Shown here piece by piece: positions 1 to 64,000 of a stretch of 64,000 bases of DNA. The notes under the pieces are model-generated. The model was not told where the DNA came from. It did not search any database and saw only the letters and a program-made list of their open reading frames with translations. Where the stretch lies: positions 298,602-362,601 of the forward strand of contig NQMI01000036.1 of NCBI GenBank assembly GCA_002270565.1, written 5' to 3'. This stretch comes from Stenocarpella maydis. Its lineage: Eukaryota; Ascomycota; Sordariomycetes; Diaporthales; Diaporthaceae. How positions within the stretch are numbered: the stretch's first letter is position 1; each line of letters opens with the position of its first letter. Made by a program: the position numbers and the translations under genes.

Positions 1-1705
1 AGGTCTACATAATAAACGGCGTCAAGCGAGGCAATGCACACGTGGTAGGACACGGCGGTTGGGCGGCGGTTGGGTTCGGGGCGACCGGGGCTTGTGAGCT
101 CATTTTTTAACTTCTCACCCCTGACGAGCTGGCTTCCCACCGATCGAGTGTGCAAGAGACAGCGTGCTACCCACCCCTCCTGGGCAGCGTTCGCCGCTGC
201 TATGTGACACCTCACCCAAGGCGGGCCATGATCCCTTGCTGCGGGTTCCATGGTAGCCGTGTGGTACTCCAAATGCAACGCTTCCCATACTGCTAAACCT
301 CTCTCCCGGAACTTGAAGGCTGCGAGTCTCAGGCCGGCTCTCTAGTCTCACAGCCTAGGCCAATGTGCAAGAATCCTGCCTGGCTACCCAGGTTGTTTGC
401 TGACAGCGAATGGTGCGAGTGAAGCGGGGCGGTCATGCATGAGTCCTTGCAGGTGGCACCCCAATTCCGGGGCGAAACCCCACTGATTCGACAATGCTGC
501 ACGTCTCGAGCCTCGTACCTTACTGGCTTGCCTGTGTGCGTCGATTTTTATCAGTGACGACCTGCAGCTCCCATGGCCGGGATTGGCCTCTGGGTATCAA
601 CGAGATCCCGCGGCGACATGTGCGAACTCGTGTCGGCGCAACGGTGCGTTGGCCAAATCTCCCGTGACACCAGTTCGTGACTTCATTCGCGCCATTGAAC
701 AAGACTAATACTGCCTGCGCTCTATGTATCCTGTATCGGCAGATGCAGCTCCCCGGCCCACTGGTCCAGCCAGCGTCAAGTACCCGTTGAGCACTGGGCA
801 TTTTGCTGCACGGAATGCTTGACAGCGGCTTACGCATATCATGTGCCCAGTTTGTTCTGCTGTGTGCGGTTCCGCGGGGACAGAGGGGCCTGATTCGCCG
901 TACCTCCCAGCGCTAACTACCATGTACCATATGCGTGGCTAACCAACAAACGCAGTTGATGGAGGTAAATAGGCCCTTTGCGGAATTTGCCGTTCATGCT
1001 GTTATCAACAAGAGCGCCCACGAAGCCGTGCTGCTTCACGGTACCTTCAAGCTCTGCCGCAGCCTCCACAGGGTAGCCCATGGGAAGAAGGCTAAGAGCA
1101 GCAAATCGCGTGGCATTCTTTAATATTCGCGTAGTGATTCAAATGGCGAAGGAGGATATGGGAAGCGGGAAGAACCTTGTGACTTGCTCTTAACAAGGTA
1201 CGAGCAGATGCATATTCTCATTTATTATACACTAAACTCTTGCGCCGTAACACAAGGACCCCACCAACTTCCCCAGGTACATGGATATGTCCGGCTTCCA
1301 CGGGTACATGGCTATGCTGAGATTTCGCGTTTTTGATTTCGCGAGCGGCCTAGGAGTGCGGAAAACCAGCTGAACGGAGCGAAAATGCTCCGTTACTCCG
1401 TGATGTCTTTGAATGCACTCTGTATATAGCCTAGACGCATTGAAGACTTGCAAGCGGATGAATAGTGTGTTGCATTAACTTAGTAGGACGGAGCTGGCCC
1501 TGGAGCGAAGGCGCGAAGACGCGAGAAACGAGCAAAGGCGTGAGGGCGTCAGGGCCTCTGTTTATAAGAGAACAAGGAGGTTTATATAAAGCAAATTTGA
1601 AGAAACTATTCTCTAATCATTCTGTAATTGGACAATACATCCTCGCCCAAGCGATGTGAGAGACGGAGACATCTGAACCAAACGCCACAACTTCCCAGCC
1701 ACGAT
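1..1705. other. Intergenic, no supportable gene
   Basis: Only short, mutually overlapping ORFs without recognisable domains or convincing splice structure are present on both strands. I see no RNA gene and no repeat. Part of it may be the 3' side of the minus-strand gene that ends at 1706. Confidence 0.5.
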
Positions 1706-2470
1706 TTACTCAGCATCGGACGCGGCCCTGGATACCATCGATCCCAGCCTCGTACTCCTCGCACTCCCGGATCGTCGCCTGATGGCCCGATGATGATGCC
1801 TGATTGACTCGATCCTGGCAGTGCTCCGTGTAATGGCGCGACGCAGGTCATCGACATTGTCGATCAGCGGTTGATCACCAGCGTGAACTTCACCGTTGCG
1901 GGGAGCGTGGCTGACGCGCATCAGCGCGTCATAAGTCGTTTCAAGCTCGGCAGAGAGCCGGTCCAGTGAGTTCATGAGAACCTCGCTGCGTCTGTGGCGG
2001 CGGCGACGCTGCCTACTCTCCAGTGATGACTGGGAGGGCGACTGTTGTAGGCGAGGCTGCTCCTGCCGTGGCGGCTCGGCCGCACTTGTTCGTGCCTGCG
2101 CCGTTGCAGCCCTGTTGTTTTCGCCTGCATTGTTTCTCTGCCGCCGGAAGAAGTTGTGGCGGACGATGTAGTCGACAGCCTCTTCTACAAGCTGGCCAAC
2201 GAGCATGCTCATGGCGGCTTGGCCGAGCCCCGAGCCCTCCTCGCTATGTTGATTCGTGTGGCTTCCCCGCCGTTCATTACTATCATTTCTGCTGTTACTA
2301 CTGCCAATATGAGGCTGCCGCTGTTGCGGGTATCTGCCTGCTGCGTTCCTTAACGCGTGCTGTCCGAGACGCCGGGTGACGTCGCTTCTTTCTCGAGCTG
2401 GTCGTAGAGCCGGTCTTGCCTGGCGAGGCCTGGAGCGACGGGAGGAGGTATTTGGGTATTGAGGAGCCAT
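1706..2470 (-). CDS. Arg-rich hypothetical protein, 254 aa
   Basis: I do not recognise this protein. It is one uninterrupted 254-residue frame. The N-terminal third and residues about 115-160 are Arg/Ser/Gln-rich and probably disordered. Two segments look helical: residues about 84-112, an amphipathic stretch containing LVGQLVEEAVDYIVRHNFF, and residues about 165-235, with Leu/Glu/Arg heptad-like spacing that could form a coiled coil. There is no signal peptide or membrane span. The Arg content is compatible with nucleic-acid binding, but nothing in the sequence proves it. Shorter overlapping frames on the opposite strand carry no known domain. The composition looks coding rather than random, so I keep it as a probable gene. 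Confidence 0.5.
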   Translation of the reverse strand: MAPQYPNTSSRRSRPRQARPALRPARERSDVTRRLGQHALRNAAGRYPQQRQPHIGSSNSRNDSNERRGSHTNQHSEEGSGLGQAAMSMLVGQLVEEAVDYIVRHNFFRRQRNNAGENNRAATAQARTSAAEPPRQEQPRLQQSPSQSSLESRQRRRRHRRSEVLMNSLDRLSAELETTYDALMRVSHAPRNGEVHAGDQPLIDNVDDLRRAITRSTARIESIRHHHRAIRRRSGSARSTRLGSMVSRAASDAE

Positions 2471-3548
2471 TGCCTAGTCTCACTCTGTATCTTGGATCGA
2501 GGCTGTCTCTTATTCAATGTAGAGTCGAATAGTCATTCAGTCTGCACTAGGGATTTGTTTGGGTGTAGAGCCCTAGTATTAGCGGGGGAGAGATGTCTGA
2601 GTCTGCATGAGGCCCCGAGAAGAGACAATACCAGTCAGTATTGGGAAATAGATTGATCGAGGATGGTGCTTCGCATCCTTTTCCCTTCCTTCTTATGTGA
2701 ACTCTGGCGCTCATACGGCGCAGCTGGAGATGTGACTGCTGAGCCTAGTCACCTGGCCGAGCTGCGGCCCTTGTGACCTGGCTGCCTTGAGCATGTGAGA
2801 GGGTTCCGAGAGTCAACCACGACGCCATATGGGTTGCCTATGCCTTGTTCAAAAATTGAGCGTCAAAAAAAAAAAGGCCTGAAATAAAGAGATATTGAGT
2901 CAGAGTTGGAATCCAAACCTTACACCTGCTAATATAACCCTGAGGCTTCGAGAGTGCATGTCACAAATGACATCGGCGTGGGTACAACCCTGTTGACTTA
3001 TACCCGCCACTTATACCACAGGGTCCAACCCTAGCCGCGACTGCACATCAGCCCAAAATCCCTACTAAAAAAAAGACCACCAAATACCATCTGTCATGGG
3101 AATGTCAAAACCCACCTCCTGACATGGCTCAGCAATGCCGTGCTCCGCCGCCCACGCCATCGGTCGAACTGTTGTGGCAACATGGCCAGACGCTATCGGC
3201 CGTCTATGGTCCTTCCGGACCCTCACAGATGTGGGCCTGCAGATAAGAATCATCCGCAGAAGGGCCACGGAAACAAGCTCTTTTACGTACGGGGGATAAT
3301 GCAATAGCTTGAGGCAGACCGAGGGCCGACTCCACAATGCCCACACGAGTGGAAAAAATTCAGAATGCACATAGGGTCCAACTGTCGCGTGTCCGGCTTC
3401 CTCTTTCGCCTTCTCTCCTCCTCTCTCTCTCTCTCTCTCCCCCCCCCTCCCAAGATGGATCATGGGGGAGACGAGAACACCCGCCTGAGCAGCCCGACCA
3501 GTTGAATACAACCTCCCCGACGACACCAGAAACCCCCCTCCAGCCAGT
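2471..3548. other. Intergenic region upstream of permease
   Basis: It contains the divergent upstream regions of the hypothetical gene (-) and the NCS1 permease (+). A short A-run lies near 2865-2877 and a strong pyrimidine tract lies just before the permease ATG. No gene is supported. Confidence 0.5.
3400..3451 (+). repeat. CT microsatellite / pyrimidine tract in permease leader
   Basis: This nearly pure C/T tract has a (CT)n core followed by a C-run. It lies about 100 bases before the permease ATG at 3549. Such tracts are common in the promoters and 5' leaders of filamentous-fungal genes. A direct regulatory role is inference. Confidence 0.7.
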
Positions 3549-5078
3549 ATGCCTCGAGCGTACGACGAGGAGAAGAAGCTCGGCCGCGTGGCCTCGCAGG
3601 CCGCCGACTCGGGCTCCGAGTCCGTGGGCAGCGGCAGCTTGCTCGACAGGCTGCTGTCGCTCGAGGCCACCATGGACTCCAAGCTGGGCATCGAGTCGCA
3701 GGCCATTCAGAGGATGCGGCCCGAGGACAAGCGGCCGCAGTCGTGGCATGAACAGGCGACCATGGCACTGCTGTGGGCCGGTGCTACCATGAACGTCAGC
3801 TGCCTGTCAACCGGGTTCCTGGGATGGGAATTCGGTCTCGATCTGGGCCAGACCATCCCCATCACCATCTTCGGCACCCTCCTCGGCGCGTCGGTCGCGG
3901 GCTGGTGCGCCACCCTCGGGCCTGGCACTGGCCTCCGCCAGATGTCGGTCGCACGTTATAGTTTCGGCTGGATGCCCTCCAAGATCGTGGCGGCCCTGAA
4001 CGTCATCTCGCAGATCGGGTGGAGCGCCGTCGGCTCAATCACGGCCGGCTCCGCGCTGTCGGCCGTGTCAGACGGGAGACTCAGCTCCATCGTCGGCATC
4101 GTCATAATCACCGTCTGCAGCTCCGCCCTGAACTTCTGCGGCCTGCGCGCCATCCTCAGGTACCAGAAGTATGCATGGGCCGTCTTCTTCGTGCTGTTCA
4201 TGGTCATGTACGGCGAGATGGCCCCGCGCTCCGATGTCGCCACCAAGAGCACCCTGACGGGCAACGACAAGGCTGGCGCCGTGCTATCGCTGCTGGCCGT
4301 CGTCTACGGCTCGTCTGTCTCGTGGGCCACGATTGCCGCCGACTACTACGTCCAGCACCCCACCAACACTTCCACGGTCAAGGTCTTCACCCTTACCACC
4401 CTGGGCATCGCCATATCTACATGCATTGGTATGGTCCTCGGCTGCTGCGTGGGCTCTGCCATGGGGGCCGACCAGGAGCTCGCCGACGTGTACGAGGAGC
4501 AGGGTGTCGGCTTCCTGCTCCAGGCGATGCTGTTCCCACGCGGGTTTGCAAAGTTCGTGCTGGTGCTGCTGGTGCTTGCCGGTATCTCAATGGGCAGTGT
4601 AAATCTCTACTCGTCGGCGTTGTCAGTCCAGCAGTTCGCACGCCCGCTCGCACGCATCCCCCGCTTCGTGTGGACTGTTGTGCTGTTCGGCATCACCCTG
4701 GGCATTGCTGCTGGTGGCAGAGAGAACCTCAACGCGTACCTGCAGAACTTCCTCTCTCTGCTCGGCTACTGGGCCACCTCCTTCTTCATTATCCTCTGGT
4801 GTGAACATTACATCTTCCGCAAGGGAAGCTTCGATAACTACGATCTCGAGGCCTGGAACGACCCTTCGAGGCTTCCTCTGGGCCTTGCCGCCCTGGTAGC
4901 TTTCCTGATTGGCGTTGTTGGTTGGGTTGTCGGCATGGTCCAGACGTGGTTCACGGGCCCGGTCGGCCAGTTGCTGGGGAGTGCTGGTGGAGACTTGGCA
5001 AACGAGCTGACCTTGGTCTTCACCCTCTTCATCTTCGCTCCTCTGAGGTGGCTGGAGCTGAAGCACATTGGTCGGTAA
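3549..5078 (+). CDS. NCS1 purine-cytosine permease-like transporter, 509 aa
   Basis: This is an intronless 509-residue polytopic membrane protein of the nucleobase:cation symporter-1 family, fungal Fcy2/Fcy21 branch. The family imports cytosine and purines with protons across the plasma membrane. A hydrophilic N-terminus of about 65 residues precedes roughly twelve hydrophobic spans. The first spans contain the family-typical stretch around residues 74-110 (NVSCLSTGFLGWEFGL followed by Gly-rich TM2). LGPGTGLRQM near residue 125, followed by ARYSFGW, resembles the NCS1 loop in which a conserved Arg and Phe/Tyr precede TM3. Length is normal for the family. The ATG at 3549 is the first in frame and follows the pyrimidine tract. 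Specificity (cytosine, adenine, hypoxanthine or a related purine) cannot be read from sequence. No lesion is visible. Confidence 0.9.
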   Translation: MPRAYDEEKKLGRVASQAADSGSESVGSGSLLDRLLSLEATMDSKLGIESQAIQRMRPEDKRPQSWHEQATMALLWAGATMNVSCLSTGFLGWEFGLDLGQTIPITIFGTLLGASVAGWCATLGPGTGLRQMSVARYSFGWMPSKIVAALNVISQIGWSAVGSITAGSALSAVSDGRLSSIVGIVIITVCSSALNFCGLRAILRYQKYAWAVFFVLFMVMYGEMAPRSDVATKSTLTGNDKAGAVLSLLAVVYGSSVSWATIAADYYVQHPTNTSTVKVFTLTTLGIAISTCIGMVLGCCVGSAMGADQELADVYEEQGVGFLLQAMLFPRGFAKFVLVLLVLAGISMGSVNLYSSALSVQQFARPLARIPRFVWTVVLFGITLGIAAGGRENLNAYLQNFLSLLGYWATSFFIILWCEHYIFRKGSFDNYDLEAWNDPSRLPLGLAALVAFLIGVVGWVVGMVQTWFTGPVGQLLGSAGGDLANELTLVFTLFIFAPLRWLELKHIGR

Positions 5079-6352
5079 GCACCTATCAGTGGCCGGGTAG
5101 AAGTATACATCTGCCCAAGAATAGGCAATTGAATGCTCTCTGCCTGAGCAGATGTATCAGCAGAAGTTCGAACTGAACTCTTAAGTACTCAGCTGGGCAG
5201 TCGGGGGAGATTCACTCGGCAGAGTGGCTTGGATCCTGTGGTCTGGCAATGTCAAATTGACAAACCACACCTCCTGAATTTCCTGGTTTTCCAGTCCCCC
5301 GAGCGTGTGATGTCAGTAAAGGTGCATGCCCAAGTACTCAGGTAGGGTATAAAGGTTATCCCTTGGAGCTGCGGTTTTAGGTGAGTTACCTGTGAGGCTA
5401 CAGGTGGACTTTTTCCCTGCAGTGCGCCTGAAGACGGTATGATGGGTTCCAAGGCTATCTCCCATAAACCTCAGTCAAAAGGTTTGTGGATACTTAGAAC
5501 TGAGGTAAATCTATCATTCCGCCAGCTGAGAGCAAGACCCGCGATGACCGTAGTTGGTTTCGTTTTTAATCCGGTCACAAGGAGGCACGTATTCAACGAA
5601 GGGTTGTATCAGGCTAGGAACGCACTGAATAACGCAAGCAAGACTTCAAGAATTGACCAGCTGGTTGGGATAAAGCAAACCGACGTAGTTGTTACTACGA
5701 ACATTGGCCAAATTAATATGAAAGTCGTACCAGCATGCTGGCAAGCTTCTAGCATATAGTATACGTATCTAGTGCCTTTGCTGTCCCGTCTTGTAACTTT
5801 TCCTCCTTTACAAGCCCAAATCGCTTGATTCGTCCCCCTTCTCTACACCATCAAGCACGTAGGTAAGCCTCGCAGCTGCCAAAGTGCCTAGGTAATCTCC
5901 CAAGTTGAAAATCCAGGGCGCCCACCTCTTTTCTTTTCTTTTCTTTTCTTTCCCACCACCCACACATCTGGCGATCGTTCCAGATCACCACTTACTTCTT
6001 CTCACTCACAAAGTTTCTTCCAATCTTTAAAACACATTTCTCAGCCATCATTCCTTCTTCGGTCCACACCGTCCTCATCGTCAACCGCACAGACTGGAGC
6101 CCACTAAAGCAACGTCTGTCAAGTCGGCAGTCAACCTTGTCACGCGTGTTTTCCCCCGCACTCCCAGATCAAAACTCAATCCAGATCCACCACCTCCAGG
6201 GCTGGGCAGCTACGCAAGCTCTTTAATTGTCATTTAGGCGATTCCTTCTCTCGGAGCCAACCAAGCCCACTTGCAGCTGTAACCGGTCTCCTCACAAAGC
6301 CCGAGCGAAAAAGCCGCCATCGTTTCTGTCATCACCGCAGGGCCGAGACCTG
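5079..6352. other. Intergenic region and probable first leader exon of the deaminase gene
   Basis: No protein gene is supported; a 106-residue ORF at 5439-5759 has no recognisable feature. The last several hundred bases are C/T-rich and look like promoter and transcribed leader of the gene starting at 6582. Confidence 0.5.
5928..5952 (+). repeat. (TTTTC)n pyrimidine microsatellite
   Basis: A short tandem TTTTC repeat about 630 bases upstream of the ankyrin-deaminase-chromodomain start codon, in the presumed promoter. Confidence 0.8.
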
Positions 6353-6569
6353 GTGAGCTACTTCCCAGCAAGATCTCGTCGTTGTTTGACCATGTTTTCG
6401 ATGATGCTTACCTCTTACCTATCTATTTATGTACACCTATGACTGCAATCATTTTCTGTGCCTTATTGCGTTGCTGCATTCGTTCTGTCTTGTCCCCTTC
6501 CTTAGTACTTGCGCTCCTTAGCCTCCTTGGAATGCAACTGACCCCTCTGCCGAAGGGACTCCTTCCCAG
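6353..6569 (+). other. Probable 5'-UTR intron of the deaminase-chromodomain gene
   Basis: A strong GTGAGC donor at 6353 pairs with a CTTCCCAG acceptor ending at 6569, twelve bases before the ATG at 6582, with a CTGAC branch-like motif about 30 bases upstream of the acceptor. Splicing would remove a 67-codon upstream ORF (6382-6585). If the intron is retained, that ORF's TGA overlaps the main ATG as ATGA. The splice prediction is inference from signals only. Confidence 0.55.
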
Positions 6570-6581
6570 ACCGACTAAAGC

Positions 6582-8540
6582 ATGACACAACTTGATGCAA
6601 GCATCAGCAGCTCTGAGCTCAGCTCACTCACAGCATTGCACCTCGCCGTACTGACAGACAACTACCACGATGTCCGGAAGATCGTCAATGAAAGGGAGCA
6701 TGGTGTAGACGAGCGTACCGCAAGTGGTACGACGTCTCTCATGCTTGCTGCCCTTTACGGACGATCCAGAATTTTCACCTTCCTCCTCCGCAAGAAGGCG
6801 TCCCCGCACAAGAAGGACAGCCAAGGAAACAACGCCCTGGTGTATGTCAAGAGGAATTCGCCGTTCGTTCAAGACCTTCTTCATAATTGCAGGTGCATTA
6901 CGAAAAGCGAGGCTCATAGAGCTGGCCGGCGAGAAATATACGGCTGGCTCAAGGCGATCAAGCATGCAGCCAAGATCGCGTACCACAAGGGATTCGCAGA
7001 TGGACGCGCTGCTCGAGTCCAAGGTGAGGTTCCCATTCAGGCTTCTTCGCACACGGGTAATTCCATTGCCCAGAAGCCTTCGCAGGATTCACCGGTGCGC
7101 TTTGCGTATCTTCGGTCTCTAAACGGCAAACAGCAAAAGGTCGTTGAGGTCAGGTGTATTGCTTCTGCCGAACATGGCCGTATTGGACGCAAGTGCACCG
7201 GCTTTATCTACGCTACAGGCATAGATAACGCCCCCAGGTTTGCGATCTCAGGCTGGGGTTGCGCCAAGGACAAAAATGATGTGTTCAAAAATGTCCTCGA
7301 TTCCAATGAGTATACCGAGCTTGTGAGGCGAGTGGCGGGAGCTCTTGATTTCGAGCTCAAGAGCCATCACTTTGATTTGGTCAGTGCCCATCCGCCGCAG
7401 GTTCCAAGCACTAATAGACCCACTAACCATATTTCCAGCACTTCTCAGGTTGTCCTTCCAAAAAGAAAGGCGCTTATTATGCTTGCCATGCCGAGGTAAT
7501 TACTACCCTATTGCATAAGCGTATTACTGTTGTTCCCTTGGAACTTTAGCAACTGACTTTACTCATCCAGAAACAGCTGGCAGTCCATGTGCTTCTCAAA
7601 GCGCTTGCCTACGTGTTTGGCACAAAATCGGTGACAACGTACAAAATTACCCATATAAAACTCCAGCTCGACAAGTTGCCACCAGGCTTACGCGAAACTA
7701 CGATCCACTTGGATCACGAGCTGGTGTGTGGCAATTGCGTCCAGGTGAGCAGACCTCGAGAGCCACTAAGCCAAGACGGATCGCAGCTAAACTCAAGTTT
7801 AGTTTCTTAAGCTATTGACTCAGAAGAGCGGCCTTGGTTTTCGATGCCAGTCTCACGATTGGTTTGTGTGCGGGGAGCGTCCTCAACTCCGTCGCATGCC
7901 CGACGGAAGCTACGCCCAAGTCATAGCGCCAAAACCCTCTGGGCCTGACCACAACCACGCCACAGAGATCATCGATGATGAGATTGGTATTTTTGACTCG
8001 GTTCAAAATGGGGATCCAGGCCTCCAGAATGGCTGTGTGGATCCTGAGGGTGACAACCATATGGAGCATGGTGGCTCAGTCACTCAGCCGAAGACATCAA
8101 ACGACCGAAAAGGCCACGCGAGGCAGCTGGTCCTGAGAGTGCAGTCAGAGTTCTATGAAAAGAAAGGCTCACCTGTCTTGGAGGAACCCACATACAATAG
8201 CGACCGATTTCCTAAGCTCGATGTCACGCCGCCTTCGCGGCAGCCTCAGACGTTTCACACTCAATCGCACGAGCGCATCACCATGTCTCCAAGTCCAGCA
8301 GTAGGGTCCCGTACTTTTGGTCCGCGCAAAGACAGTATATCTCCGATGATGTCTCCGGAATTCGAGGTCGAGGATATTCTGCAGACCAAGGAAGAGGACG
8401 GTATACGACTTTTTCTTGTCAAGTGGAAGGCCTATTCACACGACAACAATACGTGGGAGCCTGAAGCTAATCTCGGTAATGCCTCAGACGCCATCGAGAA
8501 GTTCTGGAAGGAGCTTCAAGAGGCATCTGTTATGCTCTGA
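6582..8540 (+). CDS. Ankyrin / DYW-SsdA-like deaminase / chromodomain fusion protein, 581 aa
   Basis: Exons are 6582-7379, 7439-7495, 7571-7744 and 7824-8540; all three introns are phase 0 with good signals. Residues about 16-100 form ankyrin-type repeats (LTALHLAVLTDNY, GTTSLMLAALYG). Residues about 180-370 form a cytidine-deaminase-like domain: CHAEKQLAVHVL with His283 and Glu285, then VCGNC with Cys338 and Cys341, the expected zinc ligands. HxEK-Q-L-A followed by CGxC resembles the DYW family of plant RNA-editing proteins and the bacterial SsdA-type single-stranded-DNA deaminases, which have fungal relatives. Intron 2 falls exactly between Glu285 and Lys286. After a Ser/Pro-rich linker, residues 523-575 are a chromodomain (FEVEDILQ...KWKAY...TWEP) with the aromatic cage Phe523, Trp544, Tyr547. 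Inferred role: a chromatin-targeted nucleic-acid deaminase, presumably nuclear. The substrate is unknown. The fold call rests on motifs, not on a profile search. Confidence 0.8.
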
Positions 8541-9394
8541 ATCGGGCTGAATATTCGAAAAGGAAACTGCAATATGTCAAGGAGGGTAATGTTCGATGGC
8601 AGCTTTTTCAATAGTGGATTTTGCGAGTGCCACATTGTTGTTGAATCGCCTTCAGGTTGCTGCCAGCGGGATGCATGAGATTACCTCAGTGACGAATTCG
8701 CGGGCGACACTTGATGCCCCAATGTTCCTACAAACTCATGCAGCAGAAATCGAATTTTGATTGTTTCTTACTTGAGCATCCCTTCAAAGGTGGCCCTAGT
8801 AAGTCCAGAAGGTGAATCCAGGCTACGTTCCTGAAATTAACCGTGTACGGCACTACACGCCTACCAACAGTTGGCGGCCCTTGAGTGCTGCATCAACAGC
8901 TTGCCGCCAGGAGAACAATTTCACGAAGCATCATCAAGGCCATGGTCGCGAGCAACAAACATCTATCAATGGCTTGTCGGTACAATACTCATGGAGTCCC
9001 ATAAGGGATGTTCGGGAGCAGGCTGCTTCGTTCGACGAACCCGGGTAAGGGTTGCAGTGGCCTTTGGGGGGATGCACGGACCCCCAGGAGGTCACTCAAG
9101 TGACGACCAGCAATTTGACGGCATCAGCAAGACATGATGCAAACTCTCCCACCGTTCCTTTCTCGGTTTGAGCAATTACGTGTGAGCAGAAATGAGACTC
9201 TGCCAATGAGTGAACTTATACTATACCTCACATGCTCTCCCAGCCCTGTTAGAACCGGACGTAGGTAGCCACGGCGCCTTGTAGTCTTCGTGCTGCGAGG
9301 GCCGCTGAGCCCTCGCTCACCCGTGGACCGCGACTCGTCTCATCTACTGGAGCCCGCCAACTCTTGGGTCAGATATCCCAGAACACCTTTCAAC
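8541..9394. other. Intergenic region before MDM10
   Basis: 3' flank of the deaminase gene and promoter of MDM10. Only small ORFs without recognisable features. Confidence 0.5.
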
Positions 9395-11111
9395 ATGCGC
9401 GACTTCATAGACTACCTCCAAGAGGCCTTCATAACAGCCAGCGGCGGAAACACATATGACAATAGCGTAACACACATCACAGCCTTGTCCCCTAAAAGCC
9501 CAGTCCCACTTGCTGACCACCGCGCAGTACTCCAACCTCGACCTCACATCCCGCTCTCTGCTGCACTTTCCGACGCCAACTGGCAGCAGGATCACCCTGT
9601 CATCATTCGTGAGGCCCAAGTTCGGCACTTCATACAGCATAGGCATAAAGGACGGGTGGGTCTCGTACCTCTACTCTACCCTGCCCACCGACGCTACCAC
9701 CAGCTCGGACCGCATCCCCCTGCCCGACCTCCTGCGAAGCTACCGCTCGCTATCCACCAACGCCGCCCGCCACGCCGTCGGCCATGGCCTCGTCTACGGC
9801 CGCCTGTACCTCCCCCAGAGCAGGCTGGAGGCCCTGCTCGCCGCACGCGTCACCCCCGAGGTCAACCTGACCATCCGCGCCGTCAGCCAGGAGACCCTGC
9901 GCCAGGGCGGCACTGCCTTGGCCCTGGCCTCGTGGGACGACCCCGCCGGCCGCTTCGGCCTCGAGACGCTCGCGTCGTCGGACGGCGGCGTGCTGGGTCT
10001 CAGAGGGCTGTGGAACGCAACCAACCCTCCTGCGCGCACCCCCAGTACGGATTCGCCCGCGGGGGCAGCGGCATCCCAGCCCAGCACGGCCATACCCATC
10101 ACGCCGGCGCCATCTTCTCTCGCTGACCTGGCTACAGCTGCTGTTCCTGCCGCCGCCGCCGCCAATGCGGCGGGAAGCAACCACAACACCGACAAGGAGC
10201 GCATCAACGGGCGCTTCAGCGTCGGCGGCGAGATCTACTACGGGCTGCTCAACAAGTCGGGCGGGCTCAGCCTGGGCGGGCGGTTCCAGACGCTGCCGAC
10301 GCACGCGGGCACCCCGCTCACGGCGGCGCTGACGTTCAACCTGCTGGGCCACTTCAGCGCGACCTACGCCGTTATGGCTGGCCCGGGGTGCACGCTGGCC
10401 AGCCAGTTCGGCTTCAACGTCTACAGTTACGAGAGCGAGTGGGCGGTGGGCGTGGAGTTGTGGCGCGCCGGGCGGCGGAGGAGTGACGGGCGCGGAGGAG
10501 GTACGCCGCCGGGCCCGGCTGATGCCGCTGCCGGAGCGGGGGGGACGAGGGCTGTCGAGGGTGAAGCTGCTGGCGACCCAGCTCATATCCCATCGCAGGA
10601 GGCCGAGGCGGTACTCGCTGCCAGGGCGGGGCTTAACCACGAGATCGACGCGAGCCTGGCGGAGGCCATGCACGTGAGGGAAGCTAGCAATAACTCCATC
10701 AAGACCGCCGCCGCGGCACCGCCGCCGGGGACAACGCCGGAGTTCAAGCAAACGACCAGACAGCGAAGCTTCCAGGCGAAGCTGGAGTGGCGGCTCGACA
10801 ACGAGGATGCCGACCACTCGCGGCCGGCAGCATACGACCCCTCGACGGGGGCAAAACTCACCACCACCACCGCGGGGCTTAGAGGGTCCCCGCCATACGG
10901 CGAGAGCGGGTGGCAGGGTGACGGCGATGGTGGCGAGGATGGTGCGCCCACCGGAGTGGTCAAGTGTCGGTGCGACCAGCACATGCGGGTCGGCCTCATG
11001 TACGAGGGCCGGTACAAGTCCCTGCTGTTCAGCCTCGGCACGGACGTCGACCTCCGCAGGCTGGACGCGCCGTTCCAGGGGGTCGGACTGGCGGTGCAGT
11101 TCTCGTCATGA
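9395..11111 (+). CDS. MDM10: Mdm10, mitochondrial outer-membrane beta-barrel protein, 551 aa
   Basis: Exon 1 is 9395-9466 (24 codons) and exon 2 is 9528-11111; the 61-base intron has a GTAACA donor and a CGCGCAG acceptor. The mature N-terminus MRDFIDYLQEAFITAS joined to LLHFPTPTGSRITLSSF and FGTSYSIGIKDGWVSYLYS is characteristic of fungal Mdm10. Mdm10 is a VDAC-like barrel of the ERMES ER-mitochondria tether and also a subunit of the SAM/TOB barrel-assembly complex. The C-terminus (YEGRYKSLLFSLGTDV, then GVGLAVQFSS) is the last strand with a beta-signal-like end. It is longer than many orthologues because of two low-complexity insertions: Ala/Pro/Ser-rich residues about 210-255 and Gly/Ala/Asp-rich residues about 350-500. 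The long open frame on the opposite strand is a composition shadow. The reading frame is intact. Confidence 0.93.
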
Positions 11112-11779
11112 CATGGAGGCTTAGGAGGCTTACGCGTGCGAGAGGGTCCAACGGGTGTGTGCCCAGGGTGTGACGTGCTAGGCGAGGGCAAAACATGCCA
11201 GACTCCCGTGATATGCGACCATGATATAGTCGGAACGGAGGGATATCATCTCGCCACATCTGGCAGGTGTGGGCGGCCAGACATACAGGCCGTTCGTATA
11301 GTTAAGCGCACAAAGTTCGCGTAGAACTTCAGCTTGCCCGCATGGTACATCCGGAAAGCTAGGCATAACGCATCCATCGTTGTGTTGGAATGAGCGAGGC
11401 GTCGAAGACCATGGGAGGTGAAGTCGTAACATCTCATGTAATTAACCATGAATAGCACGAAGTGTAATCAGCACAAGATTGGATAGACATGCCGTTGTCA
11501 CAAGGGCAACAGAAGTGAGCAAATCACAGGGTCAACGCTCATCAGACTTCGTCATGCTGGTTGAACAAGCAAACTTGGATTTGGTCTCTGCAACATTTCA
11601 CCGGCAACAAAGAGGCGGGCGGGTCGTTCATGCTGACGTGGTATCATTTCCCCAAATCCGAGATGAAATCCATTGGATCAATTTCCATCATGATCCATTT
11701 TTTTTACGCCAATGACCAAGAAATCCATAGTTAAAATGTCCAACCCCGACGCCACCGTCATGCTGTTGAGACTGACAGT
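11112..11779. other. Convergent 3' flanks of MDM10 and RPS19
   Basis: MDM10 (+) and the eS19 gene (-) converge here. I see no gene or repeat; presumably terminators and 3' UTRs. Confidence 0.5.
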
Positions 11780-12711
11780 TTACTCGTCATCCTCCTCCTC
11801 TTCCTCAGCGGCAACGGTCTGGGCGGCAATGCCTGGAGGGAACAAGTCAGCAATCGAGTCCAATTTTGTTGCAAGACAGCTGGAGATGCCGGCAAGAGGT
11901 GTGAGAACGTACGGTCCAGATCACGCTGGCCAGCCTGGGTGATGCGGCGGCCGCCCTTCTCCTCGTCGATCTCGACAATGTTGATCTTCTCGAGGGACTG
12001 CAGGACCTTGCGGTCGACGGAGCCGGAGGCGTTGACGTGCTTGGAGGGGCGGGAACCACGGTTCTTGGCGGTTCCGTGGATCTTGCGGAGACGGCCGACA
12101 CCGATGGTCTTGCGCAGGTAGACGGCGCGGGCGACAGCGGCGGCACGGATGTAGAACCAGTCGATGTCCTGGGGAGGCATCTCCTTGGCGGGGCCGGTCT
12201 TGACGGTGTCAACCCAACCTGGATGAGGTTGTTGTTAGCCTGGTCGTCTTGGGGGCCGCGGGTAGTCGGGACAAGTCAGTTGGTGGTCTACATACCGGGA
12301 ATGGGCAGCTTGCCCTGACGCTTCAGGAACGCAGCGTAGGCGTTGATGAACTTGTGCGACTGCAGATCAAGAAATACACCATCAGCAAATATTCCGTCTT
12401 CGGAGGTCTTTCGACCCCCTCACGCCTGCTCCATGGTGTGTATTTTTCTTTTTCTTGTGACTTGCAAGGTCGACCCCGACGCCCGTCCATAATTGTGTGC
12501 GCAGAGCCGATTGAGTGGTTCATTTCCCTCTCGAAGCAATCGCTATGGGGTGCAATCGGCTGTCGTAGCATGGTCGTCTTGGACGAATGCCGTCGCGAAT
12601 GTGTGGTTGGGTGTGGTCGTCTTGTTCCATTTTGCAGGTCGTGCGGGACGGTCAGACTGGAAAGGTTGGAACACCTACATCAACATCGCGAACAGAGATA
12701 CCGCCACCCAT
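11780..12711 (-). CDS. RPS19: 40S ribosomal protein eS19 (RPS19), 151 aa
   Basis: Four exons on the minus strand: 12711-12679, 12359-12296, 12218-11913 and 11832-11780. Introns are 319, 77 and 80 bases with clean GT-AG ends and the total frame closes. The protein starts MGGGISVRDVD, continues SHKFINAYAAFLKRQGKLPI and contains PPQDIDWFYIRAAAVARAVY, RLRKIHGTAKNRGSRPSKH and GRRITQAGQRDLDR, all diagnostic of eS19. It ends in an acidic Glu/Asp tail. eS19 is a structural component of the small-subunit head and is needed for 18S rRNA maturation. The first coding exon is only 11 codons and is separated by the largest intron, as is common in fungal ribosomal-protein genes. Start choice: the exon-1 ATG is in frame and reproduces the conserved VRDVD N-terminus. 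Confidence 0.95.
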
Positions 12712-14329
12712 CTTGACTGGTTTTGTGGATTTCCTGGGGAGTGATTGACAAGAGGAAAGAGGGTGGTCGTCGGTGTTGGGTGAGTATGGATTGTCGAGGA
12801 TGAGGTTCACAGAGACACAAGAGCAAAAAGACCTGACAAGGTCAGACGTTGGGGGTCAAAATCGACACTGGGCTGGCTCCACCCTTTTCGCTAGCGCCAA
12901 GCCGAATTTCGAAAATCGAGCCTTGGTGGGCAGTGCCGCACGGGCCAGTCCAAGAGATAAGAGTCAAATAAGAGCAACCAGCTGGCGGCCAGCTGAGACG
13001 GGTGCAGCCTCTTTGCTCGCATCGGACCTCGGCATGTAACGTCAATCAATTTAGTGTACACTTGGACGGGTTTGCAAACACGGACCCGTTGGGCGTTGTC
13101 CGCTTTCCGACCGTCAACTTCAGTTTAAAAGTACCTGCAGGAGACGAGGTAAGGATGTTGGCGGTAATTCCCATCCTGATCGCTTTCTAACCTGGCCTCC
13201 TCTCGTATCGGCCTCACCGGCCATGTGCTGTGTGAGCAGCCAGATGGCCAGTCTCCTTTGTCACTCACCCCATCCAGCCCCAGTGTCCTTCTCCAGCTCG
13301 TCACTTTTGAGGTTCTGCAAGTTGCAGACATGGGTGCGGGATATCAGGTGCCGCCCCATCATATCCCTGTGGTCGGCACGGCTTGACCGTTCTCTGTCAT
13401 CGTTTCTAGTGAAACGTGCAGATGGCATGCCGTGCTCGGCAGCATGTCTGCATGTCCGGTTGATAGTAGGCAGTCGATAGTCTGTCTGTCATATATCATT
13501 TCCTCGAATAAGCTCGCCCACCTGGCCAAAGTCAACATCCTTTTGCTGGTACTGCGGCAAAGCGGATGGCCTGCCAGTCAGTCAGTCAGTCTGCCGTCTC
13601 TTGCTACGTATCATCGAGAGACAGACGCACGACACCCACACACCCACACACACATGGGAAGACCCCTGTTCTCGTGGCGTGCATAATTCAAGGGTGCATT
13701 CAATGAAACCACACGACTTGACATCGCCCCAGCAGCCCAGCTAGCCCACCCAGCGGAGGGCCATTCCTGTTCTCCACTTGGCCCGTCTGGGCATTTGCTG
13801 CTTCCTGCGAGCCTCAGCTCCCTTCTCGATGGCCTGGTGCGCGGAAGAGCCCACGGAGTCGGGGGTTGGTCCGGGTGGGTGAATGAAACAGACGAACAAG
13901 ATGGGAAGGAAACGTGTATTCTCACTACGCTGCCTCTTGTCCTGCTTGATATCGCCAACCTGCATTTCTTGGGGAAAAAGTTAATTGCTGGCCGTGCGAC
14001 GCAGCCGGATGTGAATGGGACTGTCCTGGAACAGCAATGAGAAAAACGAGCAAGACGGCCCCAGAATTTCGATAAAAGTCCTGCTTTATACCTCTCTTGC
14101 TGGTGCTGGTTTTCTACCGAGGCCTACTAAGGTTGCCTGAAACCATCCCATAAAATCGTCACAGATCCTCAGCACAAATCAGCGCTCCGCGGTGACCAAC
14201 ACACTTGCCGCGCTGCGTTGTCGACTCGCTCGCTACCTGCCAGGTTGACTCCGGATCAGGCACGCACACCCTTCCCTCTCTGGCCAGGCAAGGCCTAGAC
14301 GAAGAGTTCTCTGTACGCAGTATCACGTC
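12712..14329. other. Divergent promoter region between RPS19 and the acyl-CoA synthetase gene
   Basis: Short ORFs only. It contains a CA-rich microsatellite near 13635-13655 (CACACACCCACACACACA). I looked for ribosomal-protein promoter boxes and cannot assign any with confidence. Confidence 0.5.
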
Positions 14330-16563
14330 ATGTCTTCAAGTGAGTCTTTGCGGCGGGAGTAATGTGAACTATAGACTCCGAGTTGCCTTGCTGATGCCAT
14401 CACCTACAGTACCCGCCGCCCTCGCGGGCAAAGCTGCCGCTACTGTAGTAGGCCTCGCCTACCTCAACGCGCGCTTCTCCATCGGACAGGACATCGTTTA
14501 TCTGATGGACCGTGCTGTGGCCTTTTCCGCATTGAAGAAGACAGGTGAGGATTTCCGCGGGCGAGGGTTTCACTCCAACGTCGCTTGAATCTTTTGACTA
14601 ACCTGATCTAATAGCCTCCAAGGGTCGCCTATCCATATACTACTTCTTCGAAGACGCAGTCAAGGAGAAGGGTGACTCAGAGGCCCTCTGGTCCCATGGC
14701 GAGTGCCTCACTTACAACCAGACTTATGCCCGCGTAAACCAATACGCACAATGGTTCCTCGCTCAGGGCGTGCGGCCCGGCGGATTTGTCGCCCTCCTGA
14801 TGGTCAACTCTCCGGACATGATCTGCGCTTGGTTCGGACTGCTGGCTATCGGCGCCGCACCAGCCCTTGTTAACACCAACCTCGCCGCCAAGGCCCTGAT
14901 TCACTGCATCGAGGTCGCAAAGGTAAATCTTATCCTGGCTGACGGTGATGCTGACCTACTGGGCCGCCTGGATGCCGTGCGCGGCGAGCTGGAGGCCACT
15001 GGCCACCGCATCTGCAAGCTGGGCGAGGTGCGCGGACAGATCCTCAACATGGAGCCCCTGCGGCCGGGTGATGAGCTGCGCAAGGGCGTCGATGCTGATG
15101 CGCCTCTGTCCCTCGCGTACACGAGCGGCACCACTGGACTGCCGAAAGCCATCGTGTTCCCCATGGTTGCCGCCTTCATGTCGGCGAGTGTCAGGCGCCA
15201 CGGGTTCTCGGGCGAGAGCGTCGAAAACCAGAGATGCTATAACTGCATGCCTTATTATCACATGACTGGCGGCCTCCACGCCCTACTGCAGCTCCTGGTG
15301 CGTACCCGAGACAGATAGGTCACACCCTGATAGCACGACGTTGGTCCCTCGCCTAACCCTCCTGATTCACGTCTACAGACCCGCAGTACTCTCTGTATAG
15401 CCCCCAAGTTCCACGCCCGCACCTTCTGGGATGACATCCGCGCCTCGCGCGCCACCTACTTTATCTACGTGGGCGAGACCCTGCGATACCTGCTGGCCCA
15501 GCCGCCATCGCCGCTCGACCGCGCCCACAACGTGCACACGATCCTTGGCAACGGGCTGCGCGGCGACGTGTGGATCCCCTTCCGGGACCGCTTCGGCATC
15601 CGCACGATCCACGAGTTCTTCAACTCGACGGAGCTCATGTTCGGGCTCGACAACTCGAGCAGGGGCGACTTCACGGCCAAGTCGCTGGGCGTGCACGGCC
15701 TGCTGCTGCGGACGCTCTTCTCGCGCATGTACGCACCAGTCGCCACCGACGCCGAGACGGGCGAGCTGCTCCGCGACCCCAGGACGGGCTTCGCCATCCG
15801 GGTCCCCTTCGAGCAGGGGGGCGAGATCCTCGTCCGCCTCGACCACAGGAGCGCCACGCCCGGCCGCACCTTTCGCGGCTACTGGGACAACGAGGGCGCC
15901 ACCAGCGCCAAGATCGCCCGCGACGTCTTCATCAAGGGTGACGCCTACTTCCGCACCGGCGACGCCCTGCGCCGCGACAGCGACGGCCGCTGGTTCTTCT
16001 GTGACCGCCTCGGCGACACGTTCCGCTGGAAGGGCGAGAACGTCAGCACCGCCGAGGTGAGCGAGGTCCTCGGCGCGTACGGCCACGGGGTCACCGAGGC
16101 TGTCGTTTATGGCGTGGCTTCCCGGCTACGAGGGCCGCGCGGGTGCGGTGGCGCTGTTGATAGAGGAGTCGAAGAGGGACCGTTTTGATTATGCGATATT
16201 TTTAAGGTCAGTAGTCCTCGACGTGACAACATCCCCCCCCCCCCCCCCCCCCCCAAAAAAAAAGGACTCCGCCCAGTGCCATTCCGAGCTGGTCTCTCGG
16301 GGTAACTGAATTGGTCCTAACCAACCGGTAGACACTCGCGCGCCAACCTCCCCAAGTACGCCGTGCCAGTCTTCATCCGCCTCGTCTCGCAGCCGCTCAG
16401 CACGGGCAACCACAAGCAGAACAAGGTGCCGCTCAAGGCCGAGGGCGTCGACCCGGACAAGGTGTCCAGCGGCGACGCAATCTACTGGGTCCGCGGCGAC
16501 ACCTACGTGCCCTTTACCCGCGCGGACTGGGAGGGCCTATCGAAGGGCAGGGCTAGGCTATGA
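14330..16563 (+). CDS. FAT1/FATP-type very-long-chain acyl-CoA synthetase, with a one-base frame break
   Basis: Exons are 14330-14339, 14410-14544, 14615-15297, 15379-16206 and 16332-16563, all GT-AG. It is an adenylate-forming enzyme of the fatty-acid transporter/very-long-chain acyl-CoA synthetase branch, which activates fatty acids at the ER, peroxisome or plasma membrane. The P-loop is YTSGTTGLPKA in exon 3. Exon 4 carries FFNSTE, ATPGRTFRGYWDN, YFRTGD, DRLGDTFRWKGENVST and a C-terminal VYGV. Exon 5 ends with PKYAVPVFIRL and an HKQNKVPLKAEG-like tail. The exons sum to 1888 bases, one too many. Frame changes at 16114-16121, where VYGV must be followed by PGYEGRAG in the next frame. Without that extra base the product would be 628 residues, normal for the family. 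As written the protein truncates shortly after. Sequencing error or recent inactivation cannot be told apart here. The last intron carries C22-A9. Confidence 0.85.
16233..16263 (+). repeat. C22-A9 homopolymer pair in intron 4 of the acyl-CoA synthetase
   Basis: Twenty-two C followed directly by nine A inside the intron 16207-16331. The intron still has a GTCAGT donor and a CCGGTAG acceptor. Such a tract is slippage-prone both in vivo and in sequencing. Confidence 0.9.
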
Positions 16564-19500
16564 AGGAGAAGAGGCACATTGCATATCGCTAATCAAGCCG
16601 CGCCAATGACACTCACACCTGTCAGTTGCCTCTCTCTCTCTCGCTCTGCACGTGGGGTCGCAGTCGCAGAACCATGGGGTGGCTTCCAGTGGTAAATCAA
16701 GTTTTCGGCGGTCCCGAGCGAGTTTTACCATTAGATTCTCGTTTGTTTTAATTAGTGGGCCGGCGGGGGGGGGGTTATGGCTGGGAATGGAACCCTGGAA
16801 GAAGGTGAGAGAAGCAAGTGTAGAATAGAGCACAGAAAGTGTGTCACCCACTCCGGTGACAGACTAGCATAGCCCAGGCGGTAGAAATTGCATGCATTCT
16901 TCTCTCTTCAAAAGGTACATCGGCCGCCATTGACATTTCTGATCCCAAGTCGTGTTCTATGTGGGTGTTACTTTAGTACTAGACATCTGAGCTCACTGTT
17001 TGTATCAGTTGACCTCCCTTCTCGGTATACATATCTGGCTCGCGCCGGTGGTCTGACTGCCATTGATAAATAGCCCCCGGGCATCCCAATCGATTGGGTG
17101 CGTGATCCTTGCGGATCTTAATCATCGATATCGAACGGCAAGGGCTCTCATCTGCCTACTAAACGTGGAGGTTACCAACTGGGGTTGTCGCTATGTATTG
17201 AGGTGGGACTGCGTGGAGTGTTCTGCCCCGGGGGCCAGCTTCGTTGTCGATGTCACGTCCGTACGTGCAAGCCGTGGACGGGTTGGAGCGGCCGACAGGT
17301 AGAGGAGAGTGGAGAAGAGAGAGAGAAACTTGCTAGGGAAGCCCAACAACAGGAAATTGTGACAGTCTATCAATTGGCACTCGAGGAATAAGATAAAGTG
17401 TCATAGTTCCCGTGCCATTATTTTAGACTCAGCTAAACCCGCTTAGATTGAATAGTCTACTCCAGTGGGTATGGTTGTGCGCTGGGATCGTCTGAACGAT
17501 AAGGTGATGGATATTCAATTTCGGGTATGGTTTCTAGAGGCCAGGGCGTTACGCCCCTACAATGTCGGGCAAACGTGCAGAAGGACATCCCGCAGATTGA
17601 GCTTGGTTTCGGTATGATGGGATGGTGTACTTTTTAGACAAGGCAGCCTTTAACATCTTCCAGTCGGTTTCGATCCGCAGGACCCCTCAGGGACCTCCCA
17701 AGGAACTACGTCGGTGGCCCAACTTCCGGGGAACGGATGGGTCGGTCGAGCAGCTGGCGTTAGTGAGGTACGGGTACATGAGCCGAGGTCACCGAGAAGT
17801 ACCTCTCTGCTTCGCCAGGTTCTCGAGTGTGGAAGGATCTGAGCGAGGGCTGGCCACTGAAACACGCGCAGAAGATGATCGTGACCCCATCTGCCAACCC
17901 ATCTCTCCCCAAACGTGCAACGGGAGCTACTGCATGCTTTCGGCAAAACATAGAGATCTTATGCCAGATGCAAAACAAGAATATTTGACGCATCGTTTCC
18001 CCTCTGTCTATGCGCTGGCTGAATTGAGGTCGACGATACTGATGACATTACTGATATCGGGACCTACAGTTCCTCAATAAAGATGACATGCTACTCGAAA
18101 CTTGTGCCTGGAGTTATGCGGAGTATACGCAAGGGCATACATTGGGTTCGGCAAGATATTAGAGGAGCCAGATATCTGTCTGTGATTTGTCTGCGGTGAG
18201 TTTAATCTTTTGAGTACAGAATAGAATGTGATGGATAACCTGTCAGGTCAAAATCTGGTCACACGGAAGCGTTTGATGAGGGTTCCATAACTACAATACG
18301 TAGTGGCTTTCAAAACTGGACCTGGGCCAGATGATCTTAGTAGATAATGTTCACTGAAAACCACCAGTGTGATAGACGCACCCAGAAGTCGCTAAGGCGG
18401 CCACGAGGCCATGTTTGCAAGCCAAAATGAAACCGCCTCGGCGCATACCGGAGGCCGGGAAGGCTCACGCCCTGCTGGAGGGCCACACGTGTCCCAGAAT
18501 ATCAGCTTGTGTGTGACGAGCGAGCGGTTTGCCCGAGCGCCTTTGGTAGATAGGGATCTTCAGGATGGATGCACAAGCACGGTGACATTTGATAGCAGCT
18601 TTGCCCGAGCTGTCTGTGCCAAGCCACCGAAACGCTGTGGAGGTGGTCCTGGGGCCGGGGCCGGGGGCACACTCATGTTGTTATATCATCAGGTCGCAGG
18701 CCGTCATTTTGAGGGGATTGGCTGCTTGGTTGAAAGCTTAAATCCCAAAATAGAAGGGTGTCTTGGTTGAGCCGCATGGGCGTACGGGTAAGCAAGATGG
18801 CTTCTGGATAACGTCGACTGTGGTTTTGGGGGCGTCAGATGGCTTATTTGGCGCCTTCTGGCGGCCTTGACATTCTCGTGGCCGCGTCAACGGCCACGAT
18901 ACCTGACGTGACCGTTGACGGTGACAATGCTCAGCGGGCCTTCTTCAGATACCAAAGCGGATTGACTTTACTGCGATCTGCTGGTGACACGACGCCTCGT
19001 CCACTGGGGCAGTGGTCAGTACCCAGTCTTTCAGCTAGTTTGGATCGAAAGGAGCGAAAAAACGAGTGGACAGAGAATTTTCTTCTCCCGATTTATGCCA
19101 ATGAAGTTTTGGAAGCCGTCATCGGACTGTTTTCCAGACAGGCCGGCTCGGTAGGAAAAAGGGGTTTGTTGTCTCTTGAATATGTATATGGTGGTCAGGG
19201 GGTAGATATCTTTGATGGACGTGCAAGTTCAGATGAGCGTCGCTTAGCATTGGTTTTGTTTGGTATGTTTCAGTTCTTGCTGCAATCGATGGGTGCCTTT
19301 GTCACCATACCCCGTTAGTCCAAGTATACGATTGTGTCGTTCTAATAAGGCGGTGGGATTCGATACGGCGGAGCCAATAGACGTGGTCGGTAGTGCGCAG
19401 GCTATGTGGCTATTTGGCAATAATGTCCAGGTTGGCTGGCTCGCAGATACGAAGGAAGACTCGGGAGGTCGGTCCTGGTCGTCGGAGATTAAGTGCACCT

Positions 19501-20763
19501 CAGGGTTTGAGATCCGATTTACCAAGCAGGAACTTCTGGGGGTCAAAGGAACGGTTGTTTGGCCGTCGGTATGCTGCAGCAAGCGAGGCTAGCCCGGTGA
19601 CGAGAGCGATGTGGCAAAGGAATAGATTGAGAAACAGACGATAAGGGGGCGGTGACAGTGATGTCACTCGAAGGCGTCGGGATCGACGTGGCCCAGCTTT
19701 TGAGCGGGGGGCAGGCAGGCAGCAGTCACGGTCTGGAATCTGGAAACAAGACAGCAAACCCCCAGTGGAACCGGTAGTTGCGAAAAGCTTATCGAGATAT
19801 GATATGTGATGATATCTCTGGCGGTGGGGTTAGTAGGAGCTCATGTTGGGAGTCATCAGGCCACGGGAGCGAGTCCCGCCAGATAGCAAGAATCGAGATG
19901 ATGAAGCATGATGGCAAATAATCATGCAGTCACGCATGATTTTGTCCGTGTTTTTTTTTTTTTTGATCCCGATTATTATTACTTCTCTAGCGGTGAAGTG
20001 GGGACGTGGGGCCTTGGGCTGCACAGATGACGAACGATAGCTTATTAGGGAGGATGATTGCACATGACCAGCCACGGCCCGCGCATCCTCCCAACGATCA
20101 AGCCAACCCTTCTTGACCTGTCCTTAAACAAAAGATGTGTAGAACAGCAGACGACCGACAGAGAGGTAATAAGGCTGTATCTACATGCGTCCGCTGGGAA
20201 CATGTACACATGTGTCCACACTACGGTAGCGTCCAGGATTGGGAAACCGCGGCAAGGATGCAGGCCAGCATCAGCTTGTATGCTCCTACCATCCCTTGGG
20301 TCTCGAATATGGATTGTCTCAACCAACAAATCCGTCATGACATTGCTGCTGTGGCTTGTGGGCCCTACAGTAAGAGTGACGGCCAAAGAAAGGAAAGGAA
20401 AAAGAAAACAGGACAAAAAAGGAGGGGGAAAGTACCTCGACAGGAGAGAACCTCCGTCTGTCCCCTGCAAAGCATCCATCCATCCTCCGCCGCCCACCAT
20501 CCCTCCCCTCTTGCAACACGTTTGTCGCCAGGCATCTCTCACCCAAGCAGGTGCAGCATGCACCGCCTGTACATGCACCTGTGTACTCGTACATACAGAG
20601 TAACACATCCCATTCTCCCCTGTTCCGTCATGGCTCTCTTCCTGGGTCTCTTCCCTGCCAACTTTACGCATGCATAGGTACCTACACCACGTAGCTACAC
20701 AACAACCGTATGACTACATCGGACCCAAGCCGACCTGCCTCTTCACGCCCTTCTCCTACTCAC

Positions 20764-20781
20764 AGCCAGCCAGCCAGCCAG
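20764..20781 (+). repeat. (CAGC)n short tandem repeat
   Basis: Repeated CAGC units. A second copy of the same motif lies at about 21228-21243, both upstream of the methyltransferase. Confidence 0.7.
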
Positions 20782-21121
20782 ACAAGAAGACGACCCAGGC
20801 GTTCGCATGGCCCTCACCTGCCACCGAATGAATACACACTTGCATGTCGGACTGTACTTTTGTCACAAGTACCTCTCATGTCCCCCTCTTCCTCTTCCTT
20901 TCCCTTTCCTTCTCCCCCCCCTAGTCCCGTACAAAGATGGCGTCTCATCGACGCCCCTGTCCTGCGCTACTCTACTCTACTCTAATCTCTTCCAGGTTGT
21001 TGCCCTCGACAGTCGACATCGGACCCCACCAGCGCCATAGCCAAATTAGGTAGATAATATACCGGCCGGATCCCCAACAGTCAGTCATTCGCTCACGCTT
21101 TCGACATCTCTATCTCTTTTA

Positions 21122-21149
21122 AGTCACTGCCAGTCACTGCCAGTCACTC
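21122..21149 (+). repeat. 10-bp tandem repeat, about 3 copies
   Basis: The unit AGTCACTGCC is repeated head to tail, followed by degenerate GGTCAC copies. It lies about 520 bases upstream of the methyltransferase ATG and is possibly transcribed leader. Confidence 0.75.
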
Positions 21150-21662
21150 GGTCACCCGGTCACAGCCTACATACGCACGCTGCCAGTAGTACTCATTACC
21201 GACCGGATCGACCGACCTTGGGACTCAGCCAGCCAGCCAGCAGCCCGTCACACAATAGCCCCAGGCCAAACCTATCTGCTCCGCAAGACACGTCCCACTC
21301 CCGCCAGGTTGGCTTGTTTTGCCTCCAAAAGAGTCTTGGACACTTGCGGTTTCCTCGCCGTACGGTTCCGGAGACCGCACTCTCGCCCACCCTGTCCACC
21401 ACCTTGTCCCACGGCTGCCCGTCATACAGCCTGAACATCTACTCAGCAGTCAGTCGACTTGGTCCACTGTCTACCTAGACACTCACAACAACGCACCCCA
21501 CCACACCTCGTCCTCGCCTGCCTGGGATCTTCACTCCAGGCCGGCGTAAGCCCCGGTCCGACCCGTGAGACACCATCAGACAGCATCGTTACACTCGGCC
21601 GTCTTTCACGCCCAGTCTCAAGAGGCCCTTTGCTCTCCTGACTGCTGCCCAACGCCCTCGAT

Positions 21663-23066
21663 ATGGCTGCTGCCGCCGTGCTATCCTCCCCTGCTCCGGC
21701 TAGCGCCATGCCCACCAACAAGATTGAGGCTGTCTCGCCCCAGTCAAAGCCCGAGGAGTCTTCAACCTCCACTGCTGCACAGAACCCCAGCCTGACCGAC
21801 AGCACTCGCACCAGCGAGACCTTGAATGAGAAGGATGCCCAGCAGGTCCCACGCCTGGATGCCAACGGCAAAGCCACCAGTACAGATCCCGGCTCCAATG
21901 CCGGCCATCTCAACAAGGCCAGGTCAAGGAGGTTGTGCCCATCCTTGACCTCCAGGCGCAGCAGCAAGCTGGCCAACGTCAACGAGGAACAGGTCCAAGT
22001 TGCTGAACCTGACCGGTCTGTGTCGACAAACCGCCTCAAGACCTTTGTCAGGTCATTCAACTACCTGTATAAACTGACTCCCAAGGAGGTCGATGATTTC
22101 ATGGCATCTTACACCATCTACAACCTGGACTGGGAGAACGAGGCCGAGATGATCGAAACCTTGGGCCCTGAATACCCGCAAAAGGCTGGTGACTGCCTCA
22201 AGGCATACTATGGGGTGCTCAACCATCTCTGTGCCCTTGGCGATGTCGAGAAGATGTATATCCCGCCAGCCATGAACATGAAGGTATCGGTGAGGGACAA
22301 CCAGCTGCTCTACGAGGAGTCCATCGCCCGCGACCTCAGCCTGAAGCCTGGCATGAGAGTCCTTGACCTCGGCTGCGGACGGGGCCGGGTTGCCGCCCAC
22401 ATCACCAAGTACTCTGGTGCTCGCGTGACGGGCCTCAATATCGAGCCAAACTCGGTCGCTCAGGCTCAGAAATTCAATGACGAGTTGGGCTTCGACAACG
22501 ACTTCATCGTCAAGGACTTCAATGACCTGCCGCTCCCTTTTGAGGACGAGACGTTCGATGCTTTTTATAACATACAGGCATTCAGTCTCGTCAAGGACCA
22601 TCCTGCACTAGCCAGGGAGGTCTTTCGCGTCCTCAAACCTGGTGGGCGCTTCTCTTCACTTGACTGGGTCAAATACCCCGCCTATGACGACAAGAACCCA
22701 GAGCACACCCAGCTCATGCGTCGTGTGAAGCCTCTTATCGGTGCCGTGGGGACGCCGACCCCGACGTCCTTGGAAAAGGCATTCACCGACGCCGGGCTAG
22801 TCATCACTGTCTCTGACAACGCCAGCGTTGCTACAGACGGTCTGCAGAGCCCGCTCATTGGCAAGGTTGACCTGTACTTCCGCACAATTCGTCAGCTCAT
22901 CCTCGCCTTGGTCAAGATGCACGCGCTACCTTCGCATTTTAAGACGCTCATCAACCGCTTTTGCCTCGATGGAAAGGCTTTTGTCAAGATGGACGAGATG
23001 AGGCTCATCACTACCAGCTACCGCATCATCGCAGAGAAGCCATGCAAGACAGAGCAGCAGCATTAA
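21663..23066 (+). CDS. Erg6-like (SMT family) SAM methyltransferase, 467 aa
   Basis: This is an intronless class I methyltransferase. Residues 1-120 are Ser/Ala/Pro-rich and probably disordered. The SAM-binding motif I is VLDLGCGRGR at residues 233-242, followed by GLNIEPNSVAQAQKF (motif for the ribose/adenine side) and FRVLKPGGRFSSLDWV. The order and the FRVLKPGG...W...NPEH stretch match the sterol C24-methyltransferase (Erg6/SMT) family. The sterol-binding signature of true Erg6 (YEYGWG, and EATCHAP near the SAM site) is not conserved; here one reads IYNLDWENE and NIQAFSLVKD. I infer a paralogue acting on a different sterol, lipid or specialised metabolite. The ATG at 21663 is the first in frame. 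The neighbours give no pathway clue. Confidence 0.85.
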   Translation: MAAAAVLSSPAPASAMPTNKIEAVSPQSKPEESSTSTAAQNPSLTDSTRTSETLNEKDAQQVPRLDANGKATSTDPGSNAGHLNKARSRRLCPSLTSRRSSKLANVNEEQVQVAEPDRSVSTNRLKTFVRSFNYLYKLTPKEVDDFMASYTIYNLDWENEAEMIETLGPEYPQKAGDCLKAYYGVLNHLCALGDVEKMYIPPAMNMKVSVRDNQLLYEESIARDLSLKPGMRVLDLGCGRGRVAAHITKYSGARVTGLNIEPNSVAQAQKFNDELGFDNDFIVKDFNDLPLPFEDETFDAFYNIQAFSLVKDHPALAREVFRVLKPGGRFSSLDWVKYPAYDDKNPEHTQLMRRVKPLIGAVGTPTPTSLEKAFTDAGLVITVSDNASVATDGLQSPLIGKVDLYFRTIRQLILALVKMHALPSHFKTLINRFCLDGKAFVKMDEMRLITTSYRIIAEKPCKTEQQH

Positions 23067-24625
23067 TAGGGAAAGGGTATCTGCATCGTCGAGGTCTGAA
23101 CAGACGATCTTGATCTCGCAAACAGCGCCGTATTTTTCACGGGGGATGTAATGTGTATTGCTTAGACCTTGACTATCATACTCGTGTTTGACGTTGCGTA
23201 TGCAACCTGAGAATGGGTCGGGGGGGGGGGGGTTGTGGGACCCCATTCTCTGAAGGCAGAGCCACTAAGCTTCTTCAGAGCATCGAGTCTGGAACTCGAA
23301 GGCTATTCTCAAAACGCATTGTGGGCTTCATTTCAAGCAGGTGGGGGCCGCACTAGAGAGTCTTTCTGGGAAAGTAAAAGAAAGACGTTCGAGTTATTAG
23401 CATGTGGCCGTCAGGGTTGCATCGTGGTGTTAGTAGCTACATTTACTTGGTTGGTCATTTTTCGATGAACCTGGCGCAAGTGAGACATTTGATTGTTTGC
23501 TGAGTATGTGATGCACATGTGTGTACAGATGTATGGAGATTATAACTTTGAGGTCACAGCCATGACTCTTCAGCCTCCCAGCCTATATTTGATGTCTCCG
23601 GTTGGACAATCAAATGAGGTCAATCATGATGAAGACAGTCCTTGGGGCAAAGATCAAACATAGAGTCTCGCCTTCTAATTTGCTGATTACAACATCAACA
23701 TACCAGAGGATAGTAACTTCATGCTTAAAGAACATAATCCCTCGGTTTCCCTTCTCCGTCTCAAGTGCTATCACCTCAGCCGTTCTGTCCTTGACCTTCC
23801 TGTTATGCAGCCAGTACACAAGCTCCTGCGCCAGAGCAAGCACGATGCCGCTCGAAATAAGGGCGACCGGCCACTATGCGGAGGCCATTGCAGTAGAAGG
23901 GCTCTTTATCGCCCTGGAAGTAATGGGAACCACACGCCAACCCCCATCCCCCCATCCCGATGGCCAACATGACGCACATTGCGATGGCGATGCTCCGCCC
24001 CCGGGGGCCCTCTCCGGACGAGCAAAGCCATCCCGGACCGAGAAGGAGAAGACGTGGGAAGCTGAAAGGACAAACAAGAAGGAAGGGTGATGGTGTTCTC
24101 TTCGCCGCGCCGTGGCCCCGGGTACGGGCGACCCAGACAAGAATATCACGATTCAACCGCGACTGGGTTCGGAATTTTGTTGAGGGCGTCAGAAAATGAT
24201 CGTCATTGGGAAAAGGGTAAACCCAGAGGTGCGGCGAAGGAGGCAGAAAGCTGTTGACAAATGGATAAGACTTAAGTCCAAGCTGCTTCGTATCTGGCGC
24301 AATCTCAAGCACCGCCCAGGTGCTACATTTTGCCCCCATGGTAACGCCGCCTGCAACAGTAACGCATGCCCTGGAGACACTTTTGATGCTATCTAATTGC
24401 AGAAGGATTAGATGCTAGTCAATATCTCATCCATGATTAGTTTTATCCTCCGATGCAAGTCTTCAGCGTTTAAAACTCTGTGAAGGGACCGCCCGCACCT
24501 CCTTTTTTTTTTCCTTTCGTTCTATTCTCTTTTTATTAAAAAAAAAGAGAAGTAAATTGCGAACAAGACCAAATTCATAACGTGCGGTGACATCGTGCAC
24601 AGCACACAGAATTCAAAAACTGCGG
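23067..24625. other. Intergenic region
   Basis: Convergent 3' flanks of the methyltransferase and the glycoside hydrolase pseudogene. It has a 13-base G-run at 23220-23232 and A/T runs near 24505-24548. No gene is supported. Confidence 0.5.
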
Positions 24626-27600
24626 TTACAAAGAGCTAGCATCAACCCCAGCAACAGCGACCCACTCCAATGTGACCGGTTCCAATAGCCCGTACTCATA
24701 CGGCCTTTTCTCGGCGTACTTGGACTGCTGGGCGGACGCAACCTGGCCCCAGACTTGGACCTTGTCCGCGTCGCTCTTGATTCGATTGAACAGTGTCGTG
24801 GTCACCTCTACCAGAAGCTCATGCTCCTGGCCCTCGGCCACGTTGGCTGAGATGTCCATGATCGGTCGCACCGGGTCGATAGGGGCCAGTTGGATGCCGT
24901 CGATACTCGCGCGTACGGTGTTGACCACTGGGCCTAGGGAGAGCAAAGCTTCGATACGAAGGGGGCGGCCGACTGCGGAAGAGTTGCTGCTTGGTAGAGA
25001 AGGGACAGTAAAGCGTGTGGTGTAGCGGCCTACGCCGCTCACGCTTTCAAACCCGGAACCCAGCTGCGCCCAGGGCACCAGCGCGTGATCTGTGAAGTGG
25101 TGGAGTGTGATTTCCGTGCCGGCTTCAACATCAAAGCGGTCCTCTGGGGCGTGCCAGTCTTCGATCTCGATGTCCCACGTGGGCAGGTTGAGGCTTTCTG
25201 GAAGGGAGTTGCCGAACTCCGCAGTCTTGCCGGAGTCAAACGTGAGGCTGGCTGAGCCGGAGCTGCTAACTGTTGCGAGAACTAAATTGTCGCTCGTATT
25301 GCTGCGCCTGGCAAATTGAATGTTCTGGCTCGAGGATGTGACGAAAGGTTTGCTGGTAGTATTGACATCCGAGCCCGACCTGAAGACGAGTATTGTTGTC
25401 TCGTTTGCTACCAGGCTAACTGGAACGGTATAGACTGATCCATCCTTCGTGTACTCTACCAGTTCGTCCTGCGTTCCGGCGAACGCGTTGTATACGAACG
25501 GGGTTGCGTTGATCGAAGATGATGTGAAGGAAACGGTGCAGTCGGCCGAGATTTACTGGTCATTATACAAAAAGACGTACTCGGTGCCGCTCTTTACGTC
25601 CTTGCGGAAAACTGGATACACGGGATTAGATGTACAGCTAAGACCAGCCCGTGGCGTGACAGATAATCCAGACAGAGCTCTGGATAACTGGCCGATGGAC
25701 GCTACGAAATGTACGGCTGGACTCTGTGCCAATTTAGAGGTAATTTTGGCGAGTTGGTCCACGTCAGTAGATGGGTAGGTCTGACTGGAAGAGCTGACGC
25801 ATCACCAACGACGATGATTGGCAATCCCGCCTGGGCGAAGCCAAGGACTGCTTGTGCTGCCTCCAAGGTGATGATGGCCTGCCCAGAGAAAATTATGGCC
25901 TTGTACGAAGGCCCATCCGCAGCCAAAACTCCATTTTGGACTGTGGCTTGGGGCAGAAGCAGATTCTGTGGGCTGAGGTAGTCGTACGTGTATCCCAGTG
26001 AGCCCAGTCCTTCGGCACCACCAAGCGCATCTTCGCCATCAGGGGCCCAAGGCGCTGCGTAGTAGTAGACTGCGAGGTCGATTTGTGGTATACCCTGTTG
26101 CAACACGTACTGATTCCGACCAAAGTAGTCGAGCGCGTCCTTCAAATGACCGGATCCATAGGTCGGTAAGTTCGGTGTCCACATCTCGCTGTAAAGGTAT
26201 TAAAATGTCGTATACCCTGACCAGGTAGTGTTTGGGTAATTCCCCGAGTAGGGCGCACCGTGGAGGACCTGCTGGGTGATGCCGCCCGCAAACCCTATCT
26301 TGCCATGATACAGAAATTGCGGTATGGTGAGGTTGAAAGCAGGTCCGGAGACGGCGCCCATCTCGCTCGAGACAACATTGCGCCCTCCAATGTGAGCCGG
26401 GCCTGAGAGTTGGCGGTACGAAGTCACGCTGTCCTCGAAGCCCAATGATTCGCCTTCCGGTGCATCGACCGACGGGATGTTCTGCAGCATTTCCAGGGGA
26501 AGATTGTAAGATGGCTGGTTGGAATACTCGATTCCACATGAATGGGACCACTCCTCGAAATGACCAATGTAGTACTAGTAAGCACTCGTCAGGACAGTGC
26601 GATAGTCTATAGGTCATGTATGCTGGTGTTGTCTGTGGTATACTCGCCATACTAGTAGAGCTCCGGATAAGCCATAATCCTGCCATTCCAGGTATTCTTG
26701 GGGTTATAAAGTAATGGCAGGTACTTGATGAGACTGTATCCCATCTCTTGCTTGAATCGCGAAGCGAAATCAGGCGTCCAGTAAAGAGCCGCGAGGATTT
26801 CCATGCTGTCCTCCCAGGCTGTTGATGCCATGTTGGCCCTTTTCACAGCCATTCCGGAGCCGATTGTTGAGGACCGGCATACCGTATTTGGCCACACCCG
26901 CTACCAACTCTGCAGTTGTTGCGTCGCCTAAGATTTGCTGGTCCCAGAAGTCTGCGACCTTGACAGCTCCAGCGGCACTGAAATGATCCACCGTCCAGGA
27001 GCCATTTCCGATCACAGTCGTGACATCCAGACCTCCACGGCATGCGCGTTGGTTTGTGTAGCGTTCCCAGTAGCTGAAAAGCTTCCATGTGGCGTTGCCA
27101 CCGCTCCTCGGAGGGGTCCATTCCAGCTGTCCGTCTGTTGACACGTTTGGTGTCAGGTCAATGTACGATCCTTCGTCTAACATGATGACCGGGACCGCAA
27201 TTTTGCCCGCCACATATGTGGAGACTGAACGAGTTGTGTCTATATGCAGTGAGTGAATGGGTTGAGCTGTGTGTGATCTATGCGACTGTACATACAGCCT
27301 GTGACCTTGAGTGCGAAAACGGCGGTGAGGTTCGCCTGGCCGAATTGTTCGAGCTCTCCCTGGAAGCCGAGACCGCCTTGAAGAACTTCTGGGAGGTATG
27401 GCGGCGGCACTGGGCCGGAAAATGTCTCCCCTGCTGCCAAGGTTGCATTTCCTGGTGCCTGAAGGATGTGAGACTCTTGCTTGATTATTTGCTTGCCGGC
27501 CAGACAGTGGACAGAACCTACAATCTCGTACGATAGACCCTCCGTTCCAGGCTCACTGGGAACGCCAGCACCTTGATTGGGCCCCAGGGCAATGTCGATG

Positions 27601-28051
27601 CTGAAGCCATTCCCCTGGTCCTTGATTGCTTGCAGCTTCTGTTTCAACAAGTCATTGAAAGCTTTGCCCCCAAAGCCGTAAACAGACCAGTCTGTGGGTG
27701 GCTCAATTGGTTGCTCTGGCACAGGAACAAGCTGTGCATACACAAGTCCGTAGAAATAAAACGCCAAGTACTCAATGCCTCCGGCGCCGATGTCAGCCAG
27801 AGATGCTATGTCCTTGGCAACAATGACCGCCGATACGGACGCATCTGGGAGCCTGTGTGTTAGGTCGGTAAACAATTTACTTGGACCAGAATGAGTATGG
27901 CGTTGAGGACTGACCATGTAACGAAACCTTGGGCGATATATGTTGCCGGGGTTGCTGAAGTCACCTTCTTGAGAGGGGCGACGCAAGGGATCGTAGCGGC
28001 CGTCGAGACGGCGAGAGCAAGGAGCCATTGTAATAGATGATGTTGTATCAT
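24626..28051 (-). pseudogene. Decayed secreted glycoside hydrolase (GH106/GH2-type rhamnosidase-like)
   Basis: Reading on minus: a signal-peptide-like start (28051, MIQHHLLQWLLALAVSTAA), intron 27914-27853, exon 27852-27296, intron 27295-27240, exon 27239-26883, intron 26882-26819, then exon to 24626. The protein is similar to large fungal secreted glycosidases annotated as alpha-L-rhamnosidases: LPDASVSA, SIDIALGPNQGAG, YAWEDSMEI, EEWSHSCGIEYSNQPSYNLP, SGPAHIGGRNVVSSEMGA, GAPYSGNYPNTTWSGYTTF and a C-terminal beta-sandwich ending near 24626. Lesions seen: in-frame stops at 26652-26654, 26575-26577, 26200-26202 and 25553-25555; a two-base frame slip near 26600; a frame slip near 25775; and compensating frame slips between the signal peptide and 27914, so that the expected YDPLRRPS...RPRFRY segment sits in another frame. 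The number of lesions makes sequencing error an unlikely explanation. The GH family assignment is from memory of family motifs. Confidence 0.85.
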
Positions 28052-29357
28052 TGTGTCCGTTCTGTGGCCCTCATTGAGTCAATTGAGAAGGAGCTTAGAA
28101 GAACAGGCGATCAAGCTGGGTCGGGGGATGTTGGTGAATGAATTGAAAGGGACCCCAACCCATCGCCGTAGAGGAAAACGAATACATCATCATGCATGCA
28201 CATGGGCACATCTTGCGGCGACTGGGAATGTCCGCTTGGTGTGTCGCATTGTGGGGGAAGTGGTAATCAGTCCAAAGATGACAGGGGCGAACTGTCCCAA
28301 CACGGTGAGGGTGTGAGGAGGCATTGAGGAGGCCATAAGGAAGAGGCGAGGCTTGCTCGTTGCATTTAGATCCGAAAGAAGACCAGGAGTTTGTCCCAAC
28401 TCCACCCAGCTGAGAGTGCCTGAGTGCCAGCCGCCACACAGGCGATGCTCGTATGGATGACCTTGCACTGCACAACATTACACCGAGGGGGCATGTTGAC
28501 ACGTCAGTATTAAGTCTGGGACCTGGGCCCCGGGGCACCGAGCGTTTCCCATCCGAAAGCATATGCTGGAAGGGATGAACCACTGCGCCTCATTGGCTTC
28601 CTGGGAACTTTCCCGGGTGCTAGGATAATGCGGTTACTTGGCATGCGAAGGTACGGATATATGCCACAGGCTACACGTGAAATAAATTTAATAATTGGAT
28701 CCCAGGTTTTCCGAAGGTTATAGATTCAACATATCTCTACGAGCCGGAGTGGTTACATTGTAGGCCCTCGCCTCCCCGCCATGTACAGATTTCCCCACGG
28801 GGTCTAATACGTACCGAGGCAGTGTTTAATCTATGATGTTTTGTTTAAGCTAATTAGCACTAACACTCATTATTATCTGGAAGGGCTTAAAGAGTTGGTT
28901 AGGATAATGCCGGCGGCTCCACCTCTTACATAGGTAGCTGAGGTGGCCTGGGCGGTTGCAATGCTGTGTGAGGAAGATGACTTTAGAAGTTGGATCACCG
29001 GGGATGTTGTGAACATGAGCGGAGGTTTGCATGTCTTGTAACAAATGTAAAGGAAGCACACGCGGGTCTAGGGTATTAACAAAATCCTTAGCTTGCAGTA
29101 CTTCGTCATTTCTTAGTTGCCGCGTATTATCCCCAAACATTATGCCGATTTTATTTGCTGTGTCCTGGCAGCTGCGAGGTGGCGGGACAGATGGGTTTTA
29201 TATGTGGCTAGTCTGGGCAAAGGCATAGAGTACCTAGGTACCTTACTTTGGTGGTGGATGCGTCCTCTAGATAGCCACTTTGCGTCAAGGCGAAGGACTA
29301 TAAGAATCAATTGTGAAATGCAAATCATGCGCAGTATACAGCCACAGAGTGCATGTG
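28052..29357. other. Intergenic region
   Basis: Upstream of the glycoside hydrolase pseudogene and downstream of the fucosyltransferase-like gene. Only short ORFs. The 28640-28900 part is AT-richer. Confidence 0.5.
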
Positions 29358-30961
29358 TCAAGGCCATAGAGAGTCATACATAAACAGCCAGTCATCCCAG
29401 TAATTGTCATAGCGACCAACAAGCCAACTCCGCCCGTCCCCTTCTTCATCACCGATCCTCCATGGCCGGGTGAGCAGCCCGTCCTCCCTCAGGTGCCTCT
29501 TGAGCGCGACATTCATGCTAAACGAGCTGGGGCTGACGCCCAGGAAGAAGCCGCACTGCAGCAGCACCACGAAGTCGACGAGCGCCTGCTGGTCCCAGCT
29601 GAGCGCATCGAGCCGCCGCAGCAGCTCCCCGCCGCCGCGCGAGGCGCGCAGGAGCTCGTGCTTGGTGACAACCTGCAGGCCCAGCTGCGCCTCCGCCCGC
29701 GCCGCGAGCCTGGCCGCCTCGGTGGCGTTGCCCGTCGCGAGGTACGCCCGCCTCGGGGGCCGGGGGCCGAGGCCGGCCAGCCTCGCGAGGTATGCGGCGG
29801 TCTGGTTCTCAAAGGTGGGCCAGGACCGCAGCGCGTCGCTCTCGGTGCGCAGGTGGATGCCCACAAAGCCTGAGCCGCCTCGCCCGTCCCCGCCGTCGCC
29901 ACCCGGGGCGGCCGCGGCGAGCTCCTGCATCGCGCGGGCGGTCCTCGCGCCCAGGGCGAGGATGTCGTCTCGGAACCGCAGCAGGCCCCCGAACGACGCC
30001 GCGAATTCCGGCCCGTCCGTGGCGACGGGCCAGTTCCACTGCACGCCCCAGTTCATCCTCACCAGCCTGGGCTTTAAAATACCAGTGGGGTTCAGACGCT
30101 GCTGCTGGCTCACATCTTTTTCCCTCAGGAAAGCATGGAACCGCTGCCCGAAAAGTGCGCTGTGGCGGTTGAGATCACGCACGTCACACTGCAGCATTGA
30201 GAGTCAGCTTTCAAAGAACCATGGAAGGGGTTTCATTCAAACACAGCGTGGGTCGGGCCATAGTGTAGCCATAGCATTTGAGACAGAGACTCCGGGAGGG
30301 GATTTCTTATTCCAAAGCGGGTTAAAAATAACTCCAGAAAGCTGCTTACCCCTCCTCTCAGCCCAAAATGGTTCGGCGTGATCATCTCGGGCCTGATCCG
30401 CCTCGTACGCAGCTCCTCGGTATCTATTCCAGGCACGCCGGCAAGGTCGTTGCCGTAGACGGTAATCTGCGGGCAGGCCTCCTCGAGGCCGCGGCGGAAG
30501 TGCATCTCATCAAAGAAGTACGCAAAAGGCAGCCGCAGGCCGACGAATAGGTCAGCCAGTTTGTCCGCGCTGCGGGACTGGATGGTGGGCAGCGCAAGTC
30601 CCGTGGCGCCGGCCTCGATGGCATATCGCAGGCACGTTAGAATGAAGTTGCGGATGTTGCCGATGCCGCCCGAGTTGTTGTCGCAGATGAAGACCAGCCC
30701 GGGGGTCCATCTCTTGTTCTCGCTGCAGACGCGGGCGAGAGGCCAGGCGACGAAGGGCGAATCTGCGGCCGAGAGGTCGAGGTCGGTGCCATTTTGATGG
30801 AAATGGTGCTTTGCTGTATCGGAACAAGGGATAATGGCGGCGGACGAACGAGGGCATTGGTCGAAGATGCAGAGGCGTGGGAGGCGATAGGTCCAGATGG
30901 TGACGAGGCTGATGGCGAGGACTAGCACGAGGACTTTTCCTTGTCGTGGCAATGTGAACAT
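29358..30961 (-). CDS. O-fucosyltransferase-like type II membrane glycosyltransferase, 480 aa
   Basis: Exon 1 is 30961-30350 (204 codons) and exon 2 is 30188-29358 (276 codons plus TGA). The 161-base intron has a GTAAGC donor and a CTGCAG acceptor, both at phase 0. A single N-terminal span (residues about 9-26) after a short basic tail predicts a Golgi/ER type II protein. Exon 1 carries GGIGNIRNFILTCLRYAIEA, resembling the GxGN...A..G donor-site region of fucosyltransferase-like folds. Exon 2 carries FVGIHLRTESDA (residues 312-323, the HxR-type motif that binds GDP-fucose) and VDFVVLLQCGFFLGVSPSSFSMNVALKR, similar to the (S/D)xxSS(F/W)S motif of the C-terminal Rossmann half. Family membership is inferred from these motifs; donor and acceptor are unknown. 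A Gly/Ala-rich loop lies at residues about 294-310. Intact. Confidence 0.7.
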
Positions 30962-31752
30962 GGCCGAGGTAGATGAGATGGTGACAAAGAACGCCCGCCG
31001 CCTTAACTGTGTTAGCTACATCAACGCCACCTCGCGAGTTCTGTGTCGTGGTTGGAGTCGGCCTAAATATGTCTCACGGTTCATGCTCGGGACGGAAATG
31101 AGAACGCTTGGTCGACCGACCCTACTGCATAATGTACATAACCGTCAACGGCATGCATGGGCAGGCCGACCGACAGTGGAACACCGCAAGAGATCAGTTC
31201 GCCTCAGCTTGATTGTCTTGTTTATCCAAGTGTCCCCTTCTCTTACGAGGCTGGAAAAGACGGAGCATTGAGCTCCGTCCCTCCCCCCCCTCTCCCCGGG
31301 CGCGGACTCGGAACGAAGTTGCCATTGATCGCACAGCCTGATGCCATGTCACACACATATATCTCCCAGGGCGATCGGCGTCCCACAGAATACGGTGTAG
31401 CGCTAAATTGCGTTTCTGGGGCCACTGTCAAACCTGAGGTTGAGAATCACGACGGTTTCTCGCCAGACGCCGGCCGGCCGGCCGGGGCTGACCAAACGGA
31501 AGGTAAAGGGCTGGCTTAGAAATAAAAGTGACACCGTTATCGATGGCACTGACGGGCTGTGTGTGCTCAATTTGTATTCGTTTACCAAGCGTATTTGTGC
31601 CAAGTCTATCGAGGTATCCGGCGCCGTTATCCTTGCAGCAAAACTCTAAATCAAATACACCAAGTCCGGATCATGACAGCCGACATGCGATCATAGGAGC
31701 AGGCAGTTTTCCGCCCTACCTCCGGTACGTTCACGATCAGCCATGGGGCCTA
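30962..31752. other. Intergenic region
   Basis: Promoter of the fucosyltransferase-like gene and 3' flank of the DUF3405 gene. Nothing else is recognised. Confidence 0.5.
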
Positions 31753-34065
31753 TTAAGTCGCCCCGATGGCCTTGTCCGCGGCCAGGTCCTGCTTCACAGG
31801 ATGGATGAGCGTGCCTCTTAGGCACATTCTCCCCGACTCCTTCTCGGCTTCGGGGCCACCCGCGCCACCAGACTCACGGCCCAGCCACCGGTGCCACAGT
31901 GGGGGGCCAAACTCGGTGTTGTAGTAATAGCTGGCCGTCAGGAAGTTGGCCTCGCCCGTGCCTGGGGTGAAGGGGAAGTAGTACACGCTCGTCTCTGGTG
32001 TCTCGGCCTTGTTGAACACCGAGTCGAGCCTGTCAAGTGGCCAGCGCCTATCAAAGTAGACGGGGTGTGGTATATAGACGGCCTTGAGGCCATGGTGCAG
32101 CGCAATGGACCCCGGGAACATCTCGGGGAACATGGTGTGTTTGTTACGGGAGGCCTCCTCGTGCATGGCCTGCAGCAGGCGGCGCGAGAAGCGGCCGATG
32201 GTGATAATGGAGGTACGGCGGGGCGGGACCGACTGGTTGTAACCGGTGATGTCGTAGCGCAGACACCATGCGTTCTTCTCGGGGTCAAAGAGCGGGTTGA
32301 GGGTGATGAGGTCGGCTGGCTCGCCCACGCCCCACTCGTACTTGTCCTTGTCCATAGGGTGGGGAGGGAAGGTGGAGGTATCCACGACGCCATCATTGAA
32401 TATGGGGCCCCAAGGGCTGGGGAAGTTGCTAGCCTTGGTCTCCTCCTCGACGTGCTTGACGAAGTCCTCCCAGCTCCCGTGCAGGCCAGGGATCCAGTAT
32501 CTCTCGTTGCGCTCCCACAGATACTTGCGCGGCTGCTTGTCGGACCACCTGGCAGCGGCATCGAAAAACTCAAAGTAGTTGCCGGTATAGCGAAGGTCTA
32601 TCTCCCAGTTCCAGAAGAAGTCGTACTCGGGATGGTGCTGGGCGAACCACTGCAGCGCAAAGTGTGGGATGCGATAGACGCTGTAAAGGGGCTTCCCGCT
32701 GTCGTTCTCGATGGTCATGTCCTCTGTGAAGCCGGGGTAGTATTCGGCCATTGCAGGCACGGACCAGGGGGTGGTGATGTCCCAGAACTCCTGGGGGATA
32801 TTCTGCTCGACCATCTTGCGCGCCGTTTCGGGGTTCGAGATGTTGATGGAGTCGTCGGTAATGTGCATCAGGATGTGGACATCGTACTGCCCGCCCGTCT
32901 TGAGGGACAGCTCGGTGATGAGGGACCTGGTGGTGATGATGCGCATGGGCGACCACTCAATGCCGGTCCAGGCGCGCAGGACAAGGGCGTTTCGAGCGAG
33001 GGTCTTCTTGCCAGCCATCTTCTCGGCCTGGGACCACAGCCGCGACAGTGCGCCGTCTGGCTTGTTGACGGCGTCCTTGTCCAAGCCAAAGCGCTCCCTG
33101 TTCTTCTCGAGACACCTCTTTTGCACCTGGTCCCACTTGATGTTGGAGTAGTCGATCCTGGGTATCATCTTATCCAGCGCTGACTCCCCGGACGGGACAG
33201 ACTCGAGCTCGAAGCCGCCCTGTGCCTTGGGATATGAATAGCCATAGGGGCCGAGCCTGCCAAAGCGCTCAAAGCATTGGTTCGGGGTCAGGCCGAGCTC
33301 TTCATAACCGCCAAAGTAGGGAGCAGGCATGCCCGCCGGGATGCCGGGGAAAGAAAAGGTGTCGGGAGCAGGTACGGTGCCTTGGTCGTCGAGGAAGCAG
33401 GCCTGGACGCCGTCAAGATGGGCGTATGGATTGGCAACGGTGGGCTGAAGAGGGATCTTTTCTGCCACCTTGACGTCGGCAGACTCTTGGAGCTGTTCGG
33501 GAACCCATCGCTTGTAGTCGACGAGGGTGCGGACGCCGTGGAAGAAAGCCTGGAGGCTGATGGAGGGTTGACAGGGGTTAGAAGAATTGAGGGCGTGCAT
33601 GTGGGTGCGGACGGGAGCTCACGGTTGGTAATCGTTCCAGTGGTATGGTACCTGTTGGAAAGGAGTCTGGTGGTCGACCTTTTCGGCGCCGGGGGGCGTT
33701 GGGATGGTCGGGTCTATAGGGTGCTGGTCTTGGTGTATCGGGGCTGACGGGGGCCTCGCCCACTCGTCATGCGTCTTTGAGGTCGGGATGGCCCATAGTC
33801 GCCTGCTGTAGAGGAAGAGACAGACTGTGAGGATGATGCATGTTGTGAGGAGCTGCCTGAAGGACGGCGGATGCATATTCCTGCACGCCTTGACGAGCAA
33901 GGACGGCAGCGGCCGCGAGGGACGGGAGGGCGTCGGAGGAGGGTCGTGGGGCAGGGGCCCAAGGTCGTTGTGGCCGCCGGACGAGGATATCCTCGAGGAG
34001 TGGCGTCGGTGGTGGGTGTGGGCGTGCTTGTTGTCGTCGTAAGGCAAGACGTCGCCCTCTCTCAT
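31753..34065 (-). CDS. DUF3405 family type II membrane protein, 748 aa
   Basis: Exon 1 is 34065-33623 and exon 2 is 33556-31753, with a 66-base intron (GTGAGC ... CCATCAG); phases 2 and 1 join to one codon. The start MREGDVLPY is chosen because it matches the short acidic start I expect of this family, whereas longer upstream extensions look non-coding. Residues about 70-92 (LLTTCIILTVCLFLYSRRLW) form one membrane span after a cytosolic Pro/His/Arg-rich tail. The large lumenal part contains WTGIEWSPMRIITTRSLI, YDVHILMHITDD, YDFFWNWEIDLRYTGNY and HHGLKAVYIPHPVYFDRRWP, typical of DUF3405 (PF11885). These proteins are widespread in filamentous fungi, have a glycosyltransferase-like appearance and have no firmly known function. 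A 430-codon antisense ORF is a codon-bias shadow. Confidence 0.88.
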
Positions 34066-35901
34066 TGTCGAGTAGCAAAGTCGCAGGAGTAGCAAGCAGC
34101 TGAGGTCTGCAGGGCCGTCTCCTATCCGGCCTGGACTGACATACACTAGACCGGGTGCGGCAGATCTTCTCTTTTCCTTCGAGACCCCCAATGTCCAGGT
34201 CCACCTATTCCAGGCGCGGCAGTTGGCCCCACTGTGCCTTGACCTGTTTGATCTCGCTCGACGGGCGAGCTTATCGGCGGATGGAGGCGGACAGGAATGT
34301 TTGATCTTGGTCGGGTCGTTGCTAGTAGTAATTAGGGAGTTGGCGCGACTGGGTGCGATTTGGACGCCCGGGGCCGGGACACAGGGAGACAAAAAGATGC
34401 CTAGATGGATCAATGCCTCGTGTATCTGGATGAGATAGAAAGAGAGGACGACGGAGACAAGGTGAGCAGATGCGACAGGCTGCCCAAAGACGCAAGCAAC
34501 GAAAAGTACAGTGTGTGAATACTCCGTGCGCGACGACAGAACAGTATGAAATTATGGGGCAAGGGCCACCTTGGACGAGGGCCACTTTTGCTGAAACGAG
34601 CGGACGTGGGTGACGAGTTTTGCCCAGAAACACAAGAGGGAATAGATGGCCTGTTCACTGGGGTTGAGAGGGTCATGGAAGGGGGGGGGGAGGAAGAAGG
34701 AAAAAAGAGAAGAAAAAAAGTAGACGGTTGATTGATTGATTGAAGATGATTACTGATTGAACGAGAAATAGTTGGCCCGTCGTCGTCGCCTCCCCCCAAA
34801 GCGGCCGGAATGCACCTGTAAGGAGCTAGTGTATACGTAGTAGTGTACTATGTACGTACCCTAGCTAGGTAGGGAGCTGGTTCCTTCCCGCTGCCCGCCT
34901 GCCGTCCCGAGTTCTCCTGGCAAGGATCAGCCAGACACTGTCTTGGCTGCTGCATTCAAGTCTCGAGCATCTTCCCATATGTTATAATTAGATACTTATT
35001 AGTCTGCATAATACACCTTGATCCCGGTAATTATATCCATCTAGCCATCTAGGCGAGAAGGAAAAAAAGGACTAGATATAAAAAAAGCCGATAATATAAT
35101 ATAACTAACTCAATCTGATGTGGGCTGTGTACCTACCTAGGTACTATGTAAATGCATGCATTAAGTGGCGTTGCACTCTGTTACAGCGCAGAGCACCTCG
35201 GCCATCCAGCCAGCCAGCTCGAGTATTCGCCTGCCTGTTCTGGTTACTAGTGTTCGCGTACAGCATTTGCGTATAGATGGACAAATTTCCACATTTAACC
35301 CCACAACCAATCCAGCCAGCTAAGCATGTCGATGATGGATGCCCGTGGCAGATGACCTCAGGAGCCATAATTCTCTGGCACTCAGAGACCCAGGTCTTAG
35401 CATCCGAAACAGCTCTCCGGACCCGATACCAGTTCTGTTGAGTATCAACAGACCACCAAATGATGTACTTAAGTATGCACAGCCACACAGCCACGTGCCA
35501 CGAGCAGCTGGCAGGCTGGCCACAACATCTCCTCGGCCCTTGCAACAAATAACAAGGACTAGGGTATGTGGGAATACGGGTGGTTTTTTTTTTTTAATCC
35601 GGTTACAATTCCCTTTTTGTTTTCCTTCCTTTTTTTTAAAAAAAAGAAAGGAGCTATAGCAGGGCCTTTATATAGTCATAAACACTTAAAAGTATTATAA
35701 CCACCACAGTTAGCACCTAACTACTATGAAAGACAGCCCTAGGTAATTATATAAGGGTTATGAATACAAGCAGAGTAAATAAGTATATATAGCGGCCAAG
35801 TAGCAAAGTAGTAGCATTGGAGCAGTATATTTATCAAGGTAGTCAGGTGCCATCTGGGGTAGTTCATAATAGTATTGATCAGGTTAAAACGAAATCACTA
35901 G
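34066..35901. other. Intergenic region with AT-rich stretches
   Basis: The upstream region of DUF3405 contains a 10-base G-run at 34681-34690 and AT-rich segments at about 34980-35110 and 35580-35900 (TATA-like and poly-T/A stretches). These resemble old repeat remnants or isochore-like fungal AT blocks. No gene is supported. Confidence 0.5.
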
Positions 35902-37677
35902 CTACAATAGTGTGCTGGCTGGCAAACTCGTATCTTCGTAACTCTGATATTCAGGGTCCCGGACTATTTCCCTCCTGACCGTTGTGGTAACCATTATTCC
36001 GCTATGCTCAACCTCGACCTCTTCTCCCAAAGGTGTCAGAGACTTTGGGAGCACCTCGACCACACTCGTCGTGCCGATCTGTCGCCTCAACATTTCCTGC
36101 CGACTCCTCTGCCCGACAGGAAAAGCCTGCATCCTGTCAACCCACGAGATCCTCTCCCTAGGAGTTGGCCCTAGCCTTCCATGCATTTGCACGGGCTGCC
36201 CAGGATGCGGGTCCATTGGCTCCAGAAGCTCATGCAACTGCGGCCCATCGCTGCGGATCGGGCTTCTATGCGAGTTGCTACTGCTTTGCCTCGGATGACT
36301 CGATTGGTCGTCTTTGTTGCGCTTCGCCTTTTGCAGTGTCTTGAATAGAATAGCCAAAGATGGCAGGGTTGAGCACAATACGAGGGCGTCCACCTCGGCT
36401 ACTGACCAAATAAGAGGTACCGTGTAGTCATCTGAATTAAGCCGTTAATATCTTCAAGCACACCCCTGTCATTTACACGTCGAGAATTTACATGTGATAT
36501 CTTTACTTATATGAACCACTGCGGCTGCCCGGCCGATTGTTGACACCGATACCCTGTTGTAGAGACGATCAGCGTTTCCTTCCTCGAACGTAGCTGTTAA
36601 TACATCTTCTGCTCGCGAGGTACAACTCACAAGCAAGCGGCGACAAGATGAACCAACGGCCCAACCATCCCGGATAGTGGGAAGGATCGTCTGGTCCACA
36701 GTGATAGAACCGGCTGTAGAAATAACAGCATATCGAATATGAGATTCAACGTGAACCCTGTACACCACATTGGCTTCTGCTCTAAGCAGAACGCGTTGAC
36801 CTCCACGACAGCCCTGTCCGACTGTGGCTGACATGAGAATAGACACACAATTGTCTCTTCAGCACCTTGCAGGATGAGTAATGAGATGAGCACCCTCTTA
36901 AGAAACAGTCGTGCTTGGCTCTTGTTCCTGTCAAGAGCCCGGAGATAATAATTCAGGATGGTCGCCTTTGCAAGGATCAGACTCATGCTGTAACTTATAC
37001 CCGCTACTATCGCAATCTGCCACAGCAATTAGCCGTCATGATACGGAGGCCACGTCGACGTCTTGTGCTTGCCTTCATGAAGACGGGTAGGCGTTCCACG
37101 TCGACTTCGCTCAGATGCTTCCCTAGACCCAGGGTAGTAACTTGGTTATATCGTCAATCGCCTGGCCATCGGTTATCTCTCCGGGGTCTGATCGGTAACA
37201 CTCACGGAGACATGTGCTCACGTTGAGCACGAAGGCGAATACCTGACGGGTCAGCCGGTGTCCTTAGCATCACCAAACGGGTCTGCGTACAAAACTCAGG
37301 GTTATCATGCCTGGATGAAATGAAGTCGTCAGCACCATCCAAGCAGGGCGAACGAAATGCTGCTCTTAGGAAGACATGGTGTGTGTAATGGCTTATAGAC
37401 GCTACTCTTCCATACGCCGCAGTCATCTGTGTATTCCTAGGAAACTCAGAGGTGTGTCGCGCGGTATCGAGACGTTGGCCAGATGATGACCCATCAATGG
37501 GGTGGGATGATGCATGGTGTTCTTTTTTTGTCCTGCTGCTCGCTTACCGTCTTCCATCTCAAATGCCCTCATCACAGCCGCCTTTAGTCCGGCCCTGGCG
37601 ACCAGGACCAGGCTCGTGAATGTGAGGAGGCATATCGGTGTGATGAAGGCTACCGAGGTCAGCTCTTGCTCAGACAT
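35902..37677 (-). CDS. Rhodopsin-domain (Pth11-like) membrane protein, about 400 aa, six exons
   Basis: Proposed exons on minus: 37677-37548, 37242-37206, 37140-37073, 37016-36631, 36553-36492 and 36431-35902. The product has about seven hydrophobic helices: SVAFITPICLLTFTSLVLVA; VFAFVLNVSTCLLTTLGLGKH; IAIVAGISYSMSLILAKATI; then helices around CTGFTLNLIFDMLLFLQPVL and GMVGPLVHLVAACL; DITYDYTVPLIWSVAEVD; and LVLCSTLPSLAILF. The GLGKH, DxTY and WSVAEVD stretches are typical of the fungal rhodopsin-domain family (PF20684), which includes Pth11-like receptors. The C-terminal tail of about 150 residues is hydrophilic. The intron 37072-37017 appears to be GC-AG. Exon 1 ends at phase 1 whereas exon 2 needs phase 0, so either a different acceptor is used or one base is extra near 37547. 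It is possibly a sensor; the ligand is unknown. Confidence 0.65.
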
Positions 37678-38541
37678 CCTCCATCTGGATTGCTCAGTCG
37701 CTGTGCATGGCGACAGGTGCTGCCGTTCTTCCAAGGCTGAACACTTGGAGGCAATAGAGGGAAAGTCAATTTATGCCAGAGGCGGGGATAATGTGAGGAG
37801 TCCCACATTCAAAGCTCGGGCAGTAATCGAGGCATGAGCGTTCTCTTTTGAATGATACTCAGTTTACAGTAGGCACGGCCATTCGAGTCGGCTGAACCAC
37901 ACCTTTCTAGCTCTAGAACAAACATTCTGCCTAGTTAAACTGATCAATCAGAACGACTACAAGGACTGTTAATCTTCCGCCAGAACCACGTGAATAAGGT
38001 TTGTGCGACTCAGGTATGCCTCAAGTCTGCGCTAAGAACGCGCCGTCTTCAGCCACAGGCTACTTGCTACCCTACCCTATGACTCTTCGCCAGTGTCCAG
38101 GGCATCAACCGCCTTTGTCGGCTCAGAAACTCCCAAGGACTGGGGAGCAAATAGCGCTGTAGCCGTACGTACTCCCTTGCGGGGTGGGTTTGTCCCAGTC
38201 TGGACCGTTCGACAATGTTTATTCTTGAGGTCCCGGTCGTCGGATGTTTCCGGGAAATCTGGGGAAAATACGAAGACAATTCCTGCACCCAGTAGTGTGT
38301 ATGCCCGATTCTATGAACATTACCGGCGTCGACCCGTGCATTCGAAAACGCACACGTACTTCTTATCCAATGTGACCTTGATAATTTGGAGGCGGATCGA
38401 TCCTTGCCCCCGGGAGCCCCCCGAGCCGTCCACGATGACACTGTGATATCCCCCTCAGGTACAGGTAGAGACGAACCACATGCCTTGCCAATCCCCTTCA
38501 TTCGCCCGTCACACCGTCTTGGCTCTTGGATCTTGGAACCC
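37678..38541. other. Intergenic region
   Basis: Upstream of the rhodopsin-domain gene and downstream of the SDR gene. No supportable gene or repeat. Confidence 0.5.
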
Positions 38542-39270
38542 CTACCAAGGCTGTTCCGCCCCGTCATAGCTGTAGAACTTCCCGTTGTCCTCGGACCTGG
38601 CCCCGTGGAGCACCTTCAACACGCCGGCAATACTCTCTGCCGGCTCCAGCACCGCACCTTCACCCCCCATCTTCGTCTTCACCCAACCCGGGTCCACGGC
38701 CAGCACCACAGCCCCGGGCAGGCCTGCCGTCCGCAGCTCCTCGGCCTGGTGCACCGTAAGCATGTTGACACCTGCCTTCGAGATGCTGTAGGGCAGGCAC
38801 TTTTTGGGCGATATCCCCTCGGATTTGGTCAAGCTGCCTAGCCCGGACGTCATGTTTAGGATCCGAACGTCGGGCCCCAGCGCCCCGCTGCTGAGGAGCA
38901 GCTGCGTAGTCCTCGCGAGACCAAAGACATTGACCTGCAGGTTTGTATGGAGTGCCTCTTCGCTCATCGAAAGGCTGGTCTGTTCGGAGGAAAAGTTTAC
39001 GCCGGCAACGTTGAGGAGAAAATCGATCTTGCGGCCGTCCAGGAGCGAGGTTACCTCCAGCGCGAAGGAAGCGATAGAGGCAGGGGCGCTTGTGTCGCAG
39101 ACTAGAATATGCGTTGAGGACGACGCCACAGACTTGAGGTCAGTCAGATCTGTCGAGGTACTGCGGACGGTGGCGATGATGGTGTTTGACTTGGTCGCGG
39201 CGAGCTGCCGCACGAATTCCAGTCCGAGTCCTCGGTTGGTGCCGGTGATGCAGTATACTTTGGCGCTCAT
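38542..39270 (-). CDS. Short-chain dehydrogenase/reductase, 242 aa
   Basis: This is a single-exon Rossmann-fold oxidoreductase of the classical SDR family. The cofactor motif is TGTNRGLG at residues 10-17. NVAG at residues 87-90 is the strand-4 motif (NNAG in most members; here NVAG). The catalytic triad is Ser142, Tyr161 and Lys165 (YSISK). Length is typical of small carbonyl-reductase-like SDRs. Arg in the glycine motif and no acidic residue right after strand 2 favour NADP(H), as inference. The substrate is unknown. It is followed 340 bases upstream by the HglS-like gene on the same strand. No lesion. Confidence 0.9.
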   Translation of the reverse strand: MSAKVYCITGTNRGLGLEFVRQLAATKSNTIIATVRSTSTDLTDLKSVASSSTHILVCDTSAPASIASFALEVTSLLDGRKIDFLLNVAGVNFSSEQTSLSMSEEALHTNLQVNVFGLARTTQLLLSSGALGPDVRILNMTSGLGSLTKSEGISPKKCLPYSISKAGVNMLTVHQAEELRTAGLPGAVVLAVDPGWVKTKMGGEGAVLEPAESIAGVLKVLHGARSEDNGKFYSYDGAEQPW

Positions 39271-39610
39271 CGTGACCGGACAGTGGCTACGCGGGGCTGT
39301 TGAAGATACTCATGCGGGAACCGGGCCTCACAGGCTACTTATAGTTTCAATCCCGCCCGTGGTTCATAGCACGGTTAATATAGCACAGTGCTTAAAGTGC
39401 TGAGTTGCTGCAGTGTGCTGTGAGATCGGCCAGGTAGTCACCACAGCCATTTAACCGGACCACTCACCTGGGCAGCGGGGCATTGCTTTGACGACATCGG
39501 CGCGTGACCTCTCCGGCATTGTCTTGTAAGAACAAGCACATCAGTGCAAAAGGAATACAAGCCATTATGAGCATCTGCTTCTAGCCCTTCTCCTCCACTG
39601 CTTTACGTGC
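39271..39610. other. Short intergenic spacer
   Basis: A spacer of 340 bases between the SDR and HglS-like genes. It must hold the SDR promoter and the upstream gene's terminator. No feature is resolved. Confidence 0.5.
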
Positions 39611-40972
39611 TCATTCTGACAGCCCCAGAGCCCCACAGCATCTCTGGATGCTTTGGACCTGCTGTTGTTCGTACAGCTTCATCTCATCCATCATACCCTC
39701 CTCACCCAGGACCCCCCTTAGCTGGCGTTTCGATTCGGTGAGTGCGTTCTGGGGTGAGGCCTGCACCTTCACTGCTGAATCGTGGTGCAGATTACTCTGG
39801 AAAATACCGGCTGCTGACAGCGGGAGAAAGTCCTCGTACTGAATCGCCTCCCAGCAAGCCAGTCCCTTGTCGACAGCGTCTTGCAGGGTCTTGGCGCCGC
39901 TGGACTCTCCCCGGTCTTTGCCCTCCTCCGTCAGGCTGTACTCGACCCATATGAGCCCTAGACTTCTCAAGGCCTCCCACTCGTCTGGCAGCGCCTTGTC
40001 GAACAATGCCTTTAACGCTGGCTCCTGGCCCGCCACAAGCAACTTCGACTGCGTAGCCTGCGAGATAGCCTCATCATACCGCTGTCTCCCCTTCGGAGTC
40101 AGTGCCGCACCCCGTTGCTCGATCTCCCCGAAACGTGCGCTGTGCTTGCCTCTCATGCCCTTGTCTGCCACCTGGTCGAACACAATACCCTCGTCAACTG
40201 CCAAGAAACTGGTCTGCCTCAGCAACACATTGCACTTGCGCTCTGGGGGTCCTTCGACGCGGTCCTTTGGTGCTAGGCCGACTTCCGGCATGCCCCTCTG
40301 AACAGCATCGATGCTCTTTGTCGCAGGAGTAAGATGGTTTAGATGTGGGTTGCGGAAGGCCATGATGTCGATGAGTAAATCCCCATTCTTATCGGCCTTG
40401 AGAGTATCGTATTGTTCCTTGGTCAACGCCACCTGGTTTCTCCAGGCGAGCGTCTCACAGCCACCGTGGATGAACTCATCCGCTTCCGACGCCGTCAGCC
40501 CCCCTTTCGATAGCGCCAGGTCGGCAAGGTCAATGGTCCTCTGACTGAAGACTGAAGAGCGCTTGCTGAGGAGGGACTTTGCGAGTGGCTGGAGTGACTC
40601 GGTGAGAAGCTCCGGCCGCAAAACCGAAACAAACAGCCGGAACGGCGCTATTGACAGGCCTTCTTTGGTGATGGGTCTAAAGGCGGTGGCGTGAATTGGC
40701 AGTCCAGCGACCGATAGGTCATAGTAACCCACCGAGGCCATACCCAACACCTTGAAGAACTTTGAGGCCACGCTCAATTCAGATAAAGAGGCGAGCCGGA
40801 CTGCGCCGTGTCGTGGGATCTCTGTCAATGGGATTCTCGCGTCGGAGCTGTGGTTGACCTTGTCTACCAGGGCCTCAAGAGTGGCATACTGCGGTACCTC
40901 CTGGCGGTACATACGCGACAAGGCTTTTGCAAAATTCAGCCGCAGCTGGGCAGTTGGGATTAATGAAGACAT
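39611..40972 (-). CDS. HglS/YdcJ-type 2-oxoadipate dioxygenase/decarboxylase (DUF1338), 453 aa
   Basis: This is an intronless DUF1338 protein (PF07063). The characterised bacterial member HglS converts 2-oxoadipate to D-2-hydroxyglutarate with O2 in lysine catabolism, using an Fe(II) centre of two His and one Glu. Candidate ligands here are His55 (IPRHGAVRL), His210 or His213 (NPHLNHLTP) and Glu283 or Glu285 (FGEIEQRGAALTP); the RHG, NHLTP and GEIEQRG blocks are the family hallmarks. Length (453) is normal. It is cytosolic, with no targeting peptide seen. Fungal lysine degradation is less well defined than bacterial, so the true 2-oxo acid substrate is an inference. The neighbouring SDR, FAD oxidase and transporter could belong to an oxidative catabolic set, but linkage is not proof. 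Confidence 0.88.
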   Translation of the reverse strand: MSSLIPTAQLRLNFAKALSRMYRQEVPQYATLEALVDKVNHSSDARIPLTEIPRHGAVRLASLSELSVASKFFKVLGMASVGYYDLSVAGLPIHATAFRPITKEGLSIAPFRLFVSVLRPELLTESLQPLAKSLLSKRSSVFSQRTIDLADLALSKGGLTASEADEFIHGGCETLAWRNQVALTKEQYDTLKADKNGDLLIDIMAFRNPHLNHLTPATKSIDAVQRGMPEVGLAPKDRVEGPPERKCNVLLRQTSFLAVDEGIVFDQVADKGMRGKHSARFGEIEQRGAALTPKGRQRYDEAISQATQSKLLVAGQEPALKALFDKALPDEWEALRSLGLIWVEYSLTEEGKDRGESSGAKTLQDAVDKGLACWEAIQYEDFLPLSAAGIFQSNLHHDSAVKVQASPQNALTESKRQLRGVLGEEGMMDEMKLYEQQQVQSIQRCCGALGLSE

Positions 40973-42463
40973 GACGGCCGAGTTTACGTTGTGACGATGC
41001 AGGTGTTAAAACACGTCCTATCGTAATTAACTCCAACATGGCCCAGCATTAGGGACTGTCTTCCAGGTGAACTGCAGCGGATACACGCATGGACACCGGA
41101 ACTTACGAGTTTGGGATTTCAATGATTAGTATCTTGCAAATTGGTAGTTGCTGACGATGAACGTAGCTTTTGTTGCCTCAGATTCTCGCGAGGGAAGAAT
41201 AGCGTATGTCAAATGAGGTGTGGTCATTCAGAGCTCAATGTAAATTTCAAGTCCTCTTCCGATCGCATTTCACTCTCCGGCTTTCTTCCGGGCCAATGCA
41301 CTGGTGGATGAGAGGAGCTCTACGGGGGACCTGCCAGTCCCTCCACCGAGGTATGAAGAGGAGGAGTGATCCTACATCCGAAAAACAACTTCCGCATTAC
41401 CCGATCCGCTTCCGAACGAGGGATCTCGCCCCGCGTATCTCCGACGCTGACCGATAGAGCCACTCTGACGGTTGATACCTGCCTGGCCCAGTTCACTGAT
41501 AAGCACGCTTAAACCTGCCTTTCTTTGTTGCATGCAGGGCAGAGTTTCCAAGGTTGCAGGGTGTCTTCCATGCCGCGAGACACCGGCATCCGGTAGCGAG
41601 AGACAGCGAGCTCAAACAAAAGCCGTCGGTAACCGCCGCTCACATGAAGCTATCGAGCCGAGACATGCTACTAAGTGTCCAAAAGGTCGACCAAATAAGC
41701 AAACGATCTCTTTCCGGCCTCCTTCACTGGGGCTAGTTGAAAACCGAGAGAACGCCATTCTATGGCAGACTGCAAGTTTCCTACCCTGCGATTGACTATT
41801 CTTTGTTCGAGTAGGACTGCGAGGCAATAAGGTTAGATAGAGCTGGACCAACACATATTTTAATACGTTTGAGTACTCTTTGCTCCTCCGCTGACCGAGC
41901 TTGAGAATATAAGAACTACTCTGGTCCATAAAGCGGTGGTCGCTGCTGTCAGAGCAAAGCACCTGGATGTGCATGGCCTGAAACAAGGACAGTTGAGTAT
42001 TTCCATGAGTCTGTTGACTTGCGGACATTCGAAATTTCCCACAGCGCCTCCCTCGGTTTTTTGTTTCTTGCCCTTAGCGGCTGAGTGCCCCGATCGTGAT
42101 CAAGGGTACTTGTGGGTATCCATTATACCTCGTCTTCTTCTTGCCTTGAATTTGTGGAGTTGCCCCTCCACTCTATAGCCCCCGAGGTCACCAAACGGTT
42201 TGGTGATGACTCTCAAAGTTGCAAGGACAGAAATACAAGCAGGAATGGACTCATAAGACTCGGACTACATGAAAGCGCATGGCTCTCGAAATAGAAGAAC
42301 AACCGGGGCGAGGGAGACATAGCTTGACCCAAATTTAACCTTCTCGAGAAAGAAGTTATAAATTATCTATTGAACCTGGGGTTTATTCTAGGTATATAAG
42401 CAAGTTCCCCTCCAGCAGGCATTAAACACCACCCGGGGCATTCAGAATCCGTGGAGCCCGTAA
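40973..42463. other. Intergenic region
   Basis: 1.5 kb without a supportable gene. The largest frames (107 and 138 codons) show no domain. Confidence 0.5.
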
Positions 42464-44278
42464 TTAGAGCCGCCGCCTGGCGCCCACAGTGGTGTTTGTC
42501 CCGAAAATATAAGGCAGTACTCTCTTATCCGTAAACTGCCACAGCAATGGAGAGTAATCACTCGCCCATGCATTTCCTGTCCAGAAGGTATTGTGACGCC
42601 CCTGCAATCCATACATGCTCCGGTAGAAACCTGACTGGATCGATTCGGTTGGCACATTGAGTCCCATCGGCCCGTGCGAGGCCCAGGCCGCAAAGATGTT
42701 GTCCTCTGGGCCGGTAGAGTTGCTAAGCGACAGGGTTGCCAGGGATTTGTCGATCTTGGTGACAGCATCGTACACCAAACCGCGAGCTTTGACCGGGTCA
42801 GCTTCCCCGACGATCTTGACGGTCTGGTAACCTGGCACGCCGACCGTCTCGAGACGCCAGACATAGGGAACCAACGGCAGATTGCCAACCGAGGACGTGT
42901 CAACGTTGATAAAATTGGTCAGGTCGGGAAGCCCGGTTCGGGTGGTGACGCCGACGTAATATGGCACCTGCGACCATTGTTCAAATAGGTCCGTCTCTTC
43001 GTCGTCAAGGTCAAAGCCCGCCAGATTATCCATGGTGGGCGGGATCGTCACGAGCACCTTCTTGGCCGCAATTTTCACCCCATTACTCAATTCAATGTCG
43101 GTGGTTCCGTCCGGGTTGCGTGTGGTTGCGACCACCTTTGTATTGTAAAACACTCGGTCGCCGAGCCACTCAGCAGCAGCATCGTAGACCGCCTGGTTGC
43201 CCGCTGGTGCGTGCATATACCCAGACGCCAAGCCCAGGATATGAGGTACACCGAAGTTCTGGACGACGTAGAGTGTAGGGGCTTCAAGAAGGTTTCCACT
43301 GTGGCGTTGAGGGTCAGCTGTCAAAGTATTGACGAAGAAGAATCATTCGGGTATAGCAAGAGGAAGGCTGCGTTGTGCCCATAGCTTTGAGACACGGCCT
43401 AGAGAAAGGGGATGAGTTCCTGAGAGGTTTAAGAAAGGATTCCCTACACAGTGTGCGCAAAGGTGAATATGACGGAGACCACATCGGAGATGTTGTACTT
43501 GGCAACAAATTGCCCAAAGGGCATGAGCAGATCCTGCGGTACCGGATCTGGAAGATCGAACGTACCCTCGCTGAGGAAGGGGAAATTTGTCGACATGACT
43601 GTCAAATAGTGGGTAAGTGGGCCGATCAGAGTGGTTGGATCGGGATAGGTGGCGTTTGGGATCACTACGCCAGCTTTGAAATCGGCCACATAGGTCTTGA
43701 AGGGCGACGTGGTGGACGCATTCAAGGCGATGTCGAATCTGCTGAAGAATTCCTGCGTCTGCTTGTTGTTGATGTATGCCTGCACGCCGTAATCAATGGG
43801 TTGGTTTGTTGCTGGGTCATAGAACGTGTTGACATGACCACCCAAGCGGTCCGATGCCTCAATAACGGACACCGAAAGATTGCCTTCCTCAATCGCACGC
43901 CACGCTGAATACGTGCCAGTCGCTCCACCTCCAACTACAACGAGATCGCGGAAGATGAGCCCATTGCCCGGGTTGCCTGAGTGATTTAGCGTTTCTGCGA
44001 TCAATGCAGGACGGTTCCTGGATCCTTGACTTACCAGACGCCCAACCACCGCCCATGCCAGAACCGCTGGCAGGCCCTGATCCGGACCCAGAGCCTTGCC
44101 CCGGCCCCTTGCCCAGGCCGGAGCCAGAGCCGGAGCCATGTCCTGCGCTTGAGCCCGCAGCGGATCCGGACGGATTACCACCAGAGCATGCGCGTGGTGA
44201 GTGTTTATGAGGAGACGCTGCAGTCAATAGCGCAAAGGCAAGCAGGGACCCTGCTTTCAGAGGTCCAGGGATGAGCAT
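42464..44278 (-). CDS. Secreted FAD-dependent amine-oxidase-like oxidoreductase, 535 aa
   Basis: Exons on minus are 44278-44035, 43976-43448 and 43298-42464; introns of 58 bases (GTAAGT...ACTCAG) and 149 bases (GTAGGG...CCACAG). The frame closes exactly. MLIPGPLKAGSLLAFALLTAAS is a signal peptide. Residues about 31-82 are a Gly/Ser-rich linker with GSGSGSG-type repeats. The FAD-binding domain starts with LVVVGGGATGTYSAW (Gly97-Gly102), followed by VIEASDRLGGHVNTFYDP, the RxGG motif of flavin amine oxidases, with Leu/Gly in place of the usual Arg. The C-terminal part has FWTGNAWASDYSPLLWQF. The arrangement resembles fungal beta-cyclopiazonate-dehydrogenase-like and related secreted FAD oxidases. 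The substrate is unknown. Intact. Confidence 0.85.
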
Positions 44279-45338
44279 TGTGCAGAGCTGTCGTGTCTGG
44301 CTTGATTAAGGATAGAACGAAACAAGAGAACGTTGTAGAGCAAAATAAGTAGGACTGGTGCAAAATCGCAAAAAGAGTGACAGACTATGGTGCAGTCTGG
44401 GTGCTAGTCAATCAGTTCAATGCCTCGGGACACGCAAGTGTTCAATAATAGTAATGCCCGAGACTTGAGTTGCGCTTATATGTAATTATTCGCGAGATAA
44501 GACCATTTTCGGGACAGCCGGAAATTTTGCGTGAAGTTTGAAGACAACGAAACTTAGATCATGCCCCAATACAGTCCAGCCCATCGTGGCGTGGAGCTCA
44601 AGCTTGATTCTAATAAAGCTTAAAGCATACACGGAGTTAGTTAAGTATCGTGGGTCCTGGCTCTAAAGCTGTGCAGGCTCATAACATTGAACAGGGCCAG
44701 TTGTCGGCAAGATTTTCTGATCAAGTAAGCAGGCCCGCTAACGGCCACGACCACGGTTCTGTCTATGGGCATCTCAATACATTTTCTCAGTATAGTAATC
44801 GAAAGGTTACCGCGCCGGATGGTGCCAGGTTGGCCTCAGGTACATAGGTAGGCGCAGCAAGAAATTGCATAATTTGGCGGCTGTGCGGTTGGCAGTGGCG
44901 TAAAGAGTCCCTAAATAGCCAAACCTTAAAAGCGCGGGCCCCGGCGTCTTGTGTCGACCGCCAGGAGTACATGGTATAAATCACTCCAGAGGACTGCCTC
45001 GATATTGTTATGACCCCATCGCATGGCGGGCAGCACGCCTTGACGTTCGAAAACCATGTTAGTTCCATACAGCCAGGCATACGTGGGTCGATTCCTTGGG
45101 CGCACCGCCCTGCCTGGGCGATATACCGGTGTACGATCCGTTTCGGCACGTGCGAATAGCAAAGCCTTTTGATTGGTTCTATTGCCCGTCACGCAGCATT
45201 TGAAGCTGAGGGCTATTTGCGCCCAGGTGGGTCGGGTCACATAAGACCTCATGCTGTGGTTACAGCCTGACGCACGGCTGATACCAGACCAGACCACGAG
45301 TTCGTGGCGGTGCCCGCCTTCCCGCCAGCCACGATGCT
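44279..45338. other. Intergenic region
   Basis: Promoter of the FAD oxidase and 3' flank of the MFS gene. No gene seen. Confidence 0.5.
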
Positions 45339-47462
45339 TCAAGCTACGTGCACTGCCTGTCCGTCGCGCTCCTCATCATCAATTTCCTTGCCGCCTGGCT
45401 CGCCGGTCCGGTCTGCCGATAAGTGATGCGTCTGCAGTTGTCTTGCGCGGCTGAACCTAGGAATGGTGTCCTTCGTGGCGCCGGCGATAATGTTGTCTTT
45501 GAATAGAAGGTTGATGCTTTCAAGTGGGACGCCTTTGGTCTCCGGGACGAAAAAGACGGCGTATAGTAGCATCAGGATGCAACAAGCTCCGAACAGTAGG
45601 AACGTGCCGTAAGTGATGCGGTCCAGCATGATTGGTGTGAGCTTCGCGATGACGAAGTTGAAGAGCCACTGAGTCATTAGGGACGCAGCCATGATAAGAG
45701 ATCGGACTGGTAAAGGATGTCAGACCCGTACGATGCTCGAATATATATGTTCATTCCGCTCATAGTTACTCACCATGATTAGGGGAGCATTCAGACGACA
45801 GGACGAAGGGGATAGGACCCCAGCCAAACGAGTAGAACACCACGAATAAGTATACGCAGATGATGGCGAATATGTTGTTTCCTGACAGGGACGAGTCGTT
45901 CGGGTGCACTGCCTGGTTGATGCCAATATAGAACATGGCGAAGGCTTGGCCGGCAGCACCACAAATGAGGGACCACTGGTGAGTAAAACGCTAGATCAGC
46001 ACCCGATTCCCTCGTGATAGGTTCGATGACTACCGGCTTGCGGCACTGTTGCGACCCTAAGCGTGCCTTACCTTTCGCCCGGCTTGCTCGACCCCAAACA
46101 TTAACCCAAGGGACGTGAAGACGACCTTGACCACGCCGTAGATGCCGGTAGCAAAAAGACCAGCAGAGCTGCTCGCCAATCCCACGCTCTTGAAGATCTG
46201 AGGGGAATAATAGTTGATTGAGTCTGATATACATTAATCAGCTGCCAAGGATCCCGACGTGATACATTCTGGGTCTTCCCGAGGAATAAAGATGGAGGAA
46301 CCAAGAACCGTAGCAAGAAAAGAATGGTACTCACTGGTCCCGGTCCATTGTTGCCAGAACATGAGTATAACGGCCAACGAGGACTGGTATAGCATTTGCT
46401 TGCTGGAGAACGCAAGCCTCAGTTGCTGGTTCAGGGACAGTTTCTCCTTGCCCTCGAAGTCGGCAACGATTTCTTGCAGCTCATCACGGATAGCAGGGTC
46501 ATCGACAGGGCGGGCTCGCACGCGGGATAGGGCTTTCCTGGCATCTTCGATACGGAACTTTTCCACGAGCCAACGGGGTGATTCGTTCTCGAAGAGGATG
46601 AGGAGCAGAAAGATGCCAGGGAGGATCTGAAGAGCAAAGGGAACCCGCCACTTTGCCGCGTTTGTGGGGCTCTTGATATGGTTGCTGATGCCGTAGTTGA
46701 CGAAGTAGCTGAGCATGATTCCGGTGACGTTGAAGAGCTGCATGCTGGTGGGCACAAACATGAGCGCTGCCCAGAACAGGCCAATAGGTAGGTAACCGGC
46801 AAGTGTGAAAGGGATGGACTTGGGTTATGTGCTTACCATCCAATACAACGTCCACGAATTTCTCGGTTCGCATTTTCACCAATATATGTAGGCACAACAG
46901 CGCTGATCAAGCCAACACCAAAGCCGCCAATAAACCGACCGATATAAAGCTGGGTGAGGTCGGTTGTGCCGAGGCCCGAGCAAGTTTGGATGACGGAGCC
47001 GATGATGAAGATCAGGTCGGCAGTTATTAGGGACAATTTCCGGCCAATCTTGTCGCTGAGCCAGAAGGAGGTGGCCGCTCCGAAGAAGCAGCCGCCTTGC
47101 AAAACTGACACAATGTTGCCCTGCAAATTCGCAAAGTCGGAGCTCTCGGAGTCAAGGTTAAAGGAATGCTGAAAGGCGTCCATGGTCAGGACGCCACCAA
47201 TGAGCCCGGTGTCCCAGCTGATTTGTATACCACGCAAGTCAGCATACGTACGGGATTGGGCCCAAACCACCATCCACATGAAATCCTGAAGCCTTGAAGA
47301 GGTTGCAGGTATATGGGGCCGCAGAGATGCGACTACTCACCCGAACAACATGCCACCGAAAGATGCGACGGCTGTCAGCCAATAAGCCTTCCGATAAGCC
47401 TTGATGTCCTCCCATACTGTCGACTTCCGAGGCGCCCCGGACCCCGAGTGCACAGATGACAT
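45339..47462 (-). CDS. MFS sugar/quinate-type transporter, 544 aa
   Basis: Six exons on minus: 47462-47341, 47217-46837, 46744-46335, 46223-46072, 45975-45774 and 45706-45339. Introns of 123, 92, 111, 96 and 67 bases have GT-AG ends and a closing frame. The product is a 12-helix major facilitator of the sugar porter family. Signatures are GWDTGLIGGV in TM1, FWLSDKIGRKLSL (loop 2-3 motif D-x-x-GRR/K), IGRFIGGFGVGLIS, PESPRWLVEK-like ENESPRWLVEK after TM6, QQWTGTNSINYYSP in TM7, GVEQAGRK, FSFGWGPIPFVLSSE-like TM10 and the C-terminal PETKGVPLE. It imports a hexose, pentose or quinate-like compound by proton symport; substrate not determined. The C-terminal tail of about 65 residues is hydrophilic. 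The P450 gene follows upstream in the same direction. Confidence 0.92.
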
Positions 47463-48658
47463 GACTGCTGAGAGGTATCGAGACGTCGGGACCGTGGAAG
47501 AGCAACAGTTGGACTTGCGCAGTTTCACGGCATGCTTGAGGCGCGGGGCAAAGAGAAAATGCAAGATGTGGTCAGCATGCGGATATAAGACGCAGCACCG
47601 ACTGTGGGAAATAGACTTTTCCGCCTCACGATACCCCAACGATATTGCATTCGGTCCTTTTCTTCGCCGAGATGCACCCAAAAACGGGTCCGCGAAACGT
47701 CATCAAGGTCCAGAATTGGTCCCGGTATGATCGCGGCATGGAGACTCGACGCCCGGCTCCACAAGCTCTCCCACTTCCCCCATGGAGAGGGCGGCTTTCC
47801 CCCCTGGGGAACCCTTGGACCACCCCACACGCCCCCACGGCGAGCACGCTACGTGGGTAGTATTGTGGTCCAGGACGCTCCAAAAGTAGCGGCAGTCTTC
47901 CCATGACCAACCATCCTCGGACTGGTAAGAGGTTCTTGGCACGGCAGTTGAGACTGATTGGCCCGATGTTGCGGAGGGTCCCGAGATCCCACAGAACATG
48001 GGAATCGAGCGTTGTAGCAAGCCTCGATCTCTGCTCGAGGTTCGCCTTTGGGGGAAATAAGCTCCATCGTTCCTGTTGGGTGGCCTTTATTAATGCGACA
48101 TCGCTTCTGCGATATCTGTTGGGCGGTGCCATCAACGGGTTTATATGCCCGTTCCTCACCCACCCCCCCCCCCAAAAAAAAAAAAAGAGGGGAGTGGCTG
48201 ACTGGTTTAGAAGAATACAAGAGGTTTGCAGAGCAAGAAGTGAAGGGTACAGAGGGACAATCAGAATGTGCCACACCGCGAAGCAGAGGTTGGACGTCTA
48301 CCCAGACCTATCACCGCCAAGAAAAAGAGGGTGCACACCTACTTCCATAATGGCCACCACTAGAGTCATATATTATGCACACACGGCAACCCAACAGCAC
48401 AGACCGACAGGCCCGGAGCAACCGCACGTGTGTGATAATCTCAATCATATTCACCCAAACATATGCAAGCATCTGGGTAACTGGACCCTCCGCGAGCCGC
48501 AATCCTTCGAGTAGATCCCAGGCCACCAATAACCATTGCAACAACAGACCGCCCCGTCTGTTACAAGTAGTCGGTACCTCTTCAGCAGCCACGCAAAACC
48601 ACGGCATCACCGCATAGAGCAAGCACTTCAGATTGGTATCACGCCAGCTAACCCTTCC
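47463..48658. other. Intergenic region
   Basis: Separates the P450 3' end and the transporter start. It contains a C11-A13 homopolymer pair. Overlapping ORFs up to 216 codons have no recognisable domain. Confidence 0.5.
48163..48186 (+). repeat. C11-A13 homopolymer pair
   Basis: Eleven C followed directly by thirteen A, the same order and strand as the C22-A9 tract at 16233. Confidence 0.9.
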
Positions 48659-50536
48659 TCACCACCCGGGGACCGCCTTGGCCTTACACCACACCCCGTG
48701 CAGTGGCTTACTGGAGAAGCTCCCTCCCGAAAGCGGCACCCTGCTCTCGTCCATGTCCCGCGGGTCGGCCAGCTCCCAGCGGAAACGGCCGACCCAGCAC
48801 GCGATGACAGTCATCATCTCGGCCTTCGCGAAGTTGCGGCCTAGGCAGTCACGCCCGCCGTGGATGAAAGACAAGTGGGCGTACTTTGTGTTTGCGCCGC
48901 CCGTGGAATCGTACCTGTCCTTCGCCTCGTCATAGAAGCGGTTCGGGTTGAAGCTGGCGCCGTCCGGGCCCCACAGGTCCGGGTTGCGATTTGTCCCCGT
49001 GACCGAGAGGATCACCTTTGTCGTGGCGGCGACGAAGTGGCCCATGATGGTGGTGTCCACGGCGGCGGTGCGCATGATCATGGGGATAGGCGGCCAGTAG
49101 CGGATGACCTCGTGACAGAAGGCATTGAGCAGGGGCATGTTCTCGATCTCGAGGGCCTCGGCCGTGGGCACTGGCCCGCTGGCCCGCGGCGACGGCAGCT
49201 TCGCCCTCACCTCTGCGCGCAGCTTGTCCTGCCACTCCGGGTGCCTGCACAGCTCGTACATGGCCCATGTCATCGCCACCGATACCGTCTCATGGCCCGC
49301 CCCCAGCATCGTCATCATCTGCGTCACCACGTCGTCCTCCTCGAGCTCCTTGTTTCGGTCGCGGATCAGCGCCGACACAATGTCCGAGTCGTGCAGGTCG
49401 CCGCGCCTATATCGCTCTCGCTTCTCGCGAAGCGTGGTCCGGCAGACGTCCCGCACCACACGGGCGGCGTTGCGCACCTCTGTGTTGTGTTTGACTGGCA
49501 GGCGGTTAACGATCCTGGGCGGAATGATGAACTTGAGAACGCTAAATATCTGGAACATGCGGGTCGGCTCAAAGACTGTGCGATAATTCTGGATGAGGTG
49601 CGAGTCTGGGTTGGCGATGGCCTCAAAGTCAACGCCGAGCGCGGCCTTGGATATTACATCCAACGCGGTGTATCCCGCGAGCTCCCCAATTTCTGTCTTG
49701 TCGCTGTAACCATCAGAGTGCACATTTGACGTGCTGGCGGCGAAGCTTGTTAATTTCTCGGTGGCCTCAACTGCCTTGGACCAATAGATGGGCTGCTGCG
49801 CTCGGATATGCTTCATGGCGAAGGAGGGGAGCAAGAGACGGCGCTGTCGCTTGTGTTCCTCCCCGTTCACCAAGACAACACCTGGTCCAAGGATCGACTG
49901 GGCGATAAACGAGAGGTGGATGGGCTGGATGAAGTCGTTTATTCGTGTGAGGACTTCCGCCAGGCCTTCTGGTGCGGCAACAACAATACGTTCGCAGTTG
50001 AAAAGGCCAAGAAAGCGAAAGACTCCATCGTGCTCCAGTGTCCGAGACCTACGTGATAGTACGTCGGTACGTCGTTAGGGCAAAGAAACGATCATGGCGT
50101 TTCAAATTTGAGCAACTCACCACTCGGCTGGGCCTGCACCATTTCCTTCACGGAACGTGCGGCCTCCATATCCAAACCACCAACTTCTGCCTTCCTAGTT
50201 CGCTTTAGTATTTTTCTCTTCTGACAGGATAACCCAAGTTCACGCCGGAAGTATCCGCTAGGCTACTCAAGTACTCACAGTAGGCTCAGGCAGGTGCCGC
50301 ATCTTGGAGAGGTACTTGGGTTTCAGAATCAAGCGGTACCACAGCCAACCCCAAAAATGAAGCCACCATGATACCCAGAAAAATAAGAGGTAGCTGATGA
50401 AATAGCTATCCCTGAGCAAGACGGGCGTGTACGAGACGGTAGGCCCCCACTTGCGCCAGACAGCAGTAAGAACAAGGGCATCACTGGCCGCCGCCAGTGT
50501 GACCAGCTTCATGGGCTTTGAGAAGAAATCGTCCAT
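48659..50536 (-). CDS. Cytochrome P450 monooxygenase, 573 aa
   Basis: Exons on minus are 50536-50279, 50194-50121 and 50048-48659; introns of 84 and 72 bases, frame closes. The N-terminus carries a hydrophobic anchor (residues about 45-70, rich in Trp/Phe/Leu) for the ER membrane. Exon 2 supplies a short Gly/Trp-rich linker (GRSWWFGYGG). Exon 3 has the C-helix region (EEHKRQRRLLLPSF), the I-helix AGHETVS oxygen-activation motif, the K-helix ExxR (HEVIRYWPP), the PERF-like FNPNRF and the haem loop FIHGGRDCLGRNFAKAE with the proximal thiolate at about Cys512. All catalytic elements are present. The substrate and CYP family cannot be named from sequence alone. The neighbouring transporter, FAD oxidase and reductases suggest a xenobiotic or specialised-metabolism role, as inference. 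Confidence 0.92.
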
Positions 50537-52223
50537 GATTACTTGTGTTGTCTTATTGGATGCCTGGTGAATGCCGCTCCTTTAGGCTTGCAAGGCTGAG
50601 GATTCCAGGGTCCAGTCCTGCCTAGAACTTCTGCGCGAGGCTGCCTCCGTCTGAGTTCTTCGTGGCGCGAGATGATTGTGTAATCTTTTTCTGATGACTT
50701 GGTATTATGGCTCGTGAAAGTAAGGCACATGTCTGTGGGAGTCAGCCCTTCTTTATACAAAGTAATGCGATGTCACCACCTTCGTCAGTCAGGCAAGGTT
50801 CGCCGTCATGACCAGACAGTTGAGGCCCATGCTCGCCACCGTAGATCCATTGGGTCTTTCTGGCGTGATGACGATGAATTGGTGGGAGCAGTTGCCGGGT
50901 TTTCTCCTCATACTTGCCATCTTGACAGGGGTCCACACCCCCTCCCACGCGCCGGTCCTGTATGCGTGGCGATGGAGGCGGTTTGGCCTCGGTCTGCCAA
51001 TGGAAGCATTGATTTGGTGATGGACTAGCAGCTAACTGTTCATGAACACCATTTTCAAGTCATCGTATGTGGAAAGACGCCTCCTCCTTGGAACCCGTGA
51101 AAAGATCCTCGCTTGAAAAGAACTAGTTGAGGAAACAGCTGACTGGGAGGCGGAAATGCTGACACTATAAAGCGGCAATGTACCCCAAGAATTCATCCTA
51201 CGTTCTGTTCACATTGAAATCTTTCAAGTCTTAGATGGCTGACACTCGTTGAAGTCCCAATGGTTTGGGACCGACTCCCCGTTCTATGGAGCTGCCGAGG
51301 GTGGAAAAGCCGAGACATGGCCACGGCAACAACCCATCCACCTGTCTTTTTGGAAGCTATCGTGCATCGAAACCTCGATTCTGGGGCAAGGGTTCATTTG
51401 AGTTCGAATTTGTGTGAGGGGACAAAAATTGCGGGTGGAGCCTCTCAAACTCTTGCAATCCATCGGCCTCGACGTTAGGTACTCTTCATTTCACCCCTGG
51501 GCGTGTATCAATCCATCCCTTCATGCAATGCTGACAGTCATGCACCTCGTCCACTTGGAAAAAGCAACCCCTGTAAGAAAAAAGGTACCATGGCTTACCG
51601 TAAGGTCAACCCATCTATCAGTCACAGCAGCATAACGGATTGCAACCACGCTTTCGATCCCCCCAGTCGCAGAGCACCAGCCCCCAGCCTGAGCACGGGT
51701 AGGTTGATGAGATCATCTGGTTCGTGTCTCTCTCTCCGATAACAGCACCTATAGACTCTCAGTTTGTCTTTTTTTTCTCGGTGACATGGGGACAGAGATC
51801 CGGATGAATTCTATTGGCTATCTTTTTGCATCACCATGGTACGGCTGTTTGGGTTGCCATTGGCACAATCCGTGCCGCGTGTGCCGATGTCATGACTCCA
51901 TGAGCTCTCGGAGCTTTTGGTGGAAGGTGAACATAAGAGTACGGAATCGACCTCCCTTCTGGCTTTTGACGCTTTCTTGTTATATTTCTCTGCCTGTCCT
52001 CGTCCCTCCACCTACCTACTTAAGTAGGCATAGAATCACCACTCTTCCTACCTGGCTTATGATTTGACAGCCTTGGCAAAAGCCACCTCGTCCGTTTTCA
52101 TTCACACTCAGCAATAGACCCATCATCTGTGTCGTGTTTCCATAGGTTTCCTTGCACTTTCACAAATTAAGTCCTCCCTCCAACCTTGTTGCCCCTTGCA
52201 AACGCGCCACGAGGCTCGCAGCC
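50537..52223. other. Divergent promoter region
   Basis: Lies between the P450 (-) and the membrane protein (+). Small ORFs only. The last 300 bases before 52224 are C/T-rich and look like a leader. Confidence 0.5.
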
Positions 52224-53145
52224 ATGGCATTCAGTGAGCTGGGAGTCTTCACCTATCGAGACGGCGTGGCAGTGATCCAGCTCTTCTTCTTCACCATATA
52301 CCTTGGGTGCGCCTTCATCCTTTGCTCACGGCACGGATGGAGTCGCGGTTCAGGTTGGTTGGTCCTGATCACATTCTCCTTGCTGCGGATTCTTGCGGGA
52401 GCATTCCAACTAGCGACCATCAACAGCCCGTCGAGGGCAACCTATGGGGGTGCTCTGATCTGCCAGTCGATCGGGCTGTCACCTTTGACTGTGCTTAACA
52501 TCGCCCTCCTAACCAGGGTGTAAGTGAATCATCTCCCATAATCAAGAAAATCAACCCCAAACAAGTGAAGGCACTAACCATCCTGTTGCCTTCACCAGCA
52601 ATCGTTTCGTGATCCACGGAATATCCACGAAGATCTTCTCTCTTATCTCCCTCGCCTCAATGACTGGCCTAGGCCTGGGTATCTACGGGGGTACCAAGGC
52701 AGCGGAGTCGTCGAATCACATCACATCCAACAGCATCGTGCAGGCAGCTGTCTGCATCTTCCTGGCCATTTACATCTTCGCCGTCTGTCTATGGGGCTAC
52801 CTTCTTACGCAGTGGAAGAGCATCCCAGTCGAGGAGAACAAGCTTATGGTGTGCTTTGCGGTATGCGCGCCGTTCATCTTTGTCCGGCTGGTGTATGGGC
52901 TCCTCGCAGACTTCAGTGGGATGAAGGAGTTTAACCCATTCGAGGGGGACGTAACGATCTTCTTGTGTATGGCGGTGCTGATGGAAATTATCGCGGTTGC
53001 GCTCTGTGTGTTCACCGGCCTGAGGCTGCGAGAATTGCCCAAGGATACTGGAAGGGGTAGCGCTGGTACTAGCAGGCTTTCTTCGGAAGTACCCAGTGAC
53101 ACTGAGACGGTGCTCCATGGGGCCAGGACGCCGGGCAAGTTCTGA
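52224..53145 (+). CDS. DUF7702-like seven-helix membrane protein, 280 aa
   Basis: Exons are 52224-52519 and 52599-53145; the 79-base intron has a GTAAGT donor, CTAAC branch and CACCAG acceptor. The 280-residue protein has about seven hydrophobic helices (first VAVIQLFFFTIYLGCAFILC) with short charged loops, such as CSRHGWSRGSGW, and a hydrophilic Ser/Arg-rich C-tail of about 45 residues. Organisation and length match a large family of fungal integral membrane proteins of unknown function (DUF7702-type, sometimes likened to receptor-like seven-helix proteins). The name is from overall resemblance; no ligand or catalytic residue is evident. Intact. The ATG at 52224 gives the shortest N-terminal tail before helix 1. 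Confidence 0.75.
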
Positions 53146-53639
53146 GCAGGTCAAGATTGTCCTCTCGATTGGCATACTGACATAGACTCCAGCGTGATGA
53201 CGCTGGAGTTGCTTCCCTTCTCCTGCTGATCACTTCTTTTAATTTCTTGTCTTTTCTTTTCCTCTCTTTTTTTTTATTACCATAAAAGGCACAGTCACAC
53301 TCGTGTTGATCCTGGTATGGCTCGCCCTTTCTGGAGCCTTGATGATCCTTCGCCTCAGTGGCGACCTGGAATGGGATGGATGCACGGAGCCGGACTGCCT
53401 GAAGGTCCAAAACCCTCCGGTATAACGACGTGCGGAGAACCATTGGCTACGGGCGACACATGAGAGGATACGGGTCGATTGGTTTCCGGATACGGAGGGG
53501 AATGAAGACAGTGGGTGAACGAGCGGTTGGATTGTGGCTACGGATCAGGAGTGGACCCTGGGCGCGAAGGATCAGCCTACAATCGGCAAGGTCAGCATCA
53601 ATGACTGTCAGGGAGTGTAATGGGTTGGGCTTTTGAGCC

Positions 53640-54060
53640 CACGTATTGAAGCAGGAAGCCTTAGTGGAGACTTCTAGTTATAAATAGGCTTTAGCACACA
53701 CTAGAAGGGAAACTAAGCTTCTCCGTCTTCCTTCTTTCTTAGCTTTCAAATAAACCCCATTTAAACACCTCCCTAGTAGCATCTAGGAGCTAGCCCATAA
53801 TATATTCAAAAGCTCCTCTTATACCTTCAGACCTATAGAACAACTATACAAAACGTACTAGCAAATAAGCAGCAAGTAATAATAATTAGCAGAACCAACC
53901 AAGGGTTAGGTTACGGGAAATTTACAGATTCACGAGTAGTTTATAGTAAATTCACTATAAATACGCCAGATAATGAATAATTTACGGGTATACACCTTAG
54001 CTGCCACAAAAATCAATCGAATAACTTGCTTACCACCATTACGTACGTACGTGTAGACCC
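53640..54060. repeat. AT-rich block, possible degraded repeat
   Basis: Base composition differs sharply from the GC-rich neighbours. No terminal repeat or transposase reading frame is visible. It would fit a RIP-mutated transposon remnant, but this is inference from composition only. Confidence 0.4.
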
Positions 54061-54366
54061 TACCAACAGTGATAAAGACAATGGATGGACACCATGCCCA
54101 AAGATCACCCTGGGAGGATCTTTATTCAAGTATTCTCCGTTCTCCCTATGCTAGAGGTTGAGATGCTATGCACGGGCAGAAAGACGGGCTGTTTTCGGGG
54201 GTAAGAGTCGGTTGCTGACTGGGGCCTGACACCATCTGACAGAACTAGCATGGCTCTAACATAGCCCATGACAAACGTTTATAAGCAAAGAAACTGTCTA
54301 TATGACTCGAGACATGATAATTTGTGTTCCCCCAGTCTCCAAAAGAGAACAAAGTCCCTCTTACCT

Positions 54367-54381
54367 CCCCCCCCCCCCCCC
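54367..54381 (+). repeat. C15 homopolymer
   Basis: Fifteen consecutive C about 350 bases upstream of the enoyl-reductase-like start codon. Confidence 0.9.
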
Positions 54382-54729
54382 GGGCAACCGCCGCGTCCTG
54401 ACATCGCCTGACGGCCAAGGCCATTCACATCGGCGCCTTCGCACCGGAAGGATCTCTGACCTCCGAAGCCATGACTGTCAACCATAGGATCCACGCATGG
54501 TTATGAGCCTTACATCATTGGAACGGCAGTGCCACTGCCATTAAATACTTGGAGCATGGCCAAAGCAAAACTCTCGAGGACCATGTATGAGCATGCAGAC
54601 TTTCTTGTGGCATCTTGGATTCCGGTCCTGATTCAGTTCGAGCTACTCGCCCTCACACACGATCTTTTTTCGTTTAACCAACCATCGGCCCCTTTCCCCC
54701 TCCTCCATTCGCCCTCCCTCCCTTAAGTC

Positions 54730-55933
54730 ATGTCATCCGCCGCCGTGGCTTCGGCCCCTGGGCTACCACAGACCCAGCGCGCCATTCTGGCCGGCGATAA
54801 GGGCGAGTGGGTTATCAGCGAAAATGCTCCTGTCCCCGAGCTTGATGCCGACATAATCATCATCAAGACAGTCGCAGTCGCCTTAAACCCTGTCGACACC
54901 AAGATGGTCGGTCCCTTCATTGCTGAGGGCGCCATGTTCGGCTTCGACTGCGCCGGTTACGTCGTCGCAATTGGCTCTGACGTCGCCTCTTCCCGCCCCG
55001 GTCTTAAGGTTGGCGACAGGGTCTGCGGCTGCGCTGATGGGATGAATAAGTTCCGCCCCAGGGCTGGTGCATTTGGCGAGTACGTGGCGCTGGATGGAGA
55101 TATGGCGCTGAAGATCCCTGAGAATATGGGGTTCGAGGAGGCAGCCGGCATGGGGATGAGGATCGCCACCGCAGGTATGGCATTGTTTTGGAGCCTGGGA
55201 ATACCCACCGAGTGGCTGCTCAAGGCAGCTGGCGAGCAAATGCCCGTGCTAGTGTATGGTGGCAGTACGAGTACGGGCACCATGGCTATCCAACTACTCA
55301 AACTGTGAGATGGCCTTCCTTCTTATTTGACCGCAGTAGCTATTCGCATCGAAACCATTCGTATATGTCGCCTCGGATTTCTGACACAATTCCAGGTGCA
55401 ACGTAAAAGTCATAACGACCTGTTCACCTCGCAACTTCGACCTCGTCCGCTCTTACGGTGCCGATGCCGTCTTCGACTACAACTCGCCCACCTGCGGCCC
55501 CGACATCCGAGCTCACACGGCCAATGCCCTCGACTACGCTCTCGACTGCATCACCGAGGAGAGCTCCATGAAGATCTGCTACCAGGCCCTCGGCCGCTGC
55601 GGCGGAAAGTACACTGCGCTCGACCCCCACCCGGAGTCCAAGCGCAAGGTGGTCGAGCCCGACTGGATCCTGGCCAGCAAGTTGGGTGGTAAGCCCTGCT
55701 CTTGGCCTGTCCCATACGGTAATGAAGGCGACCAGCGCGTCAAACAGTTTGCCAAGCCCTTCTTCGAGAACATCCAGAAGCTCTTTGATGAGGGCAAGCT
55801 CACGCCCCACCCGACAAAGATTAGCCCTGGTGGGTTTGAGGGCCTCGCTAGTGAGGGTGTCACGGCGATCCGGAAAGGCCAGGTCAGTGGCCAGAAGCTA
55901 GTCTATCGCCTTGATGGTGTGGTGCGGGAGTAG
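54730..55933 (+). CDS. Trans-enoyl-reductase-like zinc-independent MDR oxidoreductase, 370 aa
   Basis: Exons are 54730-55304 and 55396-55933; the 91-base intron joins at phase 2. It is a medium-chain dehydrogenase/reductase of the fungal enoyl-reductase group (LovC/ToxD-like). The N-terminal catalytic domain contains VALNPVDTKM, GFDCAGYVVAIGSDV and VGDRVCG; the dinucleotide domain has VYGGSTSTGTMAIQL and continues with VITTCSPRNFDLVRSYGADAVFDYNSP. Zinc-binding Cys/His sets of alcohol dehydrogenases are absent, as expected for this group. Relatives act in trans with polyketide synthases or as stand-alone quinone/enone reductases. No synthase lies in the window, so a free-standing role is as likely. 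Cofactor NADPH is inferred from the family. Confidence 0.88.
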
Positions 55934-58621
55934 GGGTAATTTTCATGCGCTGTCGTGGGTTTCTTTTGGTTTTTGGACTGTTGTTCGCTCATATGCGAAT
56001 TACGGGATATGCTCTCCCGGGGGTATTTAATGTTCCACATGTGCAATGTCGGACATTCCTGGTTTGTCATTTTTGCAGCACCGCCTGCCTCTCTCAAATC
56101 CCCTCTAATTTCTTCTGCAGCAAGAAATACGAGATGTAATGGGAGATTTGTTGAAATCATCTTGATTTGGTCGGACATCAGACTTTTGGAGCTGTGCCTA
56201 CAGGCGCTCAAAAAACAAGCCCTCTTGAAGTATTGCAAAAGTATCAGTGATTAAAAGAGGTAAAAAAAACTAGGTGCTGTGAAGAAAACCCTACTTTGAT
56301 GGATCCTCGGAAGTAAGAAATTGGAAATCGGCACCCAAGCTGTCCCCTTTCAGTCTATAACTGAAGATCAAACCACCAAAAATACCTGGATGCCGCAGCA
56401 AACTTGACTGGCAGCGTAACCAAGTACCTAGTAGATGTGCCCACAATCTTGCCTGGCTTCAGCCTTTGCGCCGTAGGACCCCACACTCCCGTGTCAACCA
56501 GAGGACTAACTATCAGTACTCAAGGAGTACATGCACCAACCATTATGAATACTCAAGTTACACAAGAGTATTCAGAGCCAACCGCCCATAAGTACAATAC
56601 AAGTAAATTCATTGGCTATATTCGTTGAATAATTACTAAACGTTTCACGGCCATTGAAGAAATTTCTTTCATGAAGCTGAAGGTGCCAGGACTCTATTAT
56701 GGGATTGTCACACCTCGTATCCTCACCTGCAGCGGATTTATCACCTGACACCTGGTACTTGGTACGACGAGGGTATCAAAGGGCGCCAATTGAGTGGCTA
56801 TCAGCTGGATATATGACATGTTGGACACTGCCAACTTTGCCTGTAGAGTCGCGCCTATATGTAGAAGTAGAAGTGTGAAATCAACCTCGGCAAGCTTGGG
56901 GTGAGGATGAGAGATTGAGTTGTCAACTAGTTGGAATCAGGGACTCAAAGCTTTATTGCCACGATATTTTCCTGACTCCGGGAATCACTCCGATAACTTC
57001 GTAACCATTGGCGGTGAATGCAGGCTTTGCCCCGTAGCTGGACCACGTCCTCGAGCAGGAACACGGCATCATGGCACCAGGATTTGAACAGCATGAAAGT
57101 ATTGAAGATGATGTCGAGTCTACATATTTTTATCTGATTAGTGATAAATCAATTGGAAATACTTTTCCATTGGGAATTCTCGCATGCCAGAACCGGAACC
57201 AGAACCAGGATCGGGCTGAAGCCATAAACTGCCCGTCCATGCTTGTGAACTGTTGCTAGGGTGTTACGATCTTCACTCTCCTCACAAAAGAAACCTTACT
57301 CAGCCAAAATCCGATCAAGAACTTTAATCCCCCAACACCTTACATAATGAAAAGCAACGCCAACGAGGCCCCGCCTGTGAATTACGGTGAAGTCTGCGGC
57401 CCTTACATCCAGACCGTGCAGTGTCTGAGGTGTACGCAAACAAATCCCACAACAACAGATCAATACTTCGGGTGTGGGCAAATGTTGTGAACAAACGCGT
57501 AATGTATCTTGTGTTCTTGAGGCTGGGGACTGCTGTTCGCACCTCACGAACGCCTGGCTGACATCTTCCTACTTGTCAGCCACCCTGTCAGCCACGGCCA
57601 CAGGGCAAACATGTAAGGTACCAAAATACCTTCTTGCAACTCTTTCCCTGCATTCCTTCAGCATCTGATCCTTGACGAGATTTACTGGCTGACTGCCCTG
57701 GCCTAGGCTCAGTGGTCTGCGGAGCCTCACCTCGACTCAGCGTGGCCGCCACCAAAACCGCTGACAGCGAGCGACGTCCCATGAACATTGTTTTGCCGCG
57801 CCAATTCGCCTCTTGGCCTTACCCCCTCGCGCTAGATCCGAGACTTCGTAGCTGACACTTCCATGGGTGCTTTGACGCTGATGTCGAATTTCAATATTGT
57901 GCTGCTGAGGCAATATTTGTCCAAGCACGGGTAATCGACAAATACTGGAAGATTCCGTCACCTAAGTGCCCACATGTGCAACTTGAGGTGTCTGCTATGT
58001 TCGGGTATCACACAGCTCATGGAGTACGCCATGTGATGTAAATGGTCAGCCCTCCGCTTGCGACTGATGCTTGACGGTGTCGACAAATGCACAATATCTC
58101 ACGAGCCTACCGGTCCAAGGACGACCGTAGACTTATACAAGGCTCACAACTACATCTATTCTATCCGATGGGGTCCAATTTCTCATAGCCTTGATTTACA
58201 CGATCCACTGCCGTCACCACCATCAATGCACTTGGATGTCGCTCTTTTAATCAGCTAAATCCACTCTGTCGTGAAATATCAGTTTCAAATATCACGGCCC
58301 ACAACGCGTGCAGCGAAGACGCCGCGCGAAGCATCACCGCAGCTCTGACAAATAATCTCGCTACATCTTGGGACGCATGCGTTTCCAACAGCCATATAGG
58401 AGGCACGGACATAGCCACCCTGATCGAGTTTCAACACATATTCGGGGTACATCTCAACTGCACATTGTCTGGTCCCAACTACGCAACCGCAAACAGCGTG
58501 CAGCCAACAGTGCGATCCGCAAGACCTGCAAGCACCAAGATTTCCCGCAGGACACGCACCAGTCTCCTTTATAATCAACGCGAAGACATTATATCAACAC
58601 GCCATCCTACGAAAACTCATA
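55934..58621. other. 2.7 kb intergenic region
   Basis: Several short frames (up to 97 codons), none with recognisable features. Moderately AT-rich in parts, notably 56100-56300 and 57100-57170. I see no RNA gene. Confidence 0.5.
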
Positions 58622-59704
58622 ATGACGTTCCGCAGGAGCGAGGCACTCGGCTCAAAGCCAGTTCTGCTATTCCTCCACGGCGCAGGCAGCTCCGCGGCCA
58701 TATTTCGGGTCCAGACATATTTCCTCGCAAAGGCACTTAGCCCCTACTTTGACCTCGTCTACGTGGACGCCCCGGTCCGTAGCGCCCCCGGGCCAGGGAT
58801 CCTACCCTATTTCCAGGGCATGGAGGCCTACTACAGGTGGTTTGGTGCCGGGATCGAGAAAGGCACCGCTGCCAGCAAAGACATGCAGGATTCAGACCGT
58901 CTCCTCCCACCGGAGACGGCGGCATTCTCGCGCCACACATCTGCCCCAGGACGCAGGCGCCGGGGTTCCTCGTCCACCAGGGCCCTCAAGACCGGGCGGA
59001 GGGGTGTTTCTCCAGCGGCAGCCATGGGCGCCGCAGCATCACTGGGGCTGAATCTGCCCCGCGGCGCCGAGGGCCTGAGCCGGGGCGTCATGGATCTGCT
59101 CGATATCACAAGCCAGAGCATCCCGCGGCAGCTCGAGTCCCAGGGCGTGCGCAGCCGGGACGTCGTCGGCGTGGTCGGATTCTCCCAGGGCGCGCTTGCG
59201 GCGCTGGGCCTGCTCGGGGTTGAGCTGGCCATCGGCTCGCCACAGTGGGGGAACCTGCGCTTCTGCGTTGCCATGGGCGGCGCAACGGGGGGCGGGGCGG
59301 CGCACGCTGCCGTCGCGGGCATGATGGCTGCTGCAAGCGCGATGCTCGGCGGCGGCAACGACAACGCGCGCCCGGGTGCCTCAGCCGCAGCAGGCCCGGA
59401 TGTGGGGACAAGGCCCAATGCCTTTCCGGGCCACACGGTCCACGTCATGGGGCGCTGTGACCCTTGGGTCAAGGATAGCCGGCAGATCGCGGGCATGTGC
59501 AATCCGCGGCGGACCAAGGTTGTGGAATTCGATGGCGGGCATTGGGTCCCCAGGGACAAGCAGGACATCTCACGCGTGGTAGATCTGATTCTCGAGACGG
59601 AGCTGGACAGCCGCCGCGATGCCGATGACGCGTCCAGCTCGTCGTCTGAGGACGAGGTTGAGGTGCTGATGCGTAGGCTCGATGCCACCTCGGTCGGACC
59701 CTGA
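58622..59704 (+). CDS. FSH-family serine hydrolase, 360 aa
   Basis: This is an intronless alpha/beta hydrolase of the FSH (family of serine hydrolases) group, named after yeast Fsh1 and related to human OVCA2. The N-terminal LLFLHGAGSSAAIFR forms the oxyanion strand. The nucleophile elbow is GFSQG with Ser188. Asp280 (GRCDPW) and His307 (DGGHWVP) complete the triad. It is longer than typical FSH proteins (about 220-290 residues). The extra length is a basic, Ser/Ala-rich insertion at about 80-150 and an Ala/Gly-rich loop at about 221-268. An unrecognised in-frame intron could explain part of it. Esterase activity is expected; the substrate is unknown. Such enzymes often accompany specialised-metabolite genes, though none is evident here. 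Confidence 0.87.
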   Translation: MTFRRSEALGSKPVLLFLHGAGSSAAIFRVQTYFLAKALSPYFDLVYVDAPVRSAPGPGILPYFQGMEAYYRWFGAGIEKGTAASKDMQDSDRLLPPETAAFSRHTSAPGRRRRGSSSTRALKTGRRGVSPAAAMGAAASLGLNLPRGAEGLSRGVMDLLDITSQSIPRQLESQGVRSRDVVGVVGFSQGALAALGLLGVELAIGSPQWGNLRFCVAMGGATGGGAAHAAVAGMMAAASAMLGGGNDNARPGASAAAGPDVGTRPNAFPGHTVHVMGRCDPWVKDSRQIAGMCNPRRTKVVEFDGGHWVPRDKQDISRVVDLILETELDSRRDADDASSSSSEDEVEVLMRRLDATSVGP

Positions 59705-62700
59705 TTGGCTCTGTAGATGGGATATTCAATGGCAGCCCGTGGCTTGCAATAATTTCTCTTAGAATGGCATCTTTTATCCGACCTCATCTGACCCTGGAAT
59801 ACTTGCTGCCGTCCTCACTTCGACATTCCAGTCCTGTAGGTATGGCCTGGCCCAGGGGCTGCTGGCTGGTATAGGAAACCGTGGTCGAAATGGCCTCGAT
59901 TGAACGTGTGGCGAATGCTGCTCTTCCTCCTGGCATAAACAACGGTCCCCTTTTTTTCTTTTTCTTTTTCTTTCTTTTCCTTCGTATTTCGTACCACATG
60001 CATATTCAGTCTGGGAACCATCAGCTGGAGAATGTAGATTGCTCGTGGGCTATGGCTGACACTTTATCCACCGAGTCTTTGCCACCTCCAGAGATGACGT
60101 CGTCATTGTCCATCGACGATCCGCCGGCTCATGAAGGAGATGATGCTGCTCTGCCTTGGTAGCAGCGTCACCGTAGGCCGTGTCGCCTTGGGTGTGTGGG
60201 AGGGTGAAGAGGTAGGGGGTAGGATGGTGCTGCAGTGCAAACACGCGAAGGATGACATGTCGTTGAAGGGCCAGCCAATCGCAGGCATTGTAAGTATAGG
60301 GGACCTTTTGCGATGTTGCATTCCGACCTGGACTACAAGGGTTTCCATGCTGGTCGAAAGCTTGCCCTGGAACCCATCCCAGCCAGTTTCGCCCGTTGGT
60401 GGGCGCTGGGGATGGTTCCTCTATTCCCGTTTTCTCTTTCCCAGCATCCCGGTACGCCACAGCTGCTGTGCTCATCCGAGGCGCGCTTCTGTCCTGCTGG
60501 GCGCGAGTATAAAACTGTGGCTTGCTACCTCACGTGCTTAATACTAGCGAGCCATGACAAGTGACGACAAAATAGCGCAGTGCAACCTTGCATGTCTGGA
60601 TGGAGGCCTGTCCGGCGTATTCCAGGGAAAAGATGCGATTCGACAGGATAGACTGCGAGCGCCTTCGCGCCGCCCTCCTTTGGGATAGCCACCAAGCCAT
60701 CTGTACCACGGTGAATTTGCCCAAATCCTTCGATACGCCGCCTACACAAACCTCTGCTGCTGCGGGTCTACACTGGGTGGTGCCTTTTTTACGAGCCTCC
60801 AGAAGTGGGGCTGGAACCCTCAACCGTCTCCACCGGCTCGCAAAAGAACCATTGCAGGATCCTGACCACAGATGGATACAATATTGCACGTGGAGCTTAT
60901 ATATCGATTCGCTGGATTCCATCTCGGGCGCCGTCTTCCCCGAGCGACGGTCTGGAGTGACCTGCCATCCACTTGCAGTCAAGCATGGTCTCCCGGCCTC
61001 GCATCTTAGCACGGCCGCGCCCCATCCCCGCAACTGATAGCGTTCAGCGGACCAGAAACGTGGGCGCAGGGTTGCGGTCAGCCCAGAGGTTGCGACGCTG
61101 GCCTCACCACAGGGTCCTCGCTGTCTGACGGCTATTTTTAGGATGGTTTGTTTGCAGGTGTCCCTGCCACAGTGAGCTTCCACCGCCGAGGCCCCTGCAG
61201 ACATCAACTGGTTGCTCTGTGAATTCTCTTATCATACAAAGCAGACAATCTTTTTTTTCTCCTTCCGGGCGTCTTCCCTTCGGAGGCCCTTCGGGGGTTG
61301 AAACAGACACCTGCTCACCAGTGTGCAAGCCATCGTGCCGAGTTGCGTGCTCAACATCACGGTGCTACAGCCGCACTGTTGGCATGTGTGGTGGTGTGTA
61401 TTTGCCCAGGGGGATGCTCTCACTCCACGTGGGCAGTAACGCCCTAGACATCTGGACCGGTGAGTCACTGATATCTCGGTGGTACGCTGCGAGATCTTGG
61501 ACACAATCTCGGGCTGGCTGTGCTCTGGAACCAGGAGAATCGGCCCTGCTCGCCAACCACGTTGCCTTTTACTGGGAACCTTACCACCACGTGGCTAACG
61601 GGCTGAAGGTGGTGCTAGGAGCCCTTTCCATTAGCTCATAGCAGACGGGTTATTATGCAGTGAGATCTAGCTGGCCGTCTAGTGTAGGGTGAACTCATGA
61701 AAGGGTTACTGCTGTAGTGGCGCAAACCAAATCTAGAATGCGAGACGTCGGATGACAACCGGTACGCCCCCGCATGCCCCAGTGGAGCAGATCCTCGCAC
61801 AGCTATTGTACAGTGGTAGCGTACCGCCATTTTGGGTGCAGGCATGCTGAAGCCCCGACATGGCCCACTACACTGCGGAGTATAGCCGAGATAAGCGCTG
61901 GCACGGTGGAAAAGGTGACAAGGCCTCTGTCCCCGCGACGAGCGCCTGAAGGATGCAAACTCCACTGCGATCCACCGAGGGCCTGGTCGGACCGGACCAC
62001 CCAGCAACGCTGGATACCACACTACCTAGGTACTGTGATCTGTACCCCCGTCAACCATGCTCATTGCTGCCAATGCTTGGTGAAAGCTTATGAGCGACGC
62101 CTAGAGGGCTTAGGAGAGCTTGTCCCAATGCTTGACATTCCATCGCGCGCCAAGATCTCTTGGAAGACTTGTACCATGTAAGCCATAGCACAGGGTGTGA
62201 CCCGTGCGAGTCGTGAAGAGACTGTCCCCAAGCTGCAAGGAGAAGGGGTTGACGCAGTGTGCTCTCGGTCTGGCCCCGTGCTGCGTCTCGTGTGGCTCTC
62301 CGAGGGCGCCATCGGGGACGGACCAGATCCTTCGGCGTAATCTACATCTACAAGGTGCATTGCCACGTGGTTGCCTTGTTAGATGGGCTGGATGGTGGCA
62401 GTCCGCCTTGCAAATCACTACTCCCCAGAGCTCTAGGTCGGTTGCGAATACCCGATGATCAGCAGTCCATCTCCCGCAACCCCAGCGCGGCATCTGGCCA
62501 ATGTGCAGATCCGGTGCGGCTGACTGTTCGTCCCGGAGCCGGTTTCTGACGGATGTCATGGAGAGGCGACTTCGTTTTCGCCATCCAGGTCAGCGATCAG
62601 ATGTAATTATGTGTAGCCAAGTCTTAGCTCGCCAGTATTATAGTCCACGATGCCTTTACTCGGGCTGAGGGCCTGACGAAGGGACTGAGCACCATGCCAG

Positions 62701-64000
62701 ACCAGGAACCGAGGGTGACATGCAAGCCACACTTTGGTCCAACGGGTCTTGAGATGATCGAGGTGGGAAGTTTAAAACACATTTCCACAGGGCATGAGCC
62801 GCAGCGCTGGGAGTCCACTGGAGGCCAGGTGGGGCAAGGTCATTGACTGGCTGGTGTACTTTGGTTCCAGGGCCGACGGGTCGGGGAGAACAGCCTCCGA
62901 AGCGCTACAGCAGAACAGCTAACTGCTCTAGCGAGGGCAGGATTTTGAACCTTGCCATGGTGCGTGCGCATCACGGCCTGGGTGTGGGCGCCATCCATGA
63001 CAAGGCAGGATGCCAGCTCAAGATCAATCGGAAGCCGAACTGTTTTCTTCACATTGAACAGCTTGGCCTCTGGCTGGAGCCTCGGCGGGGGAACCGTAGG
63101 CCGTGTTTCCATCCACGGAGGCCTGACACGGAGTCATCATCCGGAAGATTCTGTTCTGTCCTCCTCTTCGGAGCTCAATGTCATTGCGTGGACAGACGTG
63201 TCGCAGCATCACTCACACAAGGCGGTAGTCTTGTGTCGGTGCTGACAGTAAGTGAAGGATGTGTCAAGAATCCACCAAGACTTGTTGTCGTGCAGGTTAT
63301 TTGATGTCTGGCTTGCCGCCTGGATCGTGATCTGCGGGTTTCCAGACTTGGATACTGAGTTTTGGGATTGTGTATGACAGACTCAGCCCAATTCACTTCA
63401 AGTTGACTTTGATGCGCATATGTATGTGGTGGGCCTTCTTGTGGAGGAGGCCACATGCGCATCGTGTCTACTCTCGCTGGCTTGCTGGGTACGGTCTCGC
63501 CATTTCGGGGGTGATGTGGGAGGGAGCCCGGATAAGGCACATGTGCAGACACAGGAGGCATAATTGACGGCGGGAGCTTCATATGAGAAAGTCTGCTTGG
63601 CAGTGGGATTGCAGGTGTTGTGCGAATGTTTTCGGATTGTCAAGATCTTGTGTGCCGCCTGCTTGAACCCATGTTGGGGATAGAGGGGGGTTTGTCCCCC
63701 CGGGGCGGGGGGTGTCATTCCGGAGAAACTCTAGAATCTGCAGCCAGCTCCATCAGATTCAGATTGAATGAGTGCCCATGTGAGGATCGGGACGGTGATT
63801 CTATTACGAGCAAAGTAAGTGAGCAACCAGGCTGACAATGTCATTCATCGCCCGGGCTTCTTATCCAACGACGTCATTCACCGCAGCAGGTGGCAACTGC
63901 GCAAGGCTGTTCATATATCTCGAGTGCCCTCGTCTTCGCCGGTGGCTCATTCTGGGACATTTGTGCTTGATTGTGCCTTTTTTTTTTTTTTTTCAATTCC
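59705..64000. other. 4.3 kb terminal region without supportable gene
   Basis: Many short overlapping frames on both strands, the longest about 225 codons (60530-61207, minus), with no domain, signal peptide or splice pattern. A T-rich microsatellite is at 59948-59978. The window ends in a T-run at 63978-63992. A gene without homologues known to me cannot be excluded. Confidence 0.45.

Follow-up and report, generated by a model that had tools for sequence, protein, structure and literature searches.

Can one fungal polypeptide both recognize a histone mark and deaminate cytosine in the chromatin that carries it? The question is raised by a locus in a 64,000-nucleotide stretch of Stenocarpella maydis DNA (the window), where ankyrin repeats, a deaminase domain, and a chromodomain are encoded by one spliced gene (6582–8540, + strand). 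Our preferred reading, held tentatively at a little under an even chance, is that the product may be a nuclear cytosine deaminase of the SsdA type, dependent on zinc and directed to single-stranded DNA in chromatin that carries methyl-lysine marks. The C-terminal chromodomain would tether the enzyme to such chromatin by binding methylated H3, the zinc-dependent deaminase would act on cytosine in single-stranded DNA exposed there, and the N-terminal ankyrin repeats would bind partner proteins or serve in regulation; the protein might also play a part in genome conflict or defense. We found no assay of a fungal SsdA/DYW-type deaminase in the available parts of the literature on the family, and the presence of a built-in chromatin reader turns the role of these enzymes into a directly testable question: which histone mark is read, whether DNA or RNA is deaminated, and how loss of the protein affects mutation in heterochromatin.

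Gene Model

When joined, the four exons give a single open frame with HAEK at residues 283–286 and CGNC at residues 338–341 (Table 1). The introns are all phase 0 and all GT...AG, and introns 1 and 2 each contain a CTRAY-type branch site. Relatives provide outside support for intron 1: in all 29 metagenomic frames that run into its position (P0003, P0004, P0007–P0032, and P0050), a GTN codon is found at that point (encoding V, with S or R after it), which is what an unspliced donor would read. In the P0003 frame, the expected start of intron 2 likewise reads GTN.

Table 1. Features of the gene and its product, in window coordinates; residues are numbered on the 588-residue product
Feature	Positions	Strand	Remarks
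Exon 1 (798 nt)	6582..7379	+	Start codon, ankyrin repeats, helical linker, first deaminase half including SGW
Intron 1 (59 nt)	7380..7438	+	Collinear with D. citri protein; donor conserved in 29/29 frames
Exon 2 (57 nt)	7439..7495	+	Ends with H283-A284-E285 (7487–7495)
Intron 2 (75 nt)	7496..7570	+	Contains in-frame stop
Exon 3 (174 nt)	7571..7744	+	C338 (7727–7729), C341 (7736–7738)
Intron 3 (58 nt)	7745..7802	+	Corrected, probable acceptor; end at 7823 in the earlier note
Exon 4	7803..8540	+	Deaminase end, linker, chromodomain, stop; single open frame
Ankyrin repeats, residues 16–91	6627..6854	+	Pfam Ank_2, Ank_5
Deaminase domain, residues 171–372	7092..7889	+	PF24120; genomic span including introns 1–3
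SGW motif, residues 223–225	7248..7256	+	
Chromodomain, residues 530–579	8361..8510	+	PF00385
Cage residues F530, W551, Y554	8361–8363, 8424–8426, 8433–8435	+	

An earlier note on this DNA had proposed three phase-0 introns; the first two stand as it read them, but comparison with relatives makes it more likely that intron 3 ends at the TAG at 7802 than at the CAG at 7823. We prefer the former because relatives retain a helix after the CxxC motif which the latter acceptor would shorten, removing seven residues (FLKLLTQ). Two residues past CxxC, the corresponding stretch is FLQLLTQ in P0001 from Diaporthe citri and FLQMIFE in P0046 from Gnomoniopsis smithogilvyi; the annotated model of P0002 from Diaporthe eres lacks CxxC, yet has FLKMLTQ. 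The same stretch aligns with the cytidine deaminase 4EG2 directly after the CxxC of that enzyme. The frame alone cannot choose the acceptor, since six of the eight AG sites tried leave it open to the stop. Counting against 7802, the 58-nt intron has CTAAAC and no CTRAY branch site, and the longer intron of the earlier note ends near a TTGAC. With the corrected acceptor the product has 588 rather than 581 residues; the 581-residue product was used for the whole-protein Pfam scan and for the protein search that found the D. citri relative.

Exon joining and Pfam matches bear out the proposal that one frame carries ankyrin repeats, a deaminase-type zinc signature, and a chromodomain. An annotation artefact, in which two neighboring genes were merged, has a negligible probability in our estimation and is rejected: no observation made here speaks for it, exon 4, uninterrupted and stop-free, holds both the last part of the deaminase and the chromodomain, and the identical fusion, in the same order, is annotated in D. 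citri.

The Deaminase Domain Is Related to SsdA

The Pfam family SsdA_C (PF24120) matches the 581-residue product at E = 9.6e-15 (55.4 bits; curated cut-off 27 bits) and the deaminase domain alone at E = 2e-15 (57.6 bits). It is also matched by each of the five fungal sequences in our domain alignment (A5). Comparison of the A5 profile with 177,635 PDB sequences ranked SsdA (7JTU) first, with a weak E-value of 0.026, and the cytidine deaminase 4EG2 second, with a weak E-value of 0.17 over the CxxC half; the remaining two of the four matches at E ≤ 10 were another entry for SsdA (0.40) and a peptidase that is not related (0.44). We consider the weak E-values persuasive because SsdA is matched in the SGW and HAEKQ blocks and the cytidine deaminase, separately, in the CxxC block. 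A PDB search made from one sequence returned nothing of use.

HAE, CxDC, and SGW are the motifs sought in SsdA-like candidates (PMC11789416, section 13). In the available text of PMC7901873, SGW is described as unique to BaDTF2 members and as occupying an insertion, helical in SsdA, at the place where RNA-editing DYW proteins carry a PG motif. The SGW and HAE blocks of the window protein align in order with those of SsdA, with 59 positions between SGW and HAE in SsdA and 70 in the fungal profile. In this alignment of the fungal profile with SsdA, SGW falls in what would be the region of the DYW PG motif, before the HxE helix. The helical insertion by SGW in SsdA has a counterpart in the predicted structure of P0001, where a helix separates SGW from HxE. 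By motif comparison the domain is kin to SsdA, but outside the BaDTF2 subfamily, because it has CGNC in place of CxDC.

The motifs recur among the 37 family proteins retrieved. SGW is present in 35, that is, in all 35 that cover the site, the other two beginning downstream. HxE is present in all nine with sequence beyond intron 1 (27 end inside intron 1, and the annotated P0002 model lacks the HxE exon), and CxxC in all seven that reach it. The motif residues between the putative zinc ligands vary, with HAE here and HSE in D. citri, and with CGNC here, CGSC in D. citri, and CDCC and CLCC in Gnomoniopsis. These counts bear on the proposal that the fold is catalytically dead or marginal and has been reused as a chromatin scaffold. 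Such a reuse would accord with the deviation of the zinc motif from CxDC and with the absence of the catalytic exons from the D. eres annotation, but it is rather improbable given the retention of HxE (9/9) and CxxC (7/7) in the retrieved proteins covering them, the annotated P0002 model aside, and given that the deaminase is among the two best conserved domains of the protein.

The zinc signature had been described as DYW/SsdA-like, with profile matches to DYW, SsdA_C, or OTT_1508 models as one check. The SsdA side of that description holds (SGW, PF24120), and SsdA_C and Chromo both far exceed their cut-offs in the 581-residue product; its DYW and OTT_1508 side does not, as none of the five A5 members has a match to either family listed at E ≤ 10, and the whole protein has no OTT_1508 match listed at E ≤ 1. 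The DYW hallmarks are absent as well: the sequence ends in ASVML, with no C-terminal DYW tripeptide, and has no CxC past residue 341. Further Pfam families were matched by one A5 member each (GNAT_like, 0.024; DddA-like, 0.12; HicA, 0.17). An NCBIfam scan listed no family for the window's deaminase domain; for other A5 members it listed two cytidine-deaminase models, each matched by one member (best E-value 0.0043), and two unrelated models.

Related DYW enzymes edit RNA, and the protein might accordingly be a chromatin-associated C-to-U editor of nascent transcripts. Plant PPR-DYW RNA editors are placed in the same DYW-like subgroup of the deaminase superfamily (PMC7901873, available text), and members of the family in plants and fungi are stated to contribute to organellar RNA editing (PMC11789416, available text). 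Unlike the PPR-DYW editors, the window protein has SGW and no listed PPR or DYW Pfam match; with the DYW tripeptide and the downstream CxC also missing, and with a chromodomain that would be odd in an organellar editor, we regard RNA editing as improbable and favor single-stranded DNA as the candidate substrate.

A scan of contigs for prokaryotic relatives, made with the A5 profile via one peptide pattern, gave two matches, neither of them a relative, so a bacterial origin of the deaminase rests on the profile matches and the literature.

Predicted Structures of Relatives

AlphaFold models were made of the relatives P0001 and P0046. In the P0001 model (mean pLDDT 59.4), the ankyrin part is predicted with high scores (ten-residue block means of 93–98 from residue 21 to 150), whereas the deaminase is modeled weakly, with block means of 45–74 over residues 181–370. 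CxxC begins a helix (349–362) in this model, and HSEK lies within another (288–310) rather than at its start. The P0046 model has a lower mean pLDDT (46.6), with block means of 28–83 over residues 141–340 and of 61–83 from 251 to 330; here HAEK begins helix 255–272 and CxxC begins helix 310–323, a predicted order that fits a cytidine deaminase. PDB fold searches with the two models returned no deaminase among the 50 matches listed per search, almost all of which are ankyrin or DARPin entries (5cbn is not evidently so). As these places are filled by ankyrin entries, the absence of a deaminase from them is uninformative either way.

Chromodomain, Ankyrin Repeats, and Conservation

The Chromo family (PF00385) matches the C-terminal domain at E = 2e-14 and Ank_2 matches the N-terminal repeats at E = 9.1e-7, both over the curated cut-offs. 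An intact three-residue aromatic cage had been read as Phe523, Trp544, and Tyr547; it is confirmed, and the residues become F530, W551, and Y554 in the 588-residue numbering. D. citri has Y/W/Y where the window protein has F/W/Y. The best PDB match of the chromodomain is that of MPP8 (E = 6.2e-11). Within the host genome, the closest chromodomain is of the integrase type (L006, 55 bits), and that of a host-like protein (L007) scores 44 bits over a shorter stretch; these scores are suggestive of capture of the domain from a chromovirus or other retroelement.

The nearest named protein is P0001 of D. citri, in which ankyrin, SsdA_C, and Chromo all exceed their cut-offs in identical order. The two proteins are 66% identical over the deaminase, 70% over the chromodomain, and 58% over the ankyrin repeats; for the two linkers the values are lower, 41% and 51%. 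The better conservation of the functional domains suggests selection on the deaminase and the chromodomain. In P0002 of D. eres, Chromo exceeds its cut-off and the ankyrin and partial SsdA_C matches fall below theirs. The annotated P0002 model skips both phase-0 exons in which HxE and CxxC lie, which points either to a mistake in the annotation or to a splice form without catalytic function.

Among the five relatives with C-terminal sequence, the chromodomain is present in two (P0001 and P0002) and unmatched in three (P0005, P0006, and P0046; two annotated Gnomoniopsis proteins and one metagenomic). These three have the ankyrin-deaminase core, with ankyrin matches below cut-off in P0046, and because they have no chromodomain match, chromatin tethering would not be a family-wide property. 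Each of the three protein searches scored about 8,000 candidates, so that the size of the family and the number of lineages with the chromodomain fusion are minimum figures; most Logan matches are single frames that end at an intron and are unable to show a chromodomain, and 13 proteins with ankyrin-repeat matches (P0033–P0045) were left out of the family counts. In the annotated P0005 model, from a Gnomoniopsis species, the residues that follow CxxC in P0046 are missing, probably through a missed exon.

In a further explanation, the protein is an intracellular conflict effector: the ankyrin repeats would sense a virus, a non-self nucleus, or a parasite protein, the deaminase would damage nucleic acid, and the chromodomain would be a lineage-limited nuclear anchor. 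The relatives P0005, P0006, and P0046, with the core and no chromodomain match, fit such a role, as does the kinship of the deaminase to a bacterial toxin, and at least 13 toxin domains are reported to have been transferred to fungi, possibly for use in intraspecific conflict (PMC3482391, available text). We nevertheless hold a conflict effector to be unlikely, since a single genomic copy was found, between a permease gene and MDM10, both ordinary genes, at a locus that is not obviously variable, and since the chromodomain is as well conserved as the enzyme. A second match in the host genome (L002, at G000:C108) was below cut-off and was rejected; its open frame resembles an aspartic protease by eye.

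For the chromatin-tethered deaminase that we prefer, the points to be set against it include CGNC rather than CxDC, the weak modeling of the deaminase, the position of HSEK within a helix in the P0001 model, the lack of a deaminase among the listed fold matches, the CpA type of the RIP seen in the host genome (below), the D. eres model without catalytic exons, and the three relatives with no chromodomain match.

Repeat Mutation in the Host Genome

Deamination directed to repeats, which the earlier note had suggested, finds no positive sign in the host genome, where the repeats bear CpA-type RIP. There are at least 146 chromodomain matches in this genome. By our own count 131 of those listed carry stops, and TGA is included in only 11 of these, which is what change at CAA and CAG would give. 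Chromodomain repeat copies such as L009 and L011–L032 have TAA and TAG stops at recurrent places and a G+C content of 21–42%, a picture of strong RIP. Of the 50 stop-bearing chromodomain loci listed, 23 were compared in 253 pairs, over 457,813 aligned bases; the pairs share ancestry, and their sites are not independent. C/T-type change accounts for 77,062 of the 86,790 mismatches, and discordance is 70% at NCA, as against 27% at YCY and 22% at RCY; at NCG it is also high, 36–78%, on few sites. SsdA prefers a YCY context (PMC7901873, available text). The repeats carry the CpA-type signature without an SsdA-like YCY preference, and the context preferred by SsdA may not be that of the fungal enzyme.

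At least six C5-methyltransferase loci (L033–L042) lie in the host genome, against the two, RID and DIM-2, of Neurospora, and the genome also encodes a chromo-shadow (HP1-type) protein. Together with the CpA-type RIP, these indicate that the DNA-methyltransferase route suffices for the repeat mutation observed. Pfam lists no C5-methyltransferase domain of the RID or DIM-2 type for the window protein. RIP by RID and DIM-2 joins H3K9me3/HP1 chromatin to C-to-T change, as the proposed enzyme would, and its precise mechanisms are called unclear (PMC12543289, available text); it uses C5-methyltransferase homologues, whereas the window protein is a predicted deaminase. In its fullest form, the proposal of a tethered deaminase would make the protein a histone-mark-guided DNA mutator in one polypeptide, a deaminase of bacterial-toxin ancestry domesticated in Diaporthe-like fungi and aimed by its chromodomain to inflict C-to-T damage in heterochromatin repeats, beside RIP or as the missing deamination partner of RIP. 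We consider this form improbable. A deaminase with its own chromatin reader nevertheless has a bearing on how RIP works, and it would be a natural analogue of engineered fusions that direct deaminases to selected DNA.

Relation to Known Systems

MPP8, of the HUSH complex, also combines a chromodomain with ankyrin repeats in one protein, in a different domain order and without a deaminase; its C-terminal region is among the fold matches for the ankyrin part, as its chromodomain is the best match for ours. Unlike SsdA, a bacterial toxin of interbacterial antagonism, the window protein is encoded by a spliced eukaryotic gene in a 53.5-Mb assembly and is fused to ankyrin repeats and a chromodomain, and the gene is flanked by the permease gene and MDM10, with no immunity gene. 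It shares its ankyrin and deaminase parts with the fungal SsdA_C proteins P0005, P0006, and P0046, which differ in having no chromodomain match.

The observation of fungal ankyrin-deaminase proteins reportedly originates with Iyer et al. in 2011, whose account may also describe the chromodomain fusion. Ankyrin fusion of fungal enzymes in the SsdA/DYW-type family is already in print (PMC11789416, available text). Among the titles and opening lines of abstracts in the literature on chromodomains and deaminases, or on fungal ankyrin and deaminase proteins, we found no report of a chromodomain-deaminase fusion. As far as this literature extends, the new part is the built-in chromatin reader, the ankyrin-deaminase kind being already known.

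The Surrounding Locus

Downstream of the gene lies MDM10 (window 9471–11111, + strand; PF12519, E = 7.2e-98), and its presence next door suggests a conserved core locus. Upstream, on the same strand, is a frame for a cytosine/purine/uracil permease (window 3489–5078, + strand; PF02133, E = 2.1e-23); that a pyrimidine transporter adjoins a putative cytosine deaminase may be coincidence. The RIP indices of the gene are similar to those of the whole window, in which G+C content ranges from 47 to 65% in 2-kb windows. This composition, the short GT...AG introns, and the neighboring MDM10 have the look of DNA from a filamentous ascomycete. Among the 2-kb bins, that at 34001–36000 has the highest TpA/ApT (1.07) and the second-lowest G+C (0.49), and is possibly mildly RIP-mutated or intergenic.
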